Shown here in pieces: positions 1 to 45,244 of a DNA stretch of 45,244 bases. Within the stretch, counting starts at the first letter, position 1, and each line of letters begins with the position of its first letter. A program made the position numbers and the translations under genes. Location of the stretch: contig NZ_QYUP01000107.1 in assembly GCF_003590855.1 (NCBI RefSeq), positions 1 through 45,244 on the forward strand. The letters run 5' to 3'. The stretch is from Massilia cavernae. Its GTDB lineage: Bacteria > Pseudomonadota > Gammaproteobacteria > Burkholderiales > Burkholderiaceae_D. The notes below the pieces were generated by a model. That model was not told the origin of the DNA. It made no database searches and saw only the letters and a program-made list of their open reading frames with translations.

Positions 1-514
1 CTGGACAAACATCAAGCGCCTCCTGAATGCGCGCGCCAGTGTTATACAGGAAGGACAGCAGGGCATGGTCACGCTGCCCCTCGATGCACGTTCGATCAGG
101 CTGGGCCAGAATTGCCGCCACCTCATTCGATTCGAGATAGCATGGGGCGGGTATGGGAGCCTTCTTTGTCGGGATGCGCAGCACATCGGCACACTGCGCG
201 GCAGCAGGCGGCTCTCGCTCCGCCACGAAAGAGAAGAAGCTGCGCAACGCAGCGAGCCGGCAGTTGCGTGTGCCGATCGAGACATGGCGTTCTTGCTCGC
301 TATGTTTCAGAAAGGCAGTCACGTCGTCGGCGGTAAGTTCAGCCAGGATGAGCTGCGCCACGGTCCGTTTGTGACAGGCGGCGGTATGACGCAGAAACAA
401 CCGCCACGTGTCGCGGTAGGATCGAACCGTATTGACGGAGACATTACGTTGCTCGACCAGTCGTTCGTAAAAGAAGGCGCGCAGCAATCCTGGTAATGGA
501 TCGATCGGTCTCAT
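1..514 (-). CDS. Tyrosine recombinase, third gene of RIT trio (N-terminal part; runs off window)
   Basis: This is an open frame of 171 codons from an ATG at 514 to the window edge with no stop. The ATG shares one base with the stop of the preceding recombinase (TGATG), so the two are translationally coupled. The translation has a SAM-like core-binding N-terminal domain (a motif SVNTVRSYRDTWRLFLRH near residues 26-43). It reaches the start of the catalytic domain, with the first catalytic arginine in YNTGARIQEAL near residue 160. The lysine, HxxR, histidine and tyrosine of the active site would lie beyond the window. In RIT elements the third recombinase is normally complete; nothing here suggests otherwise. 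Confidence 0.85.
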   Translation of the reverse strand, partial: MRPIDPLPGLLRAFFYERLVEQRNVSVNTVRSYRDTWRLFLRHTAACHKRTVAQLILAELTADDVTAFLKHSEQERHVSIGTRNCRLAALRSFFSFVAEREPPAAAQCADVLRIPTKKAPIPAPCYLESNEVAAILAQPDRTCIEGQRDHALLSFLYNTGARIQEALDVCP

Positions 515-1884
515 CACCGTTCTCCTTCATCTGCATGCAGGTTGTGCGCTCCGAAAGCACGGAACCGCCCACTCGCCTGCTGCAGCAGTTCTTGCGTGAT
601 CGTCAGGTAAACCAGCGTCGAGTTGATGTCCTTGTGACCCAGATAGGTGGCGAGGTAAGGCAGCCGCGTTTGAGGATTGATTCCTTCGCGGTACCATGTG
701 AGCATTCGGTTGACGACGAAGGCGTGCCGAAGATCGTGGATACGCGGTCCTACGCGTCCCGTTTCAGGCTTCATGCCGGCGAAACGCAGCACGCGAACCA
801 GCAGCTTCTCGGTCATCACATGTGAGTAGCGTCCCGCATGTTGTTCGTGCCAGAACAGTCCGGACGAGCCATGCTGTGGTGCCCCAGCCATCCGCCTCGC
901 GTCAAGGTATTCGCCAAGTGCGGCAAGAGCGCTGTGGGTCAGTGGCAGCGTTCTCGATTTGAAGAACTTGGTGTCGCGAATGGCGATCTCGCCGTCTTTC
1001 AGATTGACGTCACCCAGATCTAGGTGCACGATTTCACTGACCCGGAGTCCAGCGCAATAGGCAAGAACAAGCATCGTGTATAGCGTGAGTGGGCGGAGCG
1101 TCGCGCGCGGGGACGGAAACTGGAGGGCGACATCCAGCAGATGTCGGATTTCTTCCGGGGTGTAGATGTACGGCTGCCGCCGCTGCCGTTCGACCTGACA
1201 TTTCAGACGCCGATCCGGACTGGGCATGACAATGGTCGGATCGACACGACGCCAAGCTTTGGCGAGATTGCGCCCGAGTTCATCGCATTCCCATGCATGT
1301 TCGAGTGTGGGGTTCGCGATTGCCCATTGCCGCAACAAGATCGCCAGTGGCTGCCCTGTCAAATCCAATCGCCCTTGAAGGAACCGATCAAAGCGCAGAA
1401 AGCGCGCCGCTTGCGTGTCATAGCGCTCGCCGAGCGCTTGCATGAGTTCAATGTGATGGCGCATGAGATCACCAAGGAAACTTGCGAAATGCGGCTGTGG
1501 ACGTAGCATTTCGAGCGCCTCTTCGGGCTTGGGCGCCAGCAGCGCCCGAACAACCGGCATTGACGTTCGCTGGCCGTAGCGGACTCTAAGTTGAAACAGA
1601 GGGTTGGCTGGAATCGTCCCCTCGTTCGCGAGGAAATCAAGGAACCGGTCGACGATGCGTGTTCGATGGAGCACAAGATGCATCGGCCATTGCGTTGCAC
1701 GATCATGCAGCCATGCTTCTATTGTCAGTTGCCTTACCGGGGATTCACATTTGTGCTTGATGACGAAGCGCTGAAAGCCGACGAGAATGCATCGGTAAAC
1801 AATGATAGTGCGAGGGCGGCGCACTTGTAGTTGCTGTAAATGACGATTGATGCTGTCATCATCTGTGCCTGGCCAGGTTCTCAT
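514..1884 (-). CDS. Tyrosine recombinase, second gene of RIT trio
   Basis: This is a 456-residue site-specific recombinase of the phage-integrase/XerCD type. The C-terminal half carries the whole catalytic set: Arg in YCAGLRVSEIV, Lys in DTKFFKSRTLPL, the HDLRHAF box, YLGHKDINST and the nucleophile Tyr in TLVYLTI. I place the start at the ATG at 1884, which overlaps the stop of the first recombinase as ATGA; an ATG at 1899 would add five residues. It follows the first recombinase directly and is followed by a third, so the three are probably made from one mRNA. In RIT elements the proteins are thought to act together in moving the element; the role of each is not established. Confidence 0.9.
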   Translation of the reverse strand: MRTWPGTDDDSINRHLQQLQVRRPRTIIVYRCILVGFQRFVIKHKCESPVRQLTIEAWLHDRATQWPMHLVLHRTRIVDRFLDFLANEGTIPANPLFQLRVRYGQRTSMPVVRALLAPKPEEALEMLRPQPHFASFLGDLMRHHIELMQALGERYDTQAARFLRFDRFLQGRLDLTGQPLAILLRQWAIANPTLEHAWECDELGRNLAKAWRRVDPTIVMPSPDRRLKCQVERQRRQPYIYTPEEIRHLLDVALQFPSPRATLRPLTLYTMLVLAYCAGLRVSEIVHLDLGDVNLKDGEIAIRDTKFFKSRTLPLTHSALAALGEYLDARRMAGAPQHGSSGLFWHEQHAGRYSHVMTEKLLVRVLRFAGMKPETGRVGPRIHDLRHAFVVNRMLTWYREGINPQTRLPYLATYLGHKDINSTLVYLTITQELLQQASGRFRAFGAHNLHADEGER

Positions 1885-3131
1885 GAACGATTCTCCCATC
1901 CGGGTATTTCCAAGGCCACGGCACGTAAATCTGCAGTGGCGAGCTTGAGGTATGCTCTTGTTGAGAGCGATGATCGATGTCCCAACAGGTCGCCAATAAT
2001 CTTCGGCGACACTGCGGCACGAAGCAGACTAATGGCGCGTGCGTGTCGGAACGTATGCGGCCCCCGTTTGCCGGCCGGCTGCACACCGGCCTCTTCTAGC
2101 CGGTCGCGGATCACCGAATAAAGACTGGATCCGCTGCTAAAGCCTTGGTAGGGAGCCCAGGCGCGGATGAATATTTCACGGGTATCCGTTTTTGGGCGCG
2201 CTCGCAAATATGCAAGCAGCGCCTCTCCTACGGCAGGCAACAGCGGCAAGACCGTTTGGGCATTGGTCTTGGTATGGCGCACCAAGACCGTGTCGGTACG
2301 CCAATCGATATCGTCCAACCGAAGATGCGTGACTTCTCCTGCGCGCAGTCCGTACGCCGACAGAATCGTCAAGATGGCATAGTCGCGCAGTCCTTTCGAT
2401 GAACGATCCTTGCCGGTCGTATTCAGGACAGTGCTTATTTCGTCTGGACGCAACACCGAGGGAATTCCCTCGTCGGCATAGATTGTCGGAGCAAGTACGC
2501 AAGACGCGAAATTGCGGGTGGTTCTGCCCGTGGCATGCGCAAAGCGCATGAAGCAGCGCAAGCGCTGCGAGACGCCCTTGCGCGTAACGCGTCGTAATGA
2601 AGGGGCTCGGACTCGAAGGTAGTCATCGATGTCGTCGACGGTCATTTCAGACAGACTATCGGTGTGTGTGCGCTCCGCATACCAAGTCAGGAATCGCTTC
2701 CCTTCGGCGAAAAGGTCGCCGGTCGTTTCTGCTGCCAGCCCGCGCACTTCACGGAGCCATCGCGCAAATTCCGTCAGAATTTGCGCGAAAGCGTCACTTG
2801 TACAAGTCGCCAAATCACTGGGCGGCCACGTCCCTCTGACGAATCGTAGAAAATGGTTGATGCCGCTGGTGTGCGAGGAGCGCCAACTATCAAAGGTTAT
2901 TGGCGCATGGCCATGGTTGCGACCGAAGCGCTTCAATTCACATTTCACGTACATCGTTACGTGCAACGGTTGCGCGGATTCGACAAGGATGGCTCGCTTC
3001 TTCAAATAACGAAGGAACTTGCCGGCGACTGCAAGGTAGCGCTCCACGTGAACTGAGCTATATCTTTCTTTCGCCAGGTGTTCCGCGAATTGCGCCAGCA
3101 GTTTCGCGTGACTCGATTGATGATCCGACAT
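1881..3131 (-). CDS. Tyrosine recombinase, first gene of RIT trio
   Basis: This is a 416-residue tyrosine recombinase and the first gene of the three-gene unit. An N-terminal helical region is followed by a SAM-like core-binding domain and a catalytic domain with all expected residues: Arg in SAYGLRAGEV, Lys in RHTKTNAQT, HTFRHARA, LLGHRSS and the Tyr nucleophile in STRAYLKLA. The stop overlaps the start of the next recombinase by four bases. Upstream lie a small inverted repeat (3141-3167) and the element's terminal inverted repeat (3182-3250), so its promoter probably lies within about 120 bp of the element's end. Base composition is visibly less GC-rich than the chromosomal genes further right. 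Confidence 0.9.
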   Translation of the reverse strand: MSDHQSSHAKLLAQFAEHLAKERYSSVHVERYLAVAGKFLRYLKKRAILVESAQPLHVTMYVKCELKRFGRNHGHAPITFDSWRSSHTSGINHFLRFVRGTWPPSDLATCTSDAFAQILTEFARWLREVRGLAAETTGDLFAEGKRFLTWYAERTHTDSLSEMTVDDIDDYLRVRAPSLRRVTRKGVSQRLRCFMRFAHATGRTTRNFASCVLAPTIYADEGIPSVLRPDEISTVLNTTGKDRSSKGLRDYAILTILSAYGLRAGEVTHLRLDDIDWRTDTVLVRHTKTNAQTVLPLLPAVGEALLAYLRARPKTDTREIFIRAWAPYQGFSSGSSLYSVIRDRLEEAGVQPAGKRGPHTFRHARAISLLRAAVSPKIIGDLLGHRSSLSTRAYLKLATADLRAVALEIPGWENRS

Positions 3132-3140
3132 GATGTGTCC

Positions 3141-3167
3141 CCTTGGACAGTTGATCGTCTTCCAAGG
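3141..3167. promoter_or_regulatory. 7-bp inverted repeat upstream of the recombinase trio
   Basis: CCTTGGA (3141-3147) and TCCAAGG (3161-3167) form a perfect inverted repeat with a 13-nt spacer, about 10 bp upstream of the first recombinase ATG on the minus strand. It could be an operator or an mRNA hairpin affecting translation. No function is known to me. Confidence 0.35.
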
Positions 3168-3181
3168 ATTGCACTCTCAAA

Positions 3182-3250
3182 AATAATGTGAAGGAGAATC
3201 GCCGTCAACGCCGGTCAGGCAAGGCAAGATTGGGACTCCTTCACATTATT
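3182..3250. repeat. 15-bp inverted repeat at the right end of the RIT element
   Basis: AATAATGTGAAGGAG at 3182-3196 is repeated as its exact reverse complement at 3236-3250, with 39 bp between. No open frame crosses it. The recombinases begin about 50 bp to its left and a broken istA coding frame begins about 16 bp to its right. It is therefore a candidate recombination site at the element's end, where tyrosine recombinases would bind the two arms. Confidence 0.7.
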
Positions 3251-3265
3251 CGGTCCTGCTGATAA

Positions 3266-4186
3266 CCGCAGCTGATCGTGCCGGACAATCCAAAGGCGAT
3301 GATCACCGACGCCAACCGCTACGAACCGCGCAGCAACGACACGGTGCTCGACTTCGCGCGCCACTACGGCACTTCAATCCTGCCGGCCCGTCCGCGCCAC
3401 CCGCAAGACAAGGCCAAGGCCGAATCGGCGGTGCAGATCGTCGAGCGCTGGATCATGGCGCGCCTGCGTCACCAGCAGTTCGACAGCGTGCACGAGGTCA
3501 ATCAGGCTATGGCGCCGTTGCTCACACGGCTCAACGAAAAGCTGTTCCAGAAACTGCCAGGCAGCCGCGCCAGCACCTTCGCCGAGATCGATGCACCAGC
3601 CTTGCTACCGCTGCCGCTACAGCGTTACGAGATGGCGCACTTCAAGACGGTCAAGGTGCACATCGACTACCACGTCGAGGTCGAGCGCCACCGCTACAGC
3701 GTACCGCACTCGCTGGTCGGGCAGGTGCTCGAGGCACGTATCACGACCGCAGTGGTGGAGCTGATGCATAGGGGACAGCGCGTCGCCAGCCATGCCCGCA
3801 ACAGCCGCCAAGGCGGCTTCACCACGACGACCACGCACATGCCTGCCGCGCATCGCGCTCACATGGAGTGGACGCCGACGCGGCTGATCCACTGGGGGAA
3901 AAGCATCGGCCCGGCGACGGCCGAGGCGGTGACGCGGCTGATGGCCGAGAACAAGCATCCGGAGCATGGCTACCGCGCCTGCCTTGGCCTGCTGTCGCTG
4001 GCTAAGCGCTACGGCAAGGTACGGCTTGAGGCGGCGTGCATGCTGGCCCTGCAGATCGGCGCCTGCCAGTACCGCCACGTACGCGACATCCTTACCAACA
4101 ACCGCGACCAGAGCGCGCCGACCACCGCTGGCGATTGGGTTAGCCCCGACCATGTCCATGTCCGCGGACCTGGCTACTACCAATGA
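3266..4186 (+). pseudogene. istA: IS21-family transposase IstA, C-terminal part (5' truncated)
   Basis: Homology to IstA starts abruptly at 3266 (PQLIVPDNPKAMITDANRY) in mid-protein. About 306 codons remain, where full IstA is about 500. The helix-turn-helix N-terminus and the first catalytic Asp are gone. The part kept includes VPDN, with a probable second Asp, and PQDKAKAESAVQIVERW, with the catalytic Glu, followed by the C-terminal DNA-binding region typical of the family. A GTG at 3278 could in principle start translation, but the product would lack the complete DDE site. The break coincides with the RIT terminal repeat, so insertion of the RIT element is the likely cause. Confidence 0.85.
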
Positions 4187-4965
4187 GGAATGACGAGATG
4201 ATGATGCACACAACCTTGGCGCAACTGCGCTCACTGAAACTGGACGGCCTGGCGGCCGGCCTGGAAGAACAACTGGCACAACCTGGCATGGCCGCGTTGA
4301 GCTTCGAAGAACGCGTGGCGTTGTTGATCGACCGCGAGGTCCACGCACGCAACGACCGCAAGCTGGTGCGGCTGCTGAAGAACGCGCACCTCAAGTACGG
4401 GCAAGCTGCAATTGAAGATATCGATGCAAGATCAGGGCGCGGCATCGACCGCCGCGAGGTGATGAGCCTTGCCCTGGGCGAGTGGGTCAGCGCTGGTCAC
4501 AGTGTCCTGATCACCGGCCCCACCGGCGCCGGCAAGTCGTGGCTGGCCTGCGCGCTGGCGCAGTACGCCTGCCGACGTGGCTACAGCGCGTTCTACCAGC
4601 GTGTACCCCGCTTGCAGGAAGAACTGCGCATCCGGCACGGCAGCGGTGCCTTCGGCAAATGGCTGCTCCAACTGGCCAAGCCTGATGTCCTTGTGCTGGA
4701 CGACTGGGCAATGGGCTCGATCGACAGCATGACGCGTTCCGATCTGCTCGAGATCATTGACGACCGGGCCGGCAGCAAAGCGACGATCATCACCAGTCAG
4801 CTGCCGGTCGAACACTGGCATGCCTGGATCGGCGACGCCACCATCGCCGACGCCATCTTGGACCGCGTCATGCAGCGCAACCATCGCTTCACGCTGACCG
4901 GGGACTCGCTGCGTGCCCAGCGACCTAAAAACACTAAAAAGGAGAAAAATATCGACCTATCGTGA
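4183..4965 (+). CDS. istB: IS21-family helper ATPase IstB
   Basis: This 260-residue AAA+ ATPase is the transposition helper of IS21 elements; it regulates target choice and stimulates IstA. Walker A is GPTGAGKS near residue 105 and a Walker B-like LVLDDWA lies near residue 170. The start at 4183 overlaps the istA stop (ATGA); an ATG at 4198, about 9 bases after a GAGGA ribosome-binding site, would give a product five residues shorter with better spacing. The gene looks intact, but its partner istA is truncated, so the element is probably immobile unless a complete relative acts in trans. Confidence 0.9.
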   Translation: MRNDEMMMHTTLAQLRSLKLDGLAAGLEEQLAQPGMAALSFEERVALLIDREVHARNDRKLVRLLKNAHLKYGQAAIEDIDARSGRGIDRREVMSLALGEWVSAGHSVLITGPTGAGKSWLACALAQYACRRGYSAFYQRVPRLQEELRIRHGSGAFGKWLLQLAKPDVLVLDDWAMGSIDSMTRSDLLEIIDDRAGSKATIITSQLPVEHWHAWIGDATIADAILDRVMQRNHRFTLTGDSLRAQRPKNTKKEKNIDLS

Positions 4966-5052
4966 CCGCAGCCCTTACAATTTGAACGCGTAACATCATC
5001 GAATGCGCAGCGGTCACGATAGACCGGAATCAGCGGTCACGTTGACCGGAAT
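4957..5052. repeat. IS21-type terminal repeats
   Basis: The motif CAGCGGTCACG..GACCGGAAT occurs twice in tandem (5008-5030 and 5031-5052). Its first part is also present inverted at 4957-4969 (CTATCGTGACCGC against GCGGTCACGATAG at 5010-5022). IS21 elements carry several copies of their transposase-binding repeat at each end, which fits. The istB stop lies inside the inverted copy. Confidence 0.7.
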
Positions 5053-5057
5053 ACGCA

Positions 5058-5948
5058 ATATTCCGCTGGCTCGCGAAGTTCGCCGAGGGTGGTCAGAATG
5101 CCCTTCTGGCCAAACCGATCCCAGGTCGTCCGCCGAAGGTCAGTGCCGAAGAAATGCGCTGGATCGCGCAGGCGGTAAAGGACAATACTCCCCAACAGTT
5201 CAAGTTTGAATTTGGCCTGTGGACCTTGTCGCTGTTGCGCGAATTGATCAACCGCGAGTTCGGCAAATCCTTGTCGCTCGAATCCGTTAGGCGCGTCATG
5301 AAGTTGCTCGGCTTCTCGACTCAGAAGCCGCTTTATCAAGCGTGGCAGCAAGATCCCGTGCTGGTCAAACAGTGGGAAAGCGAAACCTATCCGGCCATCA
5401 AAGCGGAAGCGCAGGCTGCTGGCGCCACGATCTATTTCGCCGACGAGGCTGGTATTCGATCCGACTACCACACTGGCACGACTTGGGCACCGATTGGTGA
5501 AACGCCCGTGGTCGCCGTGACCGGGCGTCGCTTTTCCTTCAACATGATTTCTGCCGTGAGCCCACGTGGCGATATTCAATTCATGATTCATGAAGGTCCC
5601 GTGAACGCCCCGGTATTCAAAGAATTCCTCAAGCGCCTGATGATCGGTGCAACCAAGCCGGTCTTTGTCGTTGTCGATGGGCATTCGATTCATAAAGCCA
5701 AGCTGATCAAGGACTATGTCGACAGCCTCAAGGGCAATCTCAAGTTGTTCTACCTGCCGCCGTACTCGCCACACCTGAATCCGGACGAGCAAGTATGGGC
5801 TCACGTGAAGCGCCAAGTCAGCAAGCAATTCGTGCAATCCAAGGACGACATGAAAAAGCTCGCTATCGGCGCGCTACGGCGCCTTCAGAAATTGCCAGCA
5901 CTGGTCAAATCGTTCTTCAGGCAACCCGAGTGCCAGTATGCCGGCTAA
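5058..5948 (+). pseudogene. IS630-family transposase, 5' truncated
   Basis: The coding frame is continuous from about 5058 to the stop at 5948 (about 296 codons) but begins inside the N-terminal helix-turn-helix (FRWLAKFAEGGQNALLAKP). The family is normally about 340 residues. The DDE_3 catalytic domain is complete: Asp in IYFADEAGIRSDYH, Asp in VVVDGHSIHKAK and Glu in PPYSPHLNPDEQVW. An ATG at 5154 could start a 264-residue product lacking most of the DNA-binding domain. The missing 5' end coincides with the right end of the IS21 element, so IS21 insertion into this gene is the likely cause. Confidence 0.85.
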
Positions 5949-5976
5949 TTGCTTTACTTTCTAGAAGGTTAGTAAT

Positions 5977-6321
5977 TTGTACCAGGGCCGCATGCAGATC
6001 GAGCAGACGTTCCGCGACCTCAAAAGCTCCCAATGGGGAATGGGGCTCAGCAGCAGCCAAACACGCAAGCCACATCGACTCACCATCTTGTTGCTCATCG
6101 CATCGCTGCTTGCGTTCGCGCTGTGGCTGATCGGCTTGGCCGTACGCCGCAACGGGTTCGCTGTTCACTATGGCAGTCGCAAGAAAGCGGCTGCCACCCT
6201 ATCCATCCTGTCGCTAGCGCGCCACTGGCTGCAATATCACAGCTCGGCACTCTTAACGCGACGTCAAATCGCCGAAGCGTTGAACGAGCTCGGGTCCATG
6301 CTCGAGACGTACGAAATATGA
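5977..6321 (+). pseudogene. IS4/IS10-type transposase, C-terminal fragment
   Basis: About 114 codons match the C-terminal end of Tn10/IS10-like transposases. They begin with the YREK box (YQGRMQIEQTFRDLK), which holds the catalytic Glu, and continue through the hydrophobic LLLIASLLAFALWLIG helix to the stop at 6321. The preceding ~290 residues with the two catalytic Asp are absent; instead the 3' end of the IS630 gene lies immediately upstream. The remnant cannot be active. Confidence 0.85.
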
Positions 6322-6334
6322 GGGGAAGGCTCAG
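6314..6334 (+). repeat. IS10-type right terminal inverted repeat
   Basis: The 21 bp read AAATATGAGGGGA...TCAG, matching the outward end of IS4/IS10-group elements (CTGA...TCCCCT...ATTT, reverse-complemented). It overlaps the last codons of the transposase fragment. This fixes the boundary between the insertion sequence and the interrupted gene at 6334/6335. Confidence 0.7.
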
Positions 6335-7222
6335 GGGCGGCCCCCTCTTCAGTTCCCCTGCAGAAGATGGCTCCGCCTGCTTGAAAATGACACCGCATTC
6401 TTGCGCGTATTCCTGAACTGCTTGCGTCACTCGGTCAATCACGATTTGATAGAACAAACATATTCCGAGCAGATCGTCGGGAGTGAACCTGATGTGGTCG
6501 CCGAGAGCAAACTTCCTCTCCACGATCTCAATTTTTGCAAGCACCCTTCCTTCCGGGCCATTGGGGTCAAGCTCAATAGGAAACTCTACCGCGTCCAGAT
6601 CTATTGCCTTGTCGCCTTGCTCAATCAGCGTGCGTATGGCAAGCCAGCGCACCGCAAGTTCACCATTAGTAGCGCGCTTCTGCGTCACAATGCCCAAGTC
6701 GTGGGACAGGCAATTCCTTGCCATGCTCAGCGAGACGAGGCAGTCTTGATCCCCAATGTGCGGGTGTATAAATCTCTTCGCCACTTCGAGAACAAGCTTG
6801 TGTTTGTCCGCGACATTGGTCTGCCTATCAATCCGCTTCCACTGATGATGCGCCGGATTCTCGCCAGATACCAATTTCGCCTGCTGTACCATGTCATACG
6901 CCACATCCAAATAGAGGCTGAGAAACTGATCTAGCTCCCGCAGGGCATTTCCGATGATCCAAGCTCTCCAGTTCTCGCGCAGTTCGGGGACATGCTCATC
7001 GGGGAAGGGATCGGGAAGGAACTGCCGTTTGATGCTTCGACCGAGTGTCAGCGAGCTAGGAAATTCCCCCTCCAAGAGGCGCTCTGATAAACCGAGAAAA
7101 GCGGCGGCACGGCGCACGCCAACGCATGCTCGCTCCCGCATCGCATTCAAATCAAACCTAAGCACTCGCTCGACACGTTTCGTTTCGTTTCGCTCATAAT
7201 TCTGTATCCCTACGACAAGCAA
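6335..7222 (-). pseudogene. HEPN-like protein of unknown family, 3' end replaced by an insertion sequence
   Basis: The frame opens at a TTG at 7222 (first in-frame ATG at 7141) and about 296 codons are native before the IS10-type end at 6334. It then runs on for about 80 meaningless codons antisense to the transposase. I do not recognise the family with certainty. Residues 169-174 read RNCLSH within SMARNCLSHDLG, an RNxxxH motif as in HEPN ribonucleases. It lies in a helical, Trp/Leu-rich context (NWRAWIIGNALRELDQFLSLYLD). HEPN proteins are often RNases of toxin or phage-defence systems. The neighbour is an Mrr-like nuclease on the same strand, 159 bp upstream, which suggests a defence locus. 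Loss of the native C-terminus may have inactivated it. Confidence 0.55.
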
Positions 7223-7381
7223 GGAACGAGTAACCCTGAATTATTCGGTCTAGCCTGCTAACTGTCTGCGACAGGCTCTGATAGTAACGTGGGCAGGAGC
7301 GGGTCGAGGCATGAGGGCATCTGACTGGCATATGTCGTTGCTCACTGACAGTTGAGTACCAGCGCAGATTGGGGACCGGAG

Positions 7382-8341
7382 TCACGCCAAAATCTCAAAG
7401 AATGGATTTTTATCAACGATGGCTGCTTGTGACTTCTTTTTAAGCAGCGCAACCAGATCACCTTGCCGTTGAAGCAGCATCACGAACTCCTGCAACGAGC
7501 ACAGGAAGATCGTCTTGAGGTTCAGTGCGTTCTTGCATTCGGTAACCACGGACTCCGTGTAGCCGTTCGTCGCAATGAAGATACCGTGTGCGTTCGCCCG
7601 CATGAACAGGCGGCTGAGATGGGGTGAGAATTCACCCATGCCTACTGGGGCGTTGAGCCACTTCATTTCGACCAGATGAATGGCTCCATCGAGCTCGATC
7701 ACCCCATCAATTTGCTCTAGGACTGTGCCCGAGTCGGGGTCTTTACGGCGAAAGTCTTCGCGGATGTGGATGCCATATGCCTTGAACAGATCGTTCAGCA
7801 CGACTTCAAGCAGCTTTCCCCGCGCCTGGGGCTTGTCGTCCATCGCGAACAAGGAGAAGAGCCGCTTGCTCACACCTTCGATTCTGGCGCGCTTCGCGGC
7901 TGCCGCTGCCTGCTCGTCACGCTGACGTGCAAGCACCTGCTCTCGCTCGGCGTCGCGCTCTTGCTTCATGCGCGTGAAGGAATCTTTTACGTTGACCGTC
8001 TTGCTTAACTCAGAGACAAGTCCCTTGGCCTTGAGTCGGTCGCTGTCCCAGCAGGTGTCGAAGTTATCGAATTCGGTGACGCGCTTGATGATCTCGCGGC
8101 GCGGGCGAAGCCCACTATCGCCCCGCGCATTCACTTTCGTGAGCACGTTACGTACGATCTCGTATTTGTTGATGGCGCTGCGGTCGGTCCGGACGGTGCG
8201 GGAGACTTCTGCGAGATCGTCTTGGGCGACCCCAGCACCCTGAAGGAACAGAACAACGTCTTGCTTGCTCCGGCAGAGGAGCGGGATCGTATCCACCAGC
8301 AGATTGAACACCTCGGGAGGATAGTGAAAGTGCTCTGCCAT
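7382..8341 (-). CDS. Mrr-like restriction endonuclease (PD-(D/E)XK)
   Basis: This 319-residue protein has three parts. The first, residues 1-110, is helical and unassigned (VFNLLVDTIPLLCRSKQDVV...). A charged coiled-coil-like stretch rich in Arg, Glu and Ala follows at about 120-155 (KQERDAEREQVLARQRDEQ). A C-terminal Mrr-type nuclease domain follows from about 165. The nuclease core is visible as GKLLEVVLNDLF, then QIDGVIELDG with the catalytic Asp, and LVEMKW with the E-x-K pair, then FIATNGYTESV. Mrr-family enzymes cut modified or foreign DNA, so a defence role is likely. The N-terminal part may sense or oligomerise. It lies between the HEPN-like gene and tRNA-Ser, all on the minus strand. 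Confidence 0.75.
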   Translation of the reverse strand: MAEHFHYPPEVFNLLVDTIPLLCRSKQDVVLFLQGAGVAQDDLAEVSRTVRTDRSAINKYEIVRNVLTKVNARGDSGLRPRREIIKRVTEFDNFDTCWDSDRLKAKGLVSELSKTVNVKDSFTRMKQERDAEREQVLARQRDEQAAAAAKRARIEGVSKRLFSLFAMDDKPQARGKLLEVVLNDLFKAYGIHIREDFRRKDPDSGTVLEQIDGVIELDGAIHLVEMKWLNAPVGMGEFSPHLSRLFMRANAHGIFIATNGYTESVVTECKNALNLKTIFLCSLQEFVMLLQRQGDLVALLKKKSQAAIVDKNPFFEILA

Positions 8342-8471
8342 GCTGTGGTTAGTCCCTTGTTTTACTTCGCCATACGTGGCGTTGGCTTTGGTGCTTACCT
8401 TCGGCTTACTGCAACATTTGCTGGTGCCACGCTGGCAGACCAGAGATACACCCGTGAGTGCTTGTTTTTAT

Positions 8472-8561
8472 TGGCGGAAGCGGTGAGATTCGAACTCACG
8501 AACAGTTTAACCCGTCGCCAGTTTTCAAGACTGGTGCCTTCAACCACTCGGCCACGCTTCC
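8472..8561 (-). tRNA. tRNA-Ser (anticodon UGA)
   Basis: On the minus strand the acceptor stem GGAAGCG (8555-8561) pairs with CGCTTCC near the 3' end. The anticodon loop CTTGAAA gives anticodon UGA (Ser, UCA codons). There is a long variable arm as in class II tRNAs, the TTCGAAT T-loop is present and CCA is encoded (8472-8474). The gene is 90 nt long. Its 3' end points toward the mobile and defence region at 1-8341, the usual geometry of a tRNA used as an integration site. Confidence 0.95.
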
Positions 8562-8629
8562 TGCAGGCCAGCATTATACAGAAATCATTGCCACATGGGC
8601 AGGAGCTGGTTCGTGCCGCGCGCCCCGCC

Positions 8630-9265
8630 TCAGCGTCCCATCTGAAAACTCGCGTGCTGCACCGCGAATTTGATCAGTTCCGCCTGCCCTTCGATGTTCA
8701 GTTTGCGTTTGATGTTCAGCCGGTGCGTTTCCACCGTGCGCACCGACAGGTCCAGCTCGCGCGCGATCTGCTTGTTCGACTGGCCGTTGGCAATGTGCTG
8801 CAGCACTTCCTGCTCGCGCACCGTCAGCTGGTTGTCCTGCACCATCGGATGCGCCAGTTGCTTCGCCAGCGCGGCGCTGTAGTAGATCCCGCCCGACATC
8901 ACTGTCTCGATCGCCAGCACGATGTCCTTGCCCGGCGCATCCTTCAGCACATAACCGCGCGCGCCCGCCTGCATCGCCTGCGTCACGTATTCCAGCTTGT
9001 CGTGCATCGACAGGATCAGCACCGCAATTTTCGGATACGCCGCGCACAGCCGCGCGGTCGCCTCGATGCCGTTGGTGCCGCGCATGTTGATGTCCATGAG
9101 GACCAGGTCGACGTCGCCGGCGCCGGCCTGGTGCAGCGCCTCGTCGGCGCCGCCGGCCTCCGCCACTACGCTGAAATTCGGCACCGACTCCAACCGTGCG
9201 CGCAGTCCGTCGCGCACCAGCGGATGGTCGTCCACCAGCATGATCCTGATTGCTTCCGTCGTCAT
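8630..9265 (-). CDS. NarL/FixJ-family response regulator
   Basis: This 211-residue two-component response regulator has an N-terminal receiver domain with the acidic pair in LVDDHP, phospho-acceptor Asp58 in LVLMDINM and Lys in GYVLKDA. The C-terminal LuxR/NarL helix-turn-helix contains LTVREQEVLQHIANGQSNKQIA and VRTVETHR. The ATG at 9265 overlaps the histidine kinase stop as ATGA, so I prefer it over an upstream in-frame start at 9274. The gene is co-transcribed with and downstream of the kinase and divergent from cstA, so cstA is its probable target. Confidence 0.92.
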   Translation of the reverse strand: MTTEAIRIMLVDDHPLVRDGLRARLESVPNFSVVAEAGGADEALHQAGAGDVDLVLMDINMRGTNGIEATARLCAAYPKIAVLILSMHDKLEYVTQAMQAGARGYVLKDAPGKDIVLAIETVMSGGIYYSAALAKQLAHPMVQDNQLTVREQEVLQHIANGQSNKQIARELDLSVRTVETHRLNIKRKLNIEGQAELIKFAVQHASFQMGR

Positions 9266-10629
9266 GTCGCCCACCTGTTCGTGTCAATTGTCGCCCGCAC
9301 CGATGTGCCGGTTTCCGAGGAATCGATGTCCAGCCGTCCGCCGATGGCTTCCATCCTTTCCATCATGTTGCGCAGCCCGATGCCGCGCTTGGGATGCAGC
9401 GCCACGCGCTGCGGATCGAAGCCGCCGCCGTCGTCGCGCACGGTCAGGGTGATCGTCGTGCCCTTCCGTTCCAGCGCCATGTCGACCTTGTGCGCATGCG
9501 CATGCCGTTCGATATTGGTCAGCGATTCCTGCGCGATGCGGAACAGTACGGTATTCGCAACGTCAGGCAGGCCGTCCATGCTGCCCTCCGCCGAAAAATC
9601 GACAGGCATGCCGCAATGCTCGCTGAACTCCTGCGCCAGGTGGTCGAGCGCGGCCGCCAGCCCAAGGTCGTCGAGGATGGCCGGCCGCAAATCGTGCGAA
9701 ATCCGCCGCACCTCGCCCAGCACGTCCTTCAGCTGGTCCGCCGTATGCTCCAGGCCGGCGCGCGCCTTCTGCTGCTGTTCCGCATTGCCCGCAAGCCGGA
9801 TGATGCCGGCCTCGATCTGCAGCTTGATCGACACCAGCCACTGGCTGATGCCGTCATGCAGGTCGCGCGACAGCCGCGCCCGCTCCTGCTCCTGCGATTC
9901 CACCACGCGCTGCGCCAGCGCCTTGAGCTTGGCGTCGGCCACCCGCAGTTCGCTGATGTTCAGCACCAGCCCGCCCACCGCCACGGCCAGCGCGCTGACG
10001 ATCGCCATCACCGCGATCCACGTCATCGTACTGCGGATGCTCTGCGACTGTTGCGCATCCACCTTGGCCAGCGCCGCGTCGACGTCGTCCAGGTAGATGC
10101 CGGTGCCCATCATCCAGCCCCACTTTTCCATCGGGATCACGTAACCGAGCTTGAGCCCGTCCTGGTGGGTGGACGGCTTGACCCAGGTGTACACCTGGAA
10201 CCCGCCGCCCGCCTGCGCCCGGTGGATCAGGCGCTGGATGGTCGGCACGCCGGAGGCGTCGCGCAGCTCCCACAGGTCGCGCCCCACCAGTTCCGGCTGG
10301 CGCGGGTGCATCAGGTTCCTGCCCTTCATGTCGTAGACGAAGAAATAACCGTCGTCGCCAAAGCTCAGGCTGGCGAGAATGCGCTTGGCTTCGTCCTGCG
10401 TGGCCATGTCGGTGCGCCCTGAATCATAAAGGTGCGCGATGGAACGCGAGGCCAGGCTCACGTAATGTTTCAGCTCCGCTTCCTTGGTCGCCAGGTAGGC
10501 CTGCTGGATAGTCGCGCGCTGTTCCTGCGCCAGCGACACAGCCTGGTGGCGCACGAACAGCGCGATCGCGCACAGCGCCAGTATCAGCGGGGTGATCGCA
10601 AGGAATATGACCTTCTGCCGTAATTTCAT
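9262..10629 (-). CDS. Cache-domain sensor histidine kinase (NarX/HisKA_3 type)
   Basis: This is a 455-residue membrane sensor kinase. A first transmembrane helix spans about residues 8-27. A periplasmic single Cache domain lies at about 35-195 (GDDGYFFVYDMKGRNLMHP, then VIPMEKWGWMMGTGIYLDD) and a second helix at about 203-223. A HisKA_3 dimerisation domain carries the phospho-acceptor His258 in SRDLHDGISQWL. The HATPase domain has NIERHAHA (N box), VRDDGGGFD (G1) and RGIGLRNMMERM (G2). Small Cache domains of this type often bind short carboxylates such as pyruvate or lactate, which fits the divergent cstA transporter gene; the ligand is inferred. It feeds the NarL-type regulator encoded directly downstream. 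Confidence 0.9.
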   Translation of the reverse strand: MKLRQKVIFLAITPLILALCAIALFVRHQAVSLAQEQRATIQQAYLATKEAELKHYVSLASRSIAHLYDSGRTDMATQDEAKRILASLSFGDDGYFFVYDMKGRNLMHPRQPELVGRDLWELRDASGVPTIQRLIHRAQAGGGFQVYTWVKPSTHQDGLKLGYVIPMEKWGWMMGTGIYLDDVDAALAKVDAQQSQSIRSTMTWIAVMAIVSALAVAVGGLVLNISELRVADAKLKALAQRVVESQEQERARLSRDLHDGISQWLVSIKLQIEAGIIRLAGNAEQQQKARAGLEHTADQLKDVLGEVRRISHDLRPAILDDLGLAAALDHLAQEFSEHCGMPVDFSAEGSMDGLPDVANTVLFRIAQESLTNIERHAHAHKVDMALERKGTTITLTVRDDGGGFDPQRVALHPKRGIGLRNMMERMEAIGGRLDIDSSETGTSVRATIDTNRWAT

Positions 10630-10689
10630 TCCGCGTGCCTATCTTTGTATGTCTATACAGGATTCTACGTGCCTTCCTCCATTCTTGTG

Positions 10690-10705
10690 TACGTAGAAGT
10701 ACGTA
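10690..10705. promoter_or_regulatory. Candidate response-regulator operator TACGTA-GAAG-TACGTA
   Basis: Two TACGTA hexamers sit 10 bp apart, about one helical turn, in the divergent kinase/cstA intergenic region. The spacing suits a dimeric NarL-type regulator. The centre lies roughly 65 bp upstream of the start point predicted from the weak promoter at 10728-10756, a usual activator position. This is pattern-based inference only. Confidence 0.4.
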
Positions 10706-10727
10706 GCCACCTTGCGTAGTTGTGCGC

Positions 10728-10756
10728 TTGTCCATAGTGGTGCGTTCTCCAATACT
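10728..10756 (+). promoter_or_regulatory. Possible weak sigma-70 promoter for cstA
   Basis: TTGTCC (10728-10733) and AATACT (10751-10756) are separated by 17 bp upstream of cstA. Both boxes are imperfect, as expected for an activator-dependent promoter. The leader holds a GCCGG/CCGGC hairpin before the ribosome-binding site. Evidence is weak. Confidence 0.3.
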
Positions 10757-10836
10757 TCCGGGCACGCTGCACCAATTCAAGCCGGCCGCTCGACCGGCGC
10801 CCAAGCGGTGCCCGACAATCCTTGGAGGAGTCACAC

Positions 10837-12891
10837 ATGAAACGTCTTATCAGCCAGCTCGGTTGGGCTGCGCTATCGGTCGTGGGCGCTGGTTCGCTCG
10901 CGTTCATCGCACTCAAGCGCGGTGAATCGATCAACGCAATCTGGATAATTGCCGCCGCGGTCTGCGTCTATCTGATCGCCTATCGCTTCTACAGCCTGTT
11001 CATCGCGAAGGAAGTACTCGCTCTGGACGGCAAGCGCCAGACCCCGGCCTACCGCAACAACGACGGCCTGGACTACGTACCGACCAACAAGAACGTGCTG
11101 TTCGGCCACCACTTCGCGGCCATCGCCGGCGCCGGCCCGCTGGTCGGCCCGGTGCTCGCCGCCCAGATGGGCTACCTGCCAGGCATGCTGTGGATCCTCG
11201 CAGGCGTCGTGTTCGCCGGCGCGGTGCAGGATTTCATCATCCTGTTCATCTCGATGCGCCGCGACGGCCGCTCGCTCGGCGACCTGATCAAGTCTGAACT
11301 TGGCCAGATTCCCGGCCTGATCGCCCTGCTTGGCACCTTCATGATTATGGTCATCATCCTGGCGGTGCTCGCGCTGATCGTGGTGAAGGCGCTGACCCAT
11401 TCGCCATGGGGCAGCTTCACCGTCATCGCCACCATTCCTATCGCACTGTTCATGGGCCTGTATTCGCGCTACTGGCGCGTCGGCCGCGTGGGCGAAGTGT
11501 CGCTGATCGGCTTCGTACTGCTGATGCTCGCCATCTTCGGCGGCCAGTGGGTGCAGGAAACCCCAGCCCTGGCGCCGCTGTTCGACTTCACCGGCACCCA
11601 GTTGACCTGGATGCTGATCGGCTACGGCTTCGTCGCCTCCGTCATTCCCGTGTGGCTGCTGCTGGCGCCGCGCGACTACCTGTCCACCTTCCTGAAGATC
11701 GGCACCATCGTCGGCCTGGCCATCGGTATCCTGCTCGTCGCGCCGCAAATGAAGATGCCTTCGATTACCCAGTTTATCGATGGTAGTGGCCCAGTGTGGT
11801 CGGGCAACATGTTCCCGTTCCTGTTCATCACCATCGCCTGCGGCGCCGTGTCCGGCTTCCACGCGCTGATTTCTTCCGGCACCACGCCGAAGATGATTGA
11901 AAATGAGCAGCACGCCCGCTTCATCGGCTATGGCGCGATGCTGATGGAATCCTTCGTGGCGATCATGGCCCTGGTGGCGGCATCGACCATCGAACCAGGC
12001 ATCTATTTCGCCATGAACAGCCCGGCGGCGATCATCGGCACCACCGCCGAATCGGCAGCGGCGGCTATTTCGCAGTGGGGCTTCTACGTCACTCCGGAAA
12101 TGCTGACCCAGACCGCCAAGGATGTCGGCGAGTCGAGCATCATCTCGCGCGCCGGTGGCGCGCCTACCCTCGCGGTCGGCATGGCGAACATCCTGTCGGA
12201 AGTTATCGGCGGCAAGGCGATGATGGCCTTCTGGTACCACTTCGCGATCCTGTTCGAAGCGCTGTTCATCCTGACCGCCGTCGATGCGGGCACCCGCGCC
12301 GGCCGCTTCATGCTGCAAGACCTGATGGGCGCCTTCGTACCTTCGTTCAAGCGCACCGATTCGCTGGTGGCCAACCTGACCGCTACCGGCCTGTGCGTTG
12401 CGGCCTGGGGTTACTTCCTGTACCAGGGCGTGGTCGATCCGCTGGGCGGCATCAACACCTTGTGGCCGCTGTTCGGCATCGCCAACCAGATGCTGGCCGG
12501 CATCGCGCTGATCCTCGCCACTTGCGTGCTGTTCAAGATGAAGCGCGCGAAGTTCGCCTGGGTGACGCTGGTGCCGACGGTTTGGCTGCTGATCTGCACC
12601 CTGGTAGCCGGCTGGCAGAAGATCTTCAGCGAAAACGTGAAGGTTGGCTTCATGGCGCACGCTGAAAAATTCCAGACGGCAATCGACCAGGGCATCGTGC
12701 TGGCACCGGCCAAGAGCATGGAACAGATGGAACGCATCGTGTTCAACGACTATATCGATGCCGGCCTGTCGATGTTCTTCATGGTGGTTGTGCTGTCGGT
12801 GCTGGTGTTCGGCGTGCGCACCGCGATGGTGGCCTGGAGGCAAACGCATCCAAGCGCCAACGAAACCCCGTTCGCGCCGACGGTGGCGTAA
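10837..12891 (+). CDS. cstA: CstA-family pyruvate/peptide transporter
   Basis: This 684-residue inner-membrane carrier of the CstA (carbon starvation) family has well over ten hydrophobic segments. Typical stretches are HHFAAIAGAGPLVGPVLAAQMGY..GMLWILAG near residues 90-130 and FHALISSGTTPKMI near 345. E. coli members take up pyruvate or peptides. The start is set at the ATG at 10837, seven bases after a strong GGAGGAG; an upstream in-frame ATG at 10822 lacks a site. It is followed after 9 bp by its usual small partner and then a terminator, so the two form an operon. Regulation by the divergent Cache kinase and NarL-type regulator is likely. Confidence 0.92.
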   Translation: MKRLISQLGWAALSVVGAGSLAFIALKRGESINAIWIIAAAVCVYLIAYRFYSLFIAKEVLALDGKRQTPAYRNNDGLDYVPTNKNVLFGHHFAAIAGAGPLVGPVLAAQMGYLPGMLWILAGVVFAGAVQDFIILFISMRRDGRSLGDLIKSELGQIPGLIALLGTFMIMVIILAVLALIVVKALTHSPWGSFTVIATIPIALFMGLYSRYWRVGRVGEVSLIGFVLLMLAIFGGQWVQETPALAPLFDFTGTQLTWMLIGYGFVASVIPVWLLLAPRDYLSTFLKIGTIVGLAIGILLVAPQMKMPSITQFIDGSGPVWSGNMFPFLFITIACGAVSGFHALISSGTTPKMIENEQHARFIGYGAMLMESFVAIMALVAASTIEPGIYFAMNSPAAIIGTTAESAAAAISQWGFYVTPEMLTQTAKDVGESSIISRAGGAPTLAVGMANILSEVIGGKAMMAFWYHFAILFEALFILTAVDAGTRAGRFMLQDLMGAFVPSFKRTDSLVANLTATGLCVAAWGYFLYQGVVDPLGGINTLWPLFGIANQMLAGIALILATCVLFKMKRAKFAWVTLVPTVWLLICTLVAGWQKIFSENVKVGFMAHAEKFQTAIDQGIVLAPAKSMEQMERIVFNDYIDAGLSMFFMVVVLSVLVFGVRTAMVAWRQTHPSANETPFAPTVA

Positions 12892-12900
12892 GGACAGGCC

Positions 12901-13098
12901 GTGTTCGACAAGCTGGCACAGGCAGGCCGATACCTCGGGCAGAGCATGCGCCTGATGGTCGGCTTGCCCGAATACGACACCTACGTGACCCACATGGAAA
13001 CGACCCACCCGGGCCAGCCCATGATGAGCTACGAGGAGTTTTTCCGCGAGCGGCAGGAGGCGCGCTACGGAAGCGCCCGAAGCGGCGGCTGCTGTTAG
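12901..13098 (+). CDS. YbdD/YjiX family small protein (DUF466)
   Basis: This 65-residue protein starts at GTG 12901, six bases after AAGGA. It matches the short YbdD/YjiX family that accompanies cstA-type genes in many proteobacteria: [22 protein letters not shown], then [22 protein letters not shown], ending in a CC pair. There is no membrane segment. Its precise role is unknown; partnership with the transporter is inferred from conserved linkage. Confidence 0.9.
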
Positions 13099-13116
13099 CG
13101 GGCGTGGCACGAGAAC

Positions 13117-13144
13117 AAGGACATCTTCGGATGTCCTTTTTTTT
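13117..13144 (+). terminator. Rho-independent terminator of the cstA operon
   Basis: AAGGACATC and GATGTCCTT close a perfect 9-bp stem on a TTCG tetraloop, followed by a run of eight T (the last two of the stem plus six more). It lies 18 bp after the small-gene stop and ends the cstA transcript. Confidence 0.93.
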
Positions 13145-13297
13145 CGCCCTTGTACGGCCCGCTCCCGCCTCGTTTGCGCCCGCTCAACGCTTGTATGAAT
13201 CTTTACCGTTATCTTTTTCCTGATGGAATTGCAAGATTTATCGTAGCGAAAGTATTAACCGATCCGCGCTTTCCGACGTGCCGACGCAAGGTCATCC

Positions 13298-16138
13298 ATG
13301 CTGAACTTCGAGCGATCGAGCCTGAACCACAAGCTGACCATCATTTCGCTGATGTCGACGGGCACCGCCTTGCTGTTCGTGTTCATCGCATTCGCCGTCA
13401 CCTCGGTGCTGAATCACCGCAAGGACGAGGGCATGCAACTGTCCTCGTTTGCGGGCGTCATCGGCGCCAACAGTGTCGACGCCCTCCTGTTCAAGAACCG
13501 CAAGCAGGCCCAGGCGACCCTGTCGGCCCTGAAGGCCAAAGTGGAAATTTCCGACGCCATCCTGTACGACCGCCACGGCAAGCCGTTCGCGCGCTACCTA
13601 CCGGCCGACCAGCTGGAACAGGAAGACGAACTAGTTGAGGAGATCGACAACGACGAGCACGCGCTGGCGGCCGCCAACGCGCAAGGCAGCACCTTCTGGT
13701 CCACCCGCATGCGCCTGTACCGTTCGATTCCCGCCGCCAACCAGCAGGTGGGCATCGTGATGATCGAGGCCGACCTCACCAACATGTGGGCCGACGTGCT
13801 GAAGAGCCTGTCCGTGATCGCGGTGGCGATGGGATGCTCGCTGGCGGTGGCGCTGCTGCTGGCCAACCGCTTCAAGGGCAGCATCGCCGATCCCGTCGCC
13901 AAGCTGATCAATGCGGCGCAGAAAGTGTCCGCCAGCCAGAATTACAGCCTGCGCATCCAGCACGAACGCACCGACGAACTGGGCACCCTGATCGACAGCA
14001 TCAACAACATGCTGGCCCAGATCGAGGGCCGCGGCACGGCGCTGACCAACCACCGCGACGAGCTGGAGCGCCAGGTCAGCGTGCGCACCGAGCAGCTGGA
14101 GAAGGCCAAGAACGCCGCCGAGGCCGCCAGCCGCGCCAAGAGCGCCTTCCTGGCTACCATGAGCCATGAAATCCGCACCCCGATGAATGGTGTGCTGGGC
14201 ATGACGGAGATGCTGCTCGGCACCGCGCTGAATGAAACCCAGCGCAACTTCACCAAGCTGGTCAAGCGTTCCGGCGAGCACCTGCTGGTGATCATCAACG
14301 ACATCCTCGACTTTTCCAAGATCGAGGCCGGCAAGCTGAGCGTCGAGTACATCAACTTCAACCTGTGGGACATGCTGGACGACATCAACACCGTCTACAC
14401 GCCGCAGGCCCAGGCCAAGGGCATCGCGCTCGACTTCGCCATCGCCAACGACATCCCGATCGCCATCTGCGGCGATCCCAACCGGCTGCGCCAGATCATG
14501 GCCAACCTGCTCGGCAACGCCCTCAAGTTCACCGACCGCGGCAACATCCTGGCCAGGGTACAGATCGTGGCGGAGGAGCCGCAGTCGGTCACACTGCGCT
14601 TCGAGGTGCACGACACCGGCATCGGCGTCTCGCGCGAGGCGCGCACCCGCATTTTCGAAGCCTTCTCGCAGGCCGACAGCTCCACCACCCGCCAGTACGG
14701 CGGCACCGGGCTCGGCCTGGCGATATCCAAGCAGCTGGTCGAGTTAATGGGCGGCAGAATTGGTGTCGACAATGCCCTGGCACAAGGCTCGATTTTCTGG
14801 TTCACCGTACCGTTCGACAAGCGCCGGGTGGACCCGGACGAACCCGGCATCGCGCTGTACACCATCGAAGGATTACGCGTGTTGATCGTCGACGAACAAG
14901 CGGCCAGCTGCGCAGAACTCGAGCAGCAGCTCACATCCTGGCAGGTGCGGACAAGCATCGCGCGCTCCGCGCAGGAAGCCGTCGACCACCTCACCGAGGC
15001 CGCCCGCAACGGCACCCCGTACGAGGTGGCGGTGCTCGACATGAACCTGCAGCGCACCAGCGGCCTGGCGCTGGCGGCCAGCATCAAGGCCGACCCGGCC
15101 ACGCGCTTGACCCGCATCCTGCTGATTTCCACCGACCACCAGGCTGCCGACCCGGTCCAGCGGCGCGAAGCCGGCGTGGCCTACCAGATGATCCGCCCGG
15201 TGCGCGCGGGCGACCTGTTCGAATGCCTGTCGACGCGCCAGCGCGCACCGCTGACCTCCGCCGGCGGCATCGTCGCACCGCCGCCGCCGTCGATGCCGCA
15301 GCCGGGCCAGCGCGCGCACCTGCGCAAGGTGCTGCTGGCGGAAGACAATCCGGTCAACGTCGAAGTGGCCACCGCCATGCTCGACAGCCTGGGCCTGGAC
15401 GTGCACTGGGTATCCAACGGCGAGGAAGCCGCTCAGGCCGCGCGCAGCGGCGAATACGACATCGTGCTGATGGACTGCCAGATGCCGATGATGGACGGCT
15501 TCGCGGCCACCGCCGAGATCCGCCGCCACGAGCACCAGAACGGCCGCACGCGCAAGCTGCCGGTCATCGCCATCACCGCCAACGCGCTGCAGGGCGACCG
15601 CGAATCCTGCCTCGCCGCCGGCATGGACGACTATCTCAGCAAACCGTTCACGCAGCAGCAGCTGGGCGCGGTGATCGGACGCTGGGTGGTGCTGCCGATT
15701 CCCGCCACCGTGCATCACGAGGACCAGCCTTTCCAGCCGCTGGAAGCCGGCGCGCCGGCCGCAGGTCCGGTTCCGGTTGAACGCGACGTCATCAACCGCC
15801 ACGCGCTGGAAAACATCCGCGCGCTGAGCGAAGACCGCGGCGACGCCCTGGTCCAGAAGGTCGTCACCGCCTTTGTCGACGACACCCCGCGCCACCTGCA
15901 GGCGCTGGGCCGCGCAATCGCCGCGCATGACGCCAGCAAGCTGCGCAAGACCGCACACAGCCTGAAGTCGAGTAGCGCCAACGTCGGCGCCGAAACGCTC
16001 GCCCAGATGTGCAAGGAGATGGAAACCCTGGGACGCACCGACACCACCAAAGGCGCGACGTGCATCCTCACCGGCATGGAGCTCGAGTTCCAGGCCGTCC
16101 GGCATTCGCTCAGTGCCATCCTTGAGAAGGAAACTTGA
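13298..16138 (+). CDS. CHASE8-type hybrid sensor histidine kinase with two REC domains and HPt
   Basis: This 946-residue BarA/TorS-like phosphorelay kinase has a TM helix at about 13-37 and a CHASE8-like periplasmic domain ([19 protein letters not shown] near 53). A second TM spans about 169-190, with HAMP to about 241. HisKA carries His290 in [13 protein letters not shown]; HATPase has DTGIGV and [16 protein letters not shown]1 covers about 526-645 and REC2 about 676-795, with Asp726 in [13 protein letters not shown] and Lys in LSKPF. HPt follows, with His887 in [18 protein letters not shown]1 keeps an Asp (581, AVLDMNL) but has Arg in place of the invariant Lys (MIRPVR) and a changed acidic pocket (VDEQ), so it may not relay phosphate. 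The next gene starts one base after its stop. Confidence 0.93.
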
Positions 16139-16139
16139 C

Positions 16140-18248
16140 ATGCCAGTATCCAAACCTGCCAAGCGCGGCGTCGTCCTGGTTGCGGACGACGATCCGGTCA
16201 TGCGCCTCTTAATGCTGGAGATGCTCGGCCAGGTCGGGCTCGACGCCGTCGAGGCCGAGGACGGGCTGCAAGCGGTCAGCTACTTCCAGGGCATGTCGCC
16301 CGACCTGATCCTGATGGACGTCGACATGCCCAACATGGACGGCTTTGCGGCCTGCCGCGAGATCCGCCGCATCGAGACCGGCTCCGCGGTACCGATCATC
16401 ATGGTCACCGGCGGCGACGATATCGAAGCCGTCACCAACGCCTACGAATCGGGCGCCACCGACTTCGTCTCCAAGCCGATCAACTGGCCCATCCTCGGCC
16501 ACCGCGTGCTGTACGTGCTGCGCGCCAGCGACGCCATCGTCCGCCTGCGCATCGCCGACGCCCACAACCGCGCGGTGCTGGCCGCGATCCCCGACACCTT
16601 CTTCAGCCTGGACAAGGACGGCTTCTATCTCGACTACGAGCAGGGGCACGACGCCGCAGCCGCCTTCCCCACCGAGAACTGCGTCGGCAAACACGTCTCC
16701 GAAGTATTCCCGCGCGAGATCGCCGACCGCCTGATGGAACAGATGCGCGCCGTGCTCGCGACCCAGCATATCCGCTCGGTCGACTATGAACTGATCCGCT
16801 TCGGCAATGTGCAGCACTTCGAAGCGCGGCTGGTCGCCACCGGCCCGGAAGAAGTGCTCGGCCTGGTGCGCGACATCAGCGAACGCAAACGCACCGAGGA
16901 GCAGATACGCCGCCTGGCCTACTGCGACAGCCTAACCGGCATACCAAACCGGCAGGCTTTCCTCGAAACGCTGGAGCGCGAGCTACACCGGTCCAAGGTC
17001 GGCAACAAGAAATTTGCCGTGCTGTTCATGGACCTCGACGCCTTCAAGCGCATCAACGATACGCTCGGGCACAATGTCGGCGACCACCTGCTGAAAATCG
17101 TCTCCGAACGCCTGCGCGAAACCATCCGCCCCAGCGACCTGGTCTCGCGCGGCGACCAGGCCACCAACCTGGCGCGCCTGGGCGGCGATGAATTCACCAT
17201 CCTGATCCCCGACCTGGAGCGGGTCGAGAACGCGCTGAACGTGGCGCACCGGGTCAAGGAAGCGATGCGCCGGCCCTTCCTGATCGAAGGCCACGAGATC
17301 TTCGTCACCGCCAGCATCGGCATCTCGCTGTTCCCCGAAGACGGCGACGACTGCGACTCGCTGCTCAAGTACGCCGACACCGCCATGTACCACGCCAAGA
17401 ACTGCGGCAAGAACAACGCAAAGCTGTACAGCTCTTCGCTGACCATGCAGATCATGAGCCACGTGAAGCTCGAAGTCGGCCTGCGCAAGGCGCTCAAGAA
17501 CGAGGAACTGTACCTGCTGTACCAGCCGCAGATCGACGTGCGCTCGGCCGAAATCGTCGGCGTCGAAGCGCTGGTGCGCTGGCGCCACCCCGAGCGCGGC
17601 ATCATCTCTCCCAACGAGTTCATCCCGCTCGCCGAAGAGACTGGCCTGATCGTCCCGATCGGCGAATGGGTGCTGCGCACCGCCTGCAGCCAGGCCAAGG
17701 CATGGCAGCGGCAGACAAAGCGGCTGGTGCGGATGGCGGTCAACCTGTCGGCCAAGCAGTTCAAGGACGAGAACCTGACGCAGATCGTCATCTCGGCGCT
17801 GCACGACACCGGCCTCGATCCGAAACTGCTGGAACTGGAGCTGACCGAAGGCACGCTGATGGACGATGCGCGCGCCACCATGGCGACGCTGGAACAGCTG
17901 CGCGCGATCGGCGTGTACTTGTCGATCGACGATTTCGGGACCGGGTATTCGTCGATGAACTACCTGAAGCGCTTCGACGTGCGGGCGCTAAAGATCGACA
18001 AGAGCTTCATCTGCGGGCTGCCGCAGGACTCCGAAAACGCCGCGATCACGCGCGCGATCATCGCGATGGCGCACGGGCTGAAGATGGCGGTGGTGGCCGA
18101 AGGCGTCGAGACCGACGAGCAGCTGGTGCTGCTCGAAGAATTCGGCTGCGACATGGTGCAAGGCTTCTACCTCGGCCACCCGTCGCCGCACGACTCGATC
18201 ACGCTGATGCTGCAAAAAGTCTGCACGATTGCCGCGCCGGCGAAGTAG
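16140..18248 (+). CDS. REC-PAS-GGDEF-EAL cyclic-di-GMP protein
   Basis: This 702-residue cytoplasmic protein is made of a receiver domain (residues 9-125, Asp60 in [13 protein letters not shown], Lys in VSKPI) and a PAS-like domain (about 140-250). A diguanylate cyclase domain follows (about 255-430, GGDEF 348-352 intact), then an EAL phosphodiesterase domain (about 440-695, EAL 476-478, [19 protein letters not shown]). Both catalytic signatures look intact, so it could make or degrade cyclic-di-GMP. I start it at ATG 16140, after GAGAAGGA, rather than the upstream in-frame start at 16113. It follows the hybrid kinase by one base, so its receiver is probably phosphorylated by that kinase's HPt (inferred). 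Confidence 0.93.
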
Positions 18249-18260
18249 CGTGCACTAAAA

Positions 18261-18342
18261 CGGCGGATGCGCATACGCTTATCCGCCCTACGTCCCAACG
18301 CCTTGACGCGTAGGGTGGATAAGCCCTTGGGGCGCATCCACC
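18261..18342. repeat. Long imperfect palindrome (REP/MITE-like) between convergent genes
   Basis: GCTTATCCGCCCTACG (18277-18292) and CGTAGGGTGGATAAGC (18308-18323) form a 16-bp stem with one G-T mismatch. The outer flanks CGGCGGATGCGC and GCGCATCCACCG extend the symmetry over about 80 bp. It fills the gap between two convergent genes and could end transcription from both sides. The GTAGGGTGGATAAGC..GCGCATCCACC type is a dispersed intergenic repeat in many proteobacteria, as far as I recall. Confidence 0.7.
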
Positions 18343-18369
18343 GAACACGCGAACATGTCCCCCGTAACG

Positions 18370-20772
18370 TTAAGGCACCAGAACCAGCGTATGCCTAACG
18401 GCCCCCGGAAGGAACGGCGTGGCCTTCCCCTTCACCCAATCCTCATGCCCATTGAGGAAAAACGGCGACAAGGGATGTCCGCTCTGCCCGCCCGGCATAT
18501 TGAATACGCCTTGCTCCTCGCGTCCCGGCGACACCGTCATGCGCTGCGACTGCCCGAACTTCGCCCCCGCCACGCGCGGCATGTTCGAATCGCCGGGCAG
18601 CATATCGGCCGGCGCCGACAGCCACCGTTTCAACACCGGCAGCGCATTCCCGATCGGATGCACGATGGCCGCCTTGTTGCGCTCCCCCCAGCTCGCATCC
18701 GCCAGCCGTTTGCCGCCTTCGGTCAGGTCCGCCACGGCCTTGTCCACCGCCGCCAGCTGCATGTCGCGCCAGCTGCGATGCGCCGATGGCAGCCAGCCGG
18801 CCGGCTGCTCGTCCAGCAAGCGCGCCACCACCGCTGGCCAGCGCGTACTCGCCGATGCCGCCGTGGCTTTCTCGTCCAGCGCCGCCAGTTCGGAATTGGC
18901 GCCGTCGTACAGCACCTCATGCAGCCCCCACATGAAGTGGCGCGCCAGCCGGTAGCCTACCGAATCCACGCTCGCGCGCCCCGTCCAGCTTTCCTGCAGC
19001 AGCCGCCTGAACTCGGCGCGCTGCGGTTTGCCTTCGAGCGCCGCCGAGTCCAGCACCTTTAGCGCGCGCTCGCGCCACGGCGCGATGAACAGCGCCCGGT
19101 CGTCCATCGCCACGCCATACACGCCGGCGACATCCGCCTTGTCCCCCAGCGCCGCCAGCGCATCGCGCACCTGCCGGTTGCGCGCACCGATATCGAAGCC
19201 GCCGTCGCCAATCACCTGTGCGCCCACGCCGCCCAGGGGCCTGCTGTTGGCGGTCGAGAGCTGGCCACTGGCCGGGTTGCGCAGCACAGGGTACGATGCA
19301 GGCTCAAGCGGCCCTTGCCACCCTGCCGACGCAGCATTGGCCGCCATCGGGAACGTCGATGCAAGGCCAGGCTGCGCGCGCTGCGCCATCAGTCCGGCAA
19401 TCGTCCAGCCGATATTGCCCTTGTCGTCGCCGGCCACGAAGTTCTGCGCCGGTATGCCGACGGTCGCCGCGGCAGCCAGCGCCTCATCGAGCGCGTTGAC
19501 GGTTTCGAGCTTGCGCGGATTGAGGTTGACGGCACCCGGCGCATGGGCGATCCAGTGGATCGCGTAAGTGCGTCCGCCCACCTCGCGCAGCGGCCCTGAC
19601 GAGGTGGCGCGCACGACGAACTTGTGCGCCGCTTCGCCTTTGACGAGGATCGGCTCGTCGTACAGCACCGGCGTCTCCCAGCCGGCCGGTGTACGCACCT
19701 GGCCGGGCCTGGCGGGGTCGGTCGCGATTTCGACCAGGTCGAGGTAATCGCCATAGCTGTTCGTGAATCCCCACGCGACCTTGCCGTTGCTGCCGACGAC
19801 CACCAGCGGCGGCGCACCCGGCAGGGTCACGCCGGCGACACGGCGCATCGCGCCGCTCGCATCCGGAAAGCGCAGCGCGACGCGGTACCAGGTGTTCGGC
19901 AGCTGGATCCCGAGGTGCATGTCGTCCGCGACAATTGCCGCGCCGTCGGTGCTGCGGCTGCCGCCGACCGCCCAGTTGTTGCTGCCGACCGAATCGGCGA
20001 AGTCCACCATCGCCAGCTTGGCCGGCTTGCCGGTGCGTGGCTTGCCCCACCACGACGGCGCCTGTTCCGGGATCGGCGCCGGCGGCGCGGGAATGCTGGC
20101 CGCGTCCAGCGGTGCGTCCCACTCGGTGGATTCGGGCAGAAGGAAGGCAAGCTGCGCGGCGGTCGAATGGTCGCGGAACCAGCCGCGTGCAAGCTCGCGC
20201 GGTTCCTGCATGCCCTGCAGGTCGAAGTACATCGCCCACACCACCAGCAGCGAGTCGGCCGGACGCCATGCGCGTGGCGCGGCGCCGACCACGCCGTATT
20301 CGAAAGGCCGCGCCGACAGTGCATTCAGGCCGTCGTTGACGCCGGCCGCGTAACGTTCAAGTAAGCGCTTTTCCTCCACAGGCATGGCCGCCAGCGCCTG
20401 CTCGGCGCGGGCGCGGAAGCGGTGCAGGCGACGCGATTTATCGACCGGCAGCGCCTTGGCGCCGAACAGTTCGGCCAGCTCGCCGCCGCCGACGCGGCGC
20501 AGCAAATCCATCTGGAAGAAGCGGTCCTGTCCATGCACGAAGCCGGTTGCGTACGCCACGTCCTCGCGGCTGCCGCCGCTGATCAGCGGAATGCCCTGAG
20601 CATCGCGCTCGACCATGACTTTCGCCGACAGTCCCGCACCGCGGTGCTCCCCGTCGAGCATGGCAAGGCTGCCGCGCAGGAACAGCCAGGCCGCCACCGC
20701 CGCAAGCACGAGCAGCGCCAGCAGGGTCATCAAAATGCGCAGTGTTAATGTCTTCGCGCTTCGCATGGCCAT
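18370..20772 (-). CDS. Penicillin acylase family protein (Ntn hydrolase)
   Basis: This 800-residue self-processing N-terminal-nucleophile amidase is anchored by one N-terminal membrane helix (about residues 8-33) and is probably periplasmic. The autocleavage site is GSNNWAVGGSRS, whose Ser (residue 264) would become the N-terminal nucleophile of the beta chain. The preceding part is the alpha chain and spacer, with YATGFVHGQDRFFQMDLLRR, typical of the family. I prefer the ATG at 20772, six bases after AAAGGA; longer frames to 20898 lack a site. The family includes penicillin acylases and acyl-homoserine-lactone acylases (PvdQ, QuiP); the substrate cannot be read from sequence. It stands alone, convergent with the GGDEF-EAL gene. 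Confidence 0.9.
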   Translation of the reverse strand: MAMRSAKTLTLRILMTLLALLVLAAVAAWLFLRGSLAMLDGEHRGAGLSAKVMVERDAQGIPLISGGSREDVAYATGFVHGQDRFFQMDLLRRVGGGELAELFGAKALPVDKSRRLHRFRARAEQALAAMPVEEKRLLERYAAGVNDGLNALSARPFEYGVVGAAPRAWRPADSLLVVWAMYFDLQGMQEPRELARGWFRDHSTAAQLAFLLPESTEWDAPLDAASIPAPPAPIPEQAPSWWGKPRTGKPAKLAMVDFADSVGSNNWAVGGSRSTDGAAIVADDMHLGIQLPNTWYRVALRFPDASGAMRRVAGVTLPGAPPLVVVGSNGKVAWGFTNSYGDYLDLVEIATDPARPGQVRTPAGWETPVLYDEPILVKGEAAHKFVVRATSSGPLREVGGRTYAIHWIAHAPGAVNLNPRKLETVNALDEALAAAATVGIPAQNFVAGDDKGNIGWTIAGLMAQRAQPGLASTFPMAANAASAGWQGPLEPASYPVLRNPASGQLSTANSRPLGGVGAQVIGDGGFDIGARNRQVRDALAALGDKADVAGVYGVAMDDRALFIAPWRERALKVLDSAALEGKPQRAEFRRLLQESWTGRASVDSVGYRLARHFMWGLHEVLYDGANSELAALDEKATAASASTRWPAVVARLLDEQPAGWLPSAHRSWRDMQLAAVDKAVADLTEGGKRLADASWGERNKAAIVHPIGNALPVLKRWLSAPADMLPGDSNMPRVAGAKFGQSQRMTVSPGREEQGVFNMPGGQSGHPLSPFFLNGHEDWVKGKATPFLPGAVRHTLVLVP

Positions 20773-20963
20773 CGTCATCCTTTCGTTAAGTTTCCGCAGG
20801 AATATTGCCAGAAAACTTGGGCGGCGGGCCGGAAATTGGAACGACCGACGATCACGCGGTTTCGCGCTGTTTCGATTTGTATCAGGAGTTGAGCACATCG
20901 GGCCTGTAGGCTAAATTAAATATGGCGCCATCGTGCGCCGGCCGAAGCCAAGAGGAGGAAATC

Positions 20964-21251
20964 ATGCTTCGATATTCGCTGATATTGGTCGCGGCGCTGG
21001 GCACAGCCGCCTGCGCGACCCCGGAACAGCGCGCAGAGCAGATGCGCGTGGAAATGGAACGCATGATCCAGGTGTATGGCCCGGCATGCGGGCGGCTTGG
21101 CTATGCCGCCAACTCGGACCAGTGGCGCAATTGCGTGCTGCAACTGAGCGCCAAGGAGGAGATGGAACGCTATGGGCATCATCCGCACTATTACGCTGGC
21201 GTCGGGCATTCGCACTGGCGCTTCGGCGGGATGTGGGGTCCGCACTGGTAG
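20964..21251 (+). CDS. Small probable lipoprotein of unknown function
   Basis: This 95-residue protein starts at ATG 20964, six bases after AGGAGGAAA (an in-frame codon at 20922 is less likely). A signal peptide MLRYSLILVAALGTAACATP ends in a lipobox-like TAAC with Cys near residue 18; Thr at -3 is not standard. The mature part has two Cys (YGPACGRLGY, WRNCVLQLS) that could pair and an aromatic/His/Gly-rich tail (HHPHYYAGVGHSHWRFGG). I recognise no characterised family. It is monocistronic and divergent from the penicillin acylase gene. Confidence 0.75.
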   Translation: MLRYSLILVAALGTAACATPEQRAEQMRVEMERMIQVYGPACGRLGYAANSDQWRNCVLQLSAKEEMERYGHHPHYYAGVGHSHWRFGGMWGPHW

Positions 21252-21260
21252 GAGTTAGTC

Positions 21261-22124
21261 TCAGCCAGAATGCGTGTTCGCCACGGAAAGCATGCCGGCG
21301 ACGCGTTCCTTCGTCAGCGGCTCGTGCGTCTGCAACAGCCGCTCGATGAGCCGCTGCGCATGGCGCACCAGGCGAGGATAGCGCGCGTCTCGTGGATGAA
21401 GCGCCAGCCGGATGAGCATTTTCGACGACGGGCTGCCCGCGGACGCAACGCGCATGCGGCACATGGTGTCGGCCACCAGTGGCGACAGCGCCCGCCCGGG
21501 CCAGTTGCGCGCCGTATAGACCAGGCTGGGCGAATACAGGCTGGGCAAAGGCCTGCCAGAAGTGCCGGACGGCGCACCATACGGCGCCGCCCCGCCTTGC
21601 TGCCTCAACAGGTAAAAGCGGCTGAAGGTCGTCGTATACAAGAACGGTGAGGCACGCAGTGCCCGCCACGCATCCGGTCCCAGCAGCCATGCCGGCGCCA
21701 CGAATCCGGTAACCGGCCAGCCCCGCTCGCGAAACCAGTCCAGTCCTCGTTCGATCCTTGCGCGTGCCTCGTCCTCATCGATGGCCGCAAATTCACCCTC
21801 CTTCTGTGTGTATGCGCGCCGGCGCAGCCAGTCGGCCAGCCCTGTGTATGCCGTCGCCTCGTCGAGATGCGTGTAGCCATGCAAGACCAGTTCGTCGCCG
21901 CGCGCCAGCATGCTGGAAAGCCCATGCTCGCACGCCGGCGAACGAACACTGTGTCCGTGGAATTTGGGCACGACCAGCCACGTCAGCGGAATGTCCGTGA
22001 CCTCCCGCACTGCTTGCGCCAGGCTCAGGCATTCAGCCCAGGTTTCGGGCGCAACGTCATGAATCGACACGCAAAGCGCACCCTTCCCGCTTGCGGCGAA
22101 CACTGGGTTCAACTCAGTCGTCAT
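21261..22124 (-). CDS. DUF2334 polysaccharide-deacetylase-like protein
   Basis: This 287-residue protein has the NodB-like fold of DUF2334: CVSIHDVAPETWAEC (the HD metal motif) near residue 20, ELVLHGYTH (HxxxH-type second metal motif) near residue 80, and a VTGFVAPAWLLGPDAWRAL strand. There is no signal peptide. It lies 26 bp downstream of a glycosyltransferase gene in the same direction, so the pair probably handles one glycan or glycolipid. The family may deacetylate a carbohydrate, but the substrate is unknown. Confidence 0.85.
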   Translation of the reverse strand: MTTELNPVFAASGKGALCVSIHDVAPETWAECLSLAQAVREVTDIPLTWLVVPKFHGHSVRSPACEHGLSSMLARGDELVLHGYTHLDEATAYTGLADWLRRRAYTQKEGEFAAIDEDEARARIERGLDWFRERGWPVTGFVAPAWLLGPDAWRALRASPFLYTTTFSRFYLLRQQGGAAPYGAPSGTSGRPLPSLYSPSLVYTARNWPGRALSPLVADTMCRMRVASAGSPSSKMLIRLALHPRDARYPRLVRHAQRLIERLLQTHEPLTKERVAGMLSVANTHSG

Positions 22125-22150
22125 CGCGATACTTGCGCCCGGAGGCGCGG

Positions 22151-23290
22151 CTAGTCAGTCACTACAATCGGTTCCACCTCCAGTTCAGCACGCTCGCGGC
22201 TGGCCAGCAAGCCGGCATACCGCCCTAGCAGCTGCGGCAAAACATGCTCCCAGTCGTATTGTTCGCGCGCCTTGCGCAGCGCCTTCCTGCCCATTTCCGC
22301 CCTGTCGCAGCCGTAGATGGCTTCGATGCCTTCGCACAGCCGCGCGACGCTGTTGGGCTCGACCAGCAAGCCGGTATCGGTATCGACCAGCTCCGATACC
22401 GCGCCCCCTTTCGTGCCGATGACAGGAAGTCCGCATGCCATCGCCTCAAGCACGATGAGCCCGAATGTTTCACGGTCGCCCGGATGCACCAGCACGTCGC
22501 AGCTGCCCAGCAGGCGCGCCAGGTCATGCTGGTTGCGCTTGAACGGCACGCAGGTCATTTGCCCGATCTGCGGCAGGTTTCCGCCGCCGCCAATCAGCAG
22601 CAAGTGGTACGGCGGCCCCAGCCGGCGTACCGCCTCGATCAGCAAGGGCAGCTTTTTCTCGGCGGTGAAACGGCCCGCGAACACAAGCAGGCGCGTGTCG
22701 GGAGCAAGGTGTAAGTGCTCGCGCAACAAGCCGATGCGCCGCTTGGGCGAGAAGGTGTCGACGTCGATGCCGAGCGGCTGATGGACGACGCCGCGGATTC
22801 CCATGCCTTCCAGTTGCTTCGCCATCAAGCGGGACGGCGCCATCACGAGGTCGAACTGGCGGTAGAGATGGACCAGGTACTTGCGCGCCGCGCCGGCAGC
22901 GGCTGCGCCGAAGCGGTCGCCAATGAGCTGCGGCAGGTCGGAGTGGTAGAAGGCGACCGCAGGGATATCGAGCTGGCGCTTGGCCCGCAGCGCCGCCAGC
23001 GCGCTGGGCCCGGCGTCCCCGGCTTCGACCAGGTCCGGCTGCAGGCGGCGCAGGATATGCGCCGACGCGCCTGCCGACAGCGGCCAGCGGTAGCCATGGA
23101 TACCCGGGAGCGCCACGGATGGAAGGTGCACCAGCGTGCGGGTCTTGCCGCTGGCCGTCGCTACGTTGGGGCTGAGGATGGTGTGGCGCACCTGTGTGCG
23201 CTGCGACAGCCAGCGCGCCTTTGCGTTGAGGTAGGTGCTGACGCCCCCGCCCCTGGCGGCATAGAACATCGTGATGTCGGCGATATGCAT
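22151..23290 (-). CDS. GT4-family glycosyltransferase
   Basis: This 379-residue GT-B fold enzyme has an N-terminal domain starting MHIADITMFYAARGGGVSTY, with the glycine loop for the acceptor side. The C-terminal nucleotide-sugar domain has FAGRFTAEKKLPLLIEA near 210 and the E-x7-E motif in ETFGLIVLEAMACGLPVIGT near 300. Retaining transferases of this type include mannosyl- and glucosyl-transferases of lipids or polysaccharides. It is the first gene of a pair with a DUF2334 protein. A hairpin ends four bases before its ATG. The acceptor and donor are not predictable. Confidence 0.88.
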   Translation of the reverse strand: MHIADITMFYAARGGGVSTYLNAKARWLSQRTQVRHTILSPNVATASGKTRTLVHLPSVALPGIHGYRWPLSAGASAHILRRLQPDLVEAGDAGPSALAALRAKRQLDIPAVAFYHSDLPQLIGDRFGAAAAGAARKYLVHLYRQFDLVMAPSRLMAKQLEGMGIRGVVHQPLGIDVDTFSPKRRIGLLREHLHLAPDTRLLVFAGRFTAEKKLPLLIEAVRRLGPPYHLLLIGGGGNLPQIGQMTCVPFKRNQHDLARLLGSCDVLVHPGDRETFGLIVLEAMACGLPVIGTKGGAVSELVDTDTGLLVEPNSVARLCEGIEAIYGCDRAEMGRKALRKAREQYDWEHVLPQLLGRYAGLLASRERAELEVEPIVVTD

Positions 23291-23294
23291 GCTA

Positions 23295-23313
23295 GGCTCA
23301 CAGTGGTTGAGCC
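23295..23313 (-). promoter_or_regulatory. Hairpin directly upstream of the glycosyltransferase start codon
   Basis: GGCTCA and TGAGCC form a perfect 6-bp stem with a 7-nt loop, ending four bases before the ATG at 23290. In the mRNA it would cover the place where a ribosome-binding site is expected, and no clear one is visible outside it. It could restrain translation, or the true start could lie further in. Confidence 0.4.
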
Positions 23314-23339
23314 CACGATAGCAGCGCGTGCCGTACCGG

Positions 23340-23357
23340 GTTTGCGCACGCGCAAAC
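23340..23357. repeat. Perfect 7-bp hairpin in recR-glycosyltransferase gap
   Basis: GTTTGCG-CACG-CGCAAAC is a perfect stem-loop without a T run. It may be an operator or part of a transcription end for the dnaX-ybaB-recR unit. No function is assignable. Confidence 0.35.
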
Positions 23358-23426
23358 GCGTGGGAGCGTTCTGAAAGGAACTAGTACAGGCGCAAGGCGT
23401 CCGCGCCTCGATGGTGTAGATGAGTT

Positions 23427-23443
23427 CGCCTGACGCTCAGGCG
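23427..23443 (-). terminator. Stem-loop overlapping the recR stop
   Basis: CGCCTGA and TCAGGCG form a perfect 7-bp stem with a 3-nt loop that includes the recR stop codon. There is no T run, so it may protect the mRNA end rather than terminate by itself. Confidence 0.4.
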
Positions 23444-24027
23444 ATGCGGCGGTCCAGCATGGCCCGCGCGATGGTTCCCGCGTCCACATATTCAAGTTCT
23501 CCGCCGACCGGCACGCCACGCGCGAGGCGGCTTACCTTGAGGCCACGCGCCTTCAGCATTTCGCTGATGTAATGCGCGGTCGCCTCGCCTTCATTGGTGA
23601 AATTTGTCGCCAGCACCACCTCGCTGACCACGCCGTCCGTGGCGCGGCCGACCAGCTTTTCGAGGTGAATGTCCTTGGGGCCGATGCCGTCCAGCGGCGA
23701 CAGCCGTCCCATCAGCACGAAATACAGGCCGCGGAAGGTCATGGTCTGCTCGATCATCAGCTGGTCGGCAGGCGTTTCGACCACGCACAGCAGGCTGCGG
23801 TCGCGCTGCTCATCCATGCAGGTGTCGCAGATTTCCTTCTCGGCGAAGGTATTGCACAGCGCGCAGTGGTGCACCGTCTCGACCGCCTGGTACAGCGCCC
23901 GCGACAGCATGGCCGCACCTTCGCGGTCGTGCTGCAGCAGGTGGAAGGCCATGCGCTGGGCCGACTTCGGGCCGATGCCCGGCAGGCGGCGCAATGCCTC
24001 GGTCAGGAAGTCGAGCGAGCTGGACAT
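23437..24027 (-). CDS. recR: Recombination mediator RecR
   Basis: This 196-residue RecFOR-pathway protein helps load RecA at gaps. In order it has a helix-hairpin-helix ([20 protein letters not shown]), a four-Cys zinc finger ([16 protein letters not shown]) and a Toprim domain ([33 protein letters not shown]). The length is normal. It is the last gene of the conserved dnaX-ybaB-recR order and follows ybaB by 13 bp. Confidence 0.97.
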
Positions 24028-24040
24028 GAAAGCGGCCGGT

Positions 24041-24367
24041 TTAGAACGGCATCTTGAAGCCGGCAGGCAGCTGCATGCCGGCGGTCAGGCCGCTCATCTT
24101 TTCGGCCGAAGTGGCTTCGGCCTTGCGCACTGCGTCGTTGAAGGCGGCGGCCACCAGGTCTTCCAGCATGTCCTTGTCGTCGGCCAGCAGCGACGGATCG
24201 ATGGTGACGCGCTTGACGTCGTTCTTGCAGGTCATCACGACCTTGACCAGGCCGGCGCCCGACTGGCCTTCGACTTCGACCAGCGCCAGCGCTTCCTGCG
24301 CCTTCTTCATGTTGTCCTGCATGGCTTGCGCCTGTTTCATCAAGCCTGCGAGCTGGTTTTTCATCAT
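24041..24367 (-). CDS. ybaB: YbaB/EbfC nucleoid-associated protein
   Basis: This 108-residue DNA-binding protein has the N-terminal [20 protein letters not shown] coiled helix, then a beta core ([19 protein letters not shown]) and a C-terminal Met/Gly-rich tail ([16 protein letters not shown]) typical of the family. It binds DNA as a dimer and often sits between dnaX and recR, as here. Confidence 0.96.
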
Positions 24368-24423
24368 TGCGGTGTTCTCCGAATTCTAGATTAGTACAAA
24401 AGGTGGAAAAATGAAGCTGCGGC

Positions 24424-26577
24424 TCAGGCCGCGGACGCCGGCGGTGGGCGCACCGATCCCTGCACGACGAAGGCGCCGAACTCGCGCATCATCTCCTTGA
24501 CGAAGGTATCGTTCACAACGGTTTCTTCGGCCTTGCGCTGGCACTCCTCGCGGAAGGCCTGGGCCTCGGCACTGGCGGTGTACCACACCTGCCCGATCTC
24601 GGTCTCGACCGCGACCTTGGTGCTGGTGAAGCGTTCCTGCAGCGCCGCCGCCAGCTTTTCGGAATTGCCGCTGGCGCGCAAGGTGTCGATCGGCACGCGC
24701 AGCTTGAAGGTGGTGACGTTGCCGTCCACCGTGCATTCGATCAGCTCGGTCTGGAACGCCAGCTGCTGGGACACGCCGCGCAACGGCAGGCTTGATGCCA
24801 GCGCCGGCCAGTTGCCGTCCCAGCCGATCGCAGGCACAGGAGTGATCACGTAGGCGTGTTTCGGACGTGCCGGCGCGCGCACCGGTGCGGCGACCACCGC
24901 AGGCGCTTCCTGCGCTACCGCGGTGTCGTCGGAAAATTCGGTCACCCACGATGGCGGCTCGTCGTCGGCCGGCTCGTCATGGGTTTGCTGGCGTGCCTGC
25001 GGCTGCTGCGGGGCGGCCTGCGGCGCGGCTGGCGGCTCCCACGGCGGCGGCGCTTTCGCTACCGCGGGCGCTGCCGCCTGTGCCAAAGGAGCCGGCGGCG
25101 CTGGCGGCGCGACAGGCGCGGGCTGCACGGCCGGCGCCGGAGCGGCTTGCGCGGCTGCTTGCTGGTCCGCCTGGATCGACATGGCGGTCGGCCGCTTCTG
25201 GCCGCCGCGTGTACCGCTTCCTGCGCGCGCGGCTTCCAGCGCAGCGTTGATCGCAGCACGCGCGGAAGTCATTGCCGGCGCCGCAGCTGCCGGCGCCGCC
25301 TGCTGGACCGGGGCCGCAGGCGCTGCGGGCGCCGGTGCGACTGGCGCCGGCGGCACGACCGCTGCATGGCTTGCGGCGGCGGCCGATTCGGCACGTGCCG
25401 GTGCGGGCGCCGGACGCGGCGCGGGCGCGGCGCTGCGTGCCGCCGGCGCGGCAGGCGCCACGCCTTCGGCGCCGCCGTTACCCGGGCGGAAAGCCAGCAT
25501 GCGCAGCAGCGTCATGGTGAAGCCCGCGTATTCGTCCGGCGCCAGGCCGATTTCGTTGCGGCCGTGGACGGCGATCTGGTAATACAGCTGCACTTCCTGC
25601 GGATCGAAGGAGGCGGCAAGGCGCTTGATGTCGGCCAGTTCCGGCAGGTCTGCCGGAATCGCCGCCGGCACCGACTGCGCCAGCGCGATACGGTGCAGCA
25701 GCGTGCCCAGGTCCTGCAGCGCGCCGTTGTACGACAGGCTGCGGCTGGCCATTTCATCGGCCACCGCCATCAGGTCGGCGCCATCTTGCGCGAGCAGCGC
25801 GTCGAGCAGGCGGATCAGGTAGGACTGGTCGAGCGCGCCCAGCATGCCCTGCACCGATGCCAGCGTCACCTGCCCGGCCGCGTAGGCGATCGCCTGGTCG
25901 GTCAGCGACAGCGCGTCGCGCATCGAGCCGTGCGCGCCTTGCGCCAGCAGGCGCAGCGCGGGCTGCTCGAAGGTGATGCCTTCCTGGCCGAGGATATTCT
26001 CGAGATGGCCGACGATGTGCCCCGGCGGCATCTGCTTCAGGTTGAACTGCAGGCAGCGCGACAGCACGGTCACCGGGATCTTCTGCGGGTCGGTGGTCGC
26101 GAGGATGAACTTGACGTGCGCGGGCGGCTCTTCCAGCGTCTTCAACATGGAGTTGAAGGCGTGGTTGGTCAGCATGTGCACCTCGTCGATCATGTAGACC
26201 TTGTAGCGCGCGTTCGATGGCGCATACACGGCCTGCTCGAGCAGCTGCGCCATTTCGTCGACGCCGCGGTTCGATGCCGCGTCCATCTCGATGTAGTCGA
26301 CGAAGCGTCCGCCGTCGATCGCCACGCAGGCCTCGCACACGCCGCACGGCTGTGCGGTGACGCCGCCGTTGCCGTCCGGGCCGACGCAGTTGAGCGACTT
26401 GGCCAGGATGCGCGACAGCGTGGTCTTGCCGACGCCGCGGGTTCCGGTGAACAGGTAGGCGTGGTGCAGGCGGCCCGTGTTCAGCGCATGCGTCAGCGCG
26501 CGCACCACGTGCTCCTGGCCGACGAGCGTTTCGAAATTCCTGGGACGGTATTTGCGGGCGAGGACTTGATAGGACAT
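24424..26577 (-). CDS. dnaX: DNA polymerase III subunit gamma/tau
   Basis: This 717-residue clamp-loader ATPase has Walker A GTRGVGKT (45-52), zinc ligands Cys64, Cys78, Cys81 and Cys84, the Walker B region YMIDEVHML, and SRC (LSRCLQF). A long Ala/Pro-rich linker at about 385-560 is followed by a C-terminal tau domain that would contact the polymerase and helicase. I see no A-rich slippery heptamer like that of E. coli, so a shortened gamma form by frameshift is not evident. It heads the dnaX-ybaB-recR cluster. Confidence 0.96.
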   Translation of the reverse strand: MSYQVLARKYRPRNFETLVGQEHVVRALTHALNTGRLHHAYLFTGTRGVGKTTLSRILAKSLNCVGPDGNGGVTAQPCGVCEACVAIDGGRFVDYIEMDAASNRGVDEMAQLLEQAVYAPSNARYKVYMIDEVHMLTNHAFNSMLKTLEEPPAHVKFILATTDPQKIPVTVLSRCLQFNLKQMPPGHIVGHLENILGQEGITFEQPALRLLAQGAHGSMRDALSLTDQAIAYAAGQVTLASVQGMLGALDQSYLIRLLDALLAQDGADLMAVADEMASRSLSYNGALQDLGTLLHRIALAQSVPAAIPADLPELADIKRLAASFDPQEVQLYYQIAVHGRNEIGLAPDEYAGFTMTLLRMLAFRPGNGGAEGVAPAAPAARSAAPAPRPAPAPARAESAAAASHAAVVPPAPVAPAPAAPAAPVQQAAPAAAAPAMTSARAAINAALEAARAGSGTRGGQKRPTAMSIQADQQAAAQAAPAPAVQPAPVAPPAPPAPLAQAAAPAVAKAPPPWEPPAAPQAAPQQPQARQQTHDEPADDEPPSWVTEFSDDTAVAQEAPAVVAAPVRAPARPKHAYVITPVPAIGWDGNWPALASSLPLRGVSQQLAFQTELIECTVDGNVTTFKLRVPIDTLRASGNSEKLAAALQERFTSTKVAVETEIGQVWYTASAEAQAFREECQRKAEETVVNDTFVKEMMREFGAFVVQGSVRPPPASAA

Positions 26578-26765
26578 GCTGAGATTTTACCGTATGTGGC
26601 GCACCCGGCTCATGGCAAGGATCGCGGAAAGGGGTATTGTATCAGACCGACAAGGGCGGATTTTGGGCAGCAGCGATGCAATGCCGGGGCACTGAAGATA
26701 AACCGACGAGGGAGTGTGCTGCGGTGCGGTTCGCATGCGGCGGACCGGGAGAAAAAACGTAAGAG

Positions 26766-26861
26766 GCGAGCCTGATCTGCGGCACTTATGGTTAACGGCC
26801 GTGGCTGCTTCGTTCCCGACCTGACCAGGTTAGCCATGCCACAATGCGCAGGGGCCCGCCA
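26766..26861 (-). ncRNA. ffs: 4.5S RNA (small signal recognition particle RNA)
   Basis: The minus strand carries the universally conserved domain IV hairpin (CCTGGTCAGGTCGGGAACG, then AAGCAGCCACGG) that binds Ffh. The ends GGCGGGCC and GGCTCGCC pair, giving the single long rod of the small bacterial SRP RNA, about 96 nt. A run of six T follows the 3' end at about 26754-26759. It lies upstream of dnaX, as in other betaproteobacteria. Confidence 0.92.
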
Positions 26862-26914
26862 GTCGCAATTATAACCGACCCGCGCGAATTAGGGAAACGC
26901 GCGGGCCGCAGCCA

Positions 26915-28414
26915 TCAGATGCCCAGCTCCTGCCAGATCGCGTCGACCCGCTTCTTGACCGCATCGCTCATCTCGATGGTCGTGCCCCACTCGCGGCTGG
27001 TCTCGCCCGGCCACTTGTTGGTGGCGTCGATCCCCATCTTGCTGCCCAGCCCACTGACCGGCGAGGCAAAGTCCAGGTAGTCGATCGGCGTGTTGTCGAC
27101 CAGCGTGGTATCGCGGGTCGGGTCGACGCGGGTGGTGATCGCCCAGATCACTTCCTTCCAGTCGCGGATGTTCACGTCCTCGTCCACCACGACGATGAAC
27201 TTGGTATACATGAACTGGCGCAGGAAGCTCCACACGCCGAACATCACGCGCTTGGCGTGGCCCGCGTACTGCTTCTTGATCTGCACCACCGCCATCCGGT
27301 AGCTGCAGCCTTCCGGCGGCAGGTAGAAGTCGGTGATCTCGCTGAACTGCTTCTGCAGCAGCGGGATGAACACCTCGTTCAGCGCCACGCCCAGCACCGC
27401 CGGTTCGTCCGGCGGCTTGCCCGTATACGTGGAGTGATAGATCGGATTGCGCCGCATCGTGATGCGGTCGATGGTGAACACCGGGAAGCTGTCCTGCTCA
27501 TTGTAATAGCCGGTGTGGTCGCCGAAAGGCCCCTCGAGCGCATGCTCGTAGCCGCTCGGATGGCTTTCGTCCGGGTAGATATGCCCTTCCAGCACGATCT
27601 CGGCCGACGCCGGCACCCGCAGTTCGCTACCGATGGCCTTGGTCAGTTCGGTGCGGCTGCCACGCAGCAGGCCGGCGAACTGGTATTCGGACAGGCTGTC
27701 CGGCACCGGCGTCACCGCGCCCAGGATGGTGGCCGGGTCGGCGCCCAGCGCCACCGCGACCGGATACGGCTTGCCCTTGGTGGCGATGGCGTGCTCGCGG
27801 AAGTCGAGCGCGCCGCCGCGGTGCGCCAGCCAGCGCATGATCACCTTGTTCGGCCCCAGCACCTGCTGGCGGTAAATGCCCAGGTTCTGGCGCTTCTTGT
27901 GCGGCCCCTTGGTAATCACCAGGCCCCAGGTAATGAGAGGCGCCACGTCGCCCGGCCAGCAGTGCTGGATCGGCAGGCGCGCCAGGTCGACGTCGGCGCC
28001 CTCCCACACGATCTCCTGGCACGGCGCGCCGCGCAGCTCCCTGGGCGACATGTCCCACACCGCCTTGACCAGCGAACCCAGTCCCATCAGGTCGCGGAAG
28101 CCTTTCGGCGGCTCGGGCTCCTTCAGGCGCGCCAGCACGTGGCCGATCTTGCGCAGCTCTCCGATATCGTCGGCGCCCATGCCCAGCGCCACCCGGCGCG
28201 GGGTGCCGAACAGGTTGCCCAGCACCGGCATGCTGTGCGGCGCGCCGCCCGGTCCGACCGGATTTTCGAACAAAAGCGCGGGTCCGCCAGCGCGCAAAGT
28301 GCGGTCACAGACCTCCGTCATCTCCAAAAAGGGCGAAACCGGCACCGAAATGGGCTTCAATTCACCAATTTGTTGCAGCTGCGAAATAAAATCTCGCAAA
28401 TCAGAATATTTCAT
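26915..28414 (-). CDS. ubiD: UbiD 4-hydroxy-3-polyprenylbenzoate decarboxylase
   Basis: This 499-residue prenylated-FMN decarboxylase of ubiquinone synthesis removes the carboxyl group from polyprenyl-hydroxybenzoate. Family signatures are [19 protein letters not shown] at the start, [18 protein letters not shown], the pFMN-binding region [32 protein letters not shown] with the catalytic Glu, and [19 protein letters not shown]. The length matches. It needs UbiX to make the cofactor; ubiX is not in the window. Confidence 0.96.
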
Positions 28415-28505
28415 CAGGATTGGGGTGTTTTTTGTTTGGGCCGATGTTGTTTAATTATCCAGCCCAAGTAATTGATTTCACAGGATTTTGCTGCGTCGCA
28501 GCACG

Positions 28506-28528
28506 AAAAGTCATACTTAAAAGTCATA
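28506..28528. promoter_or_regulatory. Direct repeat upstream of the transglycosylase promoter
   Basis: AAAAGTCATA occurs twice (28506-28515 and 28519-28528), 13 bp apart, just upstream of the -35 box at 28548 and within the divergent ubiD upstream region. It is a possible regulator-binding site. The rest of 28415-28505 shows nothing I can assign. Confidence 0.35.
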
Positions 28529-28547
28529 AGGCGCAATCGTGTTAGTA

Positions 28548-28576
28548 TTGACTTGATATAAGCCACCCCCTACAAT
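28548..28576 (+). promoter_or_regulatory. Near-consensus sigma-70 promoter
   Basis: TTGACT (28548-28553) and TACAAT (28571-28576) are separated by exactly 17 bp. Transcription would start near 28583, about 300 nt before the lytic transglycosylase ATG. This is the best promoter match I noticed in the window. Confidence 0.75.
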
Positions 28577-28582
28577 TTGCTC

Positions 28583-28883
28583 TAACTGATGAGATGGCCA
28601 CGTCCAAGGCACGATTCTAGCCTGTCTCATACTTCCACGGGGTCGGGGCCCCAACGACATTTTAAGGAGTGTTTCCAACAGGCGTCTGCCTGACCTCCCC
28701 CGAAAAAAGTTGTTTAGCTACTGGTCAAATACCACTGGGAACCACCAGCTGAAGCAAGCAATTACGGCGTACATCGCTCGCAACGAGCGGCGATAGACGA
28801 TATTTCTGATGCACGGCATTAGTTAGCCCGCTGCGCTAAAGCGCGGCGACGGGATAGCTTTTTCCGCGACAAAGGGGAATTCG
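28583..28883 (+). other. Long structured 5' leader of unknown class
   Basis: These roughly 300 nt separate the promoter from the start codon and hold no convincing frame. Possible stems are TGAGAtGGC..GCCtgTCTCA near the 5' end, a GGGGTCGGGGCCCC element (about 28640), CAGGC-GTCT-GCCTG (about 28680) and CTGGT..ACCAG (about 28725). Further on are CGCTCG-CAA-CGAGCG (about 28775) and a GC-rich stem near 28835. It could be a cis-regulatory RNA or contain a separate small RNA. I looked for 6S RNA and the main riboswitch classes and could not match any. Confidence 0.4.
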
Positions 28884-29855
28884 ATGACAAATCGTTTCAA
28901 CGGGGCGACAGCAAAGCTCGCCCAAACCATGGCCAGCCAGCCGATCACGTGGGCTTCCGTGACCAGGGCCGCCCGTGGCGTGCTGACTACGGCGCAACAC
29001 ACCCTGACCGTTTTCGGCCTGTCTGCAGTAGCGGTTATTGCGCTCCTGTACGGCAATCCAGACCTGGCAAAACAGTTTTACCAATTCGTGGCGCCGGAAC
29101 CGATGCCGACCGCGCGCGTCGAAGCGCCTGCCCTGTCGGCCCTGATGCCGGTAGCCGACATGCGGGTAGCCGACATGCGGGTAGCCGACATGCGGGTAGC
29201 CGACGCCCACGCAGTCGAGGCAGAACCCGCGCCGCTGACGGCCGAAGAAAAAGCCATCCTCGGCAGCAGGAAGCAACAGGAATTTGTTACCTCGTGGCTG
29301 TCGCGGCGCTACCGCGTCGCCGGCGACGCGGCCAACATGCTGGTGTCGACGGCCTACGTGACCGCCAGCGAAATCAAGCTCGATCCGCTGCTGATCCTCG
29401 CCGTCATGGCAATCGAATCCGGTTTCAATCCGTTCGCGGAAAGCCCGGTCGGCGCCCAGGGCCTGATGCAGGTGATGTCCAAGGTTCACCACGAGAAATT
29501 CCAGGAAATGGGCGGCACCCAGGCTGCGCTCAACCCGGTGGCCAATATCCGTGTCGGCTCGCTGATCCTGAAGGAATACGTGCAGCGCGGCGGTTCGGTG
29601 GAAGCCGGCCTGAAGAGCTACGTCGGCGCGGCGGCGTTCGAGACCGACTCCGGTTACGGTTCGCGCGTGCTGGCCGAATGGAACCGCCTCAAGCAAGTCG
29701 CCCGCGGCAAGAACGTGCCGATCTTTACCCGTCCGCCTGCAACCATGGTCGTGCAGAAGGCGGCTGCTGCGCCTGCGGCGCCTGTCCAGGCGGCGCCGAA
29801 GGCCGAGGCTCCGGCGGTCACCGAGGTGAACAGCGAGCAGATCGCAGTCCTGTAA
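28884..29855 (+). CDS. Lytic transglycosylase (SLT domain)
   Basis: This is a 323-residue cell-wall lytic enzyme. A membrane segment lies at about residues 40-58 (LTVFGLSAVAVIALLYG). A linker follows with three exact VADMR repeats and then VADAH. An SLT lysozyme-like domain spans about 125-270, with catalytic Glu in AIESGFNPFAESPVGAQGLMQ and the NIRVGSLILKEY motif. An Ala/Pro-rich tail follows. It cleaves peptidoglycan with formation of anhydro-muramic ends. It has a strong promoter and a long leader and is closed by its own terminator, so it is monocistronic. Confidence 0.92.
   Translation: MTNRFNGATAKLAQTMASQPITWASVTRAARGVLTTAQHTLTVFGLSAVAVIALLYGNPDLAKQFYQFVAPEPMPTARVEAPALSALMPVADMRVADMRVADMRVADAHAVEAEPAPLTAEEKAILGSRKQQEFVTSWLSRRYRVAGDAANMLVSTAYVTASEIKLDPLLILAVMAIESGFNPFAESPVGAQGLMQVMSKVHHEKFQEMGGTQAALNPVANIRVGSLILKEYVQRGGSVEAGLKSYVGAAAFETDSGYGSRVLAEWNRLKQVARGKNVPIFTRPPATMVVQKAAAAPAAPVQAAPKAEAPAVTEVNSEQIAVL
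29151..29204 (+). repeat. 15-bp tandem repeat inside the transglycosylase gene
   Basis: GTAGCCGACATGCGG occurs three times without change (29151-29195) plus a fourth partial copy (29196-29204), encoding VADMR x3. Identical DNA, not only protein, suggests recent slippage. Being a multiple of three, copy changes would alter linker length without breaking the frame. Confidence 0.9.
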
Positions 29856-29880
29856 TACAGCGCTACCATCATATATAGAG

Positions 29881-29909
29881 GCCACCGCAGCGATGCGGTG
29901 GCTTTTTTT
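29881..29909 (+). terminator. Rho-independent terminator
   Basis: GCCACCGC and GCGGTGGC form a perfect 8-bp stem with a 6-nt loop followed by seven T. It lies 25 bp after the transglycosylase stop. Confidence 0.93.
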
Positions 29910-29920
29910 ATTTCACCAAT

Positions 29921-30090
29921 TTGGGAATCCCGGCCAAGGTCGGCATGGCGCTGACTGCGCACAAGACCGAAGTCATGTTCATGCGCTACGTTCACACTGA
30001 GGACGCCCCGGTGCGTCAAACCGCCGAACTGGTGACGAATCGACCCAAAACAGTCACCGGGTCGCGGCAGGCCGAAGGAGCAACGGCATG
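29921..30090 (+). pseudogene. Tyrosine integrase remnant, extreme C-terminus
   Basis: About 50 codons read like the end of a phage or island integrase: AKVGMALTAHKTEVMFMRYV, then HTEDAPVRQTAELVTNR. MFMRY-VHTED holds the nucleophile Tyr and TAHKTE replaces the usual LGHKTE. Everything upstream is missing, replaced by the transglycosylase terminator, and the frame drifts into non-coding sequence. The stretch from 30090 to 30255 shows only the presumed promoter area of the toxin gene. It marks an old integration or deletion, next to a toxin-antitoxin pair. Confidence 0.65.
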
Positions 30091-30255
30091 TTTGTTGTCG
30101 TCCTGCCTCAGCTTTGGCCCGGCGGGCGTCTGACTCGCGGCGCTAGGCGGAATTGTCGTGACAGCGTCGCGACAAATTGCGCATTCGCCTCCGGGGAGGG
30201 TGGCAGGACTGGTTAAACATGCCCGCTGCGGGTATAGTTTCAAGGAGCGAGGGGC

Positions 30256-30639
30256 ATGAACGTCCTCAAACGCAAGGACTTCGCGCGGTGGCAAGCAGGT
30301 GAGAATCTGCCTGATGCCGCTTTGTGCAAGGCGGTCCAAGAGATGGAGGACGGTCTCATTGATGCGGACCTTGGCGGTTTCCTCTTCAAGAAGCGGGTGG
30401 CACGTCCGGGCCGTGGCAAGAGCGGTGGTTATCGCACGCTGCTGTCAGCACGGATTGGCAGTCGTTATGTATTCCTGCATGGCTTCCCGAAAAGTGACAA
30501 GGCGAACGTGACGCAGGACGAGAGGAAGGCGTTGCAGTTCGCCGGGAAAGTGTTTCTGAAACTGTCGGCGCAGAACTTGTTAAAGGCATTACAGATTGGT
30601 GTTCTGTTGGAGGTATGTTGTGACGAGCAAACTCATTGA
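30256..30639 (+). CDS. RelE/HigB-type toxin
   Basis: This 127-residue protein belongs to the RelE/ParE superfamily of type II toxins. Recognisable blocks are LCKAVQEMEDGLIDADLGG, FKKRVARPGRGKSGGYRTL, SRYVFLHGFPKSDKANV, then the conserved Lys/Glu helix DERKALQFAGKVFL. These toxins cut mRNA at the ribosome. The toxin gene precedes and overlaps the antitoxin gene, as in higBA-type modules. ATG 30256 follows GGAGCGAGGGG. Confidence 0.85.
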   Translation: MNVLKRKDFARWQAGENLPDAALCKAVQEMEDGLIDADLGGFLFKKRVARPGRGKSGGYRTLLSARIGSRYVFLHGFPKSDKANVTQDERKALQFAGKVFLKLSAQNLLKALQIGVLLEVCCDEQTH

Positions 30640-30925
30640 CTCCCTGCGCGGCGACTTGGCCGCGCTGCAGGATGCTGGCGTGATTGGCAAGGTGACGATG
30701 CGCGAGTTCGACGCGATCTGCCCGCCGCCGGTTCGGGAATTCAGTGCGATCGACATCAAGCGACTGCGCGAGAAACTGAACTTCAGCCAGCCAGTGTTCG
30801 CGTTGCACCTGCACACCACAGTGTCCACTGTGCGCAAGTGGGAGCAAGGCGACACCCACCCCGCCGGCCCAGCCCTCAAGCTACTGAACATCATCGCTGA
30901 CAAGGGCTTGCAAGCCATCATCTGA
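30620..30925 (+). CDS. HigA-type XRE-family antitoxin
   Basis: This helix-turn-helix antitoxin, about 101 residues from the GTG at 30620 (a TTG at 30617 is also possible), is preceded by GGAGGT with 5-nt spacing. The HTH is IKRLREKLNFSQPVFALHLH, then TTVSTVRKWEQGDTHP. The gene overlaps the toxin stop by 20 nt, so the two are coupled. It should neutralise the toxin and repress the shared promoter. It is complete. Confidence 0.87.
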   Translation: MTSKLIDSLRGDLAALQDAGVIGKVTMREFDAICPPPVREFSAIDIKRLREKLNFSQPVFALHLHTTVSTVRKWEQGDTHPAGPALKLLNIIADKGLQAII

Positions 30926-30970
30926 CGACTGTTCCAAGCGCCCGCCCCTCCTTGCTCCACCAATATTTCT

Positions 30971-32122
30971 GTGAGAGCATCGGTTTCGTTTAGACAATCA
31001 CAACGGCCGACACCTTTGCGCACCCACACCATTCTTGTATTAGGCGGCTACGGCTTTTTCGGCGCGCGGATTTGCCAGGCGCTCGCGACCGATCCCTCGA
31101 TCAGGCTCCTGATCGGCGGCCGCGATGGAAACCAGGCCATTCGCCTCGCAGCGCAACTCGGGCTGGACCCAGGCCAGGCGCTGGCAATCGACGCCAACGC
31201 CGCCGGCCTGGCCGAACGCCTGTCGGCGCTGCAGCTGGCAACCGTCATCCACACGGCCGGACCATTCCAGGGCCAGGACTACCGGGTCGCGCAGGCAGCC
31301 ATCGCAGCCGGCGCCAATTACATCGACCTGGCCGATGGCCGCGATTTCGTCGCGGGCGTCGGCCAGCTCGACGACATGGCGCGCGACGCCGGCGTCTTCG
31401 TCACCAGCGGCGCCAGTTCCCTGCCCGCCCTGTCGTCCGCGGTGGTCGACCGTTACGCACCGCGCTTCCGCGAACTGAGCTCGATCCGCCACGGCATCGC
31501 GTCCGGCGCCCGCGCTCCTGGCCTTGCCACCATGCGCGGCGTATTCGGATACTGCGGCAAACCGTTTGAGCGCCCGGCCGGCGGCCGTACCGAGCGAACG
31601 CACGGCTGGCTTGACCTGAAACGCCACCACTTCCGGGCCCCGGTCGGCCCGCGCCTGCTGGGAAGCTGCGACGTGCCGGACCTCTCCCTGTTCCCGGCAC
31701 GCTACCCCACGGTCAAGACGGTGCGTTTCCACGCCGGCTTCGCCAGCATTCCCGGCCACCTGTTCGTCTGGGCCGGCGCACAGCTTGTCCGCTACCGCCT
31801 CCTGCGCAGCCTCGCCCCGCTGGTCGCGCCGCTGCACGCCGTCAGCCAGTGGATGGAACCCTTCGTCAGCGACAAGGGCGCGATGTTCGTCGCACTTGGC
31901 GGCACCGGCCTCGATGGCCAGCCCCTCAACCTCGAATGGCAGCTGCTGGCGGCGCAGAACCACGGCACGTACATTCCCTGCGGCGCCGCGATCGCGCTTG
32001 CGCGCAAGCTGGCGCGCGGCGACAAGCTCCCGCACGGCGCCATGCCATGCATGGGCCTCGTCACGGTCGATGAGTATCTCGCCGCGCTCGAAGGCTTCGA
32101 CGTACGCGAGGTGCCGGCTTGA
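30971..32122 (+). CDS. Saccharopine dehydrogenase-like NAD(P)-binding protein
   Basis: This protein of about 383 residues has an N-terminal Rossmann fold (TILVLGGYGFFGARICQALA near residue 20) and the family's TVIHTAGPFQGQDYRVAQAA and ANYIDLADGRDFV motifs. The C-terminal part is long and unassigned. No ribosome-binding site is clear; the start is a GTG at 30971 or a later codon near 31016. It is the first gene of three overlapping by four bases each, the others encoding membrane proteins. The family's reductase activity is plausible; the substrate is unknown. Confidence 0.82.
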   Translation: MRASVSFRQSQRPTPLRTHTILVLGGYGFFGARICQALATDPSIRLLIGGRDGNQAIRLAAQLGLDPGQALAIDANAAGLAERLSALQLATVIHTAGPFQGQDYRVAQAAIAAGANYIDLADGRDFVAGVGQLDDMARDAGVFVTSGASSLPALSSAVVDRYAPRFRELSSIRHGIASGARAPGLATMRGVFGYCGKPFERPAGGRTERTHGWLDLKRHHFRAPVGPRLLGSCDVPDLSLFPARYPTVKTVRFHAGFASIPGHLFVWAGAQLVRYRLLRSLAPLVAPLHAVSQWMEPFVSDKGAMFVALGGTGLDGQPLNLEWQLLAAQNHGTYIPCGAAIALARKLARGDKLPHGAMPCMGLVTVDEYLAALEGFDVREVPA

Positions 32123-32589
32123 GCGTCTACCTCCTTGTCAAATGGCTGCACATCCTGAGCGCCACCATCCTGTTCGGAACCGGCATCGGCATCGCCTTCT
32201 TCAAATGGATCACCGACCGCAGCGGCGACGTGCGCGCAATCCGCCTGTCGTCCGAACGGACCGTGCTGGCGGACTGGGTCTTCACCACCCCGGCGGTAAT
32301 TTTGCAGCTAGTGTCCGGGATCGCGATGGCCCACCTGGCCGGCTTCCCGGTCACGACGGGCTGGGTATCCTGGTCGCTGTTCCTGTACGCGGTCGCCGGC
32401 GGCTGTTGGCTGCCGGTGGTGTGGCTGCAGATCCGCATGCGCGCGCTGGCGCGCGTGGCGGACGATGCAGGCTCGCCGCTACCGCCGCAATACTGGGCGT
32501 ACGCGCGCTGCTGGTTCTGGCTTGGTGTTCCCGCCTTCGCGGCGCTGCTAGTGGTCTACTGGCTCATGGTAGGCAAGCCGGCCGTATGA
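32119..32589 (+). CDS. DUF2269 family integral membrane protein
   Basis: This 156-residue protein has four hydrophobic segments: LLVKWLHILSATILFGTGIG, TTPAVILQLVSGIAMAHLAG, WSLFLYAVAGGCWLPVVWLQ and WLGVPAFAALLVVYWLM. The N-terminal His-containing helix and the overall pattern fit DUF2269. It starts with TTG overlapping the previous stop by four bases (TTGA) and ends overlapping the next gene (ATGA). The function is unknown. Confidence 0.85.
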   Translation: MSVYLLVKWLHILSATILFGTGIGIAFFKWITDRSGDVRAIRLSSERTVLADWVFTTPAVILQLVSGIAMAHLAGFPVTTGWVSWSLFLYAVAGGCWLPVVWLQIRMRALARVADDAGSPLPPQYWAYARCWFWLGVPAFAALLVVYWLMVGKPAV

Positions 32590-32960
32590 CGGCGATGGAT
32601 ACGCGCCTGTACTGGGCCCTTCGGCTTGGTACGGCCTTCATCTGGATCTGGACCGCGTTCGTGTCCTGGTACGTCCATCCGCATGCGGAGTCCATCGAAT
32701 GGCTGCGCCGTTCCGGCGTCATCCACTACACCGAACTGGTGTTCATGGCGTCGTGCGTGGCGGACCTTGCGATGGGCGTGGCATCCTGTTTCTACGCGCG
32801 GCGCTGGCTGTGGTGGTCGCAGTTCGTGCTGGTCGCAGGCTATACGGTGGTCATCTGCATCGCCCTTCCCGAGTTCGTGTTCCATCCGTTCGGGCCGATC
32901 GTCAAGAATGTCTCGGTGCTTACCTGCCTCGCGATACTGGCGCTGTCAGAACGGCGCTGA
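32586..32960 (+). CDS. DoxX-like membrane protein
   Basis: This 124-residue protein starts at the ATG at 32586, which overlaps the DUF2269 stop as ATGA. Four hydrophobic helices (ALRLGTAFIWIWTAFVSWYV, YTELVFMASCVADLAMGVAS, WSQFVLVAGYTVVICIALPE, NVSVLTCLAILAL) and the conserved PFGPIVKN loop point to a DoxX-like family. It closes the operon before a terminator. Its role is unknown; coupling suggests the three proteins work together. Confidence 0.82.
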   Translation: MTAMDTRLYWALRLGTAFIWIWTAFVSWYVHPHAESIEWLRRSGVIHYTELVFMASCVADLAMGVASCFYARRWLWWSQFVLVAGYTVVICIALPEFVFHPFGPIVKNVSVLTCLAILALSERR

Positions 32961-32981
32961 CCATTTCCCAAAATGGAAAAA

Positions 32982-33012
32982 GCCACCGGCTCGGCGCGCG
33001 GTGGCTTTTTTT
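32982..33012. terminator. Bidirectional terminator between DoxX-like gene and nusB
   Basis: GCCACCG and CGGTGGC pair over a 10-nt loop, with seven T after the right arm and a run of A before the left arm. It can end transcripts from both the plus-strand operon and the minus-strand nusB operon. Confidence 0.85.
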
Positions 33013-33030
33013 CATTCAAGGTACAGCAGC

Positions 33031-33501
33031 TTACTTGCGGTTATGCGCCGCAACCTCGTCCGCGCGCAGCACCGGCGCCAGCTTGTCCAGCACGCCGTTG
33101 ACGTACTTGTGGCCGTCGATACCGCCGAACGACTTGGTCAGCTCGACCGCTTCGTTGATGACGACGCGGTAAGGGATGTCCAGGTTGTTCTTCAGCTCGT
33201 ACGCGCCGATCAGCAGCACACCGTGCTCGATCGGCGACAGCTCGGCCACGCCGCGGTCGATCAGCGGGGCGAAGGTTTCGCGCAGCGACACGGAATCCTT
33301 GATCGCGCCATACAGCAGCGCCGCGAAATAATCCGAATCGGCCTTGTCGAAACCATGCGCGGCCCGGATGTTGTTGACGATCGTGGATGCCGGTTCATTG
33401 TTCAGCAGCCACTGGTACAGGCCCTGCAAGGCGAACTCGCGCGCGCGGTGGCGCGGCGTGCGGTTCTTGCTGGGGTTGGCGTGCGTGGTTTTGTCGTTCA
33501 T
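33031..33501 (-). CDS. nusB: Transcription antitermination factor NusB
   Basis: This 156-residue all-helical RNA-binding protein assists rRNA antitermination with NusE. It begins with a basic tail and RHRAREFALQGLYQWL, the Arg-rich boxA-binding helix, and ends with the family's IPYRVVINEAVELTKSFGG and YVNGVLDKLA motifs. It is the last gene of ribBA-ribH-nusB, with 34 bp to ribH. Confidence 0.96.
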   Translation of the reverse strand: MNDKTTHANPSKNRTPRHRAREFALQGLYQWLLNNEPASTIVNNIRAAHGFDKADSDYFAALLYGAIKDSVSLRETFAPLIDRGVAELSPIEHGVLLIGAYELKNNLDIPYRVVINEAVELTKSFGGIDGHKYVNGVLDKLAPVLRADEVAAHNRK

Positions 33502-33535
33502 GGTTTCTTACCTGGTCAGTATTACTTTGTTCTTA

Positions 33536-34015
33536 TTAGTCTTCTTCGGCTTGCAAGTCTTCCAGCGCCAGCAGCAGGTTCGCCATTTCCACGGCGACGC
33601 GCGCCGCTTCCGCGCCCTTTTCCGCCATGCGCACTTCGGCCTGCTCGTCGGTTTCGGTCGTCAGCACGGCGTTGGCGATCGGCATGCCGTAGTCCAGCGA
33701 CACACGGGTGATGCCAGCGCCCGATTCGTTCGACACCAGCTCGAAGTGATAGGTTTCGCCACGGATGACCGCGCCCAGCGCGATCAGCGAGTCGAACTGC
33801 TGGGTTTCCGCCATCTTTTGCAAGGCCAGCGGGATTTCCAGTGCGCCCGGCACGGTCACGTGCAGGACGTCTTCGTCGGCAATGCCGAGATGTTTCAGCT
33901 CGGCCAGGCAGGATGACAGCAGGCCGTGGCCCACGTCGGCGTTGAAGCGCGCCTGGACGATGCCGATGCGCAGGCCGGCGCCAGTCAGATTGCTTTCATA
34001 AGTTCCTACGGTCAT
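33536..34015 (-). CDS. ribH: 6,7-dimethyl-8-ribityllumazine synthase
   Basis: This 159-residue enzyme condenses dihydroxybutanone phosphate with the aminopyrimidine. It shows [42 protein letters not shown] with the catalytic His region, and [10 protein letters not shown]. The length is normal. It lies between ribBA and nusB in the usual order. Confidence 0.97.
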
Positions 34016-34058
34016 GTCGGCCCCTCTTTTTATGTTTGATTGATTGAATAGTACCGCG

Positions 34059-35171
34059 TCAGGCGGCCGGTTTGGCGAGATAACCCGTCACTTCGAGGTT
34101 AAAACCGGTCATCGACGGCATTTTGCGCGGGCTGGCCAGCAGCTGCATCTTGCCGACGCCCAGTTCCTTCAGGATCTGCGCGCCAATGCCGTAGGTGCGC
34201 AGGTCCATGCTGGCGGCGCGCGCCTGCGGACGGGTATTCGGCGAGTCGAGCGCGGCGAACTGGGCAAACAGTTCGTCGGCGCTCTCGCCGCAATTGAGCA
34301 GCACGATGACGCCACGCTCGGATTGCTTGATGGCCTGCATCGCCGAGGTGATGGTCCACGAGTGCGTGGTGGCCTTGTCTTCCAGCAGATCGAGGATGGA
34401 GACCGGCTCGTGCACGCGCACCAGCGACTCCAGGTTCGGCGCCAGGTCGCCATGCACCATCGCCATGTGGGCGTTGCCGCTCGGCTTGTCGCGGAAGGCG
34501 ATCAGGCGGAACTCGCCGAACGAGGTCGAGAGCGGACGCTCGGCCACGCGTTCGACCAGGCATTCGTTTTCGCTGCGGTAGTGGATCAGGTCGGCAATGG
34601 TGCCGATCTTCAGGTTGTGCTCACTGGCGAACTCCAGCAGGTCCGGCAGGCGCGCCATGGTGCCGTCGTCCTTCATGATCTCGCAGATCACCGAGGCGGG
34701 CGTCAGGCCGGCCATTTCGGTCAGGTCGCAGCCGGCTTCGGTATGGCCGGCGCGCATCAGCACGCCGCCCCTCTGGGCTTTCAGCGGGAAGATGTGGCCC
34801 GGCTGGACGATGTCGTCCGGCTTGGCGCCCTTGGCCACCGCGACCTGGATGGTCTTGGCGCGGTCGGCGGCGGAAATGCCGGTGGTGACGCCTTCTGCCG
34901 CTTCGATCGACACCGTGAAGTTGGTGCCGAACGAGGTGCCGTTACGGGTCGTCATCATGCCCAGTTCGAGCTGGCGGCAGCGCTCATCGGTCAGCGTCAG
35001 GCAGACCAGGCCGCGCGCATGCTTGACCATGAAATTGATCGCTTCAGGGGTCACGAAATCGGCGGCAAGCACAAGGTCGCCTTCATTTTCGCGATCTTCT
35101 TCGTCGACCAGGATGACCATGCGTCCTGCGCGCAACTCGGCAACGATTTCCTGGGTGCTGGAGATAGACAT
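34059..35171 (-). CDS. ribBA: 3,4-dihydroxy-2-butanone 4-phosphate synthase fused to a degenerate GTP cyclohydrolase II domain
   Basis: In this 370-residue protein, residues 1-200 are a full RibB domain ([31 protein letters not shown], the substrate loop [20 protein letters not shown]). The C-terminal part resembles GTP cyclohydrolase II ([27 protein letters not shown]). However, the three zinc cysteines and the GHEGRGIGL motif are absent: the region reads [11 protein letters not shown] and NCGESADEL. It is therefore probably only a butanone-phosphate synthase, with a true ribA elsewhere. SD GAGGAA precedes the ATG. No FMN riboswitch is visible upstream. Confidence 0.93.
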
Positions 35172-35300
35172 TGGGATTCCTCAGAGAGATGCATCAAGAG
35201 CGTAATCCGCTATTTTAATGGATTTACCGGCGGGATGGCTTGGGGAGCTCATGAAGGAGTAGAATTCCGGCATCAAGACCCCGCCAAGGATGACGTGCCG

Positions 35301-38117
35301 ATGACCACAAGCTTCGTAAAGACAGTCTGCGTTAGCGCCTTCCTTTTCGCTTACAGCATGGCCGCGCAGGCCGCGATCAACCTGGCCGACACCATCCCGG
35401 TGGGCCCGCAGGTCAAGGTCGGGAAGCTGGCAAACGGCCTTACCTACTACATCCAGAAGAACGCCAAGCCTGAAAAGAAGCTCGAACTGCGGCTGGTGGT
35501 CAAGGCCGGCTCCATCCTCGAGGACGAAGACCAGCTGGGCCTCGCCCACTTCACCGAGCACATGGCCTTCAACGGCTCGACCAACTTCCGCAAGCACGAA
35601 CTGGTGTCCTATCTGCAGTCGATCGGCGTCAAGTACGGCGCCGACCTGAACGCCTACACCAGCTTCGACGAAACCGTCTACATCCTCCCGATCCCGACCA
35701 ACCGCAAGGCCAGTGTCGACAAAGGCTTCCTGGTACTGAAGGACTGGGCCAGCGGAATCACCTTCAACCACGCCGACATCGACAAGGAACGCGGCATCGT
35801 GCTGGAGGAACTCCGGCTCGGCAAGGGCGCCAGCGACCGCATGAACAAGGTGCTGCTGCCGAAGATATTCAACGGCTCGCGCTATGCGGAGCGCCTGCCG
35901 ATCGGCACCGAGGCGGTGCTCGCCAACTTCAAGTACGACGCCATCAAGCGCTTCTACAAGGACTGGTACCGTCCCGACCTGATGGCCGTGATGGCCGTCG
36001 GCGACATCGACCCGAAGGTGGCGGAAAAACTGATCCGCACCCATTTCGGTTCGCTCAAGAACCCGGCCAAACCGCGCCCGCGCGAATATGCCGCGATCCC
36101 GGTGCGCTCCGAAACCGAGGCGGTGATCATCACCGACAAGGAAGCGAGCAGCGACAGCCTGCTGATCCGCTACCCGGTGCAGGAAGACATCGAGCAGCCG
36201 ACCTTCGGCGAATACCGCGAAAAGCTGATCGAGGGGATCTTCGCCGGCATGCTGAGCCAGCGCATACAGGAACTGTCGCAGCAGCCCGTCCCCCCCTTCA
36301 TCGGCGGCGCCAGCAACATCAGCCGCCTGACCGCGCGCTACAAGTCGTACACCGCCTTCGCGGCGCTGGGCAAGGGCGGCGCCACGCCCGCCATCGACGC
36401 GCTGGTGCAGGAGAACGAGCGCGCGCGCCTGTTCGGCTTCAGCGCGGCGGAGCTGGACCGCGCCAAAAAAAACCTGATGCGCTTCTACGAACGCGCTTAC
36501 AACGAGCGTGACAAGACCGACTCGGCCAGCTACGTCGCCGAGTACGTGCGCAACTTCCTCGAGCAGGAAAGCATCCCTGGCATCGCCAACGAATACCGCT
36601 ACGTGCAGGAGCTGGTACCGGGCATCACGCTGGAGGAGATCAACCGCTACACGCGCGAAACGATTCCCGACCGTTCGGCCAAGCTGGTGGTCTACATGGG
36701 CAACACGAATACCGAGACGCCGATCCCGACCAGCGAACAGCTGCTGGCATCGGTCGCCGCGGCCGAAAAGGCGGCGGTGACGGCCCATGACGAAAAAGCG
36801 GTCGCCGCCGACCTGCTCGACCAGCTGCCGAAGGCGGGCAGCATCGCCAGCGAAACCCACGACAAGGCGCTGGGGCTGACCCGCCTGACGCTGTCGAACG
36901 GCGTCAAGGTGATCCTCAAGCCCACCGACTACCGCAACGACCAGGTCTTGATGAGCGCCGTGCGTTTCGGCGGCCAGATGCTGTTCGACGAAGCGGACGC
37001 GTTCAACTCGCGCTACGCCAGCTCGATCGTGGCCAGCATGGGACTGAAGAACTATTCGCCGCTGGACCTGCAGAAGGTCCTGGCCGGTAAGACCGCCTCG
37101 GTGCGCGCGGGCCTGGGCAGCAATACCGACATCGTCAGCGGCAGCGCGGGCATCAACGACATCGAAACCATGCTGCAGCTGGTGCACCTGCAGTTCAACG
37201 GGGTGCGCCGCGACGGCGACCTGTACAAATCCTTCGTCGCGCGCCAGGTCGATGCCGCGCGCAATGCGCTGACCCAGCCCGAAACCGTGTTCCGCGACGC
37301 GATCATCACCACCCTGTACGACAACCATCCGCGTGTGGCGCGCACGCCGCGGCCCGACGACTTCGCGAAGGTCAGCCTCGACCGCGCGATCGACATCTAC
37401 AAGGCGCGCTTTTCCAGCGCCAAGGGCCTGACCTTCATCCTGGTGGGCAGCTTCGACGTCGCCGCCATCAAGCCGCTGATCGCCACCTACCTGGCCAGCC
37501 TGCCGGTGCCGGACATCCCGGTGATGGCCAGGGACACCGGCGTGCGCCCGGTTGCCGGCATCGTGAAGAAGGAAGTGCGCAGCGGGTCGGAAGACAAAGC
37601 CAACGTGTCGCTCAACTTCACCGGCAGCGCGCACTTCTCGGAAGAAGAACAGCTGCGCTTCCATGCGCTGCTGGAAGTGATGAACATCCGGATCACGGAC
37701 ATCCTGCGCGAGAAGCTGGCCCTGATCTACGGCGGCGGCATGAACGGCAGCTTCAACAAGATCCCGTACGAGCACTACGCGATCGCGGTGTCGTTGCCGA
37801 CCGGTCCGGCCAATGTCGACAAGGTGCTGGCCGCGACCTTCGCCGAAATCGAGCGCATGAAGGAAAAAGGGCCGGACGTGGCGGACCTGAACAAGGTCAA
37901 GGAAAACTGGGTGCAGATCCACCAGAAATCGCTGCGCGAGAACGGCTACTGGATCAACCACCTGCAAAGCGCGCTGCTGCACGAGACCGATCCGGGGATA
38001 ATCCTGACCTACGAAAAGCAGGTCGCGGCCATCACCCCTGCACAGCTGAAGGAAGCCGCGAAGCGCTACTTCAACCTGAACAACTACGTCCAGATGGTGC
38101 TGTACCCCGCGAAGTAA
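35301..38117 (+). CDS. M16-family zinc metalloprotease, exported
   Basis: This 938-residue pitrilysin/insulinase-type protease has a signal peptide over about 1-24 (VCVSAFLFAYSMAAQA). The inverted zinc motif HFTEH is at 83-87 with a downstream Glu in ERGIVLEELRLG. Four M16 repeats are expected in a protein of this length; the C-terminal inactive half starts near 520 (LGLTRLTLSNGVKVILKPTDY). The ATG at 35301 follows AAGGA; the open frame runs much further upstream but without a start signal. It probably degrades peptides in the periplasm. It sits divergent from ribBA and tail to tail with ribE. Confidence 0.92.
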   Translation: MTTSFVKTVCVSAFLFAYSMAAQAAINLADTIPVGPQVKVGKLANGLTYYIQKNAKPEKKLELRLVVKAGSILEDEDQLGLAHFTEHMAFNGSTNFRKHELVSYLQSIGVKYGADLNAYTSFDETVYILPIPTNRKASVDKGFLVLKDWASGITFNHADIDKERGIVLEELRLGKGASDRMNKVLLPKIFNGSRYAERLPIGTEAVLANFKYDAIKRFYKDWYRPDLMAVMAVGDIDPKVAEKLIRTHFGSLKNPAKPRPREYAAIPVRSETEAVIITDKEASSDSLLIRYPVQEDIEQPTFGEYREKLIEGIFAGMLSQRIQELSQQPVPPFIGGASNISRLTARYKSYTAFAALGKGGATPAIDALVQENERARLFGFSAAELDRAKKNLMRFYERAYNERDKTDSASYVAEYVRNFLEQESIPGIANEYRYVQELVPGITLEEINRYTRETIPDRSAKLVVYMGNTNTETPIPTSEQLLASVAAAEKAAVTAHDEKAVAADLLDQLPKAGSIASETHDKALGLTRLTLSNGVKVILKPTDYRNDQVLMSAVRFGGQMLFDEADAFNSRYASSIVASMGLKNYSPLDLQKVLAGKTASVRAGLGSNTDIVSGSAGINDIETMLQLVHLQFNGVRRDGDLYKSFVARQVDAARNALTQPETVFRDAIITTLYDNHPRVARTPRPDDFAKVSLDRAIDIYKARFSSAKGLTFILVGSFDVAAIKPLIATYLASLPVPDIPVMARDTGVRPVAGIVKKEVRSGSEDKANVSLNFTGSAHFSEEEQLRFHALLEVMNIRITDILREKLALIYGGGMNGSFNKIPYEHYAIAVSLPTGPANVDKVLAATFAEIERMKEKGPDVADLNKVKENWVQIHQKSLRENGYWINHLQSALLHETDPGIILTYEKQVAAITPAQLKEAAKRYFNLNNYVQMVLYPAK

Positions 38118-38124
38118 GCGGCGC

Positions 38125-38751
38125 TTACGCCTTCAGCGACAGCATCCGTTCGACGTAGCGGGCGATCAGGTCGATCTCGAGGTTAACGGCGCTGCCGGCG
38201 CGCAGGTGCTTCAGCGTGGTCATCGAAATGGTGTGCGGGATCAGGTTGATCGAGAAGCGGCACACCTTGCCCGCGCCGGTATCGACATCCTCGACCCGGT
38301 TGACGGTCAGCGACACGCCGTTGACCACCACCGAACCCTTGAACGCAAGGAAGCGCGCCAGGTCCTGCGGCGCGTCGATCACCAGCTCCCACGATTCGCC
38401 GACCGGCTCGAAGCGGTGCACGCGCCCCAGTCCATCGACATGGCCCGACACCAGGTGGCCGCCCAGGCGCTCGGCGAGGGTCAGCGCCTTTTCCAGGTTG
38501 ACCTCGCCCTCCGCATCCAGGCCAGCGGTGCAGTTCAGGCTTTCGCGGGAAACGTCCACGCTGAAGGCCGTGCCGGTCTTCTCGACGACGGTCATGCAGG
38601 CGCCGTTGATGGCGATCGAGTCGCCCAGCGCGACGTCCTGCAGCGGCAGGCCGCCCGCATCGATATCCAGGCGGACGCCCGCGTCCAGGCCGCCCTCGAG
38701 CGGTTTCACGGAAGTGATTTTGCCGATAGCGGCGACGATTCCAGTAAACAT
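38125..38751 (-). CDS. ribE: Riboflavin synthase (alpha chain)
   Basis: This 208-residue enzyme makes riboflavin from two lumazine molecules. It is a tandem of two lumazine-binding barrels beginning MFTGIVAAIGKI, with AINGACMTVV near residue 48 and VVNGVSLTVNRV near 145. The C-terminal helix NLEIDLIARYVERML forms the trimer. I start at the ATG at 38751 (the frame is open to 38808); it follows ribD by 7 bp. Confidence 0.96.
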   Translation of the reverse strand: MFTGIVAAIGKITSVKPLEGGLDAGVRLDIDAGGLPLQDVALGDSIAINGACMTVVEKTGTAFSVDVSRESLNCTAGLDAEGEVNLEKALTLAERLGGHLVSGHVDGLGRVHRFEPVGESWELVIDAPQDLARFLAFKGSVVVNGVSLTVNRVEDVDTGAGKVCRFSINLIPHTISMTTLKHLRAGSAVNLEIDLIARYVERMLSLKA

Positions 38752-38758
38752 GCGGCTT

Positions 38759-39862
38759 CTATTCCTGTTGTTGGGTGAATCTTGCAAGGATACGCAGGTC
38801 TTCGCCAACCTGCTTCACCTCGTGAAATTTGAGGGTCTTCTTCGCGTCCAGCCGGTCCAGCGGCGCCAGCGCGAACATGCCCTGGGCGTCGCCGATCAGG
38901 CACGGCGCGATGTACAGCAGCAGCTCGTCGACGCAGCCTTCGCGCACCATCGAGCCGTTCAGCTTCAAACCGGCTTCGACGTGCAGCTCGTTGATCTCGC
39001 GGCGGCCAAGCTCCCGCATCAGCGCCGGCAGATCGACCTTGCCCGACGCATTCGGCAGGTGGATCACTTCGTGTCCAGCCGCCTGCAGCGCCGCCTCCTT
39101 TGCCGGGTCACGCACGGCGGCCACGATCCAGGTGCCGCCGCCTTCCAGCACGCGCGCGCCCATATCGATCTCGAGCCGGCTGTCGACCACGATCCGGCGC
39201 GGCTGGCGCGGCGTATCGACCGCGCGCACGTTGAGCTGCGGGTCGTCGGACTTGACGGTGCCGATGCCGGTCAGGATGGCGCATGCGCGCGCCCGCCACG
39301 CGTGGCCGTCGGCGCGCGCCTCCGGCCCGGTGATCCACTGGCTTTCGCCGCTGTGCAGCGCCGTCATGCCATCCAGGCTGGCCGCCGTCTTCAGGCGCAC
39401 CCATGGCCGCCCGCGCTGCATGCGCGAGAAGAAGCCTATGTTCATTTCCCACGCGGCGTCGGCCAGCACGCCGGAGCTGACCGCGATGCCGGCCGCCTGG
39501 ATTTTGGCCAGGCCCTGCCCCGCCACCAGCGGATTCGGATCCGTAACGGCAGCGACCACGCGGCCAAGGCCGGCGCGCACCAGCGCGTCCGAGCATGGCG
39601 GCGTGCGGCCATGGTGGTTGCATGGCTCGAGCGTGACGTAGGCGGTGGCGCCGCGCACGTCGTGGCCGCGTGCCTCGGCGTCGCGCAGGGCCATGATTTC
39701 AGCGTGGGCCTGTCCGGCCGGCTGGGTGTGCCCCATGCCTATCACTTCGCCGCCGCGCACGATCACGCAGCCAACGCGCGGGTTCGGCGAGGTGGTGTAC
39801 ATCCCCTTCGCGGCCAGTTCGAGCGCGAGCGACATGCCCTGGGTATCGTCGAGTATCTGCAC
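38759..39862 (-). CDS. ribD: Bifunctional diaminohydroxyphosphoribosylaminopyrimidine deaminase / reductase
   Basis: This protein of about 367 residues has an N-terminal zinc deaminase domain (SPNPRVGCVIV, HAEIMAL, PCNHHGRTPPC) and a C-terminal reductase domain (RPWVRLKTAASLDGMTA, GIGTVKSDDPQLNVR, ELHVEAGLKLNGSMV). I prefer the GTG start at 39862, five bases after AAGGA; an ATG at 39835 would cut nine residues from the family's N-terminus. It precedes ribE. Confidence 0.94.
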   Translation of the reverse strand: MQILDDTQGMSLALELAAKGMYTTSPNPRVGCVIVRGGEVIGMGHTQPAGQAHAEIMALRDAEARGHDVRGATAYVTLEPCNHHGRTPPCSDALVRAGLGRVVAAVTDPNPLVAGQGLAKIQAAGIAVSSGVLADAAWEMNIGFFSRMQRGRPWVRLKTAASLDGMTALHSGESQWITGPEARADGHAWRARACAILTGIGTVKSDDPQLNVRAVDTPRQPRRIVVDSRLEIDMGARVLEGGGTWIVAAVRDPAKEAALQAAGHEVIHLPNASGKVDLPALMRELGRREINELHVEAGLKLNGSMVREGCVDELLLYIAPCLIGDAQGMFALAPLDRLDAKKTLKFHEVKQVGEDLRILARFTQQQE

Positions 39863-39894
39863 GGTTCCTTCGAAATCGGTGAGCGTAAAAAAGA

Positions 39895-40446
39895 TTAGGG
39901 CGGATCGGCCCCGGTGCAGCTGGCGCCGTCCAGCGCCGGATTGCACGCGCGGGCGCGTCCGAGCATGTTGATTTTAATACGCCGCACCTGTCCGTCCGTG
40001 GACAGCGACAGCGTTCCCCAGCGCGCGGCCATCGTACTGGCATGGCTGCAGCTGCGTCCACCGCCATTATATGAAATGTAATCGGGAGTTGCCGGGCTGG
40101 TGAAAGTCGACCTGACGGCGATACCGTCGGCCAGCGGGCCATGCACGGCCACCAGTTTATCCCCGGCCGACGGCCTGCCGTCGCCGTCCGCGTCGACGAA
40201 CACCGTCCAGCCATCCCGCCAGTCGGTCGCGGTGGGCGTCATGTACACGCGCCTGCCAAGTGCGATGGCGTGCGAACGCGTAAGGTCGATGGCGCCGAAC
40301 ATGTCGCCCAGCGCGGTCCGGAGCTGCTGCTGCCGCAGCAAAGCGCCAAGGTTGGCAACGGCCACACCCAGCAGGATGGCTGCGATCGAGGTCACGACCA
40401 TCAGTTCAACCAGCGAGAAACCGCGGTGGCGTTTCACGGCCAGCAT
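39895..40446 (-). CDS. fimT: FimT/GspH-family minor pseudopilin
   Basis: This 183-residue prepilin has an N-terminal leader ending in RG|FSLVELMVV with Glu5 after the expected cleavage site, a hydrophobic helix and a GspH-type globular domain (DMFGAIDLTRSHAIALGRRV, DGWTVFVDADGDGRP). It is the last gene of the minor pilin operon and overlaps pilE by 13 nt. Type IV pilus minor pilins of this type prime pilus assembly; some members bind DNA for uptake. Confidence 0.88.
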   Translation of the reverse strand: MLAVKRHRGFSLVELMVVTSIAAILLGVAVANLGALLRQQQLRTALGDMFGAIDLTRSHAIALGRRVYMTPTATDWRDGWTVFVDADGDGRPSAGDKLVAVHGPLADGIAVRSTFTSPATPDYISYNGGGRSCSHASTMAARWGTLSLSTDGQVRRIKINMLGRARACNPALDGASCTGADPP

Positions 40447-40892
40447 CGGGTGGAGCTTCCGCTTGCACTGCGCCGGCCTATGCTGTCCGCGCGCAGCGTG
40501 CCGCATTCGCTGTCGCGGAACTGCGCGTCGACCCGTTCGGTGCCGGGCAGCGCAGTGATTTCGATGCATTCGCCGATGTCGCTCCCTTCGCAGGCCTGGC
40601 CGCGCAGTTCGTAGGCGCTACCCTGGCTGGTCGGGCCGGACCACCACTTGAACCTGCGCGGATCGGTATCGTCCGTATCTGCCGAAAAGGCCACGTAGGT
40701 ATTGTGCTGTGAATAGTGGCGTTCCTGCTGCTGGAGAATATCCAGCAGCGCAAGCTTGCCTTCGGCGCGGCGCGAACGCGTGACGTAGCTGGCGTACGAC
40801 GGATACGCCACCGAAGCGAGGATGCCGACGATAGCCACTGCCACCAGCAAATCGGCCAGCGTAAATCCCCGGTCCGCGAATTGCGTTTTCAT
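40434..40892 (-). CDS. pilE: PilE-like minor pilin
   Basis: This 152-residue type IV pilin-like protein has a leader MKTQFADRG followed by FTLADLLVAVAIVGILASVA. Position 5 of the mature protein is Asp, not the usual Glu. The body contains YASYVTRSRRAEGKLALLDI and two Cys near the end (ACEGSDIGEC, SECGTLRAD), as in minor pilins. It is coupled to pilY1 by an ATGA overlap upstream and overlaps fimT downstream. Confidence 0.87.
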   Translation of the reverse strand: MKTQFADRGFTLADLLVAVAIVGILASVAYPSYASYVTRSRRAEGKLALLDILQQQERHYSQHNTYVAFSADTDDTDPRRFKWWSGPTSQGSAYELRGQACEGSDIGECIEITALPGTERVDAQFRDSECGTLRADSIGRRSASGSSTRCWP

Positions 40893-43800
40893 TTTTTCCC
40901 CTTCGCTTTTCTGGTTGCATTCTCATGCAGCTCCTGCCAGTTGGCGACCTCGCGCCAGCTGAGCCGCCCTGTGGGCGTTTTCAGCTTTACCTGCATGGCA
41001 GACGATAATTTGCCGCGCGCTCCGAGCCGCACGAAGCTGACCGTGCGCGTCGATACTGCGCCGCCAGTCGGGTCGCGTGGGGCTGCAGACATGCCCAGCT
41101 CCATCACGAGGGGCGCTGCCCCGATCCCCGAATGCACGACAGCGCCGGTTTCCTGGCCGGACACGGCGTAGCCTTCGCCGGAATAGGCCAACCCGCTCAC
41201 AGCGTCGACGACGTAGCTGCGGATAACAGCAGGGACGCACGCGTCGGTGCCGGGAGCTAGCGTATCGATGACTGCGGCCCCGGAAGCCAGCAATGGCGGC
41301 GCGGCGGCACGTTCACCCTTGCCGAGCGAGCCGGGGAAATCGAAGTACCAGCCTTTGCGCGCACCGGTTCCTTCAAAGCGCAGGGTTTCGCCGCTGATCG
41401 CGTACGGCCCCTGTCCCGCCAGCACCCGGCGCGCCAGTTCGCTGCGCCCCTCGATCGGTACGACAGGTGTCTGCACACTGTCGCGGATGCCGTAGAACGA
41501 CTGGTCGCCGAACGATGCCGGATCGGCGTCGGTATGTTCGAGGAACTTTCCGGTGCCTGCCAGGACGATGTAGCCGCCGCCTGGCGCGAACACGACGCGC
41601 GGCGCGTGCGTGATCGGCTGCCGCTGGCCTGCGGCGTCGCGCGCGACAAACAGCGGCGTGGTCTTGGGCCCCGGCCCGGCCGCCTTGGTCCACGCGGACG
41701 GCTTGCCGGTGAAATCGAAGCGCCACAGGTTGCCCTGCAAGTCGCCCGCGTAGGCGTATCGGACGGTTCCGTTGGAAGCCAGCGCCAGCGCGGGCGGGGA
41801 CAGCGCATTCGGCAGGGCCGGGTCGGACACCGGCGTGACCAGCTTGTAGTAGTTGACGCCAGCCTCCCACGGCTCGGACGGAAGCTTGTCCAGCGAGAGC
41901 AGGAAAAGCGCGCCGCGCGCCGCATTGGCGCCGCCATTGACCTTGTAGTTATTGAGCCCGCTGGACACGACCGCAAAATAGCGGACGACCGGCCTTCCCT
42001 CGCTGGTGCCGACCTGGAACGCGGCAATCGACGGCGGGCTTCTCACATGGCCGATGGAGGGATCGTCGCGTTCCGTGAACTCCCACAGCGCGCCCAGGCC
42101 CGAGGCAAAGGCGGATGGATTGGTCACGTCCAGTGCGAATACACCGCGCGCTCCAGTCCCCATTCCCGAAGCGAGCACGGTTCGCCATTTGCCCCTGGCC
42201 AGCGCTTCGCCGTGGCCCGGGCTCGCGTCCACGTAAGCGCGGTGCACATAGCCGGGTCGGGTCAGCTCAGGCAACGCTGGCAGCAGCGTGTTCGGGACAT
42301 AGGCAAACAACTCGGTGCCGGTTTCGATGTCGAAGGCGTGCAGCATGCCGTCGTTCGCTCCGATGTACGCGGCGCCGCGCCGTTTCCCGGCGGCCGAGTG
42401 GAACTGCGCGTAGCTTGCGCCCTGCCCTGCGCCCGACGGTGCGCCGACCAGGGCCGGTACGCTGTGAATGAAGTCTCCAATGACAGACGCGCGACGGCGG
42501 AATACGCCGCCCGGATTCCCGATTTCGCGTGTCCGGACTCCGCGCAGGAAGTCGATCCTGGCCTGGCCCAGGCCATCTCCGTTGAACGTCGCCTTCACCG
42601 CGTCCGGCAGCTTGTCGAACCTGAATTCGACAGTCGAAGCGCGTCCCTCGTCATCGTAGACGAGCGTATGGATCTTGCGTTCCTCCGGCGCCGGCATCGC
42701 TTTCCCGGCATCCCATGAAGGTGACGCAACGTCGGCGGCGAGATCGAAGCGGCGCAACGTCCCGGCCGATTGCGACCGGTCGTAACCCGACTGGATGAAA
42801 TAGCTGCCCGTTCCAGCCGCCTGCGCGGCCACTTCACCGCCCGGCATCCGCGCCTGCGCCAGCATCGAGCGCACGGACGGCACGATGGCGTGAGGATCAC
42901 CGCCAGAGAAGAATCCGGACGGAACGCCGCGGCTGTCGTAGCTGCCGGGCGCTGCTCCATATTTCGTCGCCAGGTACAACGCGCTTCGGCCCGTAACCGA
43001 CGGGGCGCCGATCTCCAGCGCCAGTGTTTCGATCCGCACTTCCGCATCCTTGCGGATCGCATTCGTGTAGGCCCAGGAGGCGGCTCCAGCGAGGTAAAAG
43101 CTGCCGATGCCGGCCGGGCCGTCGCCCAACAGGTCAAGCCGGTCGATCGCCTCCTTGTCGCCGACGCTCCGTGTCGCCTGCATCACGTCGAACTGGCTTG
43201 CCACGTTTTCGCTCGGCCGGGGCTTGTCCTCGCGGCTGGACTGCGTATTGCCCGGCAGGTAGCGGTCAAGTTCGAAGCTTGAATGGCCGATCATGGCGAT
43301 GCTGTTGCGCTGGCATGCCGCGGCAAGCGGATCCTCCCGCGTACTCCATACCGCCAGCCCATCGTCGGAAGCCACCGCTGGAATCGCGGGAGTGGGCGGA
43401 CGGCCCTGCAGGTAGCGCAGCCCCTCGTAGAACAGCTCCGCGCCGGGATCGGTGGACTTGTATGCGCCGAACCTTCCCACCGCACTCCGGCCAAGCAGGT
43501 TGATGTAGTTGATTGCGCCTTCCTCGTTACCTGCCAGCGGTGCGCGCAGCGCGCCGCCATAAGCGTTGATGTCATCCTTGCCATGATCGGTCAGGTATCC
43601 CATGACGCCAGTGCGCATCAGCGCGCGGTTTTCCTGCAGCGCGCCTTCCGGCTTGAAGCCTCCCTTGTTACCGGTGCAGAGCCCTTGCCGCGAATCGCTG
43701 TCGTCCTTGTCGCAGACCTTCACGCGGACATCGAACTCGCCCAGTCCCTTGTCCTCGCAACCGGTTCCGCTTGCGCTGCGGCTGAACAGGATGCGGTTGC

Positions 43801-44350
43801 GGCACGAGACGATGTAGACAGGCCCGCCATCGAACGGCGTGACAGTCGCTGCGACCTTGACCGACTTGCGCGGAAAATGCAGCGGATGCGCGTGGAAGTC
43901 CGGATGAAATGTTCCATCCGGCAGCCATGCCCGCTGCAGGACGGTCTGTCCGCGCTCATCGACCACGCGGTCGCCCCCGGTCAGGCCAAGGCGAAGCAAA
44001 TCGAGCGTCGTCATGGACGCCCAGTTGAGCATATTGCCGCTGAAGGAATCGCCACCGCATTGCCCGTCCGTGGCGGCTTCCTTCGAAATCATGAAATATC
44101 CAGCAGTCGCGTAGCGGTAGCACATGCGGTGGTTGAAATAGCCGTCGTAGGCGATGGCCGCGTCGTACTCCCCGCGGTACGCGGCTCCCGCGTCCGCATA
44201 GGTGAGCGACAGCCCAAGCAACACGTTGGGTAGCACTCTGCTGCCCGGCAGGCCAACCTGGCCATCGGGAACGTCGAGCAATGGCGTCGCCGCGCGCGCG
44301 AACGGCGCGGGCCAGAGCAAGACTATCAAGAGGATGAATACCGCCCTCAT
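40889..44350 (-). CDS. pilY1: PilC/PilY1-type pilus-tip adhesin
   Basis: This 1153-residue secreted protein has a signal peptide over about 1-20 (VFILLIVLLWPAPFARA). Its N-terminal half is variable, with a Cys-rich stretch at about 205-225. The C-terminal half is the PilY1 beta-propeller, with the marker GANDGMLHAFDIETGTELFA near 670 and GLNNYKVNGG near 800. PilY1 sits at the tip of type IV pili, promotes their extension and mediates adhesion or surface sensing. I saw no clear von Willebrand A domain. It overlaps pilX and pilE by four bases each, so expression is coupled. Confidence 0.93.
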   Translation of the reverse strand: MRAVFILLIVLLWPAPFARAATPLLDVPDGQVGLPGSRVLPNVLLGLSLTYADAGAAYRGEYDAAIAYDGYFNHRMCYRYATAGYFMISKEAATDGQCGGDSFSGNMLNWASMTTLDLLRLGLTGGDRVVDERGQTVLQRAWLPDGTFHPDFHAHPLHFPRKSVKVAATVTPFDGGPVYIVSCRNRILFSRSASGTGCEDKGLGEFDVRVKVCDKDDSDSRQGLCTGNKGGFKPEGALQENRALMRTGVMGYLTDHGKDDINAYGGALRAPLAGNEEGAINYINLLGRSAVGRFGAYKSTDPGAELFYEGLRYLQGRPPTPAIPAVASDDGLAVWSTREDPLAAACQRNSIAMIGHSSFELDRYLPGNTQSSREDKPRPSENVASQFDVMQATRSVGDKEAIDRLDLLGDGPAGIGSFYLAGAASWAYTNAIRKDAEVRIETLALEIGAPSVTGRSALYLATKYGAAPGSYDSRGVPSGFFSGGDPHAIVPSVRSMLAQARMPGGEVAAQAAGTGSYFIQSGYDRSQSAGTLRRFDLAADVASPSWDAGKAMPAPEERKIHTLVYDDEGRASTVEFRFDKLPDAVKATFNGDGLGQARIDFLRGVRTREIGNPGGVFRRRASVIGDFIHSVPALVGAPSGAGQGASYAQFHSAAGKRRGAAYIGANDGMLHAFDIETGTELFAYVPNTLLPALPELTRPGYVHRAYVDASPGHGEALARGKWRTVLASGMGTGARGVFALDVTNPSAFASGLGALWEFTERDDPSIGHVRSPPSIAAFQVGTSEGRPVVRYFAVVSSGLNNYKVNGGANAARGALFLLSLDKLPSEPWEAGVNYYKLVTPVSDPALPNALSPPALALASNGTVRYAYAGDLQGNLWRFDFTGKPSAWTKAAGPGPKTTPLFVARDAAGQRQPITHAPRVVFAPGGGYIVLAGTGKFLEHTDADPASFGDQSFYGIRDSVQTPVVPIEGRSELARRVLAGQGPYAISGETLRFEGTGARKGWYFDFPGSLGKGERAAAPPLLASGAAVIDTLAPGTDACVPAVIRSYVVDAVSGLAYSGEGYAVSGQETGAVVHSGIGAAPLVMELGMSAAPRDPTGGAVSTRTVSFVRLGARGKLSSAMQVKLKTPTGRLSWREVANWQELHENATRKAKGKK

Positions 44351-44955
44351 CGCACGCCCGCCGTGCTCTTCCGGTAGAACGACTGCAGCACGACACGCGT
44401 CGTCGGACGCGTGCCAAAGCCCACTGCGGTGATCCGGTAGAAATTGGAAGGAGGTTGGCTGGCGTCTTCGCCCGCGCGCGCGAAGGGCATCAGTTCGATG
44501 ATGTAGCGCGGCGGCTGCGCAGGCAGGGTTCCCGCTCCGGACGGCATCCTCGCGCCGGTGAACGTGCCGTAGGTGACCGCACCGGCATCGTCGTCACCCA
44601 GCTTCGCCGAAAGCCATGCCGGCACGCCTGGAGATTCAACCCTTGCGCAAAGGCCCTGCCCCGGGTCGCCGTTGCGCCGCCCGCAGCCCTCCGCGAAGCC
44701 GAAAGCACTTCCCGGTGCGAACATCGCAGCGCGCGCCGAACCGGGTTCTGCCGATTCGATATCGCGCTCGGCGTCGGCCAGCGCCGCCTCCGCCGCCTGC
44801 AGCGCGATATGGCGGTCACGCTCGTTGCGCGCGGACTTCTCCGCGTTGAGCGCGGCGGTGATGGAAGACGCCGCGACGATCAGCACCGCCACCAGCACGA
44901 ACAGTACGGTGACAAGCGCAGCGCCACGGGTGCGGTCCTGGCCTGGATGTTCCAT
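44347..44955 (-). CDS. pilX: PilX-type minor pilin
   Basis: This 202-residue protein has the PilX-type N-terminus: a short charged leader (MEHPGQDRTRG) then a long hydrophobic helix (AALVTVLFVLVAVLIVAASS). Next come a helix with NAEKSARNERDRHIALQAAE and a globular C-terminus. It lacks Glu5, which is common in this family. It overlaps pilY1 (ATGA) and follows pilW by 6 bp. Confidence 0.9.
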   Translation of the reverse strand: MEHPGQDRTRGAALVTVLFVLVAVLIVAASSITAALNAEKSARNERDRHIALQAAEAALADAERDIESAEPGSARAAMFAPGSAFGFAEGCGRRNGDPGQGLCARVESPGVPAWLSAKLGDDDAGAVTYGTFTGARMPSGAGTLPAQPPRYIIELMPFARAGEDASQPPSNFYRITAVGFGTRPTTRVVLQSFYRKSTAGVR

Positions 44956-44961
44956 GCGCGC

Positions 44962-45244
44962 TCACCTCGGCGGATTGCGCAGCATGATCGTCGACGAGAA
45001 CATGCGCCGCTCGCGCTCGCGCAGGTTTCCGGGCATATCCGCCTCGCTGATGCGCGTGCCGAAATCGACGCTGCCCAGCGCGTCGCCGTAGGCGGGGCCG
45101 AACAGATCGTAGACGACAGGCCTGGCGTCAGCCCGCACGCGGCGGCCGCCATGCAGCACGAGCCCCACCTTGATGCTGGCCACGCGTTTCCAGTGCGTCC
45201 GAGTGCGCAGGTCAAGTTCGCGCTCCGCCTCGTTCGCGCCCGCG
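44962..45244 (-). CDS. pilW: PilW-type minor pilin (C-terminal part; runs off window)
   Basis: The last 93 codons of a protein enter from the right edge (HWKRVASIKVGLVLHGG, then RERERRMFSSTIMLRNPPR). The C-terminal 'arginine-rich, then strand TIMLRN' ending is typical of PilW. It lies directly upstream of pilX, the usual order of the pilV-W-X-Y1-E operon. Confidence 0.85.
   Translation of the reverse strand, partial: AGANEAERELDLRTRTHWKRVASIKVGLVLHGGRRVRADARPVVYDLFGPAYGDALGSVDFGTRISEADMPGNLRERERRMFSSTIMLRNPPR

Follow-up and report, generated by a model that had tools for sequence, protein, structure and literature searches.

Stacked mobile elements at a contig end of Massilia cavernae, and a possible target preference among RIT elements

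RIT elements are described in the literature (PMC3414803, PMC10214605, PMC8138268 and PMC2864759) as three adjacent and overlapping tyrosine recombinase genes bounded by terminal inverted repeats. PMC3414803 adds that the inverted repeat is accompanied by an overlapping palindrome at the edge of the element. These sources place RITs within radC of C. metallidurans and B. petrii, within the tnpA gene of an IS66 and within the transposase gene of a Tn6049-related transposon. The phrase "recombinase in trio" also occurs in a reference entry of PMC5385486. According to Table 1 of PMC10214605, the target specificity of RITs has not been formally tested by experiments.

The DNA considered here, which we call the window, is the entire 45,244-bp contig C10 of a 5.44 Mb Massilia cavernae assembly of 201 contigs, and its left edge is the contig end. 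An initial annotation had described a stack at this edge, in which a RIT interrupts an IS21, the IS21 an IS630, the IS630 an "IS10-type" element and the latter a HEPN-like gene, with each element keeping only its right half and, if all events were simple insertions, the left halves expected in mirror order beyond the edge; one or more deletions were named as the alternative. All four joints exist in that order, and with the help of other copies in the same genome they could be placed to the base. The initial annotation was thus right in its detailed observation, while its interpretation is only partly supported, and was about half right. Because window and contig start at the same base, with nothing assembled to the left of it, the missing left halves were sought in the other contigs of the assembly instead. 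In an assembly of 201 contigs, repeats may be collapsed or misjoined.

The contig stops inside the RIT. The first gene from the edge encodes the third recombinase, RitC (2..517, minus strand), an open reading frame cut by the contig end; its remainder lies on contig C52, in two frames there (L009, 5264-5929 and 4920-5267). Next come RitB (514..1899, minus strand; PF00589, E 1e-18), which is 64% identical to RitB of the closest plasmid RIT found, that of pBN2, and RitA (1881..3131, minus strand; PF00589, E 1.6e-24). There are therefore three consecutive, overlapping tyrosine recombinase genes, with ritA and ritB whole and ritC cut. Residues R263, K288, H359, R362, H385 and Y394 of RitA are invariant across five sequences, and we take them to be the catalytic set. 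The terminal inverted repeat on the RitA side (3181..3265, no strand assigned) is bare, without the palindrome. In C52 it forms a perfect inverted repeat with the opposite end of the RIT, 91 bp long when the 6-bp spacer is counted in. The spacer at the joint with istA (3266..3271) reads CCGCAG, as it does at all three spacer positions of C52. The RIT joint thus lies at 3265 rather than at 3250, where it had originally been put. The window has one RIT end only, and its part of the element is identical to the C52 copy over 3271 bp; in C52 the RIT is 3854 bp long, so that terminal inverted repeats and a length near the usual 3.5 kb are both present. By gene set and ends this is a member of the RIT family, and its activity as a recombination system is predicted from sequence.

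RitA (E <=1e-60) found a match in this genome alone among 294 family genomes, and RitB (E <=1e-90) in this genome alone among 399 order genomes, both sets having been sampled from larger groups. Pattern-based scans of a genome-contig and a viral-contig collection confirmed no RitA or RitB relatives, and the RIT joint patterns were found 0 times in the viral contigs. When the genome was searched with the bare RIT arm, a site on C172 came up besides the three ends already known, about as many hits as a reversed control gave.

To the right of the spacer, the istA 3' half (3272..4186, plus strand) starts with LIVPDN and matches positions 183-293 of 294 in the NCBIfam IS21 transposase profile, as well as PF22483; its score of 120.4 bits is below the whole-protein cut-off of 160, as expected of a half. 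It is followed by istB, encoding the helper ATPase (4183..4965, plus strand; PF01695, E 6.5e-65; NF038214), and by the right terminal repeat (5010..5057), which is 88% identical to the other-end repeats of the C52 copy. The element thus has the IstA, IstB and terminal repeats of an IS21, with IstA represented by its 3' half only. It ends in GGAATACGCA at 5057, the approximate position given in the initial annotation, a boundary fixed by the C52 and C26 copies.

The IS630 3' part begins at the next base (5058..5972, plus strand; NF033545, E 2.6e-69, profile positions 29-297 of 299), with its transposase portion at 5058-5948 and its right end, GGTTAG, at 5972, close to the approximate 5976 proposed earlier. 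The IS630 copy on C26 runs straight through the IS21 joint (GACG-ATATTC-CGC); it differs from the window at 2 of 535 positions before an insertion of its own and at 0 of 391 after it. Besides the IS630 transposase, the expected TA target was found (5973..5974), and the surrounding site, GGTTGTTAATTTG, is uninterrupted in all ten copies of the outer element that were compared.

That outer element, formerly called IS10-type, belongs to the IS4 family by NCBIfam profile NF033591, which matches the full transposase on C56 (E 2.9e-82; 276.5 bits against a cut-off of 152). It is 1338 bp long and the IS630 used the TA at its position 977; the window retains element positions 977 to 1338 (5973..6334, plus strand), 98.7-99.5% identical to ten copies and ending in AGGGGAAGGCTCAG. 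The right end at 6334 was as first claimed, and is fixed by ten two-ended copies of 1337-1340 bp. In nine of these the flanking 9-bp repeats match each other and follow the pattern GGNCNGNCC; in the tenth, on C173, they are mismatched. At the corresponding position, the window has the presumed 9-bp target repeat GGGCGGCCC (6335..6343).

The gene beside the stack, for which HEPN-like is a putative label (6344..7222, minus strand), has an open reading frame that runs into the IS4-type element. Besides itself, it has one homologue (G264/L049) in the 294 family genomes, 24-25% identical and sharing an Rx4H motif. Since this homologue ends level with residue about 290 of the 293 in the HEPN-like protein, the element must have inserted where the gene naturally ends or only slightly ahead of that point. 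To say that the gene breaks here was accordingly an overstatement, although the frame does continue into the element: the loss does not exceed the stop codon and a few codons before it. The protein had no match in Pfam, NCBIfam or PADLOC, nor the gene any in the plasmids and phages searched, and the structure model has a mean pLDDT of 44.6.

Our preferred explanation, to which as a whole we give a probability of roughly 0.65, combines a stack of insertions, a RIT lineage that targets one site in istA, and a later rearrangement or deletion at the level of the IS630. An IS4-family element would have inserted right at the end of an accessory gene; an IS630 would then have entered at a TA within that element, an IS21 within that IS630, and a RIT within the istA of that IS21. 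We infer that the RIT lies in istA because its lineage recombines site-specifically at a single spot, just before the (L/V)(I/L)VPDN codons; the VPDN motif presumably holds a catalytic aspartate of the DDE transposase. A 6-bp crossover between nearly identical ends would let the RIT occur in either orientation. A later rearrangement or deletion would have affected the IS630 layer of the locus, and the left halves would accordingly not lie beyond it in mirror order.

Other RITs in istA bear on the proposed site. The pBN2 RIT lies between the istA 3' halves of two different IS21s, which are 57% and 41% identical to one reference IstA and are both cut before (L/V)LVPDN. A C. taiwanensis plasmid has an istA 5' half with GGVPE at its end, followed by the palindrome-bearing RitC side of a RIT; on the NCBIfam IS21 profile of 294 positions this 5' half extends to 179, and that in the window, a 3' half, picks up at 183. 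Insertion at the VPDN site is found in the window, C52, L050 (two halves) and L079. A Caballeronia RIT, L077, uses a different site: it has an istA 5' half on either side, and these are cut at positions 113 and 115 of the profile. The cut sites were compared by profile positions, as a MAFFT alignment of istA halves put the short L077 and L079 5' halves in the wrong place. In the RitB tree the four istA RITs (including those of pBN2 and C. taiwanensis, and L077) form one side of a branch (100/99). L077 itself sits on a long branch, where its placement is unsure, and it is unlabelled in that tree. From these comparisons, the presence of the RIT in istA looks like site choice.

The copy on C52 is an IS21 with both ends, 6468 bp long with the RIT included, and has the 6-bp repeat CCGAAC on either side. 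Its RIT sits at the identical istA base as in the window, in flipped orientation: the istA 3' half adjoins the RitC side in C52 and the RitA side in the window. An insertion at the same base, in an IS21 with a 6-bp repeat of its own, makes the number of insertion steps uncertain. Either the IS21 and its RIT moved as one unit, or the RIT entered the same site twice. It is close to an even bet, leaning slightly against, that the pair arrived as a composite, so that the RIT never entered the window locus by itself. The C52 copy, with its RIT at the same istA base and a repeat around the whole IS21, speaks for such a move. The differing orientation of the RIT relative to istA argues the other way, as does the identity of the RIT parts over 3271 bp when there are 3 differences in 1877 positions between the IS21 parts. 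No intact close istA was seen among the scored candidates, just relatives at 68-70%, and a site-specific element would be expected to enter one site repeatedly. The flip and the identity fit movement of the composite followed by inversion, but also two entries at one site.

Among the scored candidates (40 of 130 and 40 of 65, respectively), the far end of the RIT and the istA 5' part occur on C52 only. The IS630 5' part occurs on C26 and C147, both two-ended with that on C26 interrupted, and on C3 (all 25 candidates scored). C3 holds a single orphan IS630 5' half whose first base directly precedes the IS630 half in the window; the two halves are exactly complementary and meet at the IS21 joint. 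The outer flank of the C3 half is AT-rich DNA, not IS4-type, and the genes on C3, named from their sequences, are presumably miaA- and mutL-like. The repeat GGGCGGCCC was found beside none of the 11 IS4-type left ends in the assembly (all 35 candidates scored). An IS4-type left end without its right end occurs on C156, and a right end without its left on C21; C156 was ruled out as the simple-insertion partner of the IS4-type half in the window, its 9-bp repeat being GGTCTGTCC. Of the target duplications expected at the joints, the 6-bp repeat of the C52 IS21 and the 9-bp repeats of nine of the ten IS4-type copies were found, but GGGCGGCCC in the window has no left partner.

The regions corresponding to C3 and the window are on one contig in 6 of 15 relatives, and are adjacent in none of these. 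Taking the short way round an assumed circle, they are about 0.8 to 3.3 Mb apart; their positions in Mb are 2.82 and 7.03 in G148, 0.65 and 6.82 in G203, 2.83 and 0.25 in G170, 4.16 and 4.99 in G028, 2.77 and 0.03 in G018, and 0.79 and 2.03 in G026. The flank of the C3 half, the missing IS4-type left partner and this lack of synteny together favour, without proving, a rearrangement or deletion at the IS630 level. The reading as nested insertions therefore holds for the right-hand joints, but not for the mirrored left halves, which were not seen in the rest of the assembly.

One tentative version of this event, which we put somewhat below even odds, is homologous recombination between two IS630 copies, or between two copies of the IS21 with its RIT, which would have joined C3 to the C10 region in a large IS-mediated rearrangement. 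The complementary IS630 halves of C3 and the window, with their different outer flanks, speak for it, and the mismatched 9-bp repeats on C173 may reflect a comparable exchange of IS4-type flanks, or a misjoined assembly there. A deletion next to the IS630, or two separate composites, would however look identical. A simple mirror nest, in which four insertions occurred, the left halves continue beyond the contig end and the repeats were collapsed onto C52, C26 and other IS4-type copies, is unproven and disfavoured, and we consider it unlikely. It would account for a window ending in a RIT identical to that of C52, a point at which an assembly limited by repeats would be expected to break off, and for C3 starting exactly at the IS21 joint, but not for the outer flank of C3, the absence of GGGCGGCCC from 11 left ends or the distance between the two regions in relatives. 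Least probable of all is an assembly artefact at the left edge, for although RIT ends identical over 91 bp in a contig that stops within the RIT could have led to a wrong walk that falsely flipped the RIT in C10 or C52, or even placed it there, plasmid records commonly show either orientation (9 RITs each, among the 22 plasmid RITs with both ends) and pBN2 aligns to window positions 8-4026 in one piece across the same joint.

The stack at the contig end is ordinary mobile-DNA clutter, and the part that deserves follow-up is a regularity among RITs more generally. We compiled 27 plasmid RIT loci, from 10 of the 25 listed matches in one search (969 records), 16 of the 60 listed in another (100 records) and H98; this sample is not random, and apparent near copies were skipped, although some remain. 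L058 and L063 have the same RitB, and L054/L055 and L068/L070/L072 are close. A class of split gene could be given to 25 of the 27: ArdC or zincin in nine, IS110 in six, sno-type helicase in six, istA in three and IS5 in one. No family was found for the flank of L062, and L053, for which no end repeat was found, was dropped. In 18 of the 25 the class was assigned because a half matched a Pfam or NCBIfam profile, in several cases below the whole-protein cut-off, these being fragments, and in seven (L054, L055, L057, L068, L072, L073 and L076) because of the motif, for some of them with the record annotation as well; the halves of L054 and L055 had no Pfam match. L069 was called IS110 by eye before the tree was made, and this was confirmed later.

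The motif of its class is found at the joint on 45 of the 46 sides of 23 two-ended RITs (22 plasmid RITs and C52), the motifs having been written after the flanks were seen and drawn from the same data. The exception is the bare side of L051, which reads LRALNDDK. Reading frame 0 of the called end carries the motif on 44 of the 45 sides; picking the longest frame missed the target frame in some loci, and the motif frame was read instead. In IS110 genes the cut separates YV(K/R)(P/A)(Y/F)V(K/R) from a DxxDAEA stretch after it, which we assume holds catalytic residues. The cut in ArdC-type genes follows Y(L/I/V)xxWL or Y(L/I/V)xWL and precedes (V/I)Lxx(D/E)(K/N), and that in sno genes lies between YA(D/G)A(W/F/Y) and IIHxN(L/M). 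On the RitB tree the four larger classes need three changes, which is the minimum, against an average of 12.8 for shuffled classes (0 of 200 as low), a signal to which near copies contribute. Counted by class, there is one change each for sno, IS110 and istA and there are three for ArdC. Judging from these sequences, the class of split gene follows RitB phylogeny. The ArdC class is not one clade on this tree.

The palindrome is on the RitA side only in ten of the 23 two-ended RITs, on the RitC side only in nine, on both sides in two and on neither in two, using a cut-off of 12 of 20 that was lowered from 14 after the data had been seen (control windows reach 12 in 2.8% of cases and 14 in 0.55%). 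On every one of the 45 motif-bearing sides, the palindrome adjoins the 5' half of the target and the bare end the 3' half, and the cases with both or neither look as if two copies of the target had exchanged flanks. The 6-bp spacers all agree in C52 and elsewhere often differ between the two sides, which speaks against clean duplication of 6 bp as a general rule. Mismatches per six positions average 1.9 to 2.2 within a RIT, a level reached by 0 of 2000 shuffles between loci; the shuffles, averaging 3.6 to 3.8, also mix target classes.

Together these patterns incline us, if not strongly, to the view that RITs are a family of site-specific elements whose lineages each recognise one conserved motif in one gene family, mostly from mobile elements or plasmids (istA, IS110 and IS5 transposases, ArdC-type zincins and sno-type helicases), that they leave a 20-bp palindrome 5' of the split gene, and that they can undergo inversion at their site or a swap of flanks involving two copies of the target. 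If true, this would provide a concrete target rule, with defined sites to assay in the laboratory, and would account for the repeated finds of RITs inside transposase and plasmid genes. Such a rule may already be in print, for example in Ricker 2013, reportedly, by its title, a survey of RIT phylogeny and organisation.

The insertion sequences of the stack are close to their families. The IS21 has the istA, istB and terminal repeats of its family and, in C52, the 6-bp target repeat, but istA is split by a RIT in both copies here. The IS630, 1103 bp long in the C147 copy, has the transposase and TA target of its family, but is interrupted here by the IS21 and on C26 by another insertion. The outermost element shares with the IS4 family (NF033591) its transposase, inverted ends and 9-bp repeats, the repeats here reading GGNCNGNCC. 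As described in PMC10214605, and compared by description, SEs, GInts and Tn554 resemble RITs in having several recombinases, target specificity and a 6-bp spacer or footprint, but differ in their gene sets. With the RITs described in these papers, the present elements share the three overlapping recombinase genes, the inverted repeats, the palindrome at the edge and, as a habit of known RITs, insertion in mobile-element genes and radC; they differ in that the class of split gene tracks RIT phylogeny and the gene is cut at one conserved motif.

Several of the IS4-type copies (those at L013-L019 and L028) are housed in GGTCTGACC-like sequences, which are intergenic and recur close to one another. 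The 9-bp repeats that flank the IS4-type copy on contig C173 of the same assembly (locus L021) differ, GGTCTGTCC vs GGTCAGACC, and we therefore suggest either an exchange between IS4-type copies or a misjoin at this locus.

The IS630 copy on contig C26 (locus L010) carries an insertion of its own of about 1.8 kb (L010 4567-6355), with an 8-bp overlap at window-equivalent positions 5585-5592; the insert looks like a putative IS66-type element. In the second IS21::RIT copy, on contig C52, RitC is split over two reading frames (L009 5264-5929 and 4920-5267).

To the right of the stacked insertions in the window, an ORF of 319 aa (7382-8341) had no match in Pfam or PADLOC searches, and a tRNA gene on the minus strand (8475-8561; Rfam RF00005) separates accessory genes from regulator genes.

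Among the plasmid RIT loci, L074 has the 3' half of an IS5-family transposase gene (7970-8194) facing the bare side of the RIT, that is, the end without a palindrome; a second RIT end was looked for at this locus and not found. At L068, L072 and L076, a second trio of adjacent recombinase genes is annotated close to the RIT, in or beside the sno-type helicase gene.
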